This document shows, in pieces, positions 1-64,000 of a stretch of 64,000 nt of DNA. The position numbers and the translations under genes are program-made. Position 1 is the stretch's first letter, and every line of letters begins with the position of its first letter. Source of the stretch: Dysgonomonas sp. 25 (GTDB taxonomy: Bacteria > Bacteroidota > Bacteroidia > Bacteroidales > Dysgonomonadaceae); contig NZ_QVMN01000007.1 in the NCBI RefSeq assembly GCF_010501075.1, forward strand, positions 124,001 to 188,000. The letters run 5' to 3'. Below the pieces are notes generated by a model that worked only from the letters and a program-made list of their open reading frames with translations, made no database searches and was not told the DNA's origin.

Positions 1-693
1 ATCCGATTGCATATTTACCTGCATCTCTTTAGCGGCAAGGGAATAGGACAAATCCTCTGTCCCGTTCAACAATAAATCGAAGCTGAAATTGATTTTTTCG
101 TCCTTCTTTTTCTGAGCAAGGGACAAAGGTATGGTTATCCCCGAACCTGTGACTCCACCTCTCGGTACACCTGGCTGTACGGCTAATAATTCGCCGTTGA
201 CATTTAGTTCGATTCGGTTTTTGATTCCTTGCAAATCTGAAATACCAATCACTAAGTATGCTTCCTCCCAGTGCATTTTTTCATCTTTGATATGCAATTT
301 TTCATTGTCGGGGAAAGAAAAAGAACCAGCTATCTTCATCTTGGCCTGATAGACCAATGCTTTGAACAGGCTGCGTCCCCGTTCTTCCGTTTGCAAATCG
401 CTGTCTATAGTCATATTGTCCGGCAAAAAATAGGCATATTCGAGCTTAGGTTCGCCTTTGGGCGGCTCTTTTCCGGCCTGAATCCTGATTGAAGGCTCGT
501 AGGGAACGACAAGTATAGGACCTGTCAACTGTTGACTTCCGCCCCATTTTTCGTTTACTTCGGCGTCTACCGTCACCTTATTGTTTTCGCGTTCCTCGAT
601 TAAGTTTTTGACCAATTGTATCGGTATCAGCATCACTATTATCATTAATGCTACAATCAGCCCTTTAATCAGAATGTTGTTTGAATTCATCAT
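1..693 (-). CDS. creD: CreD family inner membrane protein (partial, C-terminus outside window)
   Basis: The reading frame opens at a double ATG (693 and 690) and stays open to the window edge, giving the first 231 residues. A membrane segment spans about residues 7-27. It is followed by a periplasmic region starting near a GPILVVPYEP motif, which is typical of the CreD/cell-envelope integrity family (usually about 450 residues with more membrane segments at the C-terminus). In enterobacteria CreD belongs to the CreBC regulon; its biochemical role is unknown. Here it follows a small winged-helix regulator and a membrane protein, an arrangement seen in other Bacteroidetes as far as I recall. 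A palindrome in the 88-base gap upstream suggests control by that regulator. Confidence 0.85.
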   Translation of the reverse strand, partial: MMNSNNILIKGLIVALMIIVMLIPIQLVKNLIEERENNKVTVDAEVNEKWGGSQQLTGPILVVPYEPSIRIQAGKEPPKGEPKLEYAYFLPDNMTIDSDLQTEERGRSLFKALVYQAKMKIAGSFSFPDNEKLHIKDEKMHWEEAYLVIGISDLQGIKNRIELNVNGELLAVQPGVPRGGVTGSGITIPLSLAQKKKDEKINFSFDLLLNGTEDLSYSLAAKEMQVNMQSD

Positions 694-748
694 GTTTTGT
701 TTTTTTAATGTTATTATATAAATGGTTGTTATTTGTTTTATTGAAAGA

Positions 749-765
749 ACTTTGAAATTCAAAGT
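749..765. promoter_or_regulatory. Palindromic operator candidate upstream of creD
   Basis: ACTTTGAA-A-TTCAAAGT is a perfect 8-base inverted repeat around one central base. It differs by one base from the palindrome at 1697-1713 (compared on the opposite strand). It lies between the regulator stop and the creD start and overlaps TCACTTTG, a possible -7 element read on the minus strand. Binding by the regulator encoded at 782-1081 is inferred. Confidence 0.55.
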
Positions 766-781
766 GAATGTATAAAAAAAA

Positions 782-1081
782 TTAGCTAAGAGGATTAATC
801 AACTTTTCAAGTGCGTCGATATGTTCTTTAAAAAGCTTTTGTCCCAAAGGCGTTATACTGTACGATGTATTCGGTTTTCGTCCGATAAATTGTTTCTTTA
901 CCTCTATCACTTCCTCCTTCTCCAAAGCTTTTAAGTGGCTGGCAAGGTTGCCGTCGGTCACGTCCAGCAGATCCTTCATAGTGTTGAAATCGACACTATC
1001 GTTGACAGCCAGAATGGACATAATCCCCAGTCGGACACGGCTATCGAAAATCTTATTCAGACCTGAAATAATATCTGCCAT
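782..1081 (-). CDS. Winged-helix transcriptional regulator (ArsR/MarR-like, 99 aa)
   Basis: A short single-domain DNA-binding protein. Residues 10-70 form the helix-turn-helix (VDFNTMKDLLDVTDGNLASHL, recognition helix around 40-55) and the wing follows at about 60-78 (VKKQFIGRKPNTSYSIT). It matches the small winged-helix family that includes HTH_34-type regulators. No effector or metal-binding Cys cluster is visible. Its start is 4 bases after the stop of the upstream membrane-protein gene, so the two are cotranscribed. The two near-identical palindromes in front of the operon and in front of creD are the natural binding sites, implying autoregulation. This is inference. Confidence 0.85.
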   Translation of the reverse strand: MADIISGLNKIFDSRVRLGIMSILAVNDSVDFNTMKDLLDVTDGNLASHLKALEKEEVIEVKKQFIGRKPNTSYSITPLGQKLFKEHIDALEKLINPLS

Positions 1082-1085
1082 TTTG

Positions 1086-1688
1086 TTAAGCCTTTTTCTC
1101 CGATTTATCGTATTTGATATACATGACTATACCGTATATTATATGCATCAGCCCGAAGCCTATCGACCAGAAAAGCAAGCCGTTATATACAAAGAATCCC
1201 GCTAAAAGCCCGAGGATAATTTCGCAAGCTCCCAATATTCTGATGTCGCGGTAGGTGCGTGCTCCCGCCTGTATGAGCGCCAGGCCATAGAATATCAGCA
1301 TGCTGGCGGCCACCATGCGGGTAGCCCCCTGATACATAAGCAGCAGACAGAAGATGCCGCCGACAATCATCGGTATTGCAAAATCCTTTACTATCTGCCA
1401 TGTAACAGGCATCCAGAATTTTGCGCCGCTCTTTCGGGCTTTCCTGAGAGAGAAGAAAAGTCCTGCTCCCCCTGCCAAAGCAATGACTGCCACAGCCAAA
1501 AGAAACAAATCGGTCACCACATCGCTTGTTATGGCATAATGTCCTTTCATCCTGCAATGTGCCGCTCCTGCGCCTGCAAGGGCTATAAGGCCTGCCGAAA
1601 CACCGGAAAAACCGCTTAGCGAAAGGAATTTTGACGACCGTTCCATCATAGAACGGATATGTTTCAGATCATCTAACTTTGTATTCAT
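1086..1688 (-). CDS. Hypothetical polytopic membrane protein of the creD operon
   Basis: 200 residues with about six hydrophobic segments (roughly 20-43, 57-81, 102-120, 126-143, 149-170, 172-192), a charged N-terminal helix and a Lys-rich C-terminus (SEKKA). No catalytic motif is recognised. It is the first gene of an operon with the winged-helix regulator (4-base gap) and creD. The palindrome at 1693-1717 sits directly ahead of its start. The partner arrangement suggests a membrane component sensing or responding to the same cue as CreD, but this is only inferred from context. Confidence 0.8.
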   Translation of the reverse strand: MNTKLDDLKHIRSMMERSSKFLSLSGFSGVSAGLIALAGAGAAHCRMKGHYAITSDVVTDLFLLAVAVIALAGGAGLFFSLRKARKSGAKFWMPVTWQIVKDFAIPMIVGGIFCLLLMYQGATRMVAASMLIFYGLALIQAGARTYRDIRILGACEIILGLLAGFFVYNGLLFWSIGFGLMHIIYGIVMYIKYDKSEKKA

Positions 1689-1692
1689 CTTA

Positions 1693-1717
1693 ATTTACTT
1701 TGAATTACAAAGTAAAT
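1693..1717. promoter_or_regulatory. Palindromic operator candidate of the regulator operon
   Basis: Perfect 10-base arms ATTTACTTTG and CAAAGTAAAT flank a 5-base spacer, 5 bases upstream of the first ATG. On the minus strand the left arm contains TTACTTTG, one base off the TAnnTTTG -7 element, with TTG 20 bases upstream. The operator would therefore cover the promoter. It shares ACTTTG-N5-CAAAGT with the site at 749-765. Confidence 0.6.
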
Positions 1718-1863
1718 AATTATCCTTTATATCCACAATAGTTTATGTAACTTTTTGTACTTAAAATAATACTTGCTGGTCAGTTGGCGCAAATCGCTAC
1801 TTGTTTACCACATATATAGACTAAATGACCGATTTTTGATACTATAAAAAAGGGTTGTTTTCC

Positions 1864-1871
1864 TATATTTG
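1864..1871 (+). promoter_or_regulatory. -7 promoter element (TATATTTG)
   Basis: An exact TAnnTTTG element 45 bases upstream of the ATG at 1916. A possible GTG start at 1871 begins on its last base, so that GTG would lie upstream of the transcript; this decides for the ATG at 1916. No convincing -33 TTTG is seen at the usual distance. Confidence 0.55.
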
Positions 1872-1915
1872 TGCAGTTAAAAAAATATTATCAAATAAAT
1901 ACATTGAATACTATT

Positions 1916-3115
1916 ATGCCACAATCAGTTACTCCTAAAAAACGGATAAGCTCCATAGATGCTGTCCGTGGATTTGCCTTGTTCGGCATCCTGATGTTCC
2001 ACTGTATGGAACATTTCGACTTGATGCACACACCAACACTGGATTCTCCTTTCTGGCAGCAAGTTGATAACATTGTCGTCGAGACAATAACGTTCCTCTT
2101 TGCCGGTAAGGCCTATGCCATATTCTCCTTGCTGTTCGGGCTAAGTTTCTTTATGCAGATGGATTCGCAGGCAGATAAAGGCGTCGATTTCAGGTGGCGC
2201 TTTTTGTGGCGGTTAACGCTTCTCTTAGTATTGGGTTATCTGAACGGTCTTGTTTATATGGGCGAATTTTTTGTCGTGTATGCCCTGTTAGGCGTGTTTC
2301 TGATTCCATTGTTCAAAGTCCCCACCAAGGTATTGGTAGGCTTGTGTATTTTATTATTCCTGCAGATACCTGATATCATAATATTTGTCAAAGCATTCTC
2401 CGTTGATGGGCCGAGCGAACCGACAAGTCTGGTCGTTTATATGGATCAGCTCTATGTCGAATGTGCCGAATTGTTCCAGAAAGGCTCTTTCGCCGATGTG
2501 CTGGAATTTAATTTATGGAAAGGACAGTTTGCCAAACTGTTGTGGGTATTCAATAGTGCCCGCTATCCGCAATTGATAGGATTGTTTATTATGGGCATGC
2601 TGATTGGGCGCAGCGGTATACATAAGAGCGAAGAGAAGATGATAAAATACAGCACGAAGGCATTACCGTACGCCATTGCACTTTTTGTGTTTTTCTACGC
2701 TATTGTATTGTTACTTCCTCATTTAGGCATTGAGGGCTTTGCTCTTCGGACAGGAAGGACTCTCTTTAAAGCATACGCTAATCTGGGTATGATGGTGATG
2801 TATGTAAGCGGGCTTACTTTGCTATATTACAAAACCCGCGTGCGGAAAGTAATGGATCGCATGGCTCCCGTAGGACGCATGAGTGTTACCAATTATATGA
2901 TGCAGGGATTTATTGGGGTGCCGTTGTTCTACGGTTTTGGACTGAATTGGGCTGTAGAGCTCAGTTTTCTGCAATGTATGCTTGTCGGGTTGGCTATTTA
3001 TGCCGTACAGGTCGTATTTAGCAATTGGTGGATGAGCCGCCACTACTACGGGCCGATGGAATGGCTCTGGCGGATAGCTACCTGGTTCACCAAAGTGCCG
3101 CTCCGAAGACACTGA
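1916..3115 (+). CDS. DUF418 (YeiB-type) polytopic membrane protein
   Basis: About 399 residues. The N-terminus carries the family signature RISSIDAVRGFALFGIL, followed by eight or more hydrophobic helices and a C-terminal DUF418 block (about 220-395) containing GRMSVTNYM and WWMSRHYYGPMEWLWR. Proteins of this type are inner-membrane and some are linked to transport; the substrate is unknown. The frame extends upstream to a GTG at 1871, but that codon overlaps the -7 promoter element, so the ATG at 1916 is chosen. It stands alone, with a strong terminator 9 bases after the stop. Confidence 0.9.
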   Translation: MPQSVTPKKRISSIDAVRGFALFGILMFHCMEHFDLMHTPTLDSPFWQQVDNIVVETITFLFAGKAYAIFSLLFGLSFFMQMDSQADKGVDFRWRFLWRLTLLLVLGYLNGLVYMGEFFVVYALLGVFLIPLFKVPTKVLVGLCILLFLQIPDIIIFVKAFSVDGPSEPTSLVVYMDQLYVECAELFQKGSFADVLEFNLWKGQFAKLLWVFNSARYPQLIGLFIMGMLIGRSGIHKSEEKMIKYSTKALPYAIALFVFFYAIVLLLPHLGIEGFALRTGRTLFKAYANLGMMVMYVSGLTLLYYKTRVRKVMDRMAPVGRMSVTNYMMQGFIGVPLFYGFGLNWAVELSFLQCMLVGLAIYAVQVVFSNWWMSRHYYGPMEWLWRIATWFTKVPLRRH

Positions 3116-3124
3116 TACCTCATT

Positions 3125-3155
3125 AAAGCCCGGATGTGATATCCGGGCTTTTTTA
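3125..3155 (+). terminator. Intrinsic terminator of the DUF418 gene
   Basis: An 11-base perfect stem AAAGCCCGGAT / ATCCGGGCTTT with a 5-base loop, running into a T-rich tail. Confidence 0.9.
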
Positions 3156-3193
3156 TTATGGCATAATGTAAATTAATATTTTTTGCCTTAATA

Positions 3194-3225
3194 TTTGTTA
3201 ATATGAAAGCCTGTTCGTATCTTTA
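3194..3225 (+). promoter_or_regulatory. Bacteroidetes-type promoter for the secreted protein at 3339
   Basis: TTTG at 3194-3197, a 20-base spacer, then TATCTTTA at 3218-3225 (one mismatch to TAnnTTTG). The transcript would have a leader of about 105 bases before the ATG at 3339. Confidence 0.6.
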
Positions 3226-3338
3226 CTTCTTCAAGCAATAAAAGTGATAGGGCGAAATATGTGAAAATGAAAATAAGGAAATCTATATTTTTTCTGGTAT
3301 TATATAAGTAATAAGCAAAACTAAACAATGTACATTTT

Positions 3339-4865
3339 ATGAAAACCTGTATTAAAACATTACAGGTAATTGTTGTTATTTTAACGGCAATTACGGTATC
3401 AGGCTATGCGCAAGCTCCGAAAGGTCAAAAAAAAGTTAAATTGACAAGTCTAACCTCTCTGTCTCCCGTGGTGGATTCGGTAGAAGATCCCAAAAGCCGC
3501 GTCGGGCTTGTAGTATACAACACGGAAGAAGATGCGAGCAAGCGGCTTTATCCGGCTACCCATGTCTGGGACGGAGACAGATGGATCAACCTGGATAAGT
3601 TCTGGTTATCGGCTTCCGAAGAGGAAATTATCTTTTCTTCGGGTACAAAGGACGTTATTAACCCTTATACGGTTTATCTGGCCTGGGCTCCCGAAAGTAG
3701 TATACCTGCGATAACGACCTCTCCTGTGCCGGGCTTCCCGGAGATACAGGGCTATATACCAGCCGTAAGGTTGGCGGGAGGTGTTGCACAGGAAGTTATT
3801 ACCCCAAAACCTTTTGAGGTGATTGAAGTAGAGAATAATCCGTTTCTCGAAAAGGCGCTCGACTTGACCGTCACGTTGAAGAATGAACAAGGAGAAGAGA
3901 AACAGAAGCGAATTACACTCCGGCAGCTCGACCACAAAATATTAACAAAAGAGGCTGCCGAGTACATCATGGATGGACAGGAATATCAGTTCAATATTAA
4001 GTCGAATGCACGATGGGTGGCCGAAGTTATCGACCCGGACGGCTTGATAGCTTCGCCTAAAAAGTCGCTTCTCTTATCGGGCGATGCCAATTATGCCGAA
4101 GGCTATAATTTCCAGTTCCAGACGAAAGTTGAAAAAGGAGCGAATAAGACTGCTCATATTAAATTTACAAGCCCCGACAATTTGTTTGCCGAGTATACCG
4201 TAACCATCAAAGGAGTAGTGCCTACGCTGGATATTACGCCGGGCACGCTCCTGATTCCTGAAGGAGGCGTCGATACGCTGCCATTCAATATTACGAGCAA
4301 CTCCTCTTTGCCTATCAGGATAGTAGAAGTCGCTTATCCTAACAGTGTAGAGAATAAGTGGATTAAAAATGCCTGGATGGATCCGGATAATGATAAACTT
4401 CTCTTTGTTTCGACTAAATCGGCCGGAAAAGCTCGGACAGCTACCGTAACGGTTACGAACGGTATTCTGACGAAGACAGTGGAACTCTCGCAGAATGATG
4501 TGGAAGGGTTTATTGTTGGCGATTATGTTGTAGCGCGCTACGATGTCGGCATAATGAACTATAACAGAGCTAGTAAGGCTTGTAGCGAAATGAGTCCGGC
4601 AGGAGCATGGCGTTTGCCATCGATGGATGAGGTGAATACTATCGCCGAAGCCATTTTGAAGGAAGACCCTAATGTCACCAACAAGTATCATTTCTCGCCG
4701 GGAGGAAACTATTGGAGTTCGTCCGTAAGCGAAGAAAGAAGTTCGTACCGTTTGATTGTCCGCTTCTCTACAGCCCAAAATACAGGGTTTGCGCAGGTTT
4801 CGAATCAATATGACAACGACGAGACTGTAACCAATCAGGTGCGTTGTATCCGGGATTTGGAATAA
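3339..4865 (+). CDS. Secreted multidomain protein with a FISUMP-like C-terminal domain
   Basis: 508 residues with a signal peptide (about 1-25, cleavage near GYAQA). Residues 35-90 match the second half of a module found in two other secreted proteins of this window (GLVVYN, then VWDGDRW). The middle (about 130-390) looks like Ig/BACON-like beta modules (LDITPGTLLIPEGG). The C-terminal 115 residues carry WRLPSMDEV, NYWSSS and VRCIRDL, the marks of the FISUMP/DUF1566-like domain that ends many Bacteroidetes surface proteins. It is likely on the cell surface or in the periplasm; ligand unknown. It has its own promoter and terminator, so it is monocistronic. Confidence 0.85.
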   Translation: MKTCIKTLQVIVVILTAITVSGYAQAPKGQKKVKLTSLTSLSPVVDSVEDPKSRVGLVVYNTEEDASKRLYPATHVWDGDRWINLDKFWLSASEEEIIFSSGTKDVINPYTVYLAWAPESSIPAITTSPVPGFPEIQGYIPAVRLAGGVAQEVITPKPFEVIEVENNPFLEKALDLTVTLKNEQGEEKQKRITLRQLDHKILTKEAAEYIMDGQEYQFNIKSNARWVAEVIDPDGLIASPKKSLLLSGDANYAEGYNFQFQTKVEKGANKTAHIKFTSPDNLFAEYTVTIKGVVPTLDITPGTLLIPEGGVDTLPFNITSNSSLPIRIVEVAYPNSVENKWIKNAWMDPDNDKLLFVSTKSAGKARTATVTVTNGILTKTVELSQNDVEGFIVGDYVVARYDVGIMNYNRASKACSEMSPAGAWRLPSMDEVNTIAEAILKEDPNVTNKYHFSPGGNYWSSSVSEERSSYRLIVRFSTAQNTGFAQVSNQYDNDETVTNQVRCIRDLE

Positions 4866-4894
4866 AATCGCGCTTGAAAAGTAATATATACGCG

Positions 4895-4927
4895 AACGGC
4901 TGCCTTAGATTGAAGGCAGCCGTTTGT
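4895..4927 (+). terminator. Intrinsic terminator
   Basis: A 12-base perfect stem AACGGCTGCCTT / AAGGCAGCCGTT with a 6-base loop, 30 bases after the preceding stop. The T-run is short (TTTG). Confidence 0.8.
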
Positions 4928-5026
4928 TGGTTTGTATGGTGCATTTTATTATATATGATAATTGCTTAAACCTTTTTGCAGCGTTCAAGTCTTATTAATA
5001 ACGATTAACTATTAAAAGACAAAGCC

Positions 5027-5755
5027 ATGAAAAGTAGATTTATAACACTTGCCGTATTGGTGATTTTCGCATGCAATTTATATTCGCAGAGTGCAATAGA
5101 AGAAGAGGGATGGCATTTTGGGTTTCGCGGAGGTGTCGGGATGTCCTGGATGACAGGTCTGAACAAGGCAAAATCCGAAGGATTGCCAAATGTTGATTAT
5201 TATATCTCAAGTGATTTCAAGGCGAAGCCCAAATTCTTATGGGAAATAGGTTTTTCGTTTCAATACATTAAACCTAAAGAGTATTTTATTCAGATAGATT
5301 ATCTGGCATATACAGAAGGAGGGGCTAAATTGAATGGTGTCGGGAGAAAGTCAAATGATGATATTACTGCTCTCAATATGCCGTCTATGCAATTGAAATC
5401 GTATTTCGGGAAAAAGGTTGCTTTGAATTCGTCGGGATCAACGCGTTTTGTCGTTGGAGGAGATCCTTATTTAGCTTATCTTTTCCCCGGATATGGAGGC
5501 AGTTCGGATACCCATTATTACGAAGTGTACGATCCGGACTATGACTATTGGTACGAAGAAAGTTATTCGGTGGGAGGGGATAAGCCGGATGTTAATAACA
5601 TCGAAATAGGAGCCAATATTTTGGCCGGAATCGAGTGTAAGGATACTCAGTTTGCATTGACTTTTGATTATGGAATAACAAAGCCGTTTAAGAATAGTCG
5701 GTTGAATAGCCGGAATATGTCTGTCAGGTTTATTATTACGACCTACATCTTCTAA
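5027..5755 (+). CDS. Outer-membrane beta-barrel protein
   Basis: 242 residues with a signal peptide (about 1-20, LYSQ-SA) followed by alternating aromatic/glycine strands (WHFGFRGGVGMSWMTG at the start, and VRFIITTYIF as a final strand ending in F). This is the profile of an 8-10-stranded porin-like barrel of the PorT/OMP_b-brl type. A tyrosine/aspartate-rich insert lies at about 165-185 (EVYDPDYDYWYEE) and is probably an extracellular loop. No neighbour shares the strand closely enough to suggest an operon. Function unknown. Confidence 0.85.
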   Translation: MKSRFITLAVLVIFACNLYSQSAIEEEGWHFGFRGGVGMSWMTGLNKAKSEGLPNVDYYISSDFKAKPKFLWEIGFSFQYIKPKEYFIQIDYLAYTEGGAKLNGVGRKSNDDITALNMPSMQLKSYFGKKVALNSSGSTRFVVGGDPYLAYLFPGYGGSSDTHYYEVYDPDYDYWYEESYSVGGDKPDVNNIEIGANILAGIECKDTQFALTFDYGITKPFKNSRLNSRNMSVRFIITTYIF

Positions 5756-5883
5756 AATTGAAATAAATCGTTAACTTATATTCGCAAGTTTATCTATAGT
5801 TAGTTACGAGGAAAAGTAACTCGATAAAAACGGCTAAAATAAGTAGAGCTTTGTTACTTTTTTGGGGAAAGCGTTCTTCAAAA

Positions 5884-5937
5884 ACTTAGTGAACTTTGTG
5901 TAACATCTTTGAGACCTTCGTGGTTAAATAATAAAAA
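5884..5937 (+). repeat. GTG-rich 54-base dispersed repeat, copy 1
   Basis: Aligns without gaps to 53581-53634, with about 12 differences in 54 bases by eye. Inside it a short CTTnGTG word recurs every 11-13 bases. The end GTGGTTnAnTAATAAAAA is best conserved. Confidence 0.6.
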
Positions 5938-5967
5938 GTAACTTGACAAAAATACAACAAAACAAGT

Positions 5968-6060
5968 ATACTTTTTGTATACTTTTTTATCCTAATTAGC
6001 TCATAATAAAGCTGATTGCAAGTGACGAAAGTAACAGCAGGGTGACACATACAATAGCTT
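5968..6060 (+). repeat. AT-rich dispersed element, copy A
   Basis: Shares TATACTTTTTGT, a TTAGCTCATAATAA block and GAAAGTAACAGCAGGGTGACA with copies at 27986-28102 and 62240-62360. This copy lies past the 3' end of mutS2, and its right end is shorter than in the other two. Confidence 0.6.
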
Positions 6061-6095
6061 CTTGGGAGGGGGCAGAATCAATTGCTGTATATCCC

Positions 6096-8540
6096 TTACA
6101 AGTCTACTACGGTGATGCCTGCCCCGCCGAACTGTACATGCTCGTCGGCAAAGTGCGAGACGGCAGGAACGGTTTTCAGGTAGTCGCGGATAATCTGGCG
6201 CAAAGCACCTGTACCCGTTCCGTGAAGGATGCGGACACGTGACATACCGACCAGAATAGCGTCGTCGATAAAATACATCACAGCCTGCAAGGCCTCTTCG
6301 CCCCGCATACCGCGTACGTCGATGTCCTGCTTGAAATTGAGCTTTTTCGCCCGCATGTCGTCGCTCACCGATGCCGAAACAGGCACGGCTTTCATCTCTT
6401 TTTTCGTCTGCGATTTGCTTACGTATTCCAATGTGTCGAGCTTGACAGTGGACTTTATCATCCCGAAGGCAACCACGGCATTGGTGCGCTGGATATCCAT
6501 CACTTCGCCGATAGACGTCTGCCCTTTGATGCGGACATTGTCGCCTATTTCGATAATCTTTTTGGTTGGTTCCTTGATGCTTTCTTTCTTCGAGTGCTTT
6601 TTGACCTTGTTTATCTTATTGGCCAACTTGCCCGGTAGCTGAACATCTTTGTCGTTCAGTTCGGAACGGAAATCGCTTAACTCCTGACGGGCGTGGCGTG
6701 TTTTTTCCTTGTCGGCCTGCGTCTCCTTGATTGTCCGTATCGTATTCTCGATCTTCGCATTGGCTTCCGAAAGCAATTGCTCGGCCTCGGCTTTAGCTTG
6801 TCGGATTATTTCCTTGCGCTGCTTTTCTACCGAGAGCAGGTCGTCTTCGTAGGTGGCTGTTATCTCCTCCAGACGTTTCTCCTTTTTGCGTATATTCTGG
6901 CGTTTCTCCTCCCAATAGCGTTTGTCGCGGACAATGTCTTGCAGGTACTTATCCATATTGATATAGTCGCTTCCGACTATCTCCGAAGCATCGGCAATAA
7001 CGTCTTCGGGCAAGCCGATTTTGCGGGCGATTTCGATAGCAAAAGAACTACCCGGATTACCGATAGACAGCTTAAACAACGGCTGCATCAGATGCCTGTC
7101 GTAGAGCATTGCCCCGTTGACAACCCCTTCGTGCTCGTTGGCGTAGTGTTTCAGATTCTGATAGTGCGTTGTAATCACACCAAAAGCGCCTTTCTCGTTG
7201 AAGCGTACAAGCAACGATTCGGCAATAGCGCCGCCTATTTGGGGTTCGGTTCCTCCGCCGAATTCGTCAATCAGCAAGATGGTTTTCCGGTCGCAATTGC
7301 GGACAAAAAACTTCATATTGGTCAGGTGCGAGCTGTAGGTACTCAAATCATTTTCGATAGATTGCTCGTCGCCGATGTCGAGGAACAGCTTGTCGAAGAT
7401 GCCGACTATCGAGCGTTCGTCGACGGGTATCAGCATGCCGCATTGTAGCATGTATTGCAACAGCCCTACGGTTTTCAGGCAGACGGACTTTCCTCCCGCA
7501 TTCGGGCCGGAGATAATCAATAATCGCTTATTGTCTTCCAGTTCGATGTCGAGCGGAACGATTTCTTTCTGCTGCTTCCGGTGCGAAAGGTAGAGTAGGG
7601 GGTGCTTGGCGTAATACCAGCGTACGATTTGCTTATCCTCCACCGTTGGCTTTATAGCCCCTATGTCCAACGCGAATAGCGCTTTAGCGCGAATGAAATC
7701 TATCTCGGCAAGGAACTCGTACGATTGCACCACTTCGGGAGCAAGCGGGCGCAGTTCATCCGTGAATGCGACTAATATGCGCACAATCTCGCGGCGTTCT
7801 TCCCCTTCCAGTTCGCGTATGCGGTTGTTGGCTTCTACCACTTCGGCAGGCTCTATAAAGACTGTTTTTCCCGAGGCCGATTCGTCGTGTACGATTCCCC
7901 GTATCTTCCGTTTGAAAGCTGGGGCTACGGGTATAACCAACCGTCCGTCGCGCATGGTGGGGGTAACGTCTTTTTCGACCAACCCTTCACTTTGCGCCGA
8001 ACGTAAGATAGCATTCAGGCTTTTGGATATGCCACTGGATGTGTTGTGCATCTCGCGGCGTATGCGGTTTAGTTCGGATGAGGCATTGTCTTTTATCCGT
8101 CCGAATTTGTCGAGAATATGGTCGATTTGCCGTATCAGTTGCGGAAAGACGGCAATGTCTCCTGCCAGCGCCTGCAAATGCGGATAAGGTGAGTTTTCAT
8201 CCTCTTCCTTTTTCAGGAAGGCGACAATATCGCGTATTGTTTGCAACGAGCGCCGTAAGTCGAATAAGGCGGTTTCGTCTATCCATGTCCCTTGCACATG
8301 TATGGAGCGCAAAGCGGGGCGCACATCTATGAAATAGTTGGACGGGAAGTCGTCTTCTTCCTGTATGATACGTATAAATTCGGCTGTCTGGCTAAGTTGT
8401 TCGATGATAATGGGATAGGAGGGGGAGAAAAGCATTTCCTCTACCTTCTCCTCTCCGAGCGAACTAAGGCATTTAGCTGCAGTGAGTTGTCGTATTTTGT
8501 CGAATCCTATTTTCGATTCGAAGTTATCGGGATATATCAT
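6096..8540 (-). CDS. mutS2: MutS2 family endonuclease/ATPase
   Basis: 814 residues from the ATG at 8540 (MIYPDNFE); an ATG 33 bases upstream is in frame, but family members begin at MIYP. Domains in order: a clamp/lever region (about 1-320), an ABC ATPase with Walker A GPNAGGKS at 345-352 and a LLIDEFGGGTEP Walker B region, a long coiled coil (about 530-640), a KOW-like linker (about 665-710), and a C-terminal Smr nuclease domain (about 735-814, with DVRGMRGEEAL and LHGTGTGALR). The family suppresses homologous recombination, and in Bacillus acts on collided ribosomes. The MutS mismatch-recognition domain is absent, as expected. It is monocistronic. Confidence 0.97.
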   Translation of the reverse strand: MIYPDNFESKIGFDKIRQLTAAKCLSSLGEEKVEEMLFSPSYPIIIEQLSQTAEFIRIIQEEDDFPSNYFIDVRPALRSIHVQGTWIDETALFDLRRSLQTIRDIVAFLKKEEDENSPYPHLQALAGDIAVFPQLIRQIDHILDKFGRIKDNASSELNRIRREMHNTSSGISKSLNAILRSAQSEGLVEKDVTPTMRDGRLVIPVAPAFKRKIRGIVHDESASGKTVFIEPAEVVEANNRIRELEGEERREIVRILVAFTDELRPLAPEVVQSYEFLAEIDFIRAKALFALDIGAIKPTVEDKQIVRWYYAKHPLLYLSHRKQQKEIVPLDIELEDNKRLLIISGPNAGGKSVCLKTVGLLQYMLQCGMLIPVDERSIVGIFDKLFLDIGDEQSIENDLSTYSSHLTNMKFFVRNCDRKTILLIDEFGGGTEPQIGGAIAESLLVRFNEKGAFGVITTHYQNLKHYANEHEGVVNGAMLYDRHLMQPLFKLSIGNPGSSFAIEIARKIGLPEDVIADASEIVGSDYINMDKYLQDIVRDKRYWEEKRQNIRKKEKRLEEITATYEDDLLSVEKQRKEIIRQAKAEAEQLLSEANAKIENTIRTIKETQADKEKTRHARQELSDFRSELNDKDVQLPGKLANKINKVKKHSKKESIKEPTKKIIEIGDNVRIKGQTSIGEVMDIQRTNAVVAFGMIKSTVKLDTLEYVSKSQTKKEMKAVPVSASVSDDMRAKKLNFKQDIDVRGMRGEEALQAVMYFIDDAILVGMSRVRILHGTGTGALRQIIRDYLKTVPAVSHFADEHVQFGGAGITVVDL

Positions 8541-8614
8541 GTATTTGTTTTTCGCTATATAATTGAATTGCAAAGATAGATAAATTACTTATGCTTATCT
8601 ACTAAACAGTTTTG

Positions 8615-8622
8615 TATATTTG
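8615..8622 (+). promoter_or_regulatory. -7 promoter element (TATATTTG)
   Basis: An exact TAnnTTTG match 36 bases upstream of the ATG at 8658, in the divergent spacer with mutS2. No clear -33 element. Confidence 0.5.
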
Positions 8623-8657
8623 CATACCTGCTAATCAGGCTAATTTAATCAAAGAGT

Positions 8658-9050
8658 ATGATTCTGAAATCCTTATTGATATGGGTATGCATTATACCGT
8701 TGGCTATTGTTAACGGCATTATGCGCGAACAGGTTCTTTCGCCCATAATAGGCGAAAGCTATTCCCTTCCGCTAAGTGGTATTTTGCTATCTCTGTTTAT
8801 ATTCCTTTTGTCGTATTTTACTATAAAATGGGTGGGCGTGAGAAATGCAGCATCCTGCCGGCTGATAGGCATAATCTGGCTATTGCTGACGATACTTTTC
8901 GAATTTGGATTCGGCATACTGGCATTGAATAAATCTTTTACAGCATTACTCGATGCCTACGACCCGACAACAGGGAATCTCTGGATATTAGTTGTCGCCG
9001 TCACATTCTTTGCACCCCGGCTGGCTGCAAAAGCGCGGAAAATAATATGA
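8658..9050 (+). CDS. Small hypothetical membrane protein (4 TM)
   Basis: 130 residues with four hydrophobic segments (about 3-22, 38-58, 67-90, 105-122) and a basic C-terminal tail (AAKARKII). I do not recognise the family beyond a generic small inner-membrane protein. It has its own -7 element and converges with the beta-barrel gene that ends 7 bases beyond its stop. No partner gene on the same strand. Confidence 0.75.
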   Translation: MILKSLLIWVCIIPLAIVNGIMREQVLSPIIGESYSLPLSGILLSLFIFLLSYFTIKWVGVRNAASCRLIGIIWLLLTILFEFGFGILALNKSFTALLDAYDPTTGNLWILVVAVTFFAPRLAAKARKII

Positions 9051-9057
9051 TACGGGC

Positions 9058-9813
9058 TTATTTCAGCTGGTAAGATAATCCTACTGTTCCGTAGATGTTA
9101 TTCATCTTGAATTTGATAGGATTCTCGTTCTTGTAGAAATATGGCAGAAGCCCCCATGTGAGGTTGGCATAGCAGCCAATCCGGTCTGTCAGGGAGAACT
9201 TTCCTCCACCGAACACGCCGAAATCATAGTCGCGCGAATTTTCGCTGAAGTCAAAATAAGCCTTGTCTATTTCTTGCTTCTCACCAGTCGGAGTACCGAG
9301 CCTGATATATCCGTCGGTCACGTTTCCGTCGAATGTATTAGATAGTACCTTGGCGGCATATATTCCCAGTTTTACAGACCATTTGTCGTTGAAGGTATAT
9401 GTTCCGTAAATCGGGATTGTCAGATGTGTCATATCCACATTTGTCATATTCTTACCGACAAAATATCCGGTCAGCTTATTATCGCTGCCTTCTTCCACTT
9501 CTACCGTAGTATACATATATTTAACCTCGTCTTTTACGCGCATCCCTTTCCAATCGATAGTAGCACCGATACCGATACCCCATTTCTCGTTGATGTTGTA
9601 AGTTGTCATCACTCCTATCTGAGGATTGAACTTGGGGTTGTAGCTATCGATTTTCCTCACTTCCTCCGGCAAAGGTACGGGAGCAGTAGCACCAATATTA
9701 ACACCTAAAACGAGATCAACATTCAGGTTTTTTCCCAGATCAAACTGGGCGCTTACTTTCGGCACAACAGCTAATAACAGGAAAAGTATTGCAATGTGGT
9801 ATTTTATTTTCAT
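9058..9813 (-). CDS. Outer-membrane beta-barrel protein paired with a PCMD lipoprotein
   Basis: 251 residues with a signal peptide (about 1-22, VSAQ-FD). It has strand-like repeats with alternating hydrophobic residues (LDLVLGVNIG-like, GIGIGATIDWKG, IYGTYTFNDKWSVKLGIYAAK, YGTVGLSYQLK at the end), typical of the PorT/outer-membrane beta-barrel family. It starts 9 bases after the PCMD lipoprotein stop, so the two are cotranscribed. Pairs of a surface lipoprotein with a small barrel are common in Bacteroidetes; a shared role in carbohydrate or surface binding is inferred. Confidence 0.85.
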   Translation of the reverse strand: MKIKYHIAILFLLLAVVPKVSAQFDLGKNLNVDLVLGVNIGATAPVPLPEEVRKIDSYNPKFNPQIGVMTTYNINEKWGIGIGATIDWKGMRVKDEVKYMYTTVEVEEGSDNKLTGYFVGKNMTNVDMTHLTIPIYGTYTFNDKWSVKLGIYAAKVLSNTFDGNVTDGYIRLGTPTGEKQEIDKAYFDFSENSRDYDFGVFGGGKFSLTDRIGCYANLTWGLLPYFYKNENPIKFKMNNIYGTVGLSYQLK

Positions 9814-9822
9814 CTTGTTTCT

Positions 9823-10896
9823 TTATTCTTTAAAGCTTTCGCATACTATTTCTACGTCGTCTATTGTCAGTTTGCTGCCGATGGCGCCTCTGTAATAGTC
9901 TCCTTCGCGGCTCGACGCAAATACGACAGCCAATTTATAATCGTAGGTATCGTAGTCTATCACAGCACCCTCTTTATAGACAAATGGTAATTCGAATTGT
10001 GTAAATTCGCTTTTCTCGCTGCCGTCTTGTAATTTGGCAACGGCAACTACATTACTTGCCGTGAAGATATTCGTTCCGTCCAATGTTTCGGACGAGCCTT
10101 TGGTGATATGGTAAAGCACCGAATAAATCGAACATTGGTCTACAGCGCCTGTTACTACGCCGTTTTTGTCGATAACGGTTTCGCCGGGGATGTATTTGTA
10201 ATATCCAGTGAATTTCACGGGTTTACCGTTTTCTTTCGGATGTATTTGCCCGAACTTGGCTGTCGAAGGAAGATTGTTCCAATCGACAGTACCGAACTTA
10301 CCACGGAATAAAGAGCCGGAGAAAATAGGCACATATCCGACAACCATAAAAGTTCCTCCCTGTAAAGTTTCGAGCAATGCAGCCTTATTTCCGGTATAGG
10401 CATCGGTTGTGTCGCGTGTAGGATATCTCGATACCCTCCCGAATTTGGCAGTCATGATGCCTTTGTTGGCAGAATCCCACATAATATCATCCAACGCAGG
10501 ATATTTCCAGAGTGCACCGGCCATGTACCAGTCTTCGAAATCGTATTTTGTACTGAGTTGAGGAGTAACACTTACAGTATATTGTTTGCTGTATTTTCCG
10601 TCTTCGGATAGTACGGTATACGTTTGATCATGCGTGAAATCGAGTGTGTCGCCAGATGGCGGTGTGATAGTCGCTCCCGATGTAAGATCAAAGACAGGCG
10701 CTATTTTTTTGTAGTCCACTTCATCATTCGAAACAACCAACTGTATTCTATTCTCTGTTATCGATGATGCGATCAAAGGATCTTCACCTAATCCGATACT
10801 TAAAATATCGGCTTCTCTGTTCAATGGTTCATCTTTTATGCAGGACGGTAAAAAAGGTATGATTATTGCAATCAGAAATGATAGTTTTTTGTTCAT
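9823..10896 (-). CDS. PCMD-domain lipoprotein (putative carbohydrate metabolism domain)
   Basis: 357 residues. The signal peptide ends in a lipobox (PSC, Cys19), so the protein should be lipidated. Residues 25-110 form a beta-sandwich-like repeat (ADILSIGL ... YTVSVTPQ). Residues 115-357 match the PCMD fold (YDFEDWY, an alpha/beta-poor region, and VVFASSREGDYYRGAIGSKLTIDDVEI near the end). The family is named for carbohydrate metabolism but has no proven activity. It is first in a two-gene operon with the downstream barrel protein. Confidence 0.85.
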   Translation of the reverse strand: MNKKLSFLIAIIIPFLPSCIKDEPLNREADILSIGLGEDPLIASSITENRIQLVVSNDEVDYKKIAPVFDLTSGATITPPSGDTLDFTHDQTYTVLSEDGKYSKQYTVSVTPQLSTKYDFEDWYMAGALWKYPALDDIMWDSANKGIMTAKFGRVSRYPTRDTTDAYTGNKAALLETLQGGTFMVVGYVPIFSGSLFRGKFGTVDWNNLPSTAKFGQIHPKENGKPVKFTGYYKYIPGETVIDKNGVVTGAVDQCSIYSVLYHITKGSSETLDGTNIFTASNVVAVAKLQDGSEKSEFTQFELPFVYKEGAVIDYDTYDYKLAVVFASSREGDYYRGAIGSKLTIDDVEIVCESFKE

Positions 10897-11057
10897 AGTT
10901 TATGCTTTTAGTCGTATGATTTGGCAAAGGTACATATTTATTATTATCAGTAGATATATGATATAATATTTTATTAACAAATCTCACTCTTCTGCTTCTA
11001 AAATGCTATCGAAAAGGTTTTCATATTTCAAGAAAAATAGCGAAATTTGTTGCGCTT

Positions 11058-11507
11058 ATGAAAAAATATATATTCTTATTTTTCATTTTCATATTATTCT
11101 CCGGCTGTAGGTTTGGAAGCAGGGCTTACGAACCGAGCGAGGATACCAATACTATCATGAGCGAATATCCTTGGTATCTGGATATGGATACTTTGACGAT
11201 GGAGCAGGCCAATACGATTTTTGCAAGTATGGAGGCCGACACGGATCTCAATATTGATCTCTCGAAAGTGGTAATAGATGCCCCTAAAGTGAAGATTCAG
11301 TATTTCTATAAGTCGTTTCTTACAAAAGAATCGTTTATACTGAAAGCCGATAATGGCGAAAATTTTACGGCACGAGAGATATTGTTTAAAATAAACGAGA
11401 AAACATCTAAGAACCTCAAAGGGCATGACCATGTCTTTTTCGAAGGCTTGGGATTCTTGGGATATGAGGGCGATATGCCTGTTTATGAAATACATCAGGG
11501 CAGTTGA
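11058..11507 (+). CDS. Hypothetical lipoprotein
   Basis: 149 residues. The signal peptide ends in LFSGC (Cys17), giving a predicted lipoprotein. The mature part is acidic at first (EPSEDTNTIMSE) and then mixed alpha/beta; no known domain is recognised. It ends 46 bases before pfp on the same strand with no visible terminator, so cotranscription with pfp is possible. Confidence 0.75.
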   Translation: MKKYIFLFFIFILFSGCRFGSRAYEPSEDTNTIMSEYPWYLDMDTLTMEQANTIFASMEADTDLNIDLSKVVIDAPKVKIQYFYKSFLTKESFILKADNGENFTAREILFKINEKTSKNLKGHDHVFFEGLGFLGYEGDMPVYEIHQGS

Positions 11508-11553
11508 TAATGAATTCACTAAATATTATATAAATAAAATTAATTGAACCAAC

Positions 11554-13200
11554 ATGACAAAAAGTGCATTACAAGTAGCCCGTGCGGCTTACAAACCTAA
11601 AATGCCGAAAGCATTGTACGGCAATGTAAAAATCGAAGAGGGTGCTCCTACACAATCGGTAGCCAATCAGGACGAAGTGAAAAAGCTATTCCCTAACACA
11701 TACGGAATGCCTACACTCAGATTTGTAGAATCGTCTGAAAAAGTGAACCTCCCTGCTATCAATGTAGGTGTTATCCTTTCGGGCGGACAAGCACCGGGCG
11801 GACATAATGTGATTGCCGGAATTTTCGACGGTATCAAAAACCTGAATGCAGGAAGTAAAGTTTACGGATTCCTTATGGGACCGGGCGGATTGGTTGACCA
11901 CAAATATCAGGAACTCACAGCCGACATCATCGACGAGTACCGCAATACAGGTGGTTTCGATATGATCGGTTCGGGACGTACAAAACTCGAAACAAAAGAA
12001 CAATTTGATAAAGGTCTCGAAATCCTTAAAAAATTAGATATCAAAGCCTTGGTTATTATCGGTGGCGACGACTCCAATACAAATGCCTGTGTGTTAGCTG
12101 AATATTATGCAGCTATCAATGCCGGTGTTCAGGTGATTGGTTGTCCTAAAACAATCGATGGTGACTTGAAGAACGAAATGATTGAAACTTCGTTCGGATT
12201 CGATACAGCATGTAAAGTATATTCCGAAGTTATCGGAAATATCGAACGCGACTGTAACTCGGCACGTAAATACTGGCACTTCATCAAATTGATGGGACGT
12301 TCGGCATCGCATATTGCTTTGGAATGTGCTTTGCAGGTACAACCAAACATCTGCCTTATCTCGGAAGAGGTAGAAGCGAAAAAACTTTCGTTGGATGACA
12401 TTGTAACAGATATCGCTAACGCAGTTGCTAAACGTGCTGCAAACGGAAACAACTTCGGTACAGTGCTTATCCCTGAAGGATTGATCGAATTTATCCCTGC
12501 CATGAAAGCGTTGATTGCCGAATTGAACGACTATCTGGCGCATCATCAGGAAGAATTTAATGCAGTACCTAAAGCAGAGCAATTGGCATACATCAAGAAA
12601 AACCTTTCTGCCGAAAATGCAGCTGTATTTGCCAGCCTTCCGGAAGGTGTTGCCCGCCAGCTGACACTCGACCGCGACCCACACGGAAACGTACAGGTAT
12701 CGCTTATCGAAACTGAAAAATTATTGGCCGAAATGGTAGGAAATAAGCTTGCCGAAATGAAGAAAGCAGGACAATATAACGGTAAATTTGCTTCGCAGGT
12801 ACACTTCTTCGGATACGAAGGACGTTGTGCTGCCCCTTCGAACTACGATGCCGACTATTGCTACTCATTGGGTTATACAGCATCTGTTCTTATCGGTGCA
12901 GGCAAGACAGGATATATGTCATCTGTTCGCAATACGACAGCTCCTGCTGCCGAGTGGGTTGCAGGTGGTATTCCTATCACCATGATGATGAACATGGAAC
13001 GCCGTCATGGCGAAATGAAGCCGGTTATCCGTAAAGCACTTGTGGAATTGGACGGCGCGCCATTCAAATATTTCGCAGCTAACCGCGACAAATGGGCGGT
13101 AGGAACGGAATATGTATATCCGGGACCTATCCAGTACTTCGGGCCTACTGAAGTATGCGATCAGCCTACTATCACGTTGAAGTTGGAGCAAGGAAAATAA
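11554..13200 (+). CDS. pfp: Diphosphate:fructose-6-phosphate 1-phosphotransferase
   Basis: 548 residues, the usual length of the long (plant-beta/Bacteroidetes) PPi-PFK class. The sugar- and PPi-binding motifs are visible: [11 protein letters not shown] near 75, GGDDSNTNA (the second Asp favours PPi over ATP), [12 protein letters not shown] with the catalytic [16 protein letters not shown], and a C-terminal FGYEGRC region. It catalyses reversible phosphorylation of fructose 6-phosphate with pyrophosphate in the cytosol, sparing ATP in glycolysis of anaerobes. It is followed by a strong terminator. Confidence 0.97.
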
Positions 13201-13221
13201 TCTTCTCCATAAAAATATTAG

Positions 13222-13255
13222 TCCCTCCCTTAAATATTTTAAGGGAGGGATTGTT
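13222..13255 (+). terminator. Intrinsic terminator of pfp
   Basis: A 13-base perfect stem TCCCTCCCTTAAA / TTTAAGGGAGGGA with a 3-base loop, then TTGTTTTT. Confidence 0.92.
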
Positions 13256-13325
13256 TTTATATTTATATTTGCTTTTCTATTAATCTTGAGAGCTTTATTT
13301 GATTAACAACCTAAATGAATATTCT

Positions 13326-13835
13326 ATGAAAAAATTATGTTACATGGCTATTGTAGCCCTCTCTGTCCTGTTATTAAGCAGTTGTACCTATCGCATAGTA
13401 GACTTTACGATTATTTCAACAAAAAACTTCGATTTGTCGAGAGCCGGATCCTTCTATAAGGGTACAAACAGAATAGAAGGCGAGGATAAGAAGTATATCA
13501 TTATTATCATCCCTACCGGTATTCCGAATATGAAAACAGCTATAGATAACACTATCGAAAAATGCCCGGGAGCGGTTGCCCTGGTCGATGGCGTTGTATA
13601 TTCTAAATCGTGGTGGTTCCTGCTTTATGGCGAAGAATCTTACATCGTAGAGGGAACTCCGCTGATCGACCCTCAATTGGCAGGAAACGAAGAATTGCCG
13701 GACTTTATGTATATGGAACTCGACAAGCAAGGAAACGTAAAAAAACAACAAGAACTTTCGGAGCAGGAATATCTGACATTGAGAACCAAACTCATAAAAT
13801 CGGATAATAAAAAGCCGCTGGAAGAATTAAATTGA
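13326..13835 (+). CDS. Hypothetical lipoprotein
   Basis: 169 residues from the ATG at 13326 (MKKLCYMAIV). An in-frame TTG 27 bases upstream would add a hydrophilic stretch ahead of the signal peptide and is unlikely. The lipobox LSSC places the acylated Cys at about 20. A conserved-looking core reads NMKTAIDNTIEKCPGAVALVDGVVY, then SKSWWFLLYG. I have seen similar small lipoproteins in Bacteroidetes but cannot name the family. It stands alone between two terminators. Confidence 0.75.
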   Translation: MKKLCYMAIVALSVLLLSSCTYRIVDFTIISTKNFDLSRAGSFYKGTNRIEGEDKKYIIIIIPTGIPNMKTAIDNTIEKCPGAVALVDGVVYSKSWWFLLYGEESYIVEGTPLIDPQLAGNEELPDFMYMELDKQGNVKKQQELSEQEYLTLRTKLIKSDNKKPLEELN

Positions 13836-13866
13836 TAACAACCAAGAGATTAATAGACATAAATGA

Positions 13867-13896
13867 GAGACTGCCCTTGACATCAGGGGTAGTCTC
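13867..13896 (+). terminator. Probable terminator
   Basis: A stem GAGACTGCCC / GGGTAGTCTC with one G-U pair and a 10-base loop, 31 bases after the stop. The T-tract is poor (GTTGCTT). Confidence 0.6.
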
Positions 13897-14219
13897 GTTG
13901 CTTGTATTATGATGATAAATGATCTTAATAAAATTTAATTGATTCATAGGCTCGTGAAATGCATTGTATTTTTGTGAGCAGGCAAAAGTAAGCAAGCGAA
14001 AGGGCATTTTCAACTTAACAATTAATCCGGGTTAGAATTTAAGAGCAAAAGGCTATTGAAAAATAGGCCAAAATCTTGTTTCGTCGCAGAAATAAGCATG
14101 TTCGTCATGTAAATAGCCTTGTTTGTCTCAAAAATTCAAACTCAATATATTAATGATTTATTTTTGCTAAGTTGTTACAATCAGTTTGTAAGCAAATATC
14201 TAATAACAAGCAATATTAT
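13897..14219 (+). other. Long leader/intergenic region with two -7 elements
   Basis: No gene is seen. Two exact TATTTTTG elements lie at 13967-13974 and 14159-14166. Both have TTCA 20 bases upstream instead of TTTG (13943-13946 and 14135-14138). The distal one would give a leader of about 240 bases for the FISUMP gene, the proximal one about 50. No known riboswitch core is recognised. Confidence 0.5.
14159..14166 (+). promoter_or_regulatory. -7 promoter element (TATTTTTG)
   Basis: An exact TAnnTTTG match 53 bases upstream of the ATG at 14220. TTCA sits at the -33 position. Confidence 0.5.
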
Positions 14220-15482
14220 ATGATGAAACCACTGTTCAAAACTACTTTGCTAATCGTTTTAGCATTTATTTCAACCAATTCATTCGCACAAGTAACTATC
14301 GGATCGGAACAACCTCCGGCTATAGGAACATTGCTCGACCTGAAGACTGAGTCGGACGGAACATCTACCAAAGGCTTAGGAATGCCTCGTGTCAAGCTGA
14401 TCAAAAGAGCCGATGCGGATATCTCTCTGACTATCGAAGGAGTTGCAGCAAATGAATATACGGGCGATCATACCGGATTACTCGTATATAATGCCGTAAG
14501 CCCTTCCGAAGCCATATGTGCGGATATTGCGTCCGGATTGTATGTTTGGGATGGAGGACAATGGCAGCCGTTAGCTTCCGGTGGTGTCAAGGTTTTCACA
14601 GATCCGCGCGATGGTGAAGAATATAAATATGCCAACTTCGGTTCGGCGGGAGACTGGATGATCGAAAATCTGCGGGCTACTACCTATGCGCAGGGAGGTA
14701 CTCCTCCGTTGCTATCTACATGGAGAAAGGCAGGTGAACCGGGAGGCTCTTTCTATAAGCGTTACTGCTATCCTGTGCCTGATCCCCTTCCTAATCCATT
14801 GCCGGATGGCGCGACAGGAGCAACCGACGGAACGGATGATACCTATTTCAAATTACAGCGTTCGATGGGGCTTTTCTATACGCAGGGAGCGGCCTTGAAT
14901 ATTGTGAATTACGACGAAACAATCAGTCCGGGAGAGATTGTCGATAATATGTTTGCTGCAGCAGAATATGAAGGTGGAGCGAACGAGCTTGCTGTTGGCT
15001 ATCAGGGTATTTGTCCTGCAGGATGGCATTTGCCGAGTGATGTGGAATGGAACCGGTTGGAACAGGAAATCTATAATAATCCCGAAAAATACAGTTCATA
15101 TACTTCTGCCGATTTGCCTTTCAGCCCATCGGCATGGGATACCAACTGGAATACCAGTATGTCGAACGACCGGGGCTCTTCGGCTGCTGCGGGTCATGCC
15201 AAAGCCATGATGAGCCAATGCGAAACATTATATTCTACACATTCGTTCGTAGGAAAAAGCAAAGGTGTGCAGCAAGGGGGCTTTAATGCTTTGCCGTTAG
15301 GTTTTTATTCGGCATTTAGTGGAATTCCTTATAATTATGGAGGGACTGTTTATTTTTGGACTGGAATAAGGGATTTCGGGGGTGGTAATGCCAGAGTGAT
15401 CGACTCACCATATCAAGTGATAAGTAGAGATGCGGGTGTGAAACCTTTCGAAATGTTGCCTGTCCGTTGTAAGAAGAATTAA
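14220..15482 (+). CDS. Secreted FISUMP-domain protein
   Basis: 420 residues from the ATG at 14220 (a second ATG follows immediately). The signal peptide ends near SFAQ. Residues 23-130 are an N-terminal module (QVTIGSEQPPAIGTLLDLK, KGLGMPRVKL, GLLVYN, YVWDGGQWQPL) shared with the proteins at 52078 and, in part, 3339. The rest is a FISUMP domain (Fibrobacter succinogenes major paralogous domain), with DWMIENLRATTYA, ICPAGWHLPSDVEWNRL and a final LPVRCKKN. Surface or periplasmic location is inferred; no enzymatic activity is known for the domain. An upstream TTG would shift the start into the leader and is not used. Confidence 0.9.
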   Translation: MMKPLFKTTLLIVLAFISTNSFAQVTIGSEQPPAIGTLLDLKTESDGTSTKGLGMPRVKLIKRADADISLTIEGVAANEYTGDHTGLLVYNAVSPSEAICADIASGLYVWDGGQWQPLASGGVKVFTDPRDGEEYKYANFGSAGDWMIENLRATTYAQGGTPPLLSTWRKAGEPGGSFYKRYCYPVPDPLPNPLPDGATGATDGTDDTYFKLQRSMGLFYTQGAALNIVNYDETISPGEIVDNMFAAAEYEGGANELAVGYQGICPAGWHLPSDVEWNRLEQEIYNNPEKYSSYTSADLPFSPSAWDTNWNTSMSNDRGSSAAAGHAKAMMSQCETLYSTHSFVGKSKGVQQGGFNALPLGFYSAFSGIPYNYGGTVYFWTGIRDFGGGNARVIDSPYQVISRDAGVKPFEMLPVRCKKN

Positions 15483-15505
15483 GACTGGCTCATAAAATAG
15501 ATACA

Positions 15506-15530
15506 CAGCCTCCGAAGTTTTCGGGGGCTG
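15506..15530 (+). terminator. Probable terminator of the FISUMP gene
   Basis: A stem CAGCCTCCGAA / TTCGGGGGCTG with one G-U pair; weak T-tail. Confidence 0.65.
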
Positions 15531-15550
15531 CATTGTATTGGTATTTATCG

Positions 15551-15558
15551 TATCTTTG
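15551..15558 (+). promoter_or_regulatory. -7 promoter element (TATCTTTG) of the mtaB operon
   Basis: An exact TAnnTTTG match 24 bases before the mtaB ATG, immediately after the preceding terminator. Confidence 0.6.
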
Positions 15559-15581
15559 TAGCCTATATTGTGAGAGATTAA

Positions 15582-16898
15582 ATGATAGACAATTCTATAT
15601 TCGAGAATAAGCGTGCAGCCTATCTGACATTGGGCTGTAAGCTCAATTTTGCCGAAACGTCGGCACTGGGCAAGCAATTGGCCGCAGTGGGCGTCCGCAA
15701 GGCGCGCAAAGGCGAAGTGGCCGATATATGTGTGGTCAATACCTGTTCGGTGACCGAACTGGCAGATAAAAAATGCCGTCAATCGGTGCGTAAGCTGATA
15801 AAAGACCATCCCGGAGCTTTTGTGATTGTTACCGGATGCTATGCTCAATTGAAGCCGGAAGATATAGCGGCCATCGAAGGTGTAGACTTAGTTTTGGGTT
15901 CGGAGCAGAAGCTGGATGTTATTGCCTATTTGGACGAACTGAAGAAAAAAGATAAGGGCGTAATCTATACGACCCAGACGAAAGATATAAAAACCTTTGT
16001 GCCATCCTGTTCCGAAGACGACCGCACGCGCTACTTCCTGAAAGTGCAGGACGGTTGCGACTATTATTGCTCCTATTGCACCATCCCTTTTGCCCGTGGG
16101 CGAAGCCGTAACGGGACAATCGAGAGCTTGGTGGATCAGGCAAAAGAAGTGGCAGCCAAAGGCGGCAAGGAAATTGTGCTGACGGGTGTCAACATCGGAG
16201 ACTTTGGGAAGACCACCGGCGAAACATTCTTCGACTTGGTGAAACGCTTGGACGAGGTAGAAGGTATCGAACGCTTCCGCATCTCTTCCATCGAGCCGAA
16301 CCTGCTCACAGATGAGATAATAGAATTTGTTTCCGCCTCGAAACGCTTTGCTCCGCACTTCCATATCCCGTTGCAGTCGGGCTCGGATGATGTTCTGAAG
16401 CTGATGCGCCGCAAATATGATACGGCTTTGTTTCGTCATAAGATAGAGACGATAAAGCGTGTGATGCCGCATGCCTTTATCGGGGTAGACGTGATTGTCG
16501 GTACACGGGGCGAAACGGACGGGTATTTCGAAGATGCCCGCCGGTTCACCGATAGCCTCGACCTATCGCAACTGCATGTATTTACCTATTCCGAACGCCC
16601 GAATACGCAGGCGCTCAAAATAGATCATGAAGTTGATCCCAAAACGAAGCACAACCGTTGCCGGGCGTTGCTGGATATCTCCGACCGCAAGTTGCGGGCT
16701 TTTTACGAGGCGCAGCAAGGAAAAACAGCCAAAGTGCTGTTCGAACATACACAGCACGACGGAATGATGTATGGCTTTACGGAGAATTATGTGAAAGTGG
16801 GGATGCCTTACGACGAAGCGCTGGTTAATAATATTACGGATGTTCGTCTGGGCGAGTTCAACGAATCCGATTCAACCCTAAAAGTTGAGAAGTTATGA
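15582..16898 (+). CDS. mtaB: tRNA t6A37 methylthiotransferase MtaB
   Basis: 438 residues. The N-terminal methylthiotransferase domain holds the first cluster Cys at about 19, 55 and 86 (LGCKLN, NTCSV, TGCYAQ). The radical SAM domain carries CDYYCSYC near 156-163, ligating the SAM-reducing 4Fe-4S cluster. A TRAM-like C-terminus follows. The enzyme converts t6A at position 37 of ANN-decoding tRNAs to ms2t6A. The start follows a clean -7 element. Its stop overlaps the next start by ATGA, so it is translationally coupled to the acyltransferase gene. Confidence 0.95.
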   Translation: MIDNSIFENKRAAYLTLGCKLNFAETSALGKQLAAVGVRKARKGEVADICVVNTCSVTELADKKCRQSVRKLIKDHPGAFVIVTGCYAQLKPEDIAAIEGVDLVLGSEQKLDVIAYLDELKKKDKGVIYTTQTKDIKTFVPSCSEDDRTRYFLKVQDGCDYYCSYCTIPFARGRSRNGTIESLVDQAKEVAAKGGKEIVLTGVNIGDFGKTTGETFFDLVKRLDEVEGIERFRISSIEPNLLTDEIIEFVSASKRFAPHFHIPLQSGSDDVLKLMRRKYDTALFRHKIETIKRVMPHAFIGVDVIVGTRGETDGYFEDARRFTDSLDLSQLHVFTYSERPNTQALKIDHEVDPKTKHNRCRALLDISDRKLRAFYEAQQGKTAKVLFEHTQHDGMMYGFTENYVKVGMPYDEALVNNITDVRLGEFNESDSTLKVEKL

Positions 16899-17812
16899 AT
16901 AAAGTAGTTTACTATATCTTCTACATCTGGATGTTTCTGCATGCCCTTTTGCCGTTGGGTGTGTTGTATATCCTTTCGGATGTCTTGTATCTGCTTGTTT
17001 ATAAGACAATAGGCTACCGCCTGAAAGTAGTACGCCTGAACCTGAAAAATGCTTTCCCCGAGAAATCGGAGGAGGAACGGCGCAAGATAGAAAAAGACTT
17101 TTACCATCACTTCTGCGACTATTTCGTCGAGACGATAAAGCTATTCCACATCAGCGACAAAGAGATGCAAAAGCGTATGCGTTTCGAGAATATGGAGCAA
17201 GTCGAACGTATCTCGCAGGCAGGTAATTCTATCCTGATGTTTCTGGGGCACTATGGCAACTGGGAATGGGTGCCGTCTATCAACCTTTGCAAAGAAAACG
17301 GAAAGATGCGACTGGGGCAGATATACCGCCCATTGAAAAACAAGGCATTCGATGATTTATTCCTGAAGTTGCGCAGCCGTTTCGGTTCGTTCGGTATCGC
17401 TAAGAATAATACTTTGCGGGAGATTATCCGCCTCAAAAAGGAGAATATCCAGACGATGATAGGCTTTATGTCCGACCAGACGCCGTCGCTCAATAATATC
17501 CATTACTGGACGAACTTTATGAATCAGGATACACCTGTTTATACAGGAGTGGAACGTATTGCCAAGAAAACAGGCTTTGCAGTTGCTTATTTAGATGTGC
17601 AGAAGGTGAAGCGGGGCTATTATACAGCATCCGTGCGCCTGATAAGCGATAATCCGCAGGCCGAACCCGAAAATGCTATAACGGAGCGTTATATACGCGA
17701 GATGGAAAAGACGATTATGCGCAATCCTGCTTATTGGCTGTGGACACATAAACGCTGGAAGTGGACACGCGAGAAGGTAGCGGCAAAATTAGCTGAACAA
17801 CATAAAAAATGA
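16895..17812 (+). CDS. Lysophospholipid/lipid A acyltransferase (LpxL/HtrB family)
   Basis: 305 residues with one N-terminal membrane anchor (about 8-36). The catalytic HX4E motif is at His119-Glu124 (GHYGNWEW), and MIGFMSDQTPS and YWTNFMNQDTPVYTG follow as in LpxL-type enzymes. It adds a secondary acyl chain to lipid A at the inner membrane; the exact chain cannot be told. Its start overlaps the mtaB stop (ATGA) and its stop overlaps the glycosyltransferase start (ATGA), giving a three-gene coupled unit. Confidence 0.93.
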   Translation: MNKVVYYIFYIWMFLHALLPLGVLYILSDVLYLLVYKTIGYRLKVVRLNLKNAFPEKSEEERRKIEKDFYHHFCDYFVETIKLFHISDKEMQKRMRFENMEQVERISQAGNSILMFLGHYGNWEWVPSINLCKENGKMRLGQIYRPLKNKAFDDLFLKLRSRFGSFGIAKNNTLREIIRLKKENIQTMIGFMSDQTPSLNNIHYWTNFMNQDTPVYTGVERIAKKTGFAVAYLDVQKVKRGYYTASVRLISDNPQAEPENAITERYIREMEKTIMRNPAYWLWTHKRWKWTREKVAAKLAEQHKK

Positions 17813-18834
17813 AACGCACGGCAATTGTCATATTAAACTGGAATGGCGAGCAGTTGCTCGACTGCTTTCTACCGTCGGTGCTGGACAATACACCGTCGGA
17901 AGTAGCCGATGTGATTGTTGCCGACAATAACTCGACTGATAATTCCATTCAATTGCTCGAAACGAAATATCCGCAGGTTCGGGTAATCCGTCTGGCGGAA
18001 AACTATGGATATGCCGGTGGCTATAACAAAGCTCTGGAACAGGTGAAAGCCGATTATTTCCTCCTGCTCAATTCGGATGTGGAGGTGACACAAGGCTGGA
18101 TTGAGCCATTGATCGAATGTTTGGACAAGCATGCCGATGTTGTTGCCGTTCAGCCGAAGATAAAGGCTTATCGCAATAAATCACTTTTCGAATATGCAGG
18201 TGCTGCCGGAGGGTTTATCGACCGTTTGGGCTATCCTTTTTGCCGTGGGCGTATTTTCGGCACGGTAGAGGAGGACAGAGGGCAATACGATACGGCACAC
18301 GATGTTTTCTGGACGTCGGGGGCATGTATGCTTATTCGTTCGAAGGATTTTTTTGAGGCGGGAGGCTTCGATGCTTCTTTCTTCGCCCACATGGAGGAAA
18401 TAGACTTGTGTTGGCGGCTGAATGCGCGTGACAGGCGATTGTGCTGCCTTCCACAGTCGGTTGTTTATCATATCGGTGGCGCTACGCTGGATGAGGAAAG
18501 TCCCCGCAAAACTTACCTGAATTTCCGCAATAACTTGTTGATGTTATACAAAAATCTGCCGGAGGAATCGTTTAAGAAAGTCCTGCGCGAACGCCATTTG
18601 TACGATTGGCTGGCGGCTCTTCGTTTTGTCTTGTCGGGTAAGTTCGGTCAGGTAAAGGCTATCCGCAAGGCACGGAAAGACTTCAATAAGATGAAAGCGG
18701 AATATGCGGCCGTCCGCTCGCAGAATTTGTCGCTGACAACATGCGCGACGATTAACACTATTTACCCCCGCAACCTGATAAAAGAATACTATCTCTCCGG
18801 CCGGAAATTATTCTCTCAACTCACGGGTTTTTGA
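17809..18834 (+). CDS. Family 2 glycosyltransferase
   Basis: 341 residues. It has a GT-A fold with AIVILNWNG at the N-terminus, VADNNSTDNS, NYGYAGGYN, and a LLLNSDVEV segment containing the metal/nucleotide-sugar binding acidic residues. A later EIDLCWRL motif is typical of rhamnosyl-type GT2 enzymes (WcaA/RfbN-like). The acceptor is unknown. Coupling to a lipid A acyltransferase gene by a 4-base overlap suggests a role in envelope glycan or LPS assembly, but this is inferred. The C-terminal 90 residues are basic and probably bind the membrane. Confidence 0.92.
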   Translation: MKRTAIVILNWNGEQLLDCFLPSVLDNTPSEVADVIVADNNSTDNSIQLLETKYPQVRVIRLAENYGYAGGYNKALEQVKADYFLLLNSDVEVTQGWIEPLIECLDKHADVVAVQPKIKAYRNKSLFEYAGAAGGFIDRLGYPFCRGRIFGTVEEDRGQYDTAHDVFWTSGACMLIRSKDFFEAGGFDASFFAHMEEIDLCWRLNARDRRLCCLPQSVVYHIGGATLDEESPRKTYLNFRNNLLMLYKNLPEESFKKVLRERHLYDWLAALRFVLSGKFGQVKAIRKARKDFNKMKAEYAAVRSQNLSLTTCATINTIYPRNLIKEYYLSGRKLFSQLTGF

Positions 18835-18875
18835 TAATTTAAGAGAAAACATACAACCAAAAACGATTATTCTTG

Positions 18876-18883
18876 TATATTTG
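18876..18883 (+). promoter_or_regulatory. -7 promoter element (TATATTTG)
   Basis: An exact TAnnTTTG match 52 bases before the ATG at 18935. Confidence 0.5.
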
Positions 18884-18934
18884 GCGAGAATCTGTACACA
18901 AACGTCGAGGTATTAAATTCATTGTAGGCTAAGT

Positions 18935-19576
18935 ATGAAACGACTGTTATTCATTGCATGTACCATCTTTTTGTTTGCTTCCTCCCTCTTGGCACAGGAA
19001 GCGGCGACTGATAGCGTGCAAGTCCCTATGCGCAGGCAGTTGTTCGTGATAGTCGATTCTGATACCATTCCTTTATTCGGACTTCGTCCCGTGCATATTT
19101 TTTCTACCCGCAAATTTAAGAGCCAGAAAGAGCGATTGGAATATACCAAACTGGTTCGCGATGTGCGCAAGACGCATCCCTATGCCCGTATGATAGCCAA
19201 TTCGATTATCGAGACCTATCAATATATGGAGACACTGCCGGATGAGAAAGCTAAGCAAAAGCATCTGGAGGAGGTGCAGAAATATATGATGGACGAATAC
19301 AAGCCGCATTTGATGAAAATGACTAAGAATCAAGGGAAAATACTGATTAAGCTTATCGACCGCGAGTGCAATACTTCTTCTTATACCATTGTGAAATCAT
19401 TACTTGGAGACCTTCGTGCCGGTGTTTATAACACCTTTGCCGGATTATTTGGGAACAGCCTGAAAACAAAGTATGATCCCGAAGGGGCGGATGCCGAAAT
19501 AGAAACGATTGTTATTCAACTGGAAGAAGGGTCGCTCGATTATTATATGGCTTCCTCTTTCTACTTCGGGCAGTAG
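18935..19576 (+). CDS. DUF4294 protein (secreted)
   Basis: 213 residues with a signal peptide (about 1-20, SLLAQ). The body matches DUF4294: an alpha-helical domain with VRDVRKTHPYARMIANSIIETYQYMETL, a KMTKNQGKILIKLIDRECNTSSY segment, and AGVYNTFAGLFGNSLKTKYDPEGAD. The family is confined to Bacteroidetes and has no known function. The gene converges with the LptF/G permease gene, with 1 base between the stops. Confidence 0.92.
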   Translation: MKRLLFIACTIFLFASSLLAQEAATDSVQVPMRRQLFVIVDSDTIPLFGLRPVHIFSTRKFKSQKERLEYTKLVRDVRKTHPYARMIANSIIETYQYMETLPDEKAKQKHLEEVQKYMMDEYKPHLMKMTKNQGKILIKLIDRECNTSSYTIVKSLLGDLRAGVYNTFAGLFGNSLKTKYDPEGADAEIETIVIQLEEGSLDYYMASSFYFGQ

Positions 19577-19577
19577 A

Positions 19578-20675
19578 TTAATTCGGCGCTTTGGTGTACA
19601 GATAAGCGGCGATGAACGAGTAGATGATATTGGGCAGCCACACGGCAAGTATCACAGGCATAGCACCCGATACGGCAAACGACGAACTGATAGTCTGAAA
19701 CAAGATGTAAGTCACGCTCAATCCCAATCCTATTCCTATATTCAATCCCATCCCACCTTTCACTTTCCGTGCCGAGAGCGAAGCGCCTATAATGGTAAGG
19801 ATAAATGCCGAAAGGATAGAGGCAAACCGTTTATGGAACTCCACTTCGAAGGAGGTTATGCTGACATCGCCGACGCTTGCTATGCCTCTCGCCCGCTGTC
19901 GTTTGATGTAGTTGTAGAGGTCTGGCGTGGTCATTATCTCGAAATCGGTTGCGGAGACTACAATATCCGAAGGCGTTACATTCAGCAGGGTATCCATAGT
20001 TGTCCCTGTAATGATTCTTTCCCTGTTTCCCTCGAAGATACGAATCGAATAATTATTTAATGTCCACGAATTGCTGTCGTTGTATTGAACCCTGCGCGCT
20101 GTGAGACGCGATTTCAGGTCTTTTCCGTCGAAATAATCGAGCGCTAATTCGGCGCCGGTCTTGTCCCTGTTGTTGAACCGTCCGAGATAAAAGATGGTAC
20201 CTTCACCTATCTGCATTTGTGTGCCGTTGGCGTGGGTGGTACTTTTATCCCTGATATATGTATTCATAAAGTCGATGCGCGTCTTATTGGCCGGAGGAAT
20301 GATAAAGCTGCTGAGTGTAAACGTTAGGGCGGCTATCACGGCAGCCGATATCATATAAGGTTTCATCAGCCGTTTGAAGCTCATGCCGTTGGACAGCATG
20401 GCTATAATCTCCGAGTTTTCGGCTAATTTGGATGTAAAGAAGATAACCGAAATGAAGACGAACAATGCGCTGAACAGGTTGGAAAAGTAAGGGATGAAGT
20501 TGAGATAATAATCAAAAACAACAGCACGCAGCGGTGCTTCTTTTTCGATGAACTTATCTAAACGTTCGTTGATGTCGAATACGATAGCTACGGATATAAT
20601 AAGGATGATGGAGAAAATATATGTCCCCAGAAACTTCTTTATTATATATCGGTCGAGAATAGATATTAGCTTCAT
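19578..20675 (-). CDS. LptF/LptG family permease (YjgP/YjgQ)
   Basis: 365 residues with six membrane helices in two groups of three (about 15-105 and 270-360) around a periplasmic beta-jellyroll (about 125-260). This is the transmembrane subunit of the LptB2FG exporter that pulls LPS from the inner membrane into the periplasmic bridge. LptF and LptG cannot be told apart here; the partner is not in the window. It starts 12 bases after tgt and is the last gene of a minus-strand operon. Confidence 0.93.
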   Translation of the reverse strand: MKLISILDRYIIKKFLGTYIFSIILIISVAIVFDINERLDKFIEKEAPLRAVVFDYYLNFIPYFSNLFSALFVFISVIFFTSKLAENSEIIAMLSNGMSFKRLMKPYMISAAVIAALTFTLSSFIIPPANKTRIDFMNTYIRDKSTTHANGTQMQIGEGTIFYLGRFNNRDKTGAELALDYFDGKDLKSRLTARRVQYNDSNSWTLNNYSIRIFEGNRERIITGTTMDTLLNVTPSDIVVSATDFEIMTTPDLYNYIKRQRARGIASVGDVSITSFEVEFHKRFASILSAFILTIIGASLSARKVKGGMGLNIGIGLGLSVTYILFQTISSSFAVSGAMPVILAVWLPNIIYSFIAAYLYTKAPN

Positions 20676-20687
20676 ATTCAGTTTGTT

Positions 20688-21818
20688 TTATAACCTTCTC
20701 GATACGTTTTCCACCATTATTTTTTTCCACGAAGAAAAATCTCCGTTTATAATATGCTGACGAGCTTCGCCGACTAACCACAGGTAAAATGCCAGATTAT
20801 GAATCGAGGCGATTTGTAGTGCCAGTATCTCGTTCGTGATAAACAGATGGCGAAGATAGGCTTTTGTGTACAAAGTATCAACGAATGACGCGCCATTTTC
20901 TTCAATCGGGCTGAAATCTTTAGACCATTTAGCATTTCGCATATTCATTATGCCGTTTTTGGTGAAAAGCTGCCCGTTGCGACCGTTGCGCGTCGGCATG
21001 ATGCAGTCGAACATATCCACACCGCGCTCGATGGCTTCGAGCAGGTTGGCGGGAGTGCCCACCCCCATCAGGTAGCGGGGTTTGTCTTTCGGCAAAATTT
21101 CGTTCACCACCTCTATCATTTCGTACATCTTTTCGGTCGGTTCGCCTACGGCCAATCCGCCGATGGCGTTTCCGTCCGCTCCTTTAGATGCTACATTTTC
21201 GGCAGCCCGTTTGCGCAGGTCGGGGTAGACGCATCCCTGTACGATAGGGAAAAGCGCCTGCCGGTAGCCATATTCGCATTCCGTCTCGTCGAAGCGTTTG
21301 ATGCAGCGGTCAAGCCAACGTTCGGTCAGTTCGAGCGATTGCTTGGCATAAGCGTAATCCGCATCACCCGGCGTACATTCGTCGAAAGCCATGATGATGT
21401 CTGCACCGATTGTCCGTTCTATGTCCATCACCGATTCGGGCGTAAACATGTGCTTCGAGCCGTCGATGTGTGAGCGGAAAATAGCGCCTCCTTCCGTCAG
21501 CTTCCGGTTTTCAGCTAACGAAAATACCTGAAAGCCTCCGCTATCTGTTAAAATAGGCTTACTCCAACTGTTAAATTTGTGCAGCCCGCCTGCCAGACGC
21601 AGCACTTCAAGCCCGGGACGTAAATACAGGTGATAGGTATTACCCAGAATAATCTGGGCATGTATGTCTTGTTCCAATTCGGTCATATGCACGGCTTTTA
21701 CCGCACCTTGCGTGCCTACGGGCATGAAGATGGGCGTTTCGATTTGTCCGTGGTCTGTCGTAATCAGTCCGGCACGTGCATGCGAATAGTTGTCGGTATA
21801 TTGTAATTCGAAATCCAT
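20688..21818 (-). CDS. tgt: Queuine tRNA-guanine transglycosylase, zinc Cys ligands missing
   Basis: 376 residues. It exchanges guanine 34 for preQ1 in GUN-anticodon tRNAs. The catalytic parts are intact: TDSGGFQVFSL (Asp92), GGLAVGE and the nucleophile in DCIMPTRNGRNG (Asp271). The zinc site is not. Where family members normally have CxCxxC, the sequence reads ENGASFVDTLY (about 307-317) with no Cys, though the fourth ligand position (His340, ASIHN) remains. I recall the same loss in other Bacteroidetes, so it is probably lineage-wide rather than inactivating. It sits mid-operon between the CNNM-CBS gene and the LptF/G gene. Confidence 0.96.
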   Translation of the reverse strand: MDFELQYTDNYSHARAGLITTDHGQIETPIFMPVGTQGAVKAVHMTELEQDIHAQIILGNTYHLYLRPGLEVLRLAGGLHKFNSWSKPILTDSGGFQVFSLAENRKLTEGGAIFRSHIDGSKHMFTPESVMDIERTIGADIIMAFDECTPGDADYAYAKQSLELTERWLDRCIKRFDETECEYGYRQALFPIVQGCVYPDLRKRAAENVASKGADGNAIGGLAVGEPTEKMYEMIEVVNEILPKDKPRYLMGVGTPANLLEAIERGVDMFDCIMPTRNGRNGQLFTKNGIMNMRNAKWSKDFSPIEENGASFVDTLYTKAYLRHLFITNEILALQIASIHNLAFYLWLVGEARQHIINGDFSSWKKIMVENVSRRL

Positions 21819-21839
21819 TAAGCGGGTTTGCTTACTAAT

Positions 21840-23180
21840 TTATTCACTTTCTTCCTCTTCTTTCGGAAGTAAGTCTTTCATTTGGACTAATGTAATGGTT
21901 GTTTTGTTCTTTTTCAGTACGATAAATTCATAATCTTCCGAAACTAATTTATCGCGTGTAGTCGGTATCCGTCCGAATTTGTCGATGAGATATCCGGCCA
22001 GTGTATCGTATTGTCCCTCTTTGTCGATAGGATGGGGGAGATCGTCGTTGATGTCGTCCATCGCGGCAGTGGCAAGCACCTGATAAGTGCTGTCACCCGT
22101 TTTTTCCACGAAAGGCGTTTCGTTATCGTATTCGTCTTGTATTTCGCCGACGATTTCTTCCAATATATCTTCCATCGTGATGATGCCTTCGACACCTCCG
22201 TATTCGTTTATCACCATCGCTATTTGCTGGTGTTTTACCTGAAACTCCTTGAGGAGCGCACCGATACGTTTTGTCTCGGGGATGAATGTAACGGGACGGA
22301 CAATAGAACGGATATTGATAACATCCTCGTCCGATTTGTTTTCGCGCATTTTGCGCAGAATATCTTTCAGGTGCACTACACCGATGGTATTGTCTATATT
22401 ATCCTCGTAGCACGGGATGCGGGAATATCCTTCTTCGATAACGAAATCGAGCGAACTGTTGTCATAGTCGTTCACGTCGATGGCTACCACTTGCGTCCGC
22501 GGAACCATAATCTGCTTAGCTGTACGGTCGGAGAAATCGAACGCATTTTGTATCAACTCATAGTCGGGGCCTCCCGTTTCTTCTGAATTTCCGCTTTCTT
22601 TTACTTGGTCGACCAAGTATTTCAATTCGTCGCTGCTGTATGATTCCTGTTCGGTCACTACATGCAAGCCCACGGCTTTGATGACTAAGTTGGCTATTCC
22701 GTTGAGGACATAGATAAATGGCTTGCAGACAAGGTAGAACCAGTGCAGGGGATACGAAACGATGAGGGTGGTTTGCTCCGCCCGCTGGATGGCCAGCGAT
22801 TTAGGGGCAAGCTCGCCTAATACAATGTGCAGGATGGTGATAACAACGAATGCTGTCACCAGCGCTATTTTGTGAACGATAGACGGGTCTACCGAGAGAT
22901 TGAACAAATCGAGCAGGCTCAGCAACAATTTAGATACGACAGGTTCTCCCAGCCAACCTAATGCAAGGGATGAAATGGTGATACCGAACTGCGTTGCGGC
23001 AAGATAAGCATCGAGATGATGGGTGATGTGCTTGGAGAGTATCGCTCTTTTGTTACCTTCCTGGATTTTGATTTCCAGCTGGGAAGAACGGACTTTGACG
23101 ATAGCAAACTCTGCTGCCACAAAGAAACCGTTGAGAAATACAAAGAAAAAAGTAATTAAAACAGAAAGAAAAATATCCAT
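21840..23180 (-). CDS. CNNM/CBS/CorC-HlyC domain membrane protein (hemolysin family)
   Basis: 446 residues: a four-helix CNNM (DUF21) transmembrane domain (about 1-190), a pair of CBS domains (about 215-335, with [12 protein letters not shown] and [24 protein letters not shown]), and a C-terminal CorC_HlyC/transporter-associated domain (about 355-435). Relatives take part in Mg/Co efflux or, as GldE, in gliding and secretion of Bacteroidetes; which applies here is not decided by sequence. It ends 21 bases before tgt and leads a three-gene minus-strand operon. Confidence 0.92.
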
Positions 23181-23287
23181 CTTTTAAATTGAATGTTCAA
23201 TGTTGCAAAGATAATATTTCATTGCATCATATCTTTAATTAAATCAGACTATTTTTAGCCGACCGGCGATTTATTTATTAAAAAATC

Positions 23288-23668
23288 TTATTTGAGCGGG
23301 AGCACTTCAATCCAGTAATCGTCGGGGTCGTTGATGAAGTAAAGCCCCATCGACGTGTTTTCGTAGCACACAACGCCCATTTCTTTGTGGTAGGCGCGCA
23401 TAGCATCATAGTCGCCTTCCATACGCATACACAGGTGACTTTCGTTCTCGCCTAACTCGTAAGGTGTACCGGCATGGTCGCGCAGCCATGTCAGTTCGAG
23501 GCTGAACGGCGACACGCCATCGCCCAGATAGACAAGGATAAACGAACCGTCGGAGGCTTCTTTGCGACGGACTTCTTTCAGCCCCAAGGCTTTGTTGTAG
23601 AATTCGATACTTTTTTCGAGATTGGTCACATTGATATTGAAATGGTCGAATCTGCCTTTTACTTCCAT
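23288..23668 (-). CDS. VOC/glyoxalase I-like protein
   Basis: 126 residues with two beta-alpha-beta-beta-beta modules. Metal-ligand candidates are His9 (RFDHFNINV), Glu near 58 (SLELTW), His near 81 (ENESHLCMR) and Glu121 (DYWIEVLPLK), a full set matching lactoylglutathione lyase. The substrate in an organism probably lacking glutathione is uncertain, so a broader methylglyoxal-adduct or isomerase role is possible. It starts 15 bases after the metallo-hydrolase gene, forming a pair. Confidence 0.88.
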   Translation of the reverse strand: MEVKGRFDHFNINVTNLEKSIEFYNKALGLKEVRRKEASDGSFILVYLGDGVSPFSLELTWLRDHAGTPYELGENESHLCMRMEGDYDAMRAYHKEMGVVCYENTSMGLYFINDPDDYWIEVLPLK

Positions 23669-23683
23669 GTTATATATAGTTTT

Positions 23684-24400
23684 TTAGATGATTATACTTT
23701 CTCCTGTGGATTTCCAGCAAATATACTGACAATGATGCTTATGGGCAATAGGCTCGAATAATTTTATTTTGTCAGGGGAGGCAGTGAAATGCATAGGCGC
23801 TAATACATCGGTTTGTATGGCTTCTATAAATTCTCTGGCGCCTTTCATAAAATCTTTGCCGAGACGGGCATCTATCGGAAATATCGCTAAATCCAAGTGC
23901 TTTACTTCCTTGCTTATTTCAGCTAACTCGTTATGATAAAAGTCTTCGGCTTCTTCTACCTCTTTGGCAGTCGATTCCTCGTTCCAGTGCCAGTTGTTGA
24001 GGTCGCCTGCATGGAAGTATCTTTTGCCTTCAACTTCGATGTAAAACGATATGCCCAAATCGGTAGAGCCGTATGCTTTTATCTTCAAGAACCTGTCTTC
24101 GTAAGTCTCTGTCTTTTGCAAGTAAAAGGCATCTCCTACCTTGCTTTTCCCTTCGTCTAAAAGGTCTTTCGAGAAGATGTAAATAATATCTTCCATTGGC
24201 GTTTCCCATCGAAGGATATCGGGATTGAAATGGTCGTGGTGCGAGTGCGAAACCAATACGTACAGCAGTTTTCCACTTGCCAGAAGTTGTTCCAGATACT
24301 CATCCGTACGCTTGTCCATGCTTTTATAGTAGTCGATAATAATAGCAAAATCATCGAATTCTAATACAAAGCCGCTGTGGTATATATAGGTCAGTTTCAT
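23684..24400 (-). CDS. MBL-fold metallo-hydrolase (UlaG-like)
   Basis: 238 residues. The metallo-beta-lactamase signature is SHSHHDHFNPD (about 52-61, HxHxDH form). Later come FHAGDLNNWHW (about 129-139) as the third-motif region and LAPMHFT near the C-terminus. The overall shape is that of the short UlaG-type lactonase/hydrolase group, cytosolic with no signal peptide. The substrate is unknown. It is cotranscribed with the VOC protein gene 15 bases downstream, hinting at a shared detoxification role (inference). Confidence 0.88.
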   Translation of the reverse strand: MKLTYIYHSGFVLEFDDFAIIIDYYKSMDKRTDEYLEQLLASGKLLYVLVSHSHHDHFNPDILRWETPMEDIIYIFSKDLLDEGKSKVGDAFYLQKTETYEDRFLKIKAYGSTDLGISFYIEVEGKRYFHAGDLNNWHWNEESTAKEVEEAEDFYHNELAEISKEVKHLDLAIFPIDARLGKDFMKGAREFIEAIQTDVLAPMHFTASPDKIKLFEPIAHKHHCQYICWKSTGESIII

Positions 24401-24670
24401 ATCGTTTCTAAAGATAGGGAAATTATAAATATGTTCAACAACATGTTTTAATGATTCGCCGATATTTTGAGAAAAGGGCTATTATTAGTTCCTTTGTTTA
24501 GCCAAACGATTAACCAAAGTGAATAGTTCATATTCACAACCTGAAGCTTTGACCTGATAAATTTTATTTGTTAGTCTGTATTATTATGGGCTTGCGTCTC
24601 GTCATAAAATAATAGCCGAAATATATTTTAACTACTTAACTAACATATATATAATACCTCATAGAGAATT

Positions 24671-26092
24671 ATGGTTACAAGAAGGAATTTTTTGAAGACA
24701 GCCGGACTGGCATCGGCCGGACTTGCTGTCGGAAGTATTAACCCATTGAAAGCTGAAAGTTATAAGCGGGTAGTGGGAGCAAACCGCAAAGTCGATATTG
24801 CATACATCGGTATCGGTAACCGCGGCGAGCAAATTATTCTGGGTGATTTTGAAAAGACCGGCATGGTGAATGTTGTAGCGCTTTGCGATATAGACATGGG
24901 CGCTCCGCATACACGAAAGGTGATGGCTAAATACCCGAAAGCCAAGCAATTCAACGATTTTCGCGAGATGTTCGATAAGATGGGCAATCAGTTCGAGGCG
25001 GTTGCTATTGCAACGCCCGACCATTCGCATTTCCCTATCTGTATGATGGCGATGGCCTACGGCAAACATGTCTTTGTGGAAAAGCCGATGGCACGCACTT
25101 TCCTCGAAGCGGAACTGATGATGCAGGCTGCCCGTAAATATCCGAATGTGGTGACACAGGTCGGCAACCAAGGGCACTCCGAAGCGAACTATTTTCAGTT
25201 CAAAGCATGGCAGGATGCGGGAATCATCAAAGATGTGACGCATGTAGTGGCTCACATGAACAATCCGCGCCGCTGGCATGGATGGGACACGAATATCTAT
25301 AAATACCCCGAAGCGCAGCCGATTCCGAAGACATTGGACTGGATGAACTGGCATTGTGCCGTTCCATATCACGAGTATAACAACAAATATGACAACGGCG
25401 AATGGCGTTCGTGGTACGATTATGGTATGGGGGCACTGGGCGACTGGGGTGCGCATATCCTCGACACGGCGCACGAATTCCTTGACTTAGGTTTACCGTA
25501 CGAAGTGAATCCGATAAAACTGACGGGGCACAACGATTATTTCTTCCCTACATCGTCGACTATACAATTCAAGTTCGGGCCGAGAGGTAATATGCCTGCC
25601 TGCGATATTACTTGGTACGATGGGGTAGACAACCTTCCGCCTATCCCCGACGGATATGGCGAGTCGGCGCTCGATCCTAATATACCGGCTTCGGGCGCAG
25701 GCGAAATCAAGAAAACAACTATCAATCCGGGCAAAATTATTTATAGCAAAGAGCTGACATTCAAAGGGGCTTCGCATGGCAGCACGCTGTCTATCATACC
25801 CGAGAGCAAAGCCCGCGATATGGCTTCGAAATTGCCGGAAGTGCCGAAAAGCCCGTCGAACCATTATGAGAATTTCTTGCTGGCCTGTATGGGAATGGAG
25901 AAAACACGTTCTCCGTTTGAGATACATGGACCATTGAGTCAGGTATTCTCGCTGGGAGTGATGGCGCAACGCCTGAATACGAAATTCTATTTCGACAGCC
26001 GCACCAAGCAGATTACGAATAATGCCTTTGCCAATGCTATGTTGTCGGGTATTCCGCCACGCAAAGGATGGGAAGATTTTTATAAACTATAA
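24671..26092 (+). CDS. Tat-exported Gfo/Idh/MocA family oxidoreductase
   Basis: 473 residues. The N-terminus has a twin-arginine signal (RRNFLK at 4-9, then a hydrophobic run), so it should be exported folded with its nucleotide bound. A Rossmann domain follows (YIGIGNRGEQ, ATPDHSH, and the EKPMA motif with the catalytic-region Lys). The C-terminal alpha/beta domain contains GMGALGDWGAHILD. Members oxidise sugar hydroxyls with NAD(P), and some act with DUF1080 proteins on glycosides. The DUF1080 gene begins 15 bases downstream, which supports such a pairing. Confidence 0.93.
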   Translation: MVTRRNFLKTAGLASAGLAVGSINPLKAESYKRVVGANRKVDIAYIGIGNRGEQIILGDFEKTGMVNVVALCDIDMGAPHTRKVMAKYPKAKQFNDFREMFDKMGNQFEAVAIATPDHSHFPICMMAMAYGKHVFVEKPMARTFLEAELMMQAARKYPNVVTQVGNQGHSEANYFQFKAWQDAGIIKDVTHVVAHMNNPRRWHGWDTNIYKYPEAQPIPKTLDWMNWHCAVPYHEYNNKYDNGEWRSWYDYGMGALGDWGAHILDTAHEFLDLGLPYEVNPIKLTGHNDYFFPTSSTIQFKFGPRGNMPACDITWYDGVDNLPPIPDGYGESALDPNIPASGAGEIKKTTINPGKIIYSKELTFKGASHGSTLSIIPESKARDMASKLPEVPKSPSNHYENFLLACMGMEKTRSPFEIHGPLSQVFSLGVMAQRLNTKFYFDSRTKQITNNAFANAMLSGIPPRKGWEDFYKL

Positions 26093-26107
26093 TTTAACCA
26101 ATATATC

Positions 26108-27451
26108 ATGAAGAAAAATATACTATTCGTACTACTTTTTCTCTTTGCGGCTTCGTTGGTAGCGCAGGAAAAATGGGAGCCTCTCTTTAACGGGAAGAAC
26201 CTGAAAGGCTGGAAAAAGCTGAACGGAACGGCCGAATATAAAATCGTAGACGGTACGATTGTCGGTACTTCGAAAATGGGTACGCCCAATACATTTCTTG
26301 CAACGGCAAAGAATTATGGCGATTTCATCCTCGAGTTCGATTTTAAAGTAGACGACGGCCTCAACTCGGGTGTTCAATTCCGCAGCCTGAGCAAAAAAGA
26401 CTACGACAAAGGCCGCGTGCATGGTTACCAGTTCGAGATAGACCCTTCGGGTCGTGCTTGGACAGGAGGTATCTATGACGAGGCGCGCCGTGGATGGCTC
26501 TATCCGATGAACTACAATCCTGCCGCCCAAAAAGCCTATAAGCAGGGATGGAATAAAGTACGCATCGAGGCTATCGGCAATTCTATCTGCACGTGGGTCA
26601 ACGATATTCCGTGTGCTAATGTGTGGGATGATATGACGCCGGAGGGATTTATAGCCCTCCAAGTACATTCAATCGGGAACAAAAAAGAAGAAGGCAAAAC
26701 AATAAGTTGGAAAGATATCCGTATCTGTACGACCGATGTGGAAAAATATAAACGCTCGTCGACAGCACCCGAAGTAAATGCTATCACCAATACGCTTTCT
26801 CCTAAAGAGGCGCAGGATGGCTGGAAACTTCTGTGGGACGGACAAACGACCAACGGCTGGAAAGGGGCACGATTGGCATCTTTTCCGGAGAAAGGCTGGG
26901 TAATTGATAAAGGGCTGTTGAAAGTGATGCGCAGCGATGGCGGCGAATCCACCAACGGCGGCGATATCGTCACTACCCGCAAATACAAGAATTTCATTCT
27001 TAAAGTCGATTTCAGAATAACACAAGGCGCCAACAGTGGTATCAAATACTTTGTGAATCCAGACCTGAACAAAGGCGAAGGTTCGGCAATCGGTTGCGAG
27101 TTCCAGATTCTGGACGATGAGAAGCACCCCGATGCTAAATTGGGCGTGAAAGGCAACCGGAAACTGGGTTCGCTTTACGACCTCATACCTGCCCCTGCCA
27201 ACAAGCCGTTTAATAAAGGGTTGTTTAATACGGCTACTATTGTGGTGAAAGGCAACCATGTGGAGCATTGGTTGAACGGAACGAAGATTCTTGAATACGA
27301 GCGCAACAACGATATGTGGAATGCCCTTGTTGCTTACAGTAAATATCGCGACTGGCCTAACTTCGGCAACTGGGCGGAAGGGAATATCCTACTGCAAGAC
27401 CATGGCGATGAGGTATGGTTCAAAAACGTGAAAATTAAAGAATTACCATAA
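26108..27451 (+). CDS. Secreted protein with two DUF1080 (3-keto-disaccharide hydrolase) domains
   Basis: 447 residues with a signal peptide (about 1-20, LVAQ). Two tandem concanavalin-like DUF1080 domains occupy about 22-215 ([16 protein letters not shown] ... INSGVQF-type core) and 232-447 ([15 protein letters not shown] ... [19 protein letters not shown]). Most members carry one domain; the doubled form is common in Bacteroidetes. DUF1080 proteins have been shown to cleave 3-keto-glycosides by an elimination/hydration route after a Gfo/Idh/MocA enzyme makes the 3-keto group. That enzyme is encoded 15 bases upstream. A terminator follows. Confidence 0.93.
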
Positions 27452-27487
27452 TTACAAGCATACATACAAACAGCAATTTACAAGTAA

Positions 27488-27518
27488 AAAGTCCCGGGAT
27501 TATTCTCGGGCTTTTTTT
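27488..27518 (+). terminator. Intrinsic terminator of the oxidoreductase/DUF1080 operon
   Basis: An imperfect GC-rich stem (CCCGGGA / TTCTCGGG with flanking AAG/CTT and a bulge) followed by seven T residues. Confidence 0.8.
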
Positions 27519-27562
27519 GTTAATACGGGGCAATTATGTGGCTGGAAATTTATCAGTAATTT

Positions 27563-27622
27563 AGTTGCGAGTTACAAGTAAACAAGTTTACGAGAAATAA
27601 GTAGAACTATGTTGCTTTTTTG
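27563..27622 (+). repeat. Mixed heptamer/octamer array plus AGTAGAACT motif
   Basis: Units AGTTGCG, AGTTACA, AGTAAACA, AGTTTACG in a row (27563-27592), then the AAATAAGTAGAACTATG block with GCTTTTTTG that also occurs at 5839-5865 and, diverged, at 27850-27878. Confidence 0.6.
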
Positions 27623-27647
27623 CTATGTGTCCTATTTTAGTTGATTG

Positions 27648-27765
27648 CCTCCACTTTTAAGTGGAGGTATAGATATGGGCTCTTTGAGAAAGGCTTTAGC
27701 CAAATCTTTTTGACTAAAGTCATTGTTTCGGGGAATGAACTTTACCCACGCCTTAAAAGGCGTGG
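27648..27765. repeat. Triple-hairpin unit
   Basis: Three stems in 118 bases: CCTCCACTT/AAGTGGAGG with a 2-base loop (27648-27667), CTTTAG-n-CAAA/TTTG-n-CTAAAG with a 4-base loop (27694-27719), and CCACGCCTT/AAGGCGTGG with a 2-base loop (27746-27765). Extruding palindromes like these flank IS200/IS605-type elements, but no transposase or guide-associated gene is present, so an origin is not established. Confidence 0.55.
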
Positions 27766-27875
27766 CAATTCTCTTATTTTATGAATAGGACAATGGTTTG
27801 CTCCGTTCAGCATGGAAGGTACATTAAAAGTAACTTTGTGAAAATGCCCGAGATGAGTAGAGGTATGTTATTTTT

Positions 27876-27954
27876 TTGTCACTTCGAACGAAGGTGAGAA
27901 GTCTCCTCCTTATTGTGTGACGAGATGCCTCAGATAGACTTCGGCATGACAAAG
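27876..27954. repeat. GTCAC/GGCATGACA inverted repeat (diverged copy)
   Basis: The left arm starts TTGTCACTTCGAACGAAG and the right arm ends ACTTCGGCATGACAAAG, with GAGATGCC between. It matches the layout of the 53492-53567 element (GTCATCCCGAGCG ... GCTCGGCATGACA) with more differences. Confidence 0.6.
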
Positions 27955-27985
27955 AAAAAAGATATACATGAAAAATATTCGAGAT

Positions 27986-28102
27986 GAATATACTTTTTCT
28001 CTGCTGTTTTACCTTAACCAATTCATAATGAGGTCAAAATAAGGGTAGCAAAAGTAACAGCAAGGTGACAAAAAAGTAACACTTTTGTCACTTTTGAGAG
28101 GG
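27986..28102 (+). repeat. AT-rich dispersed element, copy B
   Basis: Shares ATATACTTTTT, a TTTTACCTTAAC block and GCAAAAGTAACAGCAAGG with TGACAAAAAAGT, then TTTTGTCACTTTTGAG, with the copies at 5968 and 62240. It ends about 45 bases before the proC promoter element. Confidence 0.65.
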
Positions 28103-28146
28103 GATATAAAAGTCAGCATTGATTCGCTTTAAACGGCAGATTGTTG

Positions 28147-28154
28147 TATATTTG
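28147..28154 (+). promoter_or_regulatory. -7 promoter element (TATATTTG) of proC
   Basis: An exact TAnnTTTG match 38 bases before the ATG. TTCG is at the -33 position with a 20-base spacer. Confidence 0.6.
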
Positions 28155-28191
28155 CTTTTGATTAAGGCATTTTATTACAAAAAGAAGAAAT

Positions 28192-28977
28192 ATGAAGATA
28201 GCAATTGTAGGTGGCGGCAATATGGGAGGCGCTATTGCTTTAGGGCTGGCGAGTGGAAACTTATTTGCACCCGAAGATATAACGGTTATCAACCGCCGTC
28301 AGGAGAAAGCCGATGAATTGAAACATGCTTGCAAAGGCATAAATGCAGTTGCAAATGATTATATTTCTATCAGTCAGGCGGATATTGTTGTGTTGGCGAT
28401 AAAGCCTTGGTTGATAGCAGATTTTGTAGGAGATTACAGTCCGTTTCTGAATAATCCGAAGCAACTGCTGATTTCGGTGGCTGCTGGAATCACCCTCGCC
28501 CAGCTATCGGAATGGACATCCGACGATAAGCCTGTCTTCCGTGTGATGCCTAACACTGCTGTTGCAGTCAAACAAAGCATGACATTTGTCAGTGCAGCAA
28601 ACGCGACGCCCGAACAAACCCAATTGGTGATGGACATTTTTGCCGAAGTGGGAAAAGTAGAACTGATAGAAGAGAAGCAAATGGTGGCAGCCATGTCGTT
28701 GGCTTCGTGTGGAATAGCCTATGCTTTCCGCTATATCCGCGCGGCATCCGAAGGGGGAGTGGAAATGGCCTTTTCGGCATCCAAATCGAAAGATATTGTC
28801 ATCCAGACTTTGCGCGGAGCTATCGAGTTGCTCGAGGCAAACGGTACGCATCCCGAAGAGGAAATAGACAAGGTGACTACGCCCGGAGGTATTACCATAA
28901 AGGGTTTGAACGAGATGGAACATGCCGGATTCACATCTGCCGTGATTAAAGGTTTGAAAGCCAGTTTTATAAAATAA
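28192..28977 (+). CDS. proC: Pyrroline-5-carboxylate reductase
   Basis: 261 residues. The NAD(P)-binding Rossmann start is IAIVGGGNMGGAIALGL (about 2-18). Later come VVLAIKPW, FRVMPNTAVAV, and the C-terminal helical dimer domain with ASCGIAYAFRYIRAASEGG and TTPGGITIKGLNEME. It reduces 1-pyrroline-5-carboxylate to proline, the last step of proline synthesis. The start follows an AAGAAGAAAT stretch, about as close to a ribosome-binding site as this genome offers. It is monocistronic. Confidence 0.95.
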   Translation: MKIAIVGGGNMGGAIALGLASGNLFAPEDITVINRRQEKADELKHACKGINAVANDYISISQADIVVLAIKPWLIADFVGDYSPFLNNPKQLLISVAAGITLAQLSEWTSDDKPVFRVMPNTAVAVKQSMTFVSAANATPEQTQLVMDIFAEVGKVELIEEKQMVAAMSLASCGIAYAFRYIRAASEGGVEMAFSASKSKDIVIQTLRGAIELLEANGTHPEEEIDKVTTPGGITIKGLNEMEHAGFTSAVIKGLKASFIK

Positions 28978-29056
28978 ATGTTAGTAAAAATTAATTATTC
29001 GGCATGTAAATTTATATCCTTGGAAGACTGATTTCATATTATATATGTTATCTTTA

Positions 29057-29190
29057 CGAATTAAGTGGTATCTATGTTCATGTGAGAGCTTTAAGATACC
29101 GTTCTGTCGCGGAAAGTCTTGTCTGTGAGGCAAATGTAGCTCGAGTTGTGCTCCTTTCCGTACCTGAACCCTGAGAAAGAAAAAACAATA
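29057..29190 (+). ncRNA. Candidate structured leader or small RNA upstream of recJ
   Basis: TATCTTTA at 29049-29056 could start a transcript here. The region folds plausibly by eye: GGTATCT (29068) with AGATACC, CGGAAAG (29115) with CTTTCCG (29154), and GTTCA with TGAAC further out, a nested rod-like arrangement. It is noticeably richer in GC than the flanks. No family (6S, SRP, riboswitch) could be assigned; it may simply be the recJ leader. Confidence 0.3.
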
Positions 29191-29196
29191 TATATA

Positions 29197-30921
29197 ATGA
29201 TTTACAAATGGAATTATCATGCCCTTACACCACAACAAACAGAAGAAAGAGATAAGTTAGCACAGGAGATGTCTATCAGTCCTGTCCTGGCTCAATTGTT
29301 GGTACAACGAGGTATCACGACCGGCCAGGCAGCGCGAGGATTCTTTTATCCGAGCCTCAAGGACTTACACGATCCTTTTCTTCTGCCCGATATGGGTAAA
29401 GCGATAGAAAGAATAGAAAAAGCGTTGGGGCAAAAAGAACGCATTCTTATCTATGGCGATTATGATGTAGACGGAACAACAGCCGTTGCTCTGGTTTATA
29501 AGTTCTTACGAAAGTTTACGACAAATCTCGATTATTACATCCCCGATCGTTACGACGAAGGGTATGGTATCTCGGATCAGGGGATAGACTACGCATCCGA
29601 GACGGGTGTGAAGCTGATTATCGCCCTCGATTGCGGTATAAAATCCATTGATAAAGTCGATTATGCCAAAGAAAAAGGGATAGACTTCATCATTGGCGAT
29701 CATCACATGCCCGACGAAACCTTGCCCGATGCCGTGGCGGTTATCGATGCCAAGCGGTTGGATAACAAATATCCTTACGAGCATCTTTCGGGTTGTGGGG
29801 TAGGCTTTAAGCTGGTGCAGGCGTTAGCGCAAAACAATAGGATGCCTTTCTCGGAGCTGAACGATTTGCTCGACCTCGTAGCGGTGAGCATAGCTTCGGA
29901 TATTGTGCCCATAACAGGCGAGAACCGCATTCTTGCCCATTATGGACTGAAACAAATCAATGCCAATCCCAGCCTTGGCTTACGCGGAATAATCGATATC
30001 TGCGGACTGGCAGGGAAAAAGATAACGATAGGCGATATCGTCTTCAAGATAGGCCCGCGTATCAACGCCTCAGGCCGTATGATGAACGGGAAAGAAGCCG
30101 TAGCCCTTCTGCTGGCAAGTTCGGTGGACGAAGCCCGTAAAATGAGCGAGAATATCGACCATTATAACGACGATAGGCGCGAACTGGACAAGCGCATCAC
30201 CGATGAGGCTAATAGCTTCATAGACGGGCATCTGGACATGCTGAAAAAGAAGAGTATCGTTATCTATAACGAGAACTGGCACAAGGGTGTAATCGGAATC
30301 GTGGCTTCGCGCTTGACGGAGAAATACCTGCGTCCGGCTATCGTATTGACGAAGTCGAATGGGCTGATTACTGGTTCGGCGCGCTCGGTTGCGGGATTCG
30401 ATGTCTACAAAGCGATAGAGTCGTGCAAGGATATCCTCGAGAACTTCGGAGGGCATACCTATGCCGCAGGCATGTCGCTGAAAGAGGAACATCTGTCAGA
30501 ATTTCGCCGCCGCATCGAGGAAATATCCACCGAGGCCATAGCGCCCGAAATGATGCAGCCTCAAATTGATATAGATGTGGAGTTGACATTCAAGGAGATT
30601 AACCAGAAGTTTACGGATGATTTGGCGATGCTTGCCCCGTTCGGCCCTGAGAACGAAAATCCGATATTTATGACCCGCAAGGTGATGGACTACGGTACGA
30701 GCAAGCTTGTAGGTAAGTCGGATATGCACATCAAACTGGAAATGATAGATCAGAGCACTTCTTTGCCTGTCAATGGCATTGCGTTCCGCCAGGGAGATGT
30801 GTTCGGCAGTATAAAGAACGGTAACCTGTTCGATATTTGCTATACACTCGAAGAAAATAACCATCGGGGCAAGAAAACGATGCAGTTGTATGTAAAAGAC
30901 ATAGATACAACTAATTATTGA
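29197..30921 (+). CDS. recJ: Single-stranded-DNA exonuclease RecJ
   Basis: 574 residues from the ATG at 29197 (MIYKWNYHAL). An in-frame GTG 51 bases upstream lies in the presumed structured leader and is rejected. The DHH phosphoesterase motifs are present: YGDYDVDGTTA (about 86-96), ALDCGI, GDHHMPDE, and the later DHHA1/OB region (GSARSVAGFDVYKAI, NFGGHTYAAGMSL). The enzyme degrades ssDNA 5' to 3' in RecF-type repair. The last residue sits 5 bases before the ATG of a lipoprotein gene. recQ lies 880 bases downstream on the same strand. Confidence 0.95.
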   Translation: MIYKWNYHALTPQQTEERDKLAQEMSISPVLAQLLVQRGITTGQAARGFFYPSLKDLHDPFLLPDMGKAIERIEKALGQKERILIYGDYDVDGTTAVALVYKFLRKFTTNLDYYIPDRYDEGYGISDQGIDYASETGVKLIIALDCGIKSIDKVDYAKEKGIDFIIGDHHMPDETLPDAVAVIDAKRLDNKYPYEHLSGCGVGFKLVQALAQNNRMPFSELNDLLDLVAVSIASDIVPITGENRILAHYGLKQINANPSLGLRGIIDICGLAGKKITIGDIVFKIGPRINASGRMMNGKEAVALLLASSVDEARKMSENIDHYNDDRRELDKRITDEANSFIDGHLDMLKKKSIVIYNENWHKGVIGIVASRLTEKYLRPAIVLTKSNGLITGSARSVAGFDVYKAIESCKDILENFGGHTYAAGMSLKEEHLSEFRRRIEEISTEAIAPEMMQPQIDIDVELTFKEINQKFTDDLAMLAPFGPENENPIFMTRKVMDYGTSKLVGKSDMHIKLEMIDQSTSLPVNGIAFRQGDVFGSIKNGNLFDICYTLEENNHRGKKTMQLYVKDIDTTNY

Positions 30922-30926
30922 GCCTT

Positions 30927-31742
30927 ATGAGAAAGACGTGTGTTTTATCGGCTATTCTGCTTTTGCTACTGTTTGTCTCATGTAACGGAAAAAGCAAGAA
31001 TAATATGGAAACAGACAATAAGAATGAAGTACCATACGAGGTGCAGTCGGGGAAAGTGATTCCGGCAGATAAATACCTTGTGGGCGAAGATACATTGTAT
31101 GTTACGCTGGTGGGGCACGGCTCTGTTATGCTCGAGTATAAAGGGCAGATTATCCATATCGATCCTTATTCGGCTGTTGCTGATTATTCGGAGTTGCCCA
31201 AAGCCGATTTGATCCTGTTGACGCATGAGCATCGGGATCATTTGGATATGGAAGCCTTGAAATTGGTGGAGAAAGAGGATGCTTTGACAAGCCTCATGCT
31301 CTCACAGTCGTGTTATGATATACTGAAATATGGCGAAGTGTTGAAGAATGGTGATATTGCTTCGTGGAATGGAATAGGAATCGATGTCGTTCCGGCTTAC
31401 AATATAAAGCATGCGCTCCCTGATGGCAAACCATACCATCCCAAAGGACGTGGAAACGGTTATGTCCTGAAGTTCGGTAAGCCCGGATTTGTCGTGTATA
31501 TAGCCGGTGATACGGAAAATATACCGGAGATGGATGTCTTGAAAGGAAAAGTGGATATTGCATTTCTGCCACAGAATTTACCCTATACGATGGATGCCAA
31601 TATGTTTGTTGATGCGGCATTAAAGGTACAGCCGAAGTATCTGTACACGTACCATGCAAAGGAGGGGGAGATGATCCAATCCAAACGCATCGACAATAAT
31701 GGGATTGAGCACCTTATTCGTCCGATGTCTAATAAGAAATAG
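30927..31742 (+). CDS. MBL-fold metallo-hydrolase lipoprotein (UlaG-like)
   Basis: 271 residues from the ATG at 30927; an in-frame TTG 9 bases upstream overlaps the recJ stop and is less likely. The signal peptide ends in a lipobox (VSCN, Cys about 19), so it should be a membrane-anchored hydrolase facing the periplasm. The metal site is LTHEHRDHLD (HxHxDH, about 96-105), then a YIAGDTENIPEM motif and a final TYHAKEGEM. The body resembles UlaG-like hydrolases. The substrate is unknown. It follows recJ by 5 bases and is probably cotranscribed. Confidence 0.88.
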   Translation: MRKTCVLSAILLLLLFVSCNGKSKNNMETDNKNEVPYEVQSGKVIPADKYLVGEDTLYVTLVGHGSVMLEYKGQIIHIDPYSAVADYSELPKADLILLTHEHRDHLDMEALKLVEKEDALTSLMLSQSCYDILKYGEVLKNGDIASWNGIGIDVVPAYNIKHALPDGKPYHPKGRGNGYVLKFGKPGFVVYIAGDTENIPEMDVLKGKVDIAFLPQNLPYTMDANMFVDAALKVQPKYLYTYHAKEGEMIQSKRIDNNGIEHLIRPMSNKK

Positions 31743-31774
31743 TTACAGGTAGACAAGTTACGAGTTACAAGTTG
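31741..31774 (+). repeat. Heptamer array between lipoprotein gene and recQ
   Basis: AGTTACA ... AGACA, AGTTACG, AGTTACA, AGTT: the same units in the same orientation as the left arm of the unit at 59791, but here with no S23 gene or inverted partner. Confidence 0.6.
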
Positions 31775-31800
31775 GTTATTCAGAATACCTATGAAACCGA

Positions 31801-33711
31801 ATGGATAAGTATCATGAAGTCTTGCATCGATATTGGGGATATACTTCCTTCCGTCCGTTGCAGGAAGATATTATCCATGCCATAAGCGAGGGCAAAGACA
31901 CCCTCGGGCTGATGCCTACGGGGGGCGGTAAATCCCTTACTTTTCAGGTTCCGGCAATGACAAAGGAGGGAGTGTGTCTGGTTATTACCCCTTTGATTGC
32001 TTTGATGAAGGATCAGGTAGACAACCTTCGCCAACGGGGAATCAGAGCCTTGTCCGTCTATTCGGGTATGGCCCGGCATGAGATTATCACGACACTCGAA
32101 AACGCCATCTTCGGCGACTATAAATTCCTCTACGTCTCGCCCGAACGGCTATCTTCCGACATCTTTCTGGTGAAAATGCGCGAGATGAATATCTCGATGC
32201 TCGTAGTCGATGAGGCGCATTGTATCTCGCAGTGGGGGTACGATTTCCGCCCTTCTTACCTGCAAATAGCCAACTTGCGCGAATTGCTGCCCGAAGTGCC
32301 TGTGTTGGCTTTGACGGCAACGGCTACCCCCGAAGTAGTGGATGATATACAGAATAAGCTCCTGTTCAAGCAAAAAAATGTATTCAAGACCAGTTTCGAA
32401 AGGAAGAATCTGGCTTATCTGGTGCGCCATGCGGAAGATAAGAATGAGCAATTGGTCAAGATATTGAACCGTCTGCAGGGAACGGCGATTGTCTATGTCC
32501 GAAGCCGCCAGAAGACAAAAGAAATAGCCGAATACCTGCAACAACAGGGCTTTTCGGCAGACTTCTTTCATGCGGGACTGCCTCATACGGATAAGGCGAG
32601 GAAGCAAACGGCGTGGAAGAACAACGAATGTCGCGTGATTGTCTCTACCAATGCCTTTGGGATGGGGATAGATAAGCCCGATGTGCGTTTGGTGGTGCAT
32701 ATGGATTTGCCCAACGCCATAGAGGAATATTTTCAGGAGGCGGGGCGTGCCGGTCGCGATGGATTGGAGGCTTATGCCGTGATTCTGTATAATAAATCGG
32801 ATGCGACCAAGCTGAAAAAGCGTATTGTAGATGAGTTTCCCGACCGCGATTTTGTAGCGCAGGTGTACGAGCGTCTGGCGTTCTACTTTCAGGTGGCCGA
32901 AGGAGCAGGGTTGAATATGACCTACGACTTCAACTTGAAGGAGTTTTGTGCCAATTATAAGTTGCCGATGATACCTGTGCATAGCGCCTTGAAGCTATTG
33001 GCGTTAGCCGGATATATCGATTACAGCGACGAGATTGATAACCGTTCGCGCCTGCTGTTTACTGTCTATCGGGACGAGTTGTATCACTTCAATTTCGATA
33101 AAGATACCGATGCGGTTATCAGTATTATACTACGCTTATATACAGGGCTTTTTACCGATTATGCCCATATCGACGAAGGGGCGATTGCTACCCGTTTAGA
33201 GATGAAGCGGAAAGAGGTGTATGAGATACTGAAAATGCTGGACAAAAGGAATATTATAGACTATATCCCGCATAAAAAGATGCCGTTGGTGACATATCGG
33301 CAAACGCGTGTGGATAAGAAATACCTTACTATTCCGCGCCTGATATATGAAGACCGGAAGCTGCGCTTCGATACCCGTATAAAAGCAATGACAGATTATG
33401 CACAGCAGCAATCCGTTTGCCGGAGCCGTTATTTGCTCAATTACTTTGGCGAGGAAACATCTAAGGATTGCGGACATTGCGATGTTTGTCTGGCTAAAAA
33501 CGATTCGGGGCTGACCAATAAACGTTATAACGAAATAGCGGATGCTTTGTGCGGATTGTTAAAAGAAAAACCTCTTCCGATAAGCCTGCTTATAGAGACT
33601 TTAGCCATCTTCCCCGCAAAGGATGTAACAACAGTAATCCGCTTCGAAGCAGACAAAGGTACTTTCCGTATAGATGGCGAAATGGTCGCTCTGAGTAGGC
33701 AGGAATCATAG
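31801..33711 (+). CDS. recQ: ATP-dependent DNA helicase RecQ
   Basis: 636 residues. SF2 helicase motifs are seen in order: MPTGGGKSLTF (Walker A, about 37-47), VVDEAHCISQWGYDFRP (DEAH, about 140-155), LTATATP, ATNAFGMGIDKPDVR-type motif V (STNAFGMGIDK) and the QEAGRAGRDG motif VI. The RecQ-Ct zinc module (CRSRYLL ... CGHCDVC) and winged helix follow. The last 70 residues are not a clear HRDC domain. It unwinds DNA 3' to 5' in recombination repair. Its stop overlaps the convergent aroB stop by 6 bases. Confidence 0.96.
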   Translation: MDKYHEVLHRYWGYTSFRPLQEDIIHAISEGKDTLGLMPTGGGKSLTFQVPAMTKEGVCLVITPLIALMKDQVDNLRQRGIRALSVYSGMARHEIITTLENAIFGDYKFLYVSPERLSSDIFLVKMREMNISMLVVDEAHCISQWGYDFRPSYLQIANLRELLPEVPVLALTATATPEVVDDIQNKLLFKQKNVFKTSFERKNLAYLVRHAEDKNEQLVKILNRLQGTAIVYVRSRQKTKEIAEYLQQQGFSADFFHAGLPHTDKARKQTAWKNNECRVIVSTNAFGMGIDKPDVRLVVHMDLPNAIEEYFQEAGRAGRDGLEAYAVILYNKSDATKLKKRIVDEFPDRDFVAQVYERLAFYFQVAEGAGLNMTYDFNLKEFCANYKLPMIPVHSALKLLALAGYIDYSDEIDNRSRLLFTVYRDELYHFNFDKDTDAVISIILRLYTGLFTDYAHIDEGAIATRLEMKRKEVYEILKMLDKRNIIDYIPHKKMPLVTYRQTRVDKKYLTIPRLIYEDRKLRFDTRIKAMTDYAQQQSVCRSRYLLNYFGEETSKDCGHCDVCLAKNDSGLTNKRYNEIADALCGLLKEKPLPISLLIETLAIFPAKDVTTVIRFEADKGTFRIDGEMVALSRQES

Positions 33712-34764
33712 TCCGACGCTTTCGCGCAGGAAATCAATCGATTCGAAAATATCTTCTTTACTGGCCGACTGGTCTATCTCTATTTTCCCAATATCCGACA
33801 AAAAAGTGAAGTTTATCTTATCTGCCGCAGCATTCTTCTTGTCGTGCTTCATCAAGTCGTAGAGTTGTTCGTAGTCGTCGCAGTCGAAGATAAAATCAGG
33901 GTAGTTGTCGCGGATAAAATACACCGTCGGGTAGAATTTCTCTTTCGGGAAATGGCAGTATTTATGCGATAAATATAACTCACAGACGATTCCCCAAGCA
34001 ACTGCATATCCGTGTTGAACGGGCTTGTTCTTTTCATAAGAAAGGCTTTCGAAAGCGTGTCCGATAGTATGCCCCAGATTCAAAGCCTTGCGGATACCTT
34101 TTTCGAAAGGATCTTGTTCCACGATTCTCTCTTTAACCTTTACGGAGCTGAACGTGAGTGTTTTTAATCGCTCGTAGTCAATCTCCTCCGTATCGAAAGA
34201 GGTAATCGCTTTCCATTCCTTATCGCTATCCAGCAAACTGTGCTTAATCATTTCGGCATATCCCGAGAGTAAGTTCTGATGGTTGAGTGTCTTGAAAAAC
34301 TCCGAGTCTATCAAAACGGCTTCGGCAGGAGCAAACGCCCCGATTTCGTTTTTCAGACCGTCGAAGTTAACACCCGTTTTACCTCCCACGGCCGCATCTA
34401 CAGCGCCGAGCAGGGTAGTGGGTATATTGATACACTTGATTCCCCGTTTGAAGCAGGCAGCAGCAAAGCCGCCAATATCGGTCAGCATTCCGCCGCCCAA
34501 ATTAATAAGCAGAGAATGGCGGGTTGCCCCATGTTCAACTAAATAATGCCATATCTGCGACAGGGTGTCTATGCTTTTGTGCGTCTCCCCCGAACCGATA
34601 GTGATTTTTCCGGCTTGCGCGATGTACTCATTCCCTGCAATAAGCGGATAGCAAAGCTTATCGGTGTTGACATCGGTCAGCACGAACAGTTTATCGAAAC
34701 TTAGTTGTCCGATAATGGCGGATAAATCCTTGTCGAGGTCGGAGACTTTTATTATTTGTTGCAT
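33706..34764 (-). CDS. aroB: 3-dehydroquinate synthase
   Basis: 352 residues. NAD-binding and catalytic motifs: GSGETHKSID, GGGMLTDIGGFAAACFKRG, PTTLLGAVDAAVGGKTGVNF, and the zinc ligands in LNLGHTIGHAFE plus the Glu and His of YAEMIKHSLL and HGYAVAWG. It converts DAHP to 3-dehydroquinate, step 2 of the shikimate pathway. It starts 6 bases after fmt and ends a minus-strand operon. The 3' end overlaps recQ tail to tail. Confidence 0.96.
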   Translation of the reverse strand: MQQIIKVSDLDKDLSAIIGQLSFDKLFVLTDVNTDKLCYPLIAGNEYIAQAGKITIGSGETHKSIDTLSQIWHYLVEHGATRHSLLINLGGGMLTDIGGFAAACFKRGIKCINIPTTLLGAVDAAVGGKTGVNFDGLKNEIGAFAPAEAVLIDSEFFKTLNHQNLLSGYAEMIKHSLLDSDKEWKAITSFDTEEIDYERLKTLTFSSVKVKERIVEQDPFEKGIRKALNLGHTIGHAFESLSYEKNKPVQHGYAVAWGIVCELYLSHKYCHFPKEKFYPTVYFIRDNYPDFIFDCDDYEQLYDLMKHDKKNAAADKINFTFLSDIGKIEIDQSASKEDIFESIDFLRESVGL

Positions 34765-34770
34765 AGATTC

Positions 34771-35742
34771 CTATTTAAAATAGCTGTCTTTATCGAACTT
34801 GTAGCCGTTCAATACTTCCTGAATAGTCATTGCTCGTTTTCCGGGAAATTGAAGCTGTTGCACGTCGATGTATCCATCGGGGCAGGTAACATGCAGATAA
34901 GTCTTGTTGTCGGTGTGGATGCTCCCCACGTGATGAGACGATTCCGATAAAGTATAATTAGCTGCGTATATTTTCACCATCAAAGGCTCTTGGTCACCAC
35001 AGAGAAGCCCTGTCCAAGCGGCAGGGTAGGGCGATAGTCCGCGGATATGGTTGTAGACTTGCCATACAGACTTCGTCCAATCAATCCGGCAAGTATTTTT
35101 GAATATCTTCGGAGCGGCTTTCAATTGACCTTCATCCGAATAAAGTTGCTCCTGTGCAACGGCATCGACTTTGTCCTCCAGAATCAAATCGACTGTTTTC
35201 TGCACGAGTGTTGCCCCCAGATGCATCAATTCGTCGTGAACCTTTCCGGCATTGTCTTTCTCGCCGATGGTTATCTTTTCTTGCAGGATGATTTTTCCTG
35301 TATCTATTTCGTGTGTCAGGAAGAAGGTGGTTACTCCCGTTTCCTTCTCGCCATTGATGACCGCCCAATTGATAGGGGCAGCCCCCCTGTATTGGGGGAG
35401 GAGGGAAGAGTGAAGATTAAACGTCCCCAATCGTGGCATATCCCACACTACTTCGGGGAGCATGCGGAAGGCTACAACAATCTGCAGGTCAGCTTCCCAT
35501 GCTCTTAACGCTTCCAAAAAGGTTTCATCTTTCAGCTTTTCGGGTTGTAATAGCGGAAGGTTCTTTTCCAATGCATATTTTTTGACCGGCGAGTGCTGCA
35601 ATTGCATTCCGCGTCCGCCCGGTTTATCGGGCATCGTGATTACGCCTACTATATTATAACCGTTCTCTACTAAAATACGCAAACTCTCGACCGCAAAGTC
35701 GGGAGTTCCCATAAATACAATCCGCAAATCCTGTTTGTTCAT
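34771..35742 (-). CDS. fmt: Methionyl-tRNA formyltransferase
   Basis: 323 residues. The formyltransferase fold begins VFMGTPDFAVESL. The folate/catalytic motif is NLHSSLLPQYRGAAPINWAV (Asn and His catalytic, about 110-130), followed by THEIDTGKII with the catalytic Asp. A C-terminal OB-like tRNA-binding domain (about 210-320) follows. It formylates initiator Met-tRNA. It lies 6 bases downstream of the small membrane protein gene and 6 bases upstream of aroB. Confidence 0.97.
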   Translation of the reverse strand: MNKQDLRIVFMGTPDFAVESLRILVENGYNIVGVITMPDKPGGRGMQLQHSPVKKYALEKNLPLLQPEKLKDETFLEALRAWEADLQIVVAFRMLPEVVWDMPRLGTFNLHSSLLPQYRGAAPINWAVINGEKETGVTTFFLTHEIDTGKIILQEKITIGEKDNAGKVHDELMHLGATLVQKTVDLILEDKVDAVAQEQLYSDEGQLKAAPKIFKNTCRIDWTKSVWQVYNHIRGLSPYPAAWTGLLCGDQEPLMVKIYAANYTLSESSHHVGSIHTDNKTYLHVTCPDGYIDVQQLQFPGKRAMTIQEVLNGYKFDKDSYFK

Positions 35743-35748
35743 ATTTCT

Positions 35749-35982
35749 TTATCGTGTGTGCTGAGATTGATTCGACTTGTTTTTGTTCAGTGGTTCCCCT
35801 TTGAAAAATAAGGTTCTTATCAACCACAACAAGACTGCCGCGACACAGATCAACGCTACTGTTATAGCAGCCTTAACTATCAGCAGCCACGAGATAGGAT
35901 AAATATCCCAAATGGACAAAAAGGTGAGTATGGTACCGGTGATGACCACAATCGTAGAAAGTATGCCTATTGCTATCTTCAT
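35749..35982 (-). CDS. Small two-helix membrane protein
   Basis: 77 residues from the ATG at 35982; an in-frame TTG 9 bases upstream gives no added feature. Two membrane segments (about 3-25 and 32-56) are followed by a basic, Asn/Gln-rich cytosolic tail (KNKSNQSQHTR). No family is recognised. It is the first gene of the fmt/aroB operon (6-base gap). Its role is unknown. Confidence 0.7.
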   Translation of the reverse strand: MKIAIGILSTIVVITGTILTFLSIWDIYPISWLLIVKAAITVALICVAAVLLWLIRTLFFKGEPLNKNKSNQSQHTR

Positions 35983-36119
35983 AACTAACAATTTTTAGTG
36001 TTTGGGGCTGAAAAATAATATCCATGTAAAGATATTACATTCTGCCCAAGATACCTTATCATAAAAAAGTAAAAATATAAAAAAAGGCATAGATTCCTGA
36101 AAATCGATTATAATCTTTC

Positions 36120-36127
36120 TATCTTTG
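36120..36127 (+). promoter_or_regulatory. -7 promoter element (TATCTTTG) of the TonB receptor gene
   Basis: An exact TAnnTTTG match 27 bases before the ATG. The leader would be about 20 bases, too short for a cobalamin riboswitch. Confidence 0.6.
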
Positions 36128-36153
36128 GCGCGTCAAATTTTAATAATTAACAA

Positions 36154-38184
36154 ATGAAACAGAGACAATTTAATCAGAATCAGGGCTTTCGCTTCAAACG
36201 ATTTGTGCGGAAGTCTTATGCTGCGTTCAATAGCCTGAACAAAGCAGTTACTATCGGGGTTGTTGTCGGTTCGGTGCTGACAGTGGCGCATACCACGAAT
36301 GCTGTTGCCCAAACGACCGATATTCAGCAACGTAGCGAGTTAATGGAAAAAGAGCTGGACGAGGTGATGGTGACTGCCTCGCGCGCCGAAATGCCATTGA
36401 ATGAGACCGCCAAGACGATTACCGTTATCACCAAAGAGCAAATCTCGCAGGCGCCCGTCCGAAGTATCGAAGACCTCTTAGTCTATCTGGCCGGTGTAGA
36501 CGTTATTCAGAGAGGCCCTCACGGAGTACAAGCCGATATATCGGTGCGAGGGGGAACAGCCGACCAGACAGCCGTACTACTCAACGGTATCAATCTTACA
36601 AACGCACAGACAGGACACTACAGTTACGACCTTCCAATCAATCTTTCCGACATCGAACGTATCGAAATCATTCAGGGTTCATCATCCCTCATATATGGTG
36701 TGAGCGCTTTTGCGGGTGGTATCAACATCATCACGAAAAAGGATGCCGATACCAGAGCCTATCTGCGCGCAGGTGCGGGCGGACACGATTTGTTTGAGGC
36801 GGAAGCCCGGGGAGCATTAAAGACAGGTATAGCGACTAATACCTTATCGTTCGGATACAAGACATCGAACGGATACATCGCCAATAGCGATTACGACATT
36901 TATAATGCCTTATGGCAGACGCGGCTAAGTCTTGAGAATCAGTCGAAGATAGACTTTCAGTTGGGATATAATAACAAGCGTTACGGGGCAAATACCTTTT
37001 ATTCTCCTGCCTATCCCAACCAATACGACCGTACAGATACTTATCTGGGGACGGTGAAAGGAACATTTGGCCGCCAATTCAAAATAATGCCGGCCTTGTA
37101 TTGGGTAAGGCATCACGATCAATTTGACCTAATCAAGAACAGTACATCCGGACGAAACTATCACCGAAATGACACATACGGAAGCAGCCTCAACCTGCAA
37201 TATAAGTGGCGATGGGGTACAACCAGTGCCGGAGGCGAAATGCGGCGCGATGAGATATTGAGCAGCAATATAGGCAAAAATATTAGCCGCCACGGAGCAT
37301 ACTATAGCAAATACGACAGCCGCACGAATACAAGCATTGCAGCGGAACATTCGATGCGGATAGAACAATTTACCTTATCGGTGGGGATGATGGCTAATTA
37401 TTCTTCGAATGAGGATACATGGCGTTATCTGCCGGCTGCAAGCGTGAGCTATGCACCTGACGAACGGCTGAAATTTCATACCTCGTGGAGTAAAGGGATG
37501 CGCCAGCCGACTTTTACCGATTTGTATTATAAAGATCCGACACATTTAGGCAATGATTCGCTGAAAACAGAGCGTTCCGAGAATCTGGAATTGGGTTTCA
37601 AATACCGCAATCATTTTATGTCGGCCTATCTCACCGGCTACCTGATGTGGGGCAAGGATATGATAGACTGGGCACAGCGCCCAAATTCGGATGTGTGGGA
37701 GTCTCATAACCTGTTCAAAGTGAACAAACAAGGTGTAGAAATGGGCGTCCGATTCAACCTATACTATTTGTGGGATAAGCTGGGCGAGAATACGACACTC
37801 TCGCTCGATTATGTCCGTCAGCACCAGAAAAGGAACAAGATGGAGTTAGGTGTCGATAATTCGAGTTTTATAATGGATTATCTGCGCGATAAGTTCACCG
37901 TTTCGCTTACGCATTCGATAATAGATAATCTGTCAGTCAGTTGGTATTTCCGCATGCAAAAGCGTATGGGTGGATATAAAAGATACCGCAACGGCGCTTT
38001 GGAACAGCATCTGACGCCATACCCGTTCTATAGCCTGTTGGATGCGAAAATCAATTACCGCCTCAAAGCGTTCGACTTCAATCTCTCTGTCAATAACCTC
38101 TACAACCGTCATTACTTCGACCGGGGGAATATTCCTCAATCCGGTTTCTGGATGATGGGCGGAGTATCGTATACGTTTAATTAA
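36154..38184 (+). CDS. TonB-dependent outer-membrane receptor (BtuB-like)
   Basis: 676 residues. An unusually long leader (about 1-52, with KRFVRKSYAAFNSLNKAV before the hydrophobic core) precedes cleavage near AVAQT. The TonB box region is ELDEVMVTASR (about 69-79). The plug domain (about 85-200) has SIEDLLVYLAGVDV, IERIEIIQGSSSLIYG and GGINIITK. The 22-strand barrel ends in a Phe-containing strand (WMMGGVSYTFN). The size and plug resemble BtuB and small siderophore receptors. There is no SusD partner. Vitamin B12 is a guess, because no riboswitch lies upstream. Confidence 0.9.
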   Translation: MKQRQFNQNQGFRFKRFVRKSYAAFNSLNKAVTIGVVVGSVLTVAHTTNAVAQTTDIQQRSELMEKELDEVMVTASRAEMPLNETAKTITVITKEQISQAPVRSIEDLLVYLAGVDVIQRGPHGVQADISVRGGTADQTAVLLNGINLTNAQTGHYSYDLPINLSDIERIEIIQGSSSLIYGVSAFAGGINIITKKDADTRAYLRAGAGGHDLFEAEARGALKTGIATNTLSFGYKTSNGYIANSDYDIYNALWQTRLSLENQSKIDFQLGYNNKRYGANTFYSPAYPNQYDRTDTYLGTVKGTFGRQFKIMPALYWVRHHDQFDLIKNSTSGRNYHRNDTYGSSLNLQYKWRWGTTSAGGEMRRDEILSSNIGKNISRHGAYYSKYDSRTNTSIAAEHSMRIEQFTLSVGMMANYSSNEDTWRYLPAASVSYAPDERLKFHTSWSKGMRQPTFTDLYYKDPTHLGNDSLKTERSENLELGFKYRNHFMSAYLTGYLMWGKDMIDWAQRPNSDVWESHNLFKVNKQGVEMGVRFNLYYLWDKLGENTTLSLDYVRQHQKRNKMELGVDNSSFIMDYLRDKFTVSLTHSIIDNLSVSWYFRMQKRMGGYKRYRNGALEQHLTPYPFYSLLDAKINYRLKAFDFNLSVNNLYNRHYFDRGNIPQSGFWMMGGVSYTFN

Positions 38185-38203
38185 TAGTTACGAGTTATAA
38201 GAA

Positions 38204-38234
38204 GAGCCTCCCTACGGGGAGGTTTGGTGGGGCT
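38204..38234. repeat. GC-rich hairpin repeat, copy 1
   Basis: The core GAGCCTCCCTACGGGGAG followed by GTTTGGTGGGGCT forms a CCTCCC / GGGGAGG stem with a second G-rich block. Copies are at 51962-51992 and 62181-62211. It is preceded by AGTTACG AGTTATA (38187-38200), a short heptamer piece. Confidence 0.65.
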
Positions 38235-38254
38235 AATTAACTAAAAGACAATTT

Positions 38255-38887
38255 ATGGAAATATTACTTACGATTATATGTTGCCTCCTGCCGATAGATA
38301 CGGCAGAATTTCGCTTGCAGAATGGCGACCTTATTTTTCAGGAGGCATGTCCCAGCAACCTCGAAAATTCTATCAAAGCGGTGACAACCAGTATCGACGA
38401 TTACCAGTTTACGCATGTGGGTATTGTTTATATCGATGAGAATGAGACTGTTTTTGTTTTGGAAGCGACACGGCCGCAGGTGAAGCTGACGCCACTGAAT
38501 GAATATCTGTATCCCGAAAAATATAAAGATTGCTATCCTAAATCGGTTGTCGGACGATTGAAAGCGGCGTATCAGCCGCTTATTGCCGATGCTTTGAGGG
38601 AGGGTATGTTGTTGATAGGGAAAGCGTACGACTATGGTTTTGTACTCGATAACGACAAATATTATTGCTCGGAGCTGGTATATGACATCCTGAAAAAAGC
38701 GAATGACGGGAAAGATGTTTTCCCGCTGAATACCATGACTTTCAAATCGAAGGAGACAGGAGAAATAACGCAAGGTTGGAAAGACTATTTCGATTATTTG
38801 AACCTGTCTGTTCCGGAGGGCGAACCGGGTATCAACCCGGGAGCCATGTCGCGTTCGGAAGTTGTTGATATAGTGTACAGTTTCTGA
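38255..38887 (+). CDS. YiiX/YebB-like NlpC/P60 cysteine hydrolase
   Basis: 210 residues. Circularly permuted papain-like motifs: NGDLIFQEAC (about 24-33), FTHVGIVY with the catalytic His (about 52-59), an EATRPQV strand, and KYYCSELVYDIL with the catalytic Cys (about 130-140). The N-terminus is hydrophobic (LLTIICCLL) and may be a short signal peptide. Relatives are thought to cleave peptide or amide bonds in the envelope or lipids; the substrate is unknown. It is monocistronic and convergent with the ABC-F gene. Confidence 0.88.
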   Translation: MEILLTIICCLLPIDTAEFRLQNGDLIFQEACPSNLENSIKAVTTSIDDYQFTHVGIVYIDENETVFVLEATRPQVKLTPLNEYLYPEKYKDCYPKSVVGRLKAAYQPLIADALREGMLLIGKAYDYGFVLDNDKYYCSELVYDILKKANDGKDVFPLNTMTFKSKETGEITQGWKDYFDYLNLSVPEGEPGINPGAMSRSEVVDIVYSF

Positions 38888-38890
38888 TAA

Positions 38891-38922
38891 CAAAAAAGCA
38901 GGTAGCGAATTTTGCTACCTGC
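38891..38922 (-). terminator. Intrinsic terminator of the ABC-F gene
   Basis: A 9-base perfect stem GCAGGTAGC / GCTACCTGC with a 7-base loop. The run of six A on the plus strand becomes a T-tract on the minus strand, so it terminates the leftward gene. Confidence 0.85.
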
Positions 38923-38952
38923 CTGTTATAGAATCCCTTGCAAGGGTGAATC

Positions 38953-40581
<1,629 letters not shown>

Positions 40582-40638
40582 TCACTAAAAAAGGAGCTTT
40601 GATACTCCTTCTTTCTCTTCTTTTGTTTATATAATCAA

Positions 40639-42075
40639 TTAATCTTTTATTCTGATAGTCGTCGACTTCCTTATCTCGGGCGTGACGCTGAACAGGCGCA
40701 GCTGAATGCCATCCCAAGCCTCTATTTTGACGTCGGTCATCGGTTTGTTATAGATATATTTCTCGAACCCGTACAGGTAGGCAAAGTGTGCCTGATAAGC
40801 CGGTTTGGCAAGCTCTTTGGCTATTGCGTCATAAGACTTCTTATCCCAGAACATGCAATCGTTGTATCCCGACGATATAGTGAAGCGTACACTCGGGTCG
40901 CGATAGAGCATTGTTTCGGTTATGAATTTCTTATACCCGTCGGACAAGGATTCCTTTGTATGGTCGAATTTCTTATTGTTGAGTTTCTGTATTTTGTAGC
41001 CTGCCCGTATGCCTACGCGGTATGCCGGCGAACCGGGAATAACGTCCTGAATGGTAACGAGGTTGTCGGTGTTGAAATACATCCCTGTATAGTTGTAACG
41101 GTTGAATTTGACCTCGTATTTGCTGCTCGTCTTTCCCGTTGAGTAAGGGAACTGCATCAGTATCAACGGTGTCATGATGCGGACGTATTCTTCGAGCGGG
41201 TATTTCTCAGCCAATAATTCCTGTATGTTGCAATCCCACACCTGCGTCATCTTCTCGGTGTCTATTATCTTCTTGTCGTAGAAGCTGATGCCGAACTCGA
41301 CAATGTATTTGCACCTTTTCTCTGCCGATTCGTCCGAGGCATTCAGAGCCGGTATGGCAACCATTTTTCCGTGGTCTTTGTCGAAACGATATGCCGGCGC
41401 TACCGAATCGGTTGCAGCAGCTGAATATTTGGCATTGGGCGAGAATGAATAGTATGTCTGGATGAGTATATCCGGATTCTGGGTGTCGCGCACCATGCCT
41501 TTCGATTGCAATTCCATACTCACCAGATTGGTGATGTAGGTATCTATGGCAGGGATGCTTTGCCCCGGCTCGGTGTAGAAATCGTATGTATGGAAGTAAG
41601 TATAATCGGCATTGTCGTGCGGTGTTATTTTCACGGGTAGCGTAAAAGTCTGGCTATTGGTGTCTTCGAGGCTATAGAATGAGAAAAATTCAGACAGTTG
41701 CTGCTCGCTTATCGCATTCGTATTGATACAGTTGCGGGTTAGCGTGTATTCCTGAAAGCTGGTGCTTTGGTTGCGAATGGTGAATTTCACAGTCGGGTCG
41801 TACACATCGAACAGCCAGCGGGCGATAGTCGCATTATCGCGCAGAAAGGTAGCCTGCCCGTTGATTTCCATGATGATATCGTTCACCCTGAAGCCTGCTC
41901 TTTCGGCCGGTGAGTTTGGTTCTACGTCGGTAATCACCAATTCGCCGTAACCCCAATTCGGATTCTGGCTGAATTCGAATGTTATTCCGTAATAGCAGTT
42001 TTTATCAGTTAGTTGAGCATTGATATTCAGTATACCAAATGCAAGAAAAAGTAGGATAACGTAATATTTTCTCAT
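40639..42075 (-). CDS. Secreted PDZ protein with DUF4136-like middle
   Basis: 478 residues with a signal peptide (about 1-20, NINAQ). PDZ 1 is about 25-110 (VEPNSPAERAGFRVNDIIMEINGQ). The middle (about 150-300) looks like DUF4136 (IDTYITNLVSMELQSKGM, then NPDILIQTYYSF). PDZ 2 is about 325-410 (DVIPGSPAYRVGIRAGYKIQKLN). No protease triad is seen, so it is more likely a periplasmic scaffold or lipid/peptide binder than an enzyme. It is monocistronic on the minus strand, divergent from ribE. Confidence 0.85.
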   Translation of the reverse strand: MRKYYVILLFLAFGILNINAQLTDKNCYYGITFEFSQNPNWGYGELVITDVEPNSPAERAGFRVNDIIMEINGQATFLRDNATIARWLFDVYDPTVKFTIRNQSTSFQEYTLTRNCINTNAISEQQLSEFFSFYSLEDTNSQTFTLPVKITPHDNADYTYFHTYDFYTEPGQSIPAIDTYITNLVSMELQSKGMVRDTQNPDILIQTYYSFSPNAKYSAAATDSVAPAYRFDKDHGKMVAIPALNASDESAEKRCKYIVEFGISFYDKKIIDTEKMTQVWDCNIQELLAEKYPLEEYVRIMTPLILMQFPYSTGKTSSKYEVKFNRYNYTGMYFNTDNLVTIQDVIPGSPAYRVGIRAGYKIQKLNNKKFDHTKESLSDGYKKFITETMLYRDPSVRFTISSGYNDCMFWDKKSYDAIAKELAKPAYQAHFAYLYGFEKYIYNKPMTDVKIEAWDGIQLRLFSVTPEIRKSTTIRIKD

Positions 42076-42160
42076 TGCTAACTACCGGGTAAATAATTCA
42101 GGGTACAAATATATGATTTTTTAGTGGTTAAACGAATCGTTAGTTTCGATAATTATTCAG

Positions 42161-42168
42161 TAACTTTG
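42161..42168 (+). promoter_or_regulatory. -7 promoter element (TAACTTTG) of the ribE operon
   Basis: An exact TAnnTTTG match 41 bases before the ribE ATG. The spacer is too short for an FMN riboswitch and none is seen. Confidence 0.6.
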
Positions 42169-42208
42169 TCTGATATTAACCAGAACTATAAAACAGAAAG
42201 GAAAATAT

Positions 42209-42808
42209 ATGTTTTCGGGAATTGTAGAAGAAGCTGCTCCTGTTGTGGCATTGAGGCCTGAAGGAGAGAATTTGCACATCACGATGAAGTGCTCTTTTGT
42301 GAACGAGTTAAAAATCGACCAGAGTGTGGCGCACAACGGCGTTTGCCTGACTGTGGTGAGCCTCGATGATAATACCTATACTGTGACGGCGATAAAGGAG
42401 ACTTTAGACCGTTCGAATCTCGGTTTGCTCGAAATTGGAAGCAAAGTCAATTTGGAACGTAGTATGTTGATGAACGGGCGCTTAGACGGGCACATCGTTC
42501 AGGGGCACGTCGACCAGACGGCTACCTGCACCAAAGTAGAAGAAGCAGGCGGTAGCTGGTATTATACTTTCGAGTATAAGTTCGACCGCGAAATGGCTAA
42601 GAAAGGTTATTTTACGGTAGACAAAGGTTCGGTGACCGTCAATGGTGTCAGCCTTACGGTGGTAGCGCCTACGGATAATACCTTTCAGGTAGCTATTATC
42701 CCTTTCACACATGAACATACGAATTTTCACCAGATAAAGGAAGGAACGGTCGTAAACCTCGAATTCGATATTATCGGTAAATATATCAGCCGCTTACAGC
42801 AATTCTGA
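42209..42808 (+). CDS. ribE: Riboflavin synthase alpha subunit
   Basis: 199 residues made of two lumazine-binding repeats (about 1-97 beginning MFSGIVEE, and 98-195 beginning GHIVQGHVDQ). The two copies share the NGVCLTVVS / NGVSLTVVA strand. The enzyme dismutates two 6,7-dimethyl-8-ribityllumazine molecules to riboflavin. It leads a run of five same-strand genes with short gaps; the next starts 12 bases downstream. The N-terminal Phe2, which contacts substrate in the family, is present. Confidence 0.96.
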   Translation: MFSGIVEEAAPVVALRPEGENLHITMKCSFVNELKIDQSVAHNGVCLTVVSLDDNTYTVTAIKETLDRSNLGLLEIGSKVNLERSMLMNGRLDGHIVQGHVDQTATCTKVEEAGGSWYYTFEYKFDREMAKKGYFTVDKGSVTVNGVSLTVVAPTDNTFQVAIIPFTHEHTNFHQIKEGTVVNLEFDIIGKYISRLQQF

Positions 42809-42819
42809 TCCCTGTCTAT

Positions 42820-43458
42820 ATGATTCGATACATATTGATTTTCTTCTTTTCATTATCTCCAATCGTCCTTTGCGGCCAAACCGAAGGGAAAGTGGCTTTA
42901 GAAGAGAAATTGCAGGAGGTATATAAAGAAGATCAGGCCATACGTAAAAGTTTATCTAATATTAGCCGAGAATGGGCAGGCAAACCTGAGTTGAGGCAGA
43001 AAATAGATAGCATTGTTGCCGTAATACAGAAAAAAGATTCGGAGCACCAGCTATATATTTCTACTATTTTAGATACAAATGGTTGGCCTTCAGATTTGTC
43101 ATCTAAAGCGAATACAGCTATATTTCTGGTCATACAGCACGCTCCATTGGATTATATGAAGAAATACAGTGAAATGGTTTCGGAACAATATGCAAATGGA
43201 TTGATAGAACCAAGCCTGTATGCAATCTTCAAAGATAGATTGTTGATGTATAGTGATGAAAAGCAACTGTATGGTTCTCAGACAATGAACGGTTATGTAT
43301 GGCCGATAGAAGATCCTGAAAATGTAAATGCGAGAAGAGAAAAAATGGGGCTGTCTACGATGGAAAAGTATTTAGAAATGTTCTCTAAATCAGGGGTAAC
43401 CATTGTTTGGGAAAAAGATATTACAGTAGAAGAGCTGAGAGCTTTAATTAAAAGATAA
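42820..43458 (+). CDS. DUF6624-like secreted protein
   Basis: 212 residues with a signal peptide (about 1-19, VLCGQ). The body resembles the DUF6624 group: a helical section VAVIQKKDSEHQLYISTILDTNGWPSDLSS, IFLVIQHAPLDYMKKYSEMV and IFKDRLLMYSDEKQLYGSQ near the centre. No catalytic set is known. It is placed 11 bases after ribE and 22 before a nitroreductase gene, so it is likely in the same transcript, though a functional link is not obvious. Confidence 0.8.
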   Translation: MIRYILIFFFSLSPIVLCGQTEGKVALEEKLQEVYKEDQAIRKSLSNISREWAGKPELRQKIDSIVAVIQKKDSEHQLYISTILDTNGWPSDLSSKANTAIFLVIQHAPLDYMKKYSEMVSEQYANGLIEPSLYAIFKDRLLMYSDEKQLYGSQTMNGYVWPIEDPENVNARREKMGLSTMEKYLEMFSKSGVTIVWEKDITVEELRALIKR

Positions 43459-43480
43459 GTAAAAATAAAATATAAGAAAT

Positions 43481-44026
43481 ATGGATTTTTACGAATTAGT
43501 TGCTCAACGTCAGAGTTGCCGCAAATTCGATACGGAGCGGATTGTCGACCGCGATACGATTAACCGTATTCTGGAGGCTGCCCGCCTGTCGCCCTCGGCA
43601 TGTAATGCGCAACCGTGGCATTTTATCGTTGTAGACGAACCCGAAATGAAGAATAAGGTTGCCGATGCTGCTTCGACCAAATTGCTTGGGATGAACCATT
43701 TTACCAAGCAAGCCCCCGTACATATCGTGGTGGTGGAGGAGAAAATGAACGCTATGTCGGGTATCGGGAGTGTCATAAAGGATAAACACTTTGCTTTCCT
43801 CGATATCGGTATTGCCGCTACCCATATTTGCCTGGCTGCCGAAGCCGAAGGCTTGGGAACGTGCATATTGGGCTGGTTTGGCGAGAAGAAGATGAAAAAG
43901 CTACTCAACGTGCCGGACAATAAGCGCATTGTATTGGATATCCTTATCGGCTATCCGGCGCAACCGCTACGCGAAAAGAAACGGAAACCATTCGGGGAAG
44001 TGGTTTCTTACAATACCTATAAATAA
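43481..44026 (+). CDS. Nitroreductase-family flavoprotein
   Basis: 181 residues, the compact NfsA/FRP-like fold. FMN contacts are seen in AQRQSCRKFDTERI (about 8-21, with the phosphate-binding Arg residues), SPSACNAQPWHFIVVD (about 37-52), and GLGTCILGWFGE (about 127-138). Members reduce nitro groups, quinones or dehalogenate; the substrate is unknown. It is third in the ribE-led run. A flavin enzyme next to riboflavin synthase is a sensible but unproven pairing. Confidence 0.92.
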   Translation: MDFYELVAQRQSCRKFDTERIVDRDTINRILEAARLSPSACNAQPWHFIVVDEPEMKNKVADAASTKLLGMNHFTKQAPVHIVVVEEKMNAMSGIGSVIKDKHFAFLDIGIAATHICLAAEAEGLGTCILGWFGEKKMKKLLNVPDNKRIVLDILIGYPAQPLREKKRKPFGEVVSYNTYK

Positions 44027-44036
44027 CACACAAAAA

Positions 44037-44651
44037 ATGAAAAATCTGAAATACTGGCTTGGCCTGTTGCTTATTGCTATTGTGACCGTCTGGTCGGGCA
44101 TCGATGCTTACGAAACGACTCTTTGGTTTCTCGAAGCCGGATTGTGCTTGGTGGGGGTTGCAGCCTTGCTGTTGACTTTCAATAAGTTTAAATTTACAAA
44201 CCTGACCTATACGATTATTTTCTTCGAGTTTATCATATTGCTGGTCGGCGCGCACTATTCCTATGCGCGTGTTCCTTTGTTCGATTGGATTCGTGAAGTA
44301 TTCGACCAGGACAGAAATAACTATGATAAGCTGGGACACTTTTTCCAAGGCTTTGCACCGGCATTTATCTCCCGCGAGATACTTATCCGCCTGAAAGTGT
44401 TGAACAAACGTAGCTGGCTGCCTTTCTTTGTTGTATGTATTTCGCTTAGTATAAGTGCTTTCTACGAACTGATAGAATGGTGGGGAGCTCTGCTTATCGA
44501 AAGTTCGGCCGACGACTTCTTAGGCATGCAAGGCTATGAATGGGACACACAGTCGGATATGCTTTGCGCTATGCTCGGGGCTATCAGCATGCTCGTTTTC
44601 TTCTCCAGATGGCAGGATAAGCAGATAAACAAGCTGACAAACGAAAAATAG
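44037..44651 (+). CDS. DUF2238 (YjdF-like) membrane protein
   Basis: 204 residues from the ATG at 44037, 10 bases after the nitroreductase stop; the frame is open further upstream, but only inside that gene. Six membrane helices, with the family motifs HYSYARVPLFDW (about 79-90), NNYDKLGHFFQGF (about 100-112), SISAFYELIEWWGA (about 141-154) and DDFLGMQGYEWDTQSDM (about 159-175). The conserved acidic and His residues suggest a metal site in the membrane. Function unknown. Confidence 0.9.
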   Translation: MKNLKYWLGLLLIAIVTVWSGIDAYETTLWFLEAGLCLVGVAALLLTFNKFKFTNLTYTIIFFEFIILLVGAHYSYARVPLFDWIREVFDQDRNNYDKLGHFFQGFAPAFISREILIRLKVLNKRSWLPFFVVCISLSISAFYELIEWWGALLIESSADDFLGMQGYEWDTQSDMLCAMLGAISMLVFFSRWQDKQINKLTNEK

Positions 44652-44654
44652 CCA

Positions 44655-45587
44655 ATGGCACTATCCTCTAAGGCGCAAGGGCATTTGATAATGCTGGCTG
44701 TAATGACCGTTTTCGGTTTGAATATCCCTGTCAATAAATACTTATATGCTTCGGGATATATCTCGCCGTTCGGGATGACGGCCACACGTATGACGTTCGC
44801 TGCCATTGCCTTTTGGCTTATATCGCTCTTTTTGCCGAAAGAAAAAGTCGACAAACGCGACTTGCTCTTGCTTGTGGGTGCAGGCCTTTGCGGGATGCTT
44901 TGTAATCAGGGGCTTTTTGCATACGGGCTGGGTATGACGTCTTCGGTGGATGCTTCTATTATTACCACCAGCGGGCCGCTGTTTGCCATGATTATGGCTG
45001 CCATAATACTGAAAGAGCCGATAACTTTTCAAAAAATAGGAGGAGTCCTTGTGGGTGGTGTTGGAGCTGTAATATTGGTGCTCACCGCTCATCAGATTGC
45101 TGCAACGGATTCGGGTAATAATATGATGGGAAATCTGTCTATATTCAGTGCGCAGCTGTTTTATTCGTTCTATTTGGTAATTACGCGTCCGCTGGCGACT
45201 AAATATTCGCCCATCACCATGATGAAATGGATGTTTCTGCCTTCGTCGATTATTGGCTTGCTGCTATTCGGGAAAGATATGGTTTATGCGCCCATGTTCC
45301 ATCAGTCGGATATGACACCTTTGCTGATGATTGCTTTCACGCTATTCGGGGCGACGTTTTTTACCTACCTGATGATTCCGCTGGCGCAACGGCGCATACG
45401 TCCCACTACCATATCGATGTATAACAACCTGCAACCGCTGATAGCGACGATTGTTGCCATTGCGATGATGGGGGAGAAATTCTCGGTGATGAAACTGGTA
45501 GCATCCGTATTTATTTTTGCAGGGGTTTATCTGGTTACAACGAGCAAGTCGAAAGCGGATATAGAAACTGAAAAAATAATGAAATAG
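44655..45587 (+). CDS. EamA/DMT-family transporter
   Basis: 310 residues with ten membrane helices in two repeats of five (about 8-145 and 158-295). The EamA signatures LSSKAQGHLIMLAVMTVFGLNIPVN and DASIITTSGPLFAMIMAAIILKEPIT are seen. It moves small metabolites across the inner membrane (amino acids, nucleosides or exported waste); the substrate is unknown. The start is 3 bases after the DUF2238 stop, so it ends the ribE-led operon. Confidence 0.92.
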   Translation: MALSSKAQGHLIMLAVMTVFGLNIPVNKYLYASGYISPFGMTATRMTFAAIAFWLISLFLPKEKVDKRDLLLLVGAGLCGMLCNQGLFAYGLGMTSSVDASIITTSGPLFAMIMAAIILKEPITFQKIGGVLVGGVGAVILVLTAHQIAATDSGNNMMGNLSIFSAQLFYSFYLVITRPLATKYSPITMMKWMFLPSSIIGLLLFGKDMVYAPMFHQSDMTPLLMIAFTLFGATFFTYLMIPLAQRRIRPTTISMYNNLQPLIATIVAIAMMGEKFSVMKLVASVFIFAGVYLVTTSKSKADIETEKIMK

Positions 45588-45619
45588 GCAGCATAAATTT
45601 ACGTTATAAAAATAAAATG

Positions 45620-45627
45620 TACCTTTG
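45620..45627 (+). promoter_or_regulatory. -7 promoter element (TACCTTTG)
   Basis: An exact TAnnTTTG match 21 bases before the ATG at 45649. Confidence 0.55.
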
Positions 45628-45648
45628 TAGGTGTATTTACATTATTGA

Positions 45649-46158
45649 ATGAAAAAAGTTTTATTGATAACCATTTTGTCTTTTATGGCAGTCGCTTCCT
45701 ATGCCCAGTTTGTAGGAGTGGGAGCGCAATATGCCGATGCTAAGGGCAAAGGCAATGCTATTCAGTTCGCGGCCAATTTGTCATTCCCTTATTGGCACGA
45801 GGATAACGCACTGAATACGTTTGTTTCGGGCGGAATAGACTATACCGGAGGCAGTTCGCCTGTGGCGGGACTGAATGTTAAACCCATTATGCTGACAACT
45901 TATTTCAGCGAATCGTTGTTTAATAAATATCCCTTTACGGTGATGGCCGGCCTTGACGGAGGTTACCTGTTCAACTTCAGGCATGGAAAAAACGGTGTGG
46001 TGTTGACACCTAATATATACATCGATTATAAATTTTTCTTTGTAAAAGCCGGATACGATATGAATGTTACGGCGGGGAAAGAACAATTCTTTGTACGCGC
46101 TGGCATCTGCATAGGGATGGGTACTTTGAAAATGCTTCCGAATACGAAAATACGTTGA
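45649..46158 (+). CDS. Small outer-membrane barrel-like protein, tandem copy 1
   Basis: 169 residues with a signal peptide (about 1-19, ASYAQ). Strand-like alternation and glycine-rich turns suggest a small beta-barrel or periplasmic beta protein. It aligns along its whole length with the next gene: FVGVGAQYADAKG with LVGVAGQWTKFEG, GGIDYTGGSSPVAGLNVKP with GGVDYLSGSTTVSGLNIKP, LTPNIYIDYKFFFVKAGYD with LTPNIYMDYKIFYVKAGYD, and EQFFVRAGIC with GQFFVRAGLG. Family unknown; it looks Bacteroidetes-specific. Confidence 0.82.
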   Translation: MKKVLLITILSFMAVASYAQFVGVGAQYADAKGKGNAIQFAANLSFPYWHEDNALNTFVSGGIDYTGGSSPVAGLNVKPIMLTTYFSESLFNKYPFTVMAGLDGGYLFNFRHGKNGVVLTPNIYIDYKFFFVKAGYDMNVTAGKEQFFVRAGICIGMGTLKMLPNTKIR

Positions 46159-46160
46159 TT

Positions 46161-46652
46161 ATGAAGAAATATATTTTTATACTTTTATTTTTTATTCCTG
46201 TTGCGGGATTCTCTCAATTGGTAGGGGTTGCCGGACAGTGGACGAAATTTGAAGGGGATAGCCATTTTCAGTTTAATGCCTCGGCATCGTTTCCTTATTT
46301 AAACAATCTGGGCGACAAAACCTGCTGGATGTTTGGCGGAGGGGTCGATTACCTATCGGGGAGTACGACCGTTTCGGGGTTGAATATCAAGCCGGCACAG
46401 TTTGTTATTACATCGGCTAATATATTCGGGGTGAAAAGTTATACCATTATGTTAGGTGCCGATGCCGGATATAATTTCAACTTCAACCATGGTAACGACG
46501 GAATCATACTGACGCCGAACATATACATGGACTATAAGATATTTTACGTGAAAGCCGGATACGATTACAATACTTCCCACAACGAAGGACAATTCTTTGT
46601 GCGAGCAGGTTTAGGGCTTGGAGTCGGCTTTTTCAAGATGTTTAAACGTTAG
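46161..46652 (+). CDS. Small outer-membrane barrel-like protein, tandem copy 2
   Basis: 163 residues from the ATG at 46161, directly after the preceding stop; a TTG at 46155 would overlap that stop and is less likely. It has a signal peptide (about 1-18, AGFSQ). It is a paralogue of the upstream protein with many shared motifs in the same order, so a local duplication is clear. It ends shortly before mnmA, but 56 bases separate the two. Confidence 0.82.
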   Translation: MKKYIFILLFFIPVAGFSQLVGVAGQWTKFEGDSHFQFNASASFPYLNNLGDKTCWMFGGGVDYLSGSTTVSGLNIKPAQFVITSANIFGVKSYTIMLGADAGYNFNFNHGNDGIILTPNIYMDYKIFYVKAGYDYNTSHNEGQFFVRAGLGLGVGFFKMFKR

Positions 46653-46708
46653 CATATTAACTTTTCAAAAAAAAAGAAAACAGAAAGGCTGTTTCGGCAT
46701 ATCATACA

Positions 46709-47782
46709 ATGAAAATAGCAGCGCTTGTATCAGGTGGGGTAGACAGTTCGGTAGTTGTGCATCAACTCAAGGAACAAGGATATGACCCTACCATTTTTTA
46801 TATCCGCATCGGCATGGAGGACAAAGACGGTTATATCGACTGTCCTGCCGAAGAAGATATCGAGATAACGACTTACATCGCCAAAAGATATGGCTGCAAG
46901 ATGGAAGTTGTCTCTTTGCACGAGGAATATTGGGATAATGTGGTGAGTTATACCATAGAAGCTGTGAAGCGTGGCTTGACGCCTAATCCCGATATGATGT
47001 GCAACAAGATGATAAAGTTCGGCTACTTCGACCAGAAGTGGGGACACGAATATGACAAAATAGCAACCGGACATTATGCCACAACCACCGAATTGAACGG
47101 GAAAACATGGCTCTCGACGGCCAAAGATAAAGTGAAAGACCAGACCGATTTTCTGGCGCAGGTTACCCCTGTCCAGATTTCCAAATTGATGTTTCCGATA
47201 GGGCATTTGCTGAAAAGCGAAGTGCGCGCCATAGCTGCCGAACAGGCTCTTCCGTCTGCCAAGCGGAAGGATAGCCAGGGGATTTGCTTCCTCGGTAAGA
47301 TAGACTACAACGATTTCATCCGCCGCTATCTGGGCGAAAAAGAAGGCTTGATAGTCGAATTGGAAACGGGTAAAATCATCGGACGGCACAAGGGTTACTG
47401 GTTTCACACTATCGGACAGCGCAAAGGGCTTGGCCTGAGCGGCGGGCCGTGGTATGTGATAAAGAAAGATATCGATCGCAATATTATATATGTATCTAAT
47501 GGCTACGATCCCGAAACACAATACGGGAAAGTGGTGAATATGTCGGGTTTCTCCTTTATCACCGAAGATATTTGGGGCGACTTCGAAGGGCGTAAGGATA
47601 TAACCTTCAAAATTCGCCATACGCCTGAATTTACCAAAGGTCAGATTGAAAAAATCGGCGACTTGTACCGCATACATTCCGAAGAGAAGATACAAGGTAT
47701 TGCTGCTGGACAATTCGGCGTCGTTTACGATGCTGATTCCCATTTATGTATCGGTAGCGGCGAAATCGTTCTCGAAAAATAA
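46709..47782 (+). CDS. mnmA: tRNA 2-thiouridylase MnmA
   Basis: 357 residues. The PP-loop ATP pyrophosphatase motif is [11 protein letters not shown] (about 5-15). The catalytic Cys pair is in [13 protein letters not shown] (about Cys96) and [11 protein letters not shown] (about Cys193). It thiolates U34 of tRNA for Lys, Glu and Gln with sulfur from IscS or a Tus-like relay. It leads a run with the TRIC channel gene (5-base gap). Confidence 0.96.
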
Positions 47783-47787
47783 TCTTC

Positions 47788-48420
47788 ATGGAATATCTTG
47801 CAGAATTACCTGACATTCAGTTTGTCGATGTTATCGAAGCATTGGGTACGGTAGCCTTTGCTATCAGTGGCATCCGTTTGGCCTCGGCTAAGCGCTTCGA
47901 TTGGTTCGGAGCCGTTATCGTAGGTTTTGTAACAGCTATCGGAGGCGGAACGATGCGCGACGTCTTACTGGATGTCACTCCTTTCTGGATGCAATCGAGC
48001 CTCTATATATGGTGTACGCTTTTCGCGTTTCTTATTGTGGCATTCTTCCGCCGCTTACTCGTTCATCTCGACAATACGATTTTCTGGTTCGACTGTATCG
48101 GGCTCGGGCTGTTCGTCGTGGTGGGATACGAAAAAACGATGATGCTCGGTTATCCGATGTGGGTTTGCGTCTTTATGGCGATGATAACCGGTATTGTAGG
48201 AGGGATTGTGCGCGATATGTTGATCAACGAAATACCGATTATTTTCACGCAGGAGTTGTATGCCGTAGCTTGTATTATAGGCGGTATTATCTTCGGTATA
48301 TTGATATATTTCGGTGTGGGATTGGTGCTGACCGAAGTCATAACGGCTGTTTCTGTCGTAATTATTCGTATATTAGCTACCAAGTTCGGCTGGAAGCTGC
48401 CGAACCTGAAAGATGACTGA
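47788..48420 (+). CDS. TRIC-type cation channel family protein (YicG/YadS)
   Basis: 210 residues with seven membrane helices arranged as two repeats of three plus one. The glycine-rich pore segments AIGGGTMRDVLLD (about 50-62) and GIVGGIVRDMLINEIP (about 135-150) carry the conserved GG-x-RD pattern of the family. Bacterial members form trimeric cation channels. It sits 5 bases after mnmA; no functional link is evident. Confidence 0.92.
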   Translation: MEYLAELPDIQFVDVIEALGTVAFAISGIRLASAKRFDWFGAVIVGFVTAIGGGTMRDVLLDVTPFWMQSSLYIWCTLFAFLIVAFFRRLLVHLDNTIFWFDCIGLGLFVVVGYEKTMMLGYPMWVCVFMAMITGIVGGIVRDMLINEIPIIFTQELYAVACIIGGIIFGILIYFGVGLVLTEVITAVSVVIIRILATKFGWKLPNLKDD

Positions 48421-48474
48421 TGATTTAATCATGGATGGAAACCCACTTTCGGATTGACCTAAATATAATCTAAT

Positions 48475-49617
48475 ATGAAAATAACCAATGCCTTTATACG
48501 GCAGCGCTTAACAGAACTAATCAAAGAAAAGCAGCAGCAGAATTCAACAGCCAAACGGCATTCGGCAAAGCTCTTTACTATAAAAAAGATTTTTCCTAAA
48601 TTCCTTAGGGCGGTAATTTTTCATCCTTTCAATCCGTTTTATGCTGTATTCATGCAGTACAAAGCATCGAAAAGCAAACGCAAAGACTGTATCGCAGTAC
48701 AACCTCTATACCCTTTTGCGGTAGACTTTTTCGACTATTTCCTGCAAAATGAAATAAACTTCGATTCGTCGCTTTATTATCCGCTTGATGATGAGGCCGA
48801 AATAGGGAGTTATATAGATAACCGGCTGATGTCGCTTATTCCCGGTTACGAATCGAAAAAGATGACCGGTACGCAGTCGGGCATATTAGCCAAGCAAAGG
48901 GAATTGTCGGGGAAGATAATGAAAGAGGGCGATTGGTTTCGCCTGTCTTTGGAGGGAAAAGACTATTATTTGCCCCGGAATGAGTTTGGCGAGCATACCT
49001 ATATTCACCACTATGGCTTGGGTGTAGTTCCCGAAAGTGTGAAAAAGCACATCGAAGGAAAAGACTTTCTGGATGTTGGCGCTTATCTGGGCGATACTGC
49101 GATTTTTCTCCGTCAGAACTATGCTCCTTCTTGCATATATGCTTACGAACCAGTTTCGTCCAATGCAGAGCAACTGAAAAGTGTAATCGAGAAAAATAAA
49201 GCCGATAATATTGTGTTGGTAGCCAAAGGTTTGAGTAGTGAAAAGGCCGTAGCCGATATTTATATCGATGCAGACGCTTCGTCCGTTGCTTCTATCAATA
49301 CGGCTGTTGTAGCTTCCGGTCGTAAGAAGGAATCGATACAGATTACGACCATCGACGACGAATGCCGGAATAAAACAATTGGTTTGATAAAGATGGACAT
49401 CGAAGGGGCTGAGTTTAGCGCTATCAAAGGAGGCTTGGAAACTATAAAACGCGACAAGCCTGTATTGCTGATTTCGTTGTATCATACCGGAAAAGATTTC
49501 TTCGAGATACCGCCTCTGTTGAAAGAAGCAGTTCCGGAATATTGTTTCCGTTTTGTCGACCTCGAAATATTGAACCCTTTTACCGAAAAAGTGCTGGTTG
49601 CTTATCCCTCAATATGA
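48475..49617 (+). CDS. FkbM-family methyltransferase
   Basis: 380 residues. The SAM-binding core begins at about 195 (GKDFLDVGAYLGDTAIFLRQ), with YAYEPVSSNAEQLKSVI after it and the FkbM motif GLIKMDIEGAEFSAIKGG near 300-317. The N-terminal 190 residues are basic and of unknown function, perhaps acceptor recognition. Such enzymes O-methylate sugars of surface glycans, polyketides or lipids. The stop overlaps the next start by ATGA. Confidence 0.9.
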   Translation: MKITNAFIRQRLTELIKEKQQQNSTAKRHSAKLFTIKKIFPKFLRAVIFHPFNPFYAVFMQYKASKSKRKDCIAVQPLYPFAVDFFDYFLQNEINFDSSLYYPLDDEAEIGSYIDNRLMSLIPGYESKKMTGTQSGILAKQRELSGKIMKEGDWFRLSLEGKDYYLPRNEFGEHTYIHHYGLGVVPESVKKHIEGKDFLDVGAYLGDTAIFLRQNYAPSCIYAYEPVSSNAEQLKSVIEKNKADNIVLVAKGLSSEKAVADIYIDADASSVASINTAVVASGRKKESIQITTIDDECRNKTIGLIKMDIEGAEFSAIKGGLETIKRDKPVLLISLYHTGKDFFEIPPLLKEAVPEYCFRFVDLEILNPFTEKVLVAYPSI

Positions 49618-50282
49618 ACAATAACCATTTTGCCATGAAAATCTACCTGTATATATTATTCTTTTTCGCTTTTGCTGTTGTTTCCTGCGCGCAAACAACT
49701 AAACAAGAAGATGTTTCGCAAAAACAAGAGAAAGTAGATCCTTATCCCGATTTGGACGATTTCAGCAGGCAATTGTGTAAGGCAGCCTTGGAACTGACAA
49801 AGGATAAGGTGACATACGATCCTGCTTATGTGAAAATCCCTTATCCCAACGGCGATGTACCGGCCGACAGGGGAGTGTGTACTGATGTGGTAATCCGTGC
49901 CTATCGCAAATTAGGCATAGATCTGCAAAAAGAAGTACACGAAGATATGGTAGCCAATTTTTCCTTATATCCCAATCAAAAACGATGGGGATTGAAAACC
50001 ACCGACACCAATATAGACCATCGCCGTGTGCCCAATCTGCAAGTATTCTTCACCCGTAAAGGGACGGTGAAGCCGATTACCGACAATCCGGACGATTATC
50101 AGCCGGGCGACTTGGTAACATGGGACTTGCCGGGAAACCTGACACACATCGGGATTGTGGTCAATATTAAATCCGAAGACGGGCTTCGTCCCGGGATAGT
50201 TCATAATATAGGCAGCGGGCAGGTTTTGCAGGATTGCCTTTTTGCCTTTCCTATAACGGGGCATTATGCTTTTCGTAGATAG
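49614..50282 (+). CDS. DUF1287 protein (secreted, NlpC/P60-related)
   Basis: 222 residues if begun at the ATG overlapping the previous stop; the ATG at 49635 is the alternative and starts right at the signal peptide (MKIYLYILFFFAF). The signal peptide has a possible lipobox (VVSCAQ). The DUF1287 domain carries VPADRGVCTDVVIRAYRKLGIDL (Cys and Asp of a papain-like site), FFTRKG, and NLTHIGIVVN with the His. It is probably an envelope peptidase or amidase; substrate unknown. Confidence 0.9.
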   Translation: MNNNHFAMKIYLYILFFFAFAVVSCAQTTKQEDVSQKQEKVDPYPDLDDFSRQLCKAALELTKDKVTYDPAYVKIPYPNGDVPADRGVCTDVVIRAYRKLGIDLQKEVHEDMVANFSLYPNQKRWGLKTTDTNIDHRRVPNLQVFFTRKGTVKPITDNPDDYQPGDLVTWDLPGNLTHIGIVVNIKSEDGLRPGIVHNIGSGQVLQDCLFAFPITGHYAFRR

Positions 50283-50424
50283 ATAATATCGATAGCTGTT
50301 CTACGGTTTCTATATGGTGATGTCTGTTTCGTAGTCTTTTCTGTAATCTTCATTTAGCCAGTTGGTTAGATTCTTTTCTTTTTTAGGTTATAGCTTCTGT
50401 CTATAAGGTGATAGTAAATATCTA

Positions 50425-50456
50425 TTTGATTTATTGATTGAGACATTCTACATTTG
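50425..50456 (+). promoter_or_regulatory. Bacteroidetes promoter of the peroxiredoxin gene
   Basis: TTTG at 50425-50428, a 20-base spacer, and TACATTTG at 50449-50456, an exact consensus. A TTG start codon at 50434 would fall inside this promoter, so the ATG at 50494 is right. Confidence 0.85.
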
Positions 50457-50493
50457 TAATGTCAAAATAATAACGAACAAAGTAATAGATATT

Positions 50494-51126
50494 ATGTCAG
50501 TACTTGTAGGTAAAAAAGCCCCCATTTTTAAAGCATCAGCCGTAATAAACGGAACAGAAATAGTAAATGACTTCTCTCTGGAACAATACCTTGGGAAGAA
50601 GTATGTGTTGTTTTTCTTCTATCCTGCCGACTTTACTTTCGTATGTCCTACGGAAATAATTGCATTTCAGGAACGCCTTGCAGACTTCGAATCGCGCAAT
50701 GTAGCCGTTGTAGGAGCTTCGACCGATGGCGCGCAATCGCATTGGGCATGGCTTCAGACTGCACAGAATGCAGGTGGAATTCAAGGGGTTAAATACCCGC
50801 TGGTTGCCGACAATTCGCTTGTGATTTCTAAAGCATACGATGTGCTTGCCGGAGATCACGACTACAATGACGAAGGCGAAGAGATATTTGTCGGTTCGCC
50901 CGAAGCATACCGCGGATTATTCCTTATAGACAAAGAAGGGGTTGTCCGTCATCAGGTAGTGAACGATATGCCGCTCGGACGTAGTGTAGACGAGGCACTT
51001 CGTGTAATCGACGCCCTGCAATTTACGGAGCAATATGGCGAAGTTTGCCCTGCTAACTGGAAAAAAGGAGATAAATCGTTGAAGCCGACTCACGAAGGTA
51101 TTGCCGATTATCTGTCTAAAAAATAA
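50494..51126 (+). CDS. ahpC: AhpC-type 2-Cys peroxiredoxin
   Basis: 210 residues. The peroxidatic Cys51 is in DFTFVCPTE. The resolving Cys185 is in GEVCPANW, making it a typical 2-Cys enzyme. A GASTDGAQSHWAW motif and a YF-less C-terminal tail (IADYLSKK) follow. It reduces hydrogen peroxide and organic peroxides in the cytosol. The usual partner AhpF is not adjacent, so the reductant is probably thioredoxin or an ahpF elsewhere. It is a single gene with a consensus promoter and terminator. An alternative name is alkyl hydroperoxide reductase/thioredoxin peroxidase; subgroup AhpC is likely but not certain. Confidence 0.93.
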   Translation: MSVLVGKKAPIFKASAVINGTEIVNDFSLEQYLGKKYVLFFFYPADFTFVCPTEIIAFQERLADFESRNVAVVGASTDGAQSHWAWLQTAQNAGGIQGVKYPLVADNSLVISKAYDVLAGDHDYNDEGEEIFVGSPEAYRGLFLIDKEGVVRHQVVNDMPLGRSVDEALRVIDALQFTEQYGEVCPANWKKGDKSLKPTHEGIADYLSKK

Positions 51127-51195
51127 AATGCCGATAGAGGCATAAAGGTCTTCTCATGAATTTAGTGAGATGTGTTTAGGTTAATTATTACGCAG

Positions 51196-51230
51196 AGCCG
51201 GAGCTGTTGATAGCTGCGGCTTTTGTTTTT
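51196..51230 (+). terminator. Intrinsic terminator of the peroxiredoxin gene
   Basis: A stem AGCCGGAGCT / AGCTGCGGCT with one mismatch and a 6-base loop, then TTTGTTTTT. Confidence 0.8.
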
Positions 51231-51410
51231 TAGGTTTTTGGGTGTGTTATTTTGTATGAAAATTGAAGCAGGACAGTGTGTTTCTAAAGATTTTCCTTAC
51301 CTTTGCATAATACACAGATGTTATTTACGTGCAAGAAACAGGGCAAAATAATTCAATATTTTTAGTTAACATGTTTTTCATTAATGTGTTAACATTGGTC
51401 TTCTTCGTGC

Positions 51411-51430
51411 ACACACACACACACACACAC
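51411..51430 (+). repeat. AC dinucleotide microsatellite
   Basis: Ten uninterrupted AC units. Such a long dinucleotide run is rare in bacterial chromosomes and prone to slipped-strand length change. It lies about 100 bases past the TACCTTTG element and about 650 before the LRR gene. Confidence 0.9.
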
Positions 51431-51488
51431 GAAATATAGTCAATATTTCGGATTAATCCAAGGTTTTAGGAAGTTTTTTAGAAAAAAG

Positions 51489-51568
51489 AGTAAACAAGTA
51501 GACAAGTTAACAAGTACACGAGGATGGAATAAACTTGTTTACTGGTCAACTCGTCTACTTGTCCACTT
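51489..51568. repeat. Octamer array in inverted arrangement
   Basis: Direct units AGTAAACA, AGTAGACA, AGTTAACA, AGTACACG (51489-51520). Then, on the other strand, come AGTGGACA, AGTAGACG, AGTTGACC, AGTAAACA, AGTTT (51531-51568). The two arrays can pair into a long imperfect hairpin. Confidence 0.7.
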
Positions 51569-51739
51569 AAGATATGCTTGTGTTAATGTCAGGGGTATTC
51601 CGGGCTGCGACAGCCGTACCTACCTCCCCCCATCCCCCTCCACAAGAGGGGGAGCGAGGGGCAATATTTCAGTGAGCAGCAGGCCCCCTCAATCCCTCGA
51701 AAGGGGAAGTATATCATCCTCTTCTATCAACAATAAGGC

Positions 51740-51844
51740 TTTTGTAGGGGCGAAACATCGTTCGGCGAAGCGCAGGCGAGCCAAAAATCTTTCGCCCGCA
51801 ATATCCGACATATACGGGGCAATATTTATTGCCCCCTACAAAAC
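51740..51844. repeat. GTAGGGGC inverted repeat
   Basis: TTTTGTAGGGGC on the left and GCCCCCTACAAAA on the right, with TTCGCCC and ATTTATTGCCCC words inside. It resembles short intergenic hairpin repeats common in Bacteroidetes and other phyla. Confidence 0.6.
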
Positions 51845-51961
51845 GATAGCGAGATCCCTCGTATCCACTTGGGATGACAATAACCGGCCCCCTTTATCCC
51901 CCAGAAGGGGAAATGGGTTTGTACCACCATTCAACAAAAAACGAAAATATATCCTTCCCTT

Positions 51962-51992
51962 AGCCTCCCCCACGGGGAGGTTTGGTGGGGCT
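51962..51992. repeat. GC-rich hairpin repeat, copy 2
   Basis: AGCCTCCCCCACGGGGAGG followed by TTTGGTGGGGCT; it matches copy 1 at 38204 with two or three changes. Confidence 0.65.
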
Positions 51993-52028
51993 CAAACAAA
52001 CTATTTATTCACTTCATCTTTTTCTGTT

Positions 52029-52063
52029 ACCCCTCTTGTGGAGGGGGGCAGGAGGAGGTGGTT
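52029..52063. repeat. GC-rich repeat directly upstream of the LRR gene
   Basis: CCCCTCTTGTGGAGGGGG with GAGGAGGTGG. It is the reverse complement, with differences, of 51618-51663 and of 53381-53420. Together with the latter it brackets the LRR gene as inverted repeats. Confidence 0.6.
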
Positions 52064-52077
52064 AATTTTTTTATAAC

Positions 52078-53379
52078 ATGAAAAGAACTTTGACACAGGC
52101 TATTATGATATTAGCCTTATTCACGACAACCGCCTTGCATGGGCAGGTAACCATCGGCAGTGGCGAGAAACCCAATGTCGGCGCACTGTTAGACCTGAAA
52201 GAACATGCCCCCGATGCCAATAATGCAACGGCAAAGCACGGGCTTGGATTGCCCAAGGTGGAACTTTCGGATTTGAGCAAACTGAAGATAGGAACAGCCC
52301 CCGAAATAACGGGAGCGGACGCTTTGGAGCATACAGGTCTTATTGTTTATAATGCCGTACCTTCGCTATGTATTTCTGCGGGTATTTACATTTGGGATGG
52401 AACCCAATGGGAACAACTAACAAGAAAAGGAGCAGGAATCGGCAGTTATGAAGAAGATGTGCAAGCCCTGAAAGACCTCTACAATGCCAACCCGGGCAAT
52501 ACGCTGGGGTGGAATTTGAGTGGTGACCCCGCAAATTTTGCTGGGGTTACCTGGACGACTATATGTGGCGAAAAAAGAGCTACAGAATTGCGTATTATTA
52601 GTAAAAATCTGACATCTGCTACCGGAATAGATAAACTTTATGCTTTAACGGAGCTGTATTGTGCTGCTAACTCACTAACGAGTCTGGATGTATCGGGCGC
52701 CACGGCGTTAACGGACCTGTGGTGCAATGATAACCAATTGACAAGTCTGAATGTATCGGGAGCCACGGCCTTAGCAACGCTGTATTGCTATTCTAACCAA
52801 CTGACAAGTTTGGATGTTTCGGCAAACACTAATTTAACATCGCTGGAATGCAGTTATAATCAACTGACAAGTTTAAACGTGTCGGCAAACACCGCTTTAA
52901 AGCGCCTCTCTTGCTCTTCTGACCAACTGACGAGTTTGGATGTGTCGACTAACACGGCATTAACGGAGCTGTATTGTGACTATAACCCACTAACGAGCCT
53001 GAATGTATCGGGTGCCACGGCCTTAACATACCTGAGATGCAATAATAACCAACTAACAAGTCTGGACATATCGGCAAACACTAATTTAACAATACTGAGA
53101 TGCTCTTCTAACCAACTGACAAGTTTGGATGTCTCGGCCAACACGGCGTTAACACAGCTGTGGTGCTATACTAACCAACTGACAACTTTGGATGTTTCGG
53201 CAAACACTAATTTAACATCGCTGGAATGCCCTTATAATCAACTGACGCAAACAGAAGTGAATAAGTTTAAGCTTCACCCGAATTATTGCCCCTATATATC
53301 TGGTTGGTCTGTAACTCCCCAGTATTTCCCGGGCACGACGACAATAGATCCTTCTGTAGCCAATCCTACTTGTCCGTAA
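52078..53379 (+). CDS. Secreted leucine-rich-repeat protein
   Basis: 433 residues. The signal peptide ends near TALHGQ. Residues 22-125 are the VTIGSGEKPNVGALLDLK / LIVYN / YIWDGTQWEQL module shared with the FISUMP protein at 14220. After a linker (VQALKDLYNANPGNTLGWN, about 130-155), nine near-identical 21-residue repeats of the form LTSLDVSxNTxLTxLxCxxNQ run from about 205 to 393, giving a curved beta/3-10 solenoid. The tail (PYISGWSVTPQYFPGTT) caps it. The location is surface or periplasm; ligand unknown. No partner gene. It is surrounded on both sides by intergenic repeats, as discussed in the findings. Confidence 0.9.
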   Translation: MKRTLTQAIMILALFTTTALHGQVTIGSGEKPNVGALLDLKEHAPDANNATAKHGLGLPKVELSDLSKLKIGTAPEITGADALEHTGLIVYNAVPSLCISAGIYIWDGTQWEQLTRKGAGIGSYEEDVQALKDLYNANPGNTLGWNLSGDPANFAGVTWTTICGEKRATELRIISKNLTSATGIDKLYALTELYCAANSLTSLDVSGATALTDLWCNDNQLTSLNVSGATALATLYCYSNQLTSLDVSANTNLTSLECSYNQLTSLNVSANTALKRLSCSSDQLTSLDVSTNTALTELYCDYNPLTSLNVSGATALTYLRCNNNQLTSLDISANTNLTILRCSSNQLTSLDVSANTALTQLWCYTNQLTTLDVSANTNLTSLECPYNQLTQTEVNKFKLHPNYCPYISGWSVTPQYFPGTTTIDPSVANPTCP

Positions 53380-53380
53380 T

Positions 53381-53420
53381 CCACCTCCCTTCCGTTCCCC
53401 CTCCCAATGGAGGGGGAGAA
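53381..53420. repeat. GC-rich repeat directly downstream of the LRR gene
   Basis: CCACCTCCCTTCCG followed by CCCCCTCCCAATGGAGGGG; an inverted relative of 52029-52063. The internal CCCCTCC / GGAGGGG can form a terminator-like stem for the LRR gene, though the tail (GAGAATAAAAAT) is not T-rich. Confidence 0.6.
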
Positions 53421-53452
53421 TAAAAATAAAACAACTTTATCTATATTAGAAA

Positions 53453-53484
53453 AGTTGACAAGTAGACGAGTAAACAAGTTGACC
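53453..53484 (+). repeat. Octamer array (four units)
   Basis: AGTTGACA, AGTAGACG, AGTAAACA, AGTTGACC, the same octamer family as at 51489 and 62109. Confidence 0.7.
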
Positions 53485-53491
53485 TATTCTT

Positions 53492-53567
53492 TGTCATCCC
53501 GAGCGGATGCGAGGGATCTCGTTGTTCACAGTCGGGTTGGGATGCCTCGCATCCGCTCGGCATGACA
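53492..53567. repeat. GTCATCCCGAGC inverted repeat (best copy)
   Basis: 28-base arms (53492-53519 and 53540-53567) that pair with three mismatches by eye. The left begins TGTCATCCCGAGCGGATG and the right ends CATCCGCTCGGCATGACA. A diverged full copy is at 27876 and one arm at 51851. Confidence 0.8.
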
Positions 53568-53580
53568 GAACCGTTCTTTT

Positions 53581-53634
53581 ACTTTGTGACCTCTGTGTAA
53601 AAACTTCGTGTCCTCTGTGGTTGAGTAATAAAAA
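53581..53634 (+). repeat. GTG-rich 54-base dispersed repeat, copy 2
   Basis: Gapless match to 5884-5937 (about 42 of 54 identical by eye), containing CTTTGTG, CTCTGTG, CTTCGTG and CTCTGTG words in a row. From here to 53811 only AT-rich spacer and a TACCTTTA element (53784-53791) are seen. Confidence 0.6.
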
Positions 53635-53811
53635 AAAGACAAGAAAAAAACATTGTATCGCGTCAAAAATGTCAAGTGTGTCAAGTTTTAACTAAATATT
53701 GATTGATAATCAGTTGATTGATGTTTTTCTTAAAAAATGACAACTCAAAAAAGGAAAATAGCCCTGTCTGGATAGATTTTTCGTACCTTTAGGCATCTAA
53801 AATCATACAAC

Positions 53812-54996
53812 ATGGCTAACTATAATTTTGATGAAATAGTCGATAGAAGCGGGACAGATGCCATTAAGGTGGATTTGTTGAAAGAGCGCTTCGGCAGTGA
53901 TAACCTCATTTCCCTTTGGGTGGCAGATATGGATTTTAAATCCTCGCCGGCCATTACCGAAGCCATTATCGAGCGCGCCCGTCACGGTGTTTTCGGTTAT
54001 ACTTGTGCTTCGCAGTCGTATTACGATGCCATTATCAATTGGCTCGCCCGCAGGCATCAATGGCAGGTTGAGCAGGATTGGATATCTTATATCCCCGGCA
54101 TTGTGAAAGGGATAGCCTTTGTGGTGGATTGCTTTACAACAAAGGGCGATAAGGTGCTTATCCAACCTCCTGTTTACCATCCGTTCCGGATTATACCTAC
54201 GTTGCACGAACGCGAAGTGGTAGACAACCCGTTAAGGTTGGAAGCCGGTGTGTATAAAATGGATCTGGATGATTTGAAACAGAAGATAAGCGGCGCTAAA
54301 GTGCTCATTCTCTGCAATCCTCACAATCCGGGAGGAAGGGTTTGGACGCGGCAGGAATTGATTGATATAGCCGAAATCTGCTACGATAATAATGTGTTGG
54401 TCATTTCGGACGAGATACATTCCGACTTAGCTTTCGGGCATGCCGGACATACGCATGTTCCTTTTGCATCCGTTTCGGAGAAAGCGGCGCAGAATAGTAT
54501 AACATTTATGGCTCCGAGCAAAACATTCAATATCGCGGGCATTGTGAGTTCGTTTGCAGTCGTGCCGAATGACGAGTTAAGAGAACGTTTCTATTCCTAT
54601 CTCGAAGCCAGCGAACTGCGCGACGGGCATATCTTTGCTTACACCGCCACCAAAGCAGCGTATAACGATGCCGAAGATTGGTTGGACGAAGCGAAAGCAT
54701 ATATCTGGCAGAACATTCAATTTGTGGATGAATATTTGCGAGCGAATATCCCTCAGATAAAAGCGATGATTCCGGAGGCTTCTTATCTGGTCTGGCTCGA
54801 TTGCCGGCAATTGTGCTTGAAGCAGGAAGATTTGGTGTCTTTGTTTGTACATGATGCTCATCTGGCGCTCAACGACGGAACGATATTCGGGCAGGGAGGC
54901 GAAGGTTTTATGCGTTTGAACGTGGGCTCGCCCCGAAAAGTGCTCGAACAGGCTCTTAATAATCTGAAAAATGCAATTAATAACAAAATTAAATAA
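53812..54996 (+). CDS. MalY/PatB-type C-S lyase (PLP aminotransferase fold)
   Basis: 394 residues. A fold type I PLP enzyme: WVADMDFKSSP (about 38-48), QPPVYHPF (about 123-130), LCNPHNPGGRVW with the conserved Asn (about 163-174), ISDEIHSDLAF with the Asp that holds the pyridine ring (about 201-211), and APSKTFNIAGI with the PLP Lys (about 226-236). The VADMDF motif and spacing fit the PatB/MalY cystathionine beta-lyase group. It probably cleaves cystathionine or cysteine S-conjugates in the cytosol. It is monocistronic. Confidence 0.93.
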   Translation: MANYNFDEIVDRSGTDAIKVDLLKERFGSDNLISLWVADMDFKSSPAITEAIIERARHGVFGYTCASQSYYDAIINWLARRHQWQVEQDWISYIPGIVKGIAFVVDCFTTKGDKVLIQPPVYHPFRIIPTLHEREVVDNPLRLEAGVYKMDLDDLKQKISGAKVLILCNPHNPGGRVWTRQELIDIAEICYDNNVLVISDEIHSDLAFGHAGHTHVPFASVSEKAAQNSITFMAPSKTFNIAGIVSSFAVVPNDELRERFYSYLEASELRDGHIFAYTATKAAYNDAEDWLDEAKAYIWQNIQFVDEYLRANIPQIKAMIPEASYLVWLDCRQLCLKQEDLVSLFVHDAHLALNDGTIFGQGGEGFMRLNVGSPRKVLEQALNNLKNAINNKIK

Positions 54997-55088
54997 TACC
55001 TTTGTCTTTCTGCTCTGAAAAGGGCACGGTAATTGTACCGGACAACGTGATATACTCTTAAATATTAATTAAAAAAAACTGGAACAAA

Positions 55089-55655
55089 ATGAAAATCTCA
55101 ACGCATAAATTGGTTGCCGTATCATATGACTTGAACGTAGGTGAGGGAGATGAGCTCGAACTGATGGAGCGCGCTACGCCGGAGCAGCCACTTGAATTTA
55201 TCTTTGGAACAAATTCTATGCTCGAAGCTTTCGAGCGCAACCTCGACGGCTTGTCGGAAGGAGATACTTTCTCATTCCAATTGTCTCCGGATGAGGCATA
55301 TGGCGAATACGACGACGATTATGTTGTAAGCCTTCCACGCAATATCTTCGAAGTGGATGGGAAATTCAACGAGGATGTTATCAAAGAAGGAAACGTCGTT
55401 CCGATGATGGATACGAACGGTAACCGCTTGAACGGGGCAGTCCTCGAAGTAGGCCCTGAATCGGTAAAGATGGATTTCAACCATCCGTTAGCAGGCGAAA
55501 CGCTTAATTTCTCGGGTAAGGTTCTTTCGGTGAAAGAAGCCAGCGCCGAAGAAATAGCAGCATTGACAGCCTCTCACGGTTGCGGATCGGGTTGCGATTG
55601 CGGCGACGAAGAAGCCGATGCTTGCGGCTGCGGATCAAGTTGTGGTTGCCACTAA
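55089..55655 (+). CDS. slyD: FKBP-type prolyl isomerase SlyD
   Basis: 188 residues. The FKBP part (about 1-70 and 130-155, with YDLNVGEGDELELMERA) is split by the insert-in-flap chaperone domain (about 75-125, with DEAYGEYDDDYVVSLPRNIF). The C-terminal 25 residues are a metal-binding tail with seven Cys in GCGSGCDCGDEE... and ...ACGCGSSCGCH, plus His at either end. SlyD folds clients and delivers nickel to hydrogenase or urease in other bacteria; neither is in the window. It has a terminator of its own. Confidence 0.95.
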   Translation: MKISTHKLVAVSYDLNVGEGDELELMERATPEQPLEFIFGTNSMLEAFERNLDGLSEGDTFSFQLSPDEAYGEYDDDYVVSLPRNIFEVDGKFNEDVIKEGNVVPMMDTNGNRLNGAVLEVGPESVKMDFNHPLAGETLNFSGKVLSVKEASAEEIAALTASHGCGSGCDCGDEEADACGCGSSCGCH

Positions 55656-55681
55656 ATAGTTACTACGCAAATAATTATACT

Positions 55682-55711
55682 AAGCCTTCGAGTGATACTC
55701 GGAGGCTTTTC
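55682..55711 (+). terminator. Intrinsic terminator of slyD
   Basis: A 12-base stem AAGCCTTCGAGT / ACTCGGAGGCTT with one G-U pair and a 3-base loop, then TTTTC. Confidence 0.85.
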
Positions 55712-55712
55712 T

Positions 55713-56780
55713 TTACTCCTCTAACCGGTAATCTAATGGCAGCATGCAGCCTACCTTTTGCCCTCCCCACAAGCCACTGTATATAATCTTATCGAATTGG
55801 GTGGTGTTGCCGAAAGCGTCTACCAGTATCTTGTCTGCATTGAATACGATGTCCGATTGTTGTCTTCCGTGCTGGTCTAATAGAACGGTTACCCTGAGAT
55901 ATGGTTGTTTTACCTTGAACGAAGATAAATCGATTCTTTCTTCGGCTATTAAATCGTTAGGGATTATTTCCAGCATCTTCATGGATAACGTATCCTTTAT
56001 TATAAAGCATTTCTCGGAAGAGATTGGTAAACCATTCCTGAAAAGCTCATACTTAGTGCCTTTTAGTCCATTTTCTACAAGGTTTTTATAGAAGTAGTTG
56101 GTTGAGCTCATGTAGGCTTCTTTCCTGCGCTTTTCTATTTTATCATTGATTGTCTCGAAGTTGGAAAACATCGATTTCCCGCTGAGATAGGACCATTTAA
56201 GAAACTTCTCATTCAATGTGTTTTTCCAGGAGAATTTCAGTGTGAATTCCTGTATGTCGAAAACGACACGATAACCTAAATAGTTATTCTCGATAATTAA
56301 CGGTTTGTCCGAAACGGCTTTAAGTTCTTTTTCCGATTCGTCATAGTAAATGTGTATATCGTCTTCATTTATTATCTTACATGCTTTTCCCGCTTTGTCT
56401 TTCCCTAAGAAGTATTTCCGGAATATGGCCAGTTTCTCTTTGCGCGAGAAGATATCGGGTAAAACCGTCACTTCACTTAATCTCTGGTATTCCTTTTTTA
56501 GGTAAATGATTTCGGGTATTTCGTTGAATGGTGAAGGAAAAACCGCCAATTCATAAGACAAATGAGAAATAATCAGGTTGGTAGTCATCAACGTATAAAT
56601 AGGAATTTTAAATACCCCTTCTTTATCGGTGGTCGTATGTATCGATGTTCCGTCGAAATAGACATCGACATCTTGCAGCGGCTTTTTGGTGTCGGTGTCG
56701 TATACTTTGCCTGTCAGTATTTGTGCATAAGAAGAAAAACTGATAATCAGGAATAAGCAAAATATAAGTAATCTGTTCAT
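55713..56780 (-). CDS. Secreted carboxypeptidase-like regulatory domain protein
   Basis: 355 residues with a signal peptide (about 1-19, SSYAQ). Residues 20-100 are the CarboxypepD_reg-like beta-sandwich (ILTGKVYDTDTKKPLQDVDVYFDG, TTDKEGVFKI, ISHLSYE). The remaining 250 residues are a conserved Bacteroidetes partner of this domain, with FRKYFLGKDKAGKACKI and NNYLGYRVVFDIQEF, of unknown role. It is probably outer-membrane-associated. It converges with slyD and is a single gene. Confidence 0.88.
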   Translation of the reverse strand: MNRLLIFCLFLIISFSSYAQILTGKVYDTDTKKPLQDVDVYFDGTSIHTTTDKEGVFKIPIYTLMTTNLIISHLSYELAVFPSPFNEIPEIIYLKKEYQRLSEVTVLPDIFSRKEKLAIFRKYFLGKDKAGKACKIINEDDIHIYYDESEKELKAVSDKPLIIENNYLGYRVVFDIQEFTLKFSWKNTLNEKFLKWSYLSGKSMFSNFETINDKIEKRRKEAYMSSTNYFYKNLVENGLKGTKYELFRNGLPISSEKCFIIKDTLSMKMLEIIPNDLIAEERIDLSSFKVKQPYLRVTVLLDQHGRQQSDIVFNADKILVDAFGNTTQFDKIIYSGLWGGQKVGCMLPLDYRLEE

Positions 56781-56932
56781 TGTTGTCTTTGTTTTGTTTA
56801 TATATATGCAAATATATGGAAAATATTCTTAAAAAAAGCGCTTTTTCTGTTATATGGTAAAGCGTCTTACGGGCGTATATTTTGATGTGGATAAGGCCTT
56901 ATTTTTATCTCGAAACTTCTCCTGTAAAAAAT

Positions 56933-56963
56933 TTTGTTTATCCTTTATTTTAGCTTATTTTTG
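56933..56963 (+). promoter_or_regulatory. Promoter of the frdCAB operon
   Basis: TTTG at 56933-56936, a 19-base spacer and TATTTTTG at 56956-56963, an exact consensus. The leader would be about 100 bases. The remaining spacer back to 56781 shows nothing else. Confidence 0.8.
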
Positions 56964-57070
56964 CAATGCTGAAAAGCTATAGAAATAACCGATAAGTCAT
57001 TTTTATTATTGATAAAGAACAGTCAACAGAAAATTATCTAATCATAACAACTAAAAACAATTAAAATTTT

Positions 57071-57769
57071 ATGAGTTGCTTATTTACATCCTCAATTGGG
57101 AAGAAACTGATAATGAGTATATCAGGTGTCGTCCTGGTTTTGTTTTTATTGTTTCACGCAACAATGAACGTGATTGCTATCTTCTCCGAGGAGATGTACA
57201 ATGACATTTGTGCCCTGCTTGGCGCTAACTGGTATGCCGTTTTAGGAACAGCAGCCCTTGGCGCGATAGTGGCTATTCACTTCATCTATGCTTTCGTGCT
57301 GACAATACAAAACCGTAAAGCACGCGGTAAAGACCGTTATGCAGTAACTAAGAAACCAAAACCGGTAGAATGGGCGTCGCAGAACATGCTTGTTTTGGGT
57401 ATTATCGTTATCGGATTTTTAGGCTTGCACTTCAGCCACTTCTGGTACAAAATGATGTTTACCGAATTAATGGGGCATCATACCGTTAATCTGGGAGGCG
57501 AAGTTGTTTCTCCGCAAGACGGGGCAGCCTTTATTAAGTACTACTTCAGCCATCTGTGGATAGTAGTTGCATATCTTGTATGGTATGTGGCATTGTGGTT
57601 CCACCTTTCTCATGGGTTCTGGAGTGCGTTGCAAACAATCGGTTGGAACGGTAAAACATGGTTTAACCGTTGGAAGGTAATCAGCAACATTCTTGCTACT
57701 GCTATCTGCTTAGCCTTTGCTGCCGTGACGATCTTCTTCTATTTGAAATCGATTTACTGCCTCTGCTAA
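57071..57769 (+). CDS. frdC: Fumarate reductase/succinate dehydrogenase cytochrome b subunit
   Basis: 232 residues with five membrane helices (about 15-35, 55-78, 104-125, 160-182, 203-227). It is of the Wolinella-type single-subunit diheme class. Heme-ligand His candidates lie in FHATMNV (helix 1), AIHFIYAF (helix 2), LGLHFSHFWY (helix 3) and WFHLSHGFW (helix 4). It passes electrons between menaquinone and the flavoprotein at the inner membrane. It is first of the operon, with 44 bases before frdA. Fumarate reduction to succinate is the expected direction in an anaerobe. Confidence 0.94.
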   Translation: MSCLFTSSIGKKLIMSISGVVLVLFLLFHATMNVIAIFSEEMYNDICALLGANWYAVLGTAALGAIVAIHFIYAFVLTIQNRKARGKDRYAVTKKPKPVEWASQNMLVLGIIVIGFLGLHFSHFWYKMMFTELMGHHTVNLGGEVVSPQDGAAFIKYYFSHLWIVVAYLVWYVALWFHLSHGFWSALQTIGWNGKTWFNRWKVISNILATAICLAFAAVTIFFYLKSIYCLC

Positions 57770-57813
57770 ATCAGGGATGTTTAATTATTAAAGTCTAAAA
57801 AGAATTATACAAT

Positions 57814-59787
57814 ATGACAACTATATTAGATCCTAAAAAAGATTCTAAAGTTCCTGAGGGGCCACTCGAAAGGAAATGGACAGAATATAAAGATCACCAG
57901 AAATTAGTGAATCCTGCTAACAAGCGCCGCCTCGATATTATTGTGGTAGGTACAGGCTTGGCCGGAGCATCGGCAGCCGCTTCGCTTGGCGAGATGGGAT
58001 TCAACGTATTGAATTTCTGTATTCAGGATTCACCTCGCCGTGCGCACTCTATTGCTGCACAGGGGGGTATCAACGCTGCAAAGAACTATCAAAACGACGG
58101 TGACTCGGTTTACCGTTTGTTCTACGATACAATTAAAGGTGGTGACTACCGTGCACGCGAATCAAACGTATATCGTTTGGCCGAAGTAGCAAATAGCATC
58201 ATCGACCAATGTGTGGCTCAGGGAGTCCCTTTTGCCCGCGAATACGGAGGCCTTTTGGATAACCGTTCGTTCGGTGGTGCGCAGGTTTCGCGTACATTCT
58301 ATGCTAAAGGACAAACCGGACAACAGCTTTTGTTAGGTGCTTATTCAGCCCTTAGCCGTCAGGTGAACAAAGGGACTGTGAAATTATACACCCGTTACGA
58401 GATGGTCGAACTTGTCCTTGTGAAAGATGAGGATGGGGTAGAGCGTGCGCGTGGTATCATTGCCCGCAACCTCGTTACAGGTAAACTGGAGCGTTTTGCT
58501 GCTCATGCCGTAGTAATCGGGACTGGTGGATATGGTAATACATTCTTCCTTTCGACGAATGCAATGGGATCGAACGGTTCTGCCGCTATTCAGGCATATA
58601 AGAAAGGTGCATATTTCGCAAACCCTTGTTTTGCACAGATTCACCCGACTTGTATCCCGGTACACGGCGAGTTCCAGTCTAAATTGACATTGATGTCGGA
58701 ATCGCTTCGTAACGATGGACGCATTTGGGTTCCTAAGAAAAAAGAGGATGCAGAGGCTATTCGTGCAGGCAAGATGAAACCGACCGAAATAAAAGAGGAA
58801 GACCGCGACTACTATTTGGAGCGTCGCTATCCTGCATTTGGTAACCTCGTACCTCGTGACGTGGCTTCGCGTGCAGCGAAAGAGCGTTGCGATGCCGGTT
58901 TCGGTGTGAATAATACCGGCCTGGCTGTATATCTCGACTTCTCGGATGCTATCAACCGTTTAGGTCGTGATGTTGTTGAGGCTAAATATGGTAACCTCTT
59001 CCAGATGTATGAGAAAATCGTTGACGATAATCCGTACGAAACACCAATGATGATTTATCCGGCTATCCACTACACGATGGGTGGTATCTGGGTCGATTAC
59101 GAGTTGATGACTTCTATCAAAGGATTGTTTGCTATTGGCGAGGCCAACTTCTCCGACCACGGTGCAAACCGTTTGGGTGCATCGGCATTGATGCAGGGAT
59201 TGGCTGACGGATATTTCGTATTACCATATACTATCCAGAATTATTTGGCAGACCAGATTACTGTGCCGCGCTTCAGTACAGATTTACCTGAATTCCAGGC
59301 TGCTGAAAACGAGCTGAAAGAGAAAATCGCTAAATTGATGAATATCAAAGGTAAGCGTTCGGTGGATTCTATCCACAAAGAGCTTGGTATCATCATGTGG
59401 GATTTTGTAGGTATGGCGCGTACAAAAGAATCGTTGACAAAAGCTATCGATGATTTGAAGAGAGTGAAAGAGGAGTTCTGGACAAATGTTCGTATTCCGG
59501 GTGAAGCGAATGATTTGAATGTGGAACTTGAGAAAGCACTTCGTGTAGCAGACTTCATCGAGATAGGTTTGTTGATGGCATACGATGGGCTGAACCGTAA
59601 CGAGTCTTGTGGTGGACACTTCCGCGAAGAATACCAAACTCCTGAAGGTGAGGCTATGCGCGATGACCAAAACTATTCGTATGTTGCTTGTTGGAAATAT
59701 ACTGGCGACAATGAAGCTCCTGAATTAATCAAAGAGCCTCTCGATTATGAATTTGTTGTGAGACAACAGCGTAATTATAAATCGTAA
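57814..59787 (+). CDS. frdA: Fumarate reductase/succinate dehydrogenase flavoprotein subunit
   Basis: 657 residues. The FAD-binding Rossmann motif is [16 protein letters not shown] (about 43-58). The covalent FAD His78 is in [16 protein letters not shown]. Substrate-binding motifs are [19 protein letters not shown], a region around [10 protein letters not shown], and [12 protein letters not shown]. The length fits the Bacteroidetes/epsilon class. It interconverts fumarate and succinate on the cytosolic face. The 529-base gap to frdB is abnormal and is filled by the S23 unit. Confidence 0.96.
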
Positions 59788-59790
59788 AAT

Positions 59791-60306
59791 AGTTACGAGT
59801 TACAAGTTACGAGTTACAAGTTATTAGAGAATAATGAAGTAATTGGTAGCTTATAGATAGACTGAAAGTATGAAAACGCATAAAGACCTTATTGTCTGGA
59901 AAAAGGGAATTGATTTAGTGAAGTCAGCTTATGAATGTACAAGTCGCTTCCCTCAATCTGAGCAATTTGGATTAACTTCTCAAATAAGAAGATGTGCGGT
60001 TTCGATACCATCGAATATTGCTGAAGGATGTGGTAGGAACTCGGATAAAGAGCTGATTCATTTCTTGTATATTGCTCTTGGTTCGGCTTCGGAACTCGAA
60101 ACACAGATTATTATATCTGTAGAATTAGGGTTTATGCCACAAGAACAATCGGATAATATTCATCAGCAAGTTAATGAAATGGTAAGAATGATTTCATCCC
60201 TGATAAAGTCTATTAAAACTCGTAACGCTGATTTAATTCATTAAGTTTAAATAAACAAAAGTTATATTGTACAGTTCTTGTAACTCGTAACTCGTAACTT
60301 GTAACT
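59791..60306. mobile_element. S23 gene bracketed by inverted heptamer arrays inside the frd operon
   Basis: The left array is AGTTACG, AGTTACA, AGTTACG, AGTTACA, AGTTATT (59791-59825). The right array, read on the other strand, is AGTTACA, AGTTACG, AGTTACG, AGTTACA, AG (60306 back to 60277). Over 30 bases they pair with two non-Watson-Crick positions (one G-U, one A-C). Removing 59791-60306 leaves a 13-base frdA-frdB spacer, which is normal. The layout (S23 gene in the loop of a long stem) matches 23S rRNA intervening sequences. No target duplication or transposase is seen, so mobility is inferred. Confidence 0.6.
59870..60244 (+). CDS. Four-helix-bundle protein of the S23/IVP family
   Basis: 124 residues. 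The family start is HKDLIVWKKGIDLV, followed by the signature FPQSEQFGLTSQIRRCAVSIPSNIAEG (about 29-55), LIHFLYIALGSASELETQI (about 66-84) and a last helix MVRMISSLIKSIKTR. It probably forms a homopentamer as shown for relatives. The family was found in ORFs inside 23S rRNA intervening sequences and near retroelement or variable regions; its function is unproven. The start is a good ATG with GAAAGT before it. It is transcribed in the same direction as frdA and frdB, in the middle of their operon. Confidence 0.93.
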   Translation: MKTHKDLIVWKKGIDLVKSAYECTSRFPQSEQFGLTSQIRRCAVSIPSNIAEGCGRNSDKELIHFLYIALGSASELETQIIISVELGFMPQEQSDNIHQQVNEMVRMISSLIKSIKTRNADLIH

Positions 60307-60316
60307 GATAAAAACA

Positions 60317-61072
60317 ATGGATAAAACAATAAATATAAAAGTAAAAGTTTGGCGCCAGAGAGGTCCTAAAGTTAAAGGAGCTTTTGAAACATATGCGCTG
60401 GATGGCATTTCGGTTGACAGTTCATTCCTCGAAATGCTCGATATCCTAAACGAACAACTTGTAAACGAAGGTAAAGAGCCTATCGTATTCGACCACGACT
60501 GCCGCGAAGGTATATGCGGTATGTGTAGCCTCTATGTAAACGGAGAGCCGCATGGACCGGACACAAGTGTGACAACTTGCCAGTTGCACATGCGTAAGTT
60601 CAAAGATGGCGAAACTATTACAATCGAACCTTGGCGTTCGGCAGCCTTCCCTATCATCCGCGACTTGATGGTGGATCGTACGGCTTTCGATAAGATTATT
60701 CAGGCCGGAGGTTATACAAGTGTTAATACAGGCGGTGTGCCTGATGCGAATGCTATTCCAATCCCTAAACCGGATGCCGACGAGGCGATGGATGCAGCCT
60801 CTTGTATCGGTTGCGGAGCTTGTGTGGCAACTTGTAAAAATGGTTCGGCTATGCTTTTCGTATCGGCTAAGGTAAGTCAGTTGGCGCTCCTTCCGCAAGG
60901 ACGTGTCGAAGCTGCCCGTCGTGCCAAAGCCATGGTTGCTAAAATGGACGAATTAGGATTCGGTAACTGTACCAATACACAGGCTTGTGAAGCTGAATGT
61001 CCTAAGAATGTTTCTATCAGCAATATTGCCCGTCTGAACCGCGAATTCCTGAAAGCGAAGTTTAAAGACTAA
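60317..61072 (+). CDS. frdB: Fumarate reductase/succinate dehydrogenase iron-sulfur subunit
   Basis: 251 residues. The 2Fe-2S ligands are in [10 protein letters not shown] and a following TTC (about 59-90). The C-terminal ferredoxin part has [11 protein letters not shown] (4Fe-4S) and then [14 protein letters not shown], giving the 4Fe and 3Fe clusters. It links the flavin in FrdA to the hemes in FrdC. It is last of the operon, followed by a strong terminator. Confidence 0.95.
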
Positions 61073-61095
61073 GTTTGCAGAACGAACTATATCGG

Positions 61096-61131
61096 CAGCC
61101 TAATCAATTTTATTGGTTAGGCTGTTTTTTT
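61096..61131 (+). terminator. Intrinsic terminator of the frd operon
   Basis: A 13-base stem CAGCCTAATCAAT / ATTGGTTAGGCTG (one G-U pair), a 3-base loop and a run of seven T. It overlaps the 3' end of the convergent EamA gene. Confidence 0.92.
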
Positions 61132-61998
61132 GCTGATTGATTTCTGTGCAACGACCAATATAACGGAAATGATGATGAGGGCAATGCCAATAAAGCTGTA
61201 TAAACTAAACGCTTCGGAAAAATAAACAACCCCGACGGCGACTGCCACAACAGGCTCCATCGAACCGAGTATGGAAGTGGTGGTAGAACCCACATATTTT
61301 ATTGCCAGCACCAAAGTGAGATCCGAAATGACGGTACATAAAAGTGCCAGTAAAGAGAGTTCGGTAAAAGCCGAAAAGCTTGGGATAGGTTGCACACCTC
61401 CCGAAAGCAGGGCATATACTAAGAATATAAGCGCGCCGAAGAGAAGAATGTAGAAAGTTAATACTTCGGCAGGCAATTTTCCCGCCTTACTCTGGTTAAC
61501 GCCTACTATATAAATGGAATAGGTGAGGATGGTGATGCCTGCAATCAGTATGCCGAGCAGCCGGATATTACCACCGCCTGTCCAACAAAGAAATACAACC
61601 CCACACACGGCGATGATAGCGGCTAAGAGGAGGGATATAGACTTCCTCTCTTTGAAAAAGGCAACCATAAAGATGCTTACGGCAATGGGATACATAAAGT
61701 GTATTGTCGTCGCCATTCCGCTGGGGATGTAATGGTACGAATAGATAAGGAAAAGCGCTGTAGCTGCATATAAAGCACTCAGTGCGAATATGGAAAGCAG
61801 ATGCCGCGAGGGTATTTTCAGGCTTTCTTTCCGGATAAGGCAGATGCCTGCCATCATGATGGCTGAGAAGAGAAAGCGAAAAAACAAAATGGATGGTCCC
61901 TCTAATCCCTTTTCCATTAAGGGAATAGAAAACAATGGAATGAGTCCGAACGTGCCGGACGAAACCAGTGCAAAAATGATTCCCTTTAGAGTTTTCAT
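61117..61998 (-). CDS. EamA/DMT-family transporter
   Basis: 293 residues with ten membrane helices in two five-helix repeats. The signatures GIIFALVSSGTFGLIPLFSIPL at the N-terminus and VGSTTTSILGSMEPVVAVAVGVVYFSE in the second repeat are typical of EamA. The tail is basic (QKSISKKTA). The substrate is unknown. It is not closely similar to the EamA protein at 44655 beyond the family. Monocistronic; its 3' end runs through the frd terminator. Confidence 0.92.
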   Translation of the reverse strand: MKTLKGIIFALVSSGTFGLIPLFSIPLMEKGLEGPSILFFRFLFSAIMMAGICLIRKESLKIPSRHLLSIFALSALYAATALFLIYSYHYIPSGMATTIHFMYPIAVSIFMVAFFKERKSISLLLAAIIAVCGVVFLCWTGGGNIRLLGILIAGITILTYSIYIVGVNQSKAGKLPAEVLTFYILLFGALIFLVYALLSGGVQPIPSFSAFTELSLLALLCTVISDLTLVLAIKYVGSTTTSILGSMEPVVAVAVGVVYFSEAFSLYSFIGIALIIISVILVVAQKSISKKTA

Positions 61999-62108
61999 AA
62001 ACGATGATCTTAATTAAGCCTGCAAAGATAGCTATTGTATGCTGTCTAAAAAAGCCTTCTTTGTTAATCAATTGTTTAATATTGTTATTGGTTTATCAAT
62101 ATTTTTTT

Positions 62109-62172
62109 AGTTGACGAGTAAACCAGTTGACGAGTAAACCAGTTGACGAGTAAACGAGTATACAAGTATACA
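62109..62172 (+). repeat. Octamer array (eight units)
   Basis: AGTTGACG and AGTAAACC alternate three times (the last as AGTAAACG), then AGTATACA twice. It is the longest and cleanest octamer run in the window. The whole 61999-62469 gap is made of this array, a GC-rich hairpin, the AT-rich element and the ClC promoter. Confidence 0.8.
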
Positions 62173-62180
62173 AGAAGTAG

Positions 62181-62211
62181 AAGCCTCCCCGTAGGGGAGG
62201 TTGGAGGGGCT
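62181..62211. repeat. GC-rich hairpin repeat, copy 3
   Basis: AAGCCTCCCCGTAGGGGAGG followed by TTGGAGGGGCT; a CCTCCCC / GGGGAGG stem with a 3-base loop. Relative of 38204 and 51962. Confidence 0.65.
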
Positions 62212-62239
62212 AAAAAGTAACTACAATAAAAAATGCATA

Positions 62240-62360
62240 GGATATATATACTTTTTGTCTATCTTTTTTACTTAACATGTTTACAGTAAGTATAATATGA
62301 AGTGTGCAAAAGTAACACGAGGGTGACAAAAAGGTGACACATTTGTGGCTTTTTGGGGAA
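62240..62360 (+). repeat. AT-rich dispersed element, copy C
   Basis: GATATATATACTTTTTGTC, a TTTTTTACTTAACA block, TATAATATGAAGTG and CAAAAGTAACACGAGGGTG, then TTTGTGGCTTTTTGGGG. It is collinear with copies A and B. It lies about 80 bases before the ClC promoter element. Confidence 0.65.
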
Positions 62361-62439
62361 CAACTATAATCAGAATCGGAAAACGGCCGGAAGGCGTCTT
62401 TTTTAGTTAATTTTTTTCACTTTATCGTATAATTTTTTA

Positions 62440-62447
62440 TACTTTTG
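62440..62447 (+). promoter_or_regulatory. -7 promoter element (TACTTTTG) of the ClC gene
   Basis: An exact TAnnTTTG match 23 bases before the ATG. TTCA is at the -33 position with a 20-base spacer. Confidence 0.55.
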
Positions 62448-62469
62448 GTGGCTCATAGAAAATAAGGAA

Positions 62470-64000
62470 ATGTCAGTAAAAACTATATATGACAAGTTTA
62501 TCGTTTGGAAAACTAACCACGTAAAATCCAATCAATTATTACTCTTTATCAGCTTTCTGATAGGGATACTGACTGCATTGGCTGCATATATACTGAAATC
62601 GCTGATTCATTTTATCCAACATCTGCTGACCTCGCACATAACAGGCGAGAGCGCCAATTACTTATACCTTATTTTTCCCGTTGTCGGTATTCTTTTGGCA
62701 GGGTTATTTGTCAAATACATCGTAAAAGACGATATAAGCCACGGGATTACGAGGATTCTGTATGCCATTTCGCAACGGAAGAGTTTTATCCGGCTGCATA
62801 ATGTATATACCTCTATTATAGCCAGCTCCGTAACTATCGGGTTCGGGGGATCGGTGGGAGCTGAGGCGCCTATCGTTCTCACGGGATCGGCTATCGGTTC
62901 CAATCTGGGGCGCTTCTTCAAAGTGGAACAGCGCTACCTGATGCTCCTCATCGGGTGCGGTGCGGCAGGAGCTATTGCCGGAATCTTTAAAGCGCCGATA
63001 ACAGGCCTGGTGTTTGTTATCGAGGTGTTGATGCTCGACCTCACACTGTTCACCATTATGCCTTTGCTGGTTTCGTCGGTCACGGCTGCTACCTTCTCCT
63101 ATATTACGACCGGGACGAAGGCCATGTTTGAGTTTGCTCACGGCGATCAGTTTTTGATGGAGCGCATTCCGTTTGTTGTGTTGTTAGGCTTGTTCTGCGG
63201 CTTTGTGTCCCTTTACTTTACGAGGGCTATCATGTGGGCGGAAGGAAAATTCAGAAAGCGTAGCTACTGGACTAAATTCCTGATGGGCGCAACAACATTG
63301 AGTATTCTTATATTTATTCTGCCTCCCCTCTATGGCGAGGGTTACGATACAATCAACATATTGATCGGAGGTAGCCAGAATTTCGATTCTATCCTTTCGG
63401 GCAGTTTCTTCTATCAGTATAAAGACCAGAATTGGGTACTAATCGTATTCCTTGTTGGAGTAATCTTGTTTAAGGTCTTTGCTACGGCGGCCACCAATGG
63501 GGGAGGGGGTACGGGTGGTACATTCGCTCCGTCGCTCTTCGTGGGGTGTATAGCCGGCTTTGTCTTTGCCTTCGTTATCAACCAATATGGTGGATTCACC
63601 CATCTGCCTGTGCAGAATTTTGCCCTGATGGGGATGGCAGGCGTAATGGCGGGTGTTATGCATGCGCCGCTTACAGGGACATTCCTGATAGCCGAATTGA
63701 CGGGCGGATATGAATTGTTCTTGCCGTTATTGATTGTTTCGGGGGTTGCCTACCTCACTATCAGGCTGTTCGAATCGCACAGTATTTACTCCATGCGTCT
63801 GGCTAAGAAAGGCGAACTACTGACGCACCATAAGGATAAAGCCATCCTGACATTGATGAATGGACGGGAATTGATAGAGACTAATTTTCAGAGTGTTACC
63901 CCTGATATGACCTTGGGCGATGTGGTAAAAACGATTGCCTGTTCGACGCGCAATGTCTTTCCGGTGGTCGATGATAATGGCCACTTTATGGGGATTGTAC
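62470..64000 (+). CDS. ClC-family chloride channel/transporter (partial, C-terminus outside window)
   Basis: 510 residues are visible, with the frame open to the window end. About ten to twelve membrane helices. The ion-path motifs are recognisable: FGGSVGAEAPIVLTG (about 116-130, the GxxxGxE region with the gating Glu retained), GAIAGIFKAPITG (about 167-180), GGGGTGGTFAPSLFVG (about 340-356) and MAGVMAGVMHAPLTG (about 382-397). A CBS domain begins near residue 455 (LIETNFQSVTPDMTLGDVV, NVFPVVDDNG). It conducts or exchanges chloride with protons across the inner membrane. The start is the ATG after AAATAAGGAA. Confidence 0.92.
   Translation, partial: MSVKTIYDKFIVWKTNHVKSNQLLLFISFLIGILTALAAYILKSLIHFIQHLLTSHITGESANYLYLIFPVVGILLAGLFVKYIVKDDISHGITRILYAISQRKSFIRLHNVYTSIIASSVTIGFGGSVGAEAPIVLTGSAIGSNLGRFFKVEQRYLMLLIGCGAAGAIAGIFKAPITGLVFVIEVLMLDLTLFTIMPLLVSSVTAATFSYITTGTKAMFEFAHGDQFLMERIPFVVLLGLFCGFVSLYFTRAIMWAEGKFRKRSYWTKFLMGATTLSILIFILPPLYGEGYDTINILIGGSQNFDSILSGSFFYQYKDQNWVLIVFLVGVILFKVFATAATNGGGGTGGTFAPSLFVGCIAGFVFAFVINQYGGFTHLPVQNFALMGMAGVMAGVMHAPLTGTFLIAELTGGYELFLPLLIVSGVAYLTIRLFESHSIYSMRLAKKGELLTHHKDKAILTLMNGRELIETNFQSVTPDMTLGDVVKTIACSTRNVFPVVDDNGHFMGIV

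Follow-up and report, generated by a model that had tools for sequence, protein, structure and literature searches.

The window considered here, the entire 64,000-nucleotide stretch of Dysgonomonas sp. 25 DNA that was analysed, contains an frd locus whose three genes all lie on the plus strand: frdC/sdhC, for the b558-type cytochrome b subunit (57071..57769; TIGR02046, 191.2 bits against a cut-off of 96), frdA, for the flavoprotein subunit (57814..59787; NF005749, 1159.8 bits against 866) and frdB, for the iron-sulphur subunit (60317..61072; NF005746, 432.2 bits against 243). The gap between frdA and frdB measures 529 bases (59788-60316), and all but its edges is occupied by a unit of 516 bases (59791-60306). 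The unit opens, on the plus strand, with an array of four tandem heptads, AGTTACG or AGTTACA, and a partial unit (59791..59823; heptads proper at 59791-59818). A plus-strand leader (59824..59869) runs from this array to the start of an S23/IVP gene in the same orientation (59870..60244), which encodes a 124-residue member of a four-helix bundle family (PF05635, TIGR02436), and a plus-strand linker (60245..60278) joins the S23 stop codon to a downstream array of four AGTTACR heptads in inverted orientation on the minus strand (60279..60306), recognized by motif and period scans. Comparison with empty junctions marks the 3 nt to the left of the unit (59788..59790) and the A-rich, 10-nt leader of frdB to its right (60307..60316) as remnants of the intergenic spacer; removal of the unit thus leaves 3 + 10 = 13 bases.

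The S23 ORF matches PF05635 at 4.9e-41 (139.7 bits; cut-off 33.8) and TIGR02436 at 138.7 bits (cut-off 24), and is the sole plus-strand ORF of at least 60 aa inside the unit; a minus-strand frame of 71 aa overlaps it. The original prediction had described a 516-base unit with an S23 gene and inverted AGTTACR arrays at the frdA-frdB junction, and the sequence, Pfam and NCBIfam confirm this description. No DNA transposon or MITE transposase was found among the plus-strand ORFs of at least 60 aa inside the unit, nor was a RAYT (HUH) transposase, Pfam giving only PF05635 and a bAvd match below its cut-off. Rfam, applied to window positions 59600-60500, returned no rRNA match and one snoRNA match below the gathering score, and a defence library gave no match. 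The tandem AGTTACRAGTTACR occurs seven times in the window, six of them in the unit and one at 31756 (0 of 100 shuffles), while single heptamers are not clearly enriched there (19 against 12.0 expected, with 5 of 100 shuffles reaching 19). Elsewhere in the window, a second AGTTACR cluster lies at 31741-31769 (31741, 31756, 31763) with no S23 match, tandem repeats of 63, 126 and 189 bp occupy 52667-53246, and positions 62109-62174 hold a period-8/16 array, AGTTGACGAGTAAACC, without S23, whose motif belongs to the family seen, elsewhere in the genus, in frd upstream arms (loci L119, L124 and L133).

A scan of named genomes supplied 80 relatives, the best 80 of 533 that encode one. Together with the window copy, 65 of the 81 loci have the S23 gene in sense between two same-strand genes and four have it antisense to two such genes, the remaining 12 being mixed or at a contig end. 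The arms could be analysed for period and inverted symmetry at 77 loci. Flanks match themselves at lag 7 with values of 0.447 upstream and 0.461 downstream, where most other lags give 0.27-0.31 and lag 14 is raised too (n=77). An upstream arm, when compared with the reverse complement of the downstream arm from the same unit, scores a median of 13.5, against 7.0 with the arms of other loci (n=77) and 7.5 when arms are compared in the same orientation; the own-arm score exceeds the 95th percentile of mismatched pairs at 50 of 77 loci (permutation, 0 of 10000). Arm motifs vary by lineage and include AGTTACR, AGTATCA, AGTGACT, TTGTATA, GTTAGCT and others, and a minority of units, such as L038, L044 and L050, have both arms on the same strand. 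D. alginatilytica, among the named genomes, likewise has an frd unit of this kind (L039).

These comparisons bear on the simplest account of the locus, in which S23 would be an ordinary small operon gene and the heptads neutral spacer repeats that are common in these genomes. Heptamer repeats, TAACTGA and others, were indeed described by MacGregor in Beggiatoaceae, Cyanobacteria and some Bacteroidetes, with 'S23', 'four helix' and 'intervening sequence' giving 0 hits in the available text (PMC4679880), and AGTTACR triples are found at 16 other sites in the Dysgonomonas sp. 25 genome itself. However, the flanks of 62 other genes of the same loci are far less periodic and inverted, with 6 of 62 above the percentile score and a lag-7 value of 0.334; in the 64-kb window no period-7 arrays other than the two S23 arms pass the score (three Markov controls gave 0); and the motif is common to both arms of a unit across very different motifs. 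In contrast to the arms of S23 units, the TAACTGA heptamers are direct repeats with one inverted pair, as far as the available text of PMC4679880 describes them. We consider the neutral account highly improbable.

A larger set drew on the named loci, on the genus, where 18 of 25 genomes have a match, and on eight further genomes. It held 164 distinct S23 genes, of which 160 were kept; three cut or degenerate genes and one of low coverage were left out. The genus and eight-genome inventories exclude some contig-end-cut, weak or stop-bearing matches, and loci L004, L185, L200, L233, L234, L235, L237, L238 and L239 have no entry in the set of 160, owing to a profile miss or low coverage. Co-directional frames lie within 400 nt on both sides of 140 of the 160 genes. 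The arm-periodicity test took the 119 units whose spacers both measure 15 to 150 nt. In 75 of these the two arms are both periodic, where shuffling gave 7 such cases in 2380. Where periodic units have a single period it is 7 in 53, 8 in 19 and 9 in one, and never 5, 6 or 10. Four repeats per array is the mode, with four to five in 47 of 75 upstream and 49 of 75 downstream arms, and the arrays start a median of 4 nt past the upstream stop and end a median of 7 nt before the next start.

A fresh set, 50 additional loci sampled across the phylum, contributed 54 S23 genes, of which 51 were scored, three being without an arm. Sense exceeds antisense by 35 to 1 among the 54, lag-7 values are 0.393 and 0.425, and 30 of the 51 scored genes lie above the 95th percentile in inverted score (permutation, 0 of 10000). 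By the strict score the fresh set is weaker, both arms being periodic in 12 of 51 and at least one arm in 41. Of 296 genomes sampled in the phylum, 235 contain the S23 family, 221 of them over the family cut-off, and Rfam at 12 other S23 loci reported one tmRNA, two tRNAs and no rRNA. Judged from sequence comparison, the anatomy of an S23 gene between heptad arms, and its generality, are well supported. The original prediction had proposed a link between S23 genes and flanking AGTTACR arrays; inverted heptad arrays are general, but the exact AGTTACR is one motif among many, and in a few units the arms share one orientation. Because the link is general, the outcome named beforehand as contrary evidence, S23 genes elsewhere having no connection with arrays, did not occur.

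The frd junction itself was compared across 25 genomes of the genus: 11 hold the unit, one a truncated unit, 11 are empty and two have no FrdB match. Counted among the filled junctions is that of genome G016, whose S23 is without its C-terminal end (95 aa, coverage 0.78). The spacers of the 11 empty junctions measure 6 to 34 nt, and for this reason the 13-base spacer that had been predicted by deleting the unit in silico is realistic. Presence and absence among relatives, likewise anticipated, were borne out on a tree of 28 genomes made from the flanking frdA-frdB DNA, in which the junction underwent at least six changes between filled and empty, five of them forced by well-supported branches. 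Among close relatives, G009 is empty, with a spacer of 6 nt, and G001 has a unit of 475 nt; on sequence, this pair suggests a gain or a transfer of the whole junction by recombination. One scar-like heptad remains in the empty spacers of G010 and G002, the related G005 being filled, which suggests that a unit was probably lost there. Some gains could be allele transfers by recombination at the frd locus, since the AGTGTACT-type units have a right flank common to separated genomes and the tree itself derives from the flanking genes. The truncated S23 unit of G014 (L136), 311 nt in length, is perhaps a decay intermediate.

Several observations concern the movement of units between junctions. The S23 proteins of the frd junction fall on one side of a branch among the grouped rows, with weak support (58) and with the ungrouped L038 inside; L038 belongs to the AGTTACR frd clade, yet is situated at another junction. 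On one contig, the S23 proteins at the marR-fadB and fadB-fadA junctions are 96.6% identical (L063, L179), and the metH-metF and ABC-methyltransferase junctions have a common S23 type together with AGTATCA heptads. Similarity of the arms, also across junctions, is 0.24-0.26 below 60% S23 identity, and 0.42 (n=35) and 0.54 (n=14) above it. The edges of the frd unit leave 2-4 nt on the left and about 10 nt or more on the right, with empty spacers varying among relatives. Neither a transposition event nor an enzyme was found, nor a target duplication, which so short a spacer could not reveal, and a scan of viral contigs with the window S23 alone, which can detect only close relatives, gave no match. 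Taken together, mobility of the S23 units is likely. Reverse transcriptase as a present requirement was rejected, because the array-rich genomes G005 (99% complete, 33 array matches) and G008 (74% complete, 122) have no RVT_1 match.

Folded as RNA, the whole 529-nt gap reaches -150.2 kcal/mol (z -6.7), with a predicted arm-to-arm pairing of about 30 pairs, a long terminal stem whose loop contains the S23 ORF. Such a fold is what would be expected of a true mRNA intervening sequence (IVS), the arms of which would pair in the frdCAB transcript and be cut by RNase III, separating the frdCA and frdB messages and changing subunit ratios. The sense position between co-directional genes points the same way, as does the cutting by RNase III of the heptamer-bearing 23S IVS of Coxiella, with a 5' site at the first repeat according to the available portion of PMC4990558. 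Against this reading, pairing across the arms bears no mark of selection for an RNA stem: sense-strand wobble pairs are no commoner than mirror mismatches (130 GU against 130 AC in 128 units), the two arms of a unit do not match in repeat order (n=56, p 0.53), and their lengths show no correlation (rho 0.10). Same-strand arms in a few units (L038, L044, L050 and others) and the poor inverted repeats of some frd arms (L119, L124 and L133 with a score of 8, L219 with 7) also speak against it. A selected RNA stem was rejected on the negative outcome of all three tests, which left no trace of selection for the RNA-level stem of the original prediction; perfect arm copies were rejected as well. Since these tests are negative, the constraint on the arms seems to be a shared, oriented repeat motif, as for binding sites, and not a particular stem. 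We therefore regard cutting as the purpose of the unit as unlikely; the transcript may still be cut at the stem as a by-product, for which the repeats show no selection.

If the motif is the object of constraint, the S23 protein is a candidate for its reader. Median dN/dS values of 0.05-0.15 in seven groups, obtained from pairs with unsaturated dS only, indicate purifying selection on the protein. The solved relatives 2gsc and 2rld (PDB) have five chains each, and the structure of Xcc0516 is cited as five four-helix bundles in the part of PMC3936711 at hand. By analogy, we infer a ring protein that may read about four or five heptads, and from the sequences it is plausible that S23 acts on the arrays. 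A ring on tandem repeats has a familiar counterpart in TRAP, which binds triplet repeats, and S23 could in principle be a host-tamed regulator of the same sort, whose ring would bind mRNA heptads, hide or expose the next start codon and so tune the second operon gene as well as S23 itself. The placement of the arrays, close behind one stop codon and before the next start, agrees with this proposal, as do the purifying selection and the match between five chains and the four to five units that are commonest per arm. In contrast, the presence of units at a junction is patchy even in close relatives, where a needed regulator should be steadier, and the named junctions are alike in little but being mostly metabolic operons. 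An S23 gene with one in-frame TAG and CAGTCAACAGTCAACA-type arms, elsewhere in the Dysgonomonas sp. 25 genome (L002, C54), is probably decaying.

Arrays that stand apart from any S23 gene would, on the regulatory proposal, be targets in trans. Only three of the 16 other AGTTACR sites of the Dysgonomonas sp. 25 genome have arrays of both orientations (L007, L019, L024), and its groES-groEL spacer contains a heptad hairpin without S23 (L007 1492-1620, C3:49222-49350). Of 24 groES-groEL spacers across the genus, 7 have such an S23-less hairpin and 16 are empty, with lengths of 27-46 nt; one is unclear. When the hairpin motif was compared with S23 arms, those of its own genome ranked 1-2 of 18 genomes in four of the six tested and 10 and 5 in G020 and G024; G022 has the hairpin and no S23 match. 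Dispersed AGTTACR arrays outside the frd unit occur in 9 of 11 frd-S23 genomes against 0 of 11 frd-empty ones (Fisher p 2.2e-4). Reduced to independent contrasts, of which there are five, an average of 3.8 point the same way, 0 the opposite way and 1.2 are undecided (sign p 0.125); action of S23 in trans is thus a lead, not a result, because only five pairs are phylogenetically independent. Dispersed arrays, as the original prediction had supposed, nonetheless look like part of the system, given this association and the motif matches of the groES-groEL hairpins. The two frd-S23 genomes G021 and G001 (51% complete) have no dispersed AGTTACR arrays, the seven genomes of the genus without an S23 match have none of the three array motifs searched, and neither do G009, G014, G015, G017 and G023, whose S23 genes have other motifs.

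Most S23-less arrays, 30 of the 40 examined, lie between co-directional genes, as regulatory targets would; the survey took 24 array loci from other genomes, frd units excluded. Against the regulator stands the absence of any S23 match from those 7 of 25 genomes, and on balance we find it quite unlikely. A dispersed repeat in the Dysgonomonas sp. 25 genome, with about a dozen copies (L005, L006, L009-L016, L031), combines AGTTACR heptads, a hairpin of GC type (GCCCTTCGGGC) and an end resembling TTGCAGCGGACGG.

Intervening sequences of 23S rRNA have been described since 1990. In that of Coxiella burnetii, two to three tandem GACAGAT heptamers adjoin the S23 ORF, and the first of them is where the 5' RNase III site lies, as stated in the accessible sections of PMC4990558. 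The frd unit resembles it in having an S23-family ORF between terminal inverted arms with a stem of about 28-30 bp, predicted in the case of frd, and in its tandem heptamers within an arm, its sense orientation to the host transcript and its patchy presence (PMC4990558, same sections). These heptamers are, at the level of sequence, the strongest tie between the present unit and the rRNA IVSs, and together with the sense position between co-directional genes they uphold the kinship in anatomy that had been predicted. There are differences. Unlike an rRNA IVS, the frd unit sits between frdA and frdB in a metabolic mRNA and not in a 16S or 23S rRNA gene; units of the frd type have heptads in both arms, which vary by lineage; RNase III excision, known for Coxiella, is conjectural for the frd unit; and S23 is under purifying selection here, whereas the Coxiella S23 is reported in those sections to be decaying and probably not made (PMC4990558).

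A second parallel is provided by the REPIN/RAYT systems, in which, from the portion of PMC3116915 available, a gene is likewise linked to inverted short repeats, and dispersed, gene-less repeats of the same motif seem to accompany it. S23 differs in being of a four-helix bundle family with no transposase match, and the arms differ from REPINs in being tandem heptad arrays, not single palindromes, and in their position between operon genes (PMC3116915). The unit carries an S23/IVP gene and would operate much as an IVS or a REPIN does, yet its position is not that of an rRNA IVS and its protein is not that of a REPIN. S23 and Avd (PF22296, NF033474) are of the same fold family by sequence, at matches below curated cut-offs (for NF033474 on the window S23, 33.5 bits against 80), but, unlike diversity-generating retroelements, the frd unit has no reverse transcriptase beside it, its neighbours being frdA and frdB. 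A weak fourth S23 match in the Dysgonomonas sp. 25 genome (L004, C5:5515-7477), with a reverse transcriptase frame about 1 kb on, is probably the Avd and reverse transcriptase of such a retroelement, to judge from an inferred Avd label. Other members of the protein family, 23S_rRNA_IVP ORFs, occur in rRNA insertions of CPR bacteria, where the family is called functionally uncharacterised (PMC11270868), and beside cas genes (PMC3936711). They share the protein family and differ in lying inside rRNA genes or cas loci; heptad arrays go unmentioned in the available text of both papers, that of PMC11270868 having 0 hits for 'repeat'. Among the matches listed in a search of titles and abstract openings of the open literature, a scope beyond which most subscription papers fall, none linked S23 to heptad arrays in operons.

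We propose, with roughly even odds (about 0.5), that the S23 unit is a transposase-free, REPIN-like mobile unit in which S23 acts on the heptads and to which the 23S rRNA IVSs are related. The frd unit would be a single instance of an element that occurs widely, in which inverted arrays of about four 7-8-nt repeats each enclose an S23/IVP gene, and which has become lodged in the short spacer of two co-directional operon genes and is presumably read along with both. It may be a selfish or mildly useful mobile unit that lacks a transposase of its own, with S23 binding the heptad arrays and assisting in their copying, upkeep or homogenisation, in trans as well, a role that we liken to that of RAYT for REPINs. 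The sense position between genes might then be what remains after selection, because a unit situated there gets transcribed without disrupting any gene. Those 23S rRNA IVSs that contain an S23 gene would be units of the same kind sitting in rRNA. A broader version would make S23/IVP genes with heptad arms a phylum-wide class of transposase-free mobile elements: the ring would read the heptads and drive both the copying and the homogenisation of arrays, whether in cis or in trans, and the IVSs of 23S rRNA would be members that landed there. It is more tentative, and we would put its chances somewhat below even. The observation with which the original prediction began is thus confirmed and its interpretation partly supported. 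The association gives the common S23/IVP proteins a cis partner in the heptad arrays, connects the long-puzzling 23S rRNA IVSs with units of mRNA operons and suggests a system that spreads repeats without a transposase.

The host operons of these units are diverse. When junctions were grouped by similarity of the flanking proteins and named from one representative per group, frdA-frdB accounted for 15, fadB-fadA for 11, leuC-leuD for 9 and metH-metF and hemCD-hemE for 7 each, followed by fadA-fadE (7), groES-groEL (6), hutI-fchA (4), serC-serA (4) and trpB-trpE (2), with other groups unnamed. Some of these names, serA, metF, fadB, fadA and fchA among them, fall below the curated cut-off of the best model, and the hemCD label was given on a hemC match plus length. 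A tie of S23 to one biochemical pathway was rejected, the named junctions being diverse. Gastranaerophilales have S23 units at the groES-groEL junction, the one whose spacer in Dysgonomonas sp. 25 holds an S23-less hairpin. Should units alter the ratio of paired proteins such as FrdA/FrdB or GroES/GroEL, operon output would vary between neighbouring species according to which of them has the unit. S23 genes are also found in the same fad operon at two successive junctions, fadB-fadA and fadA-fadE (L062, L068, L094, L107, L108).
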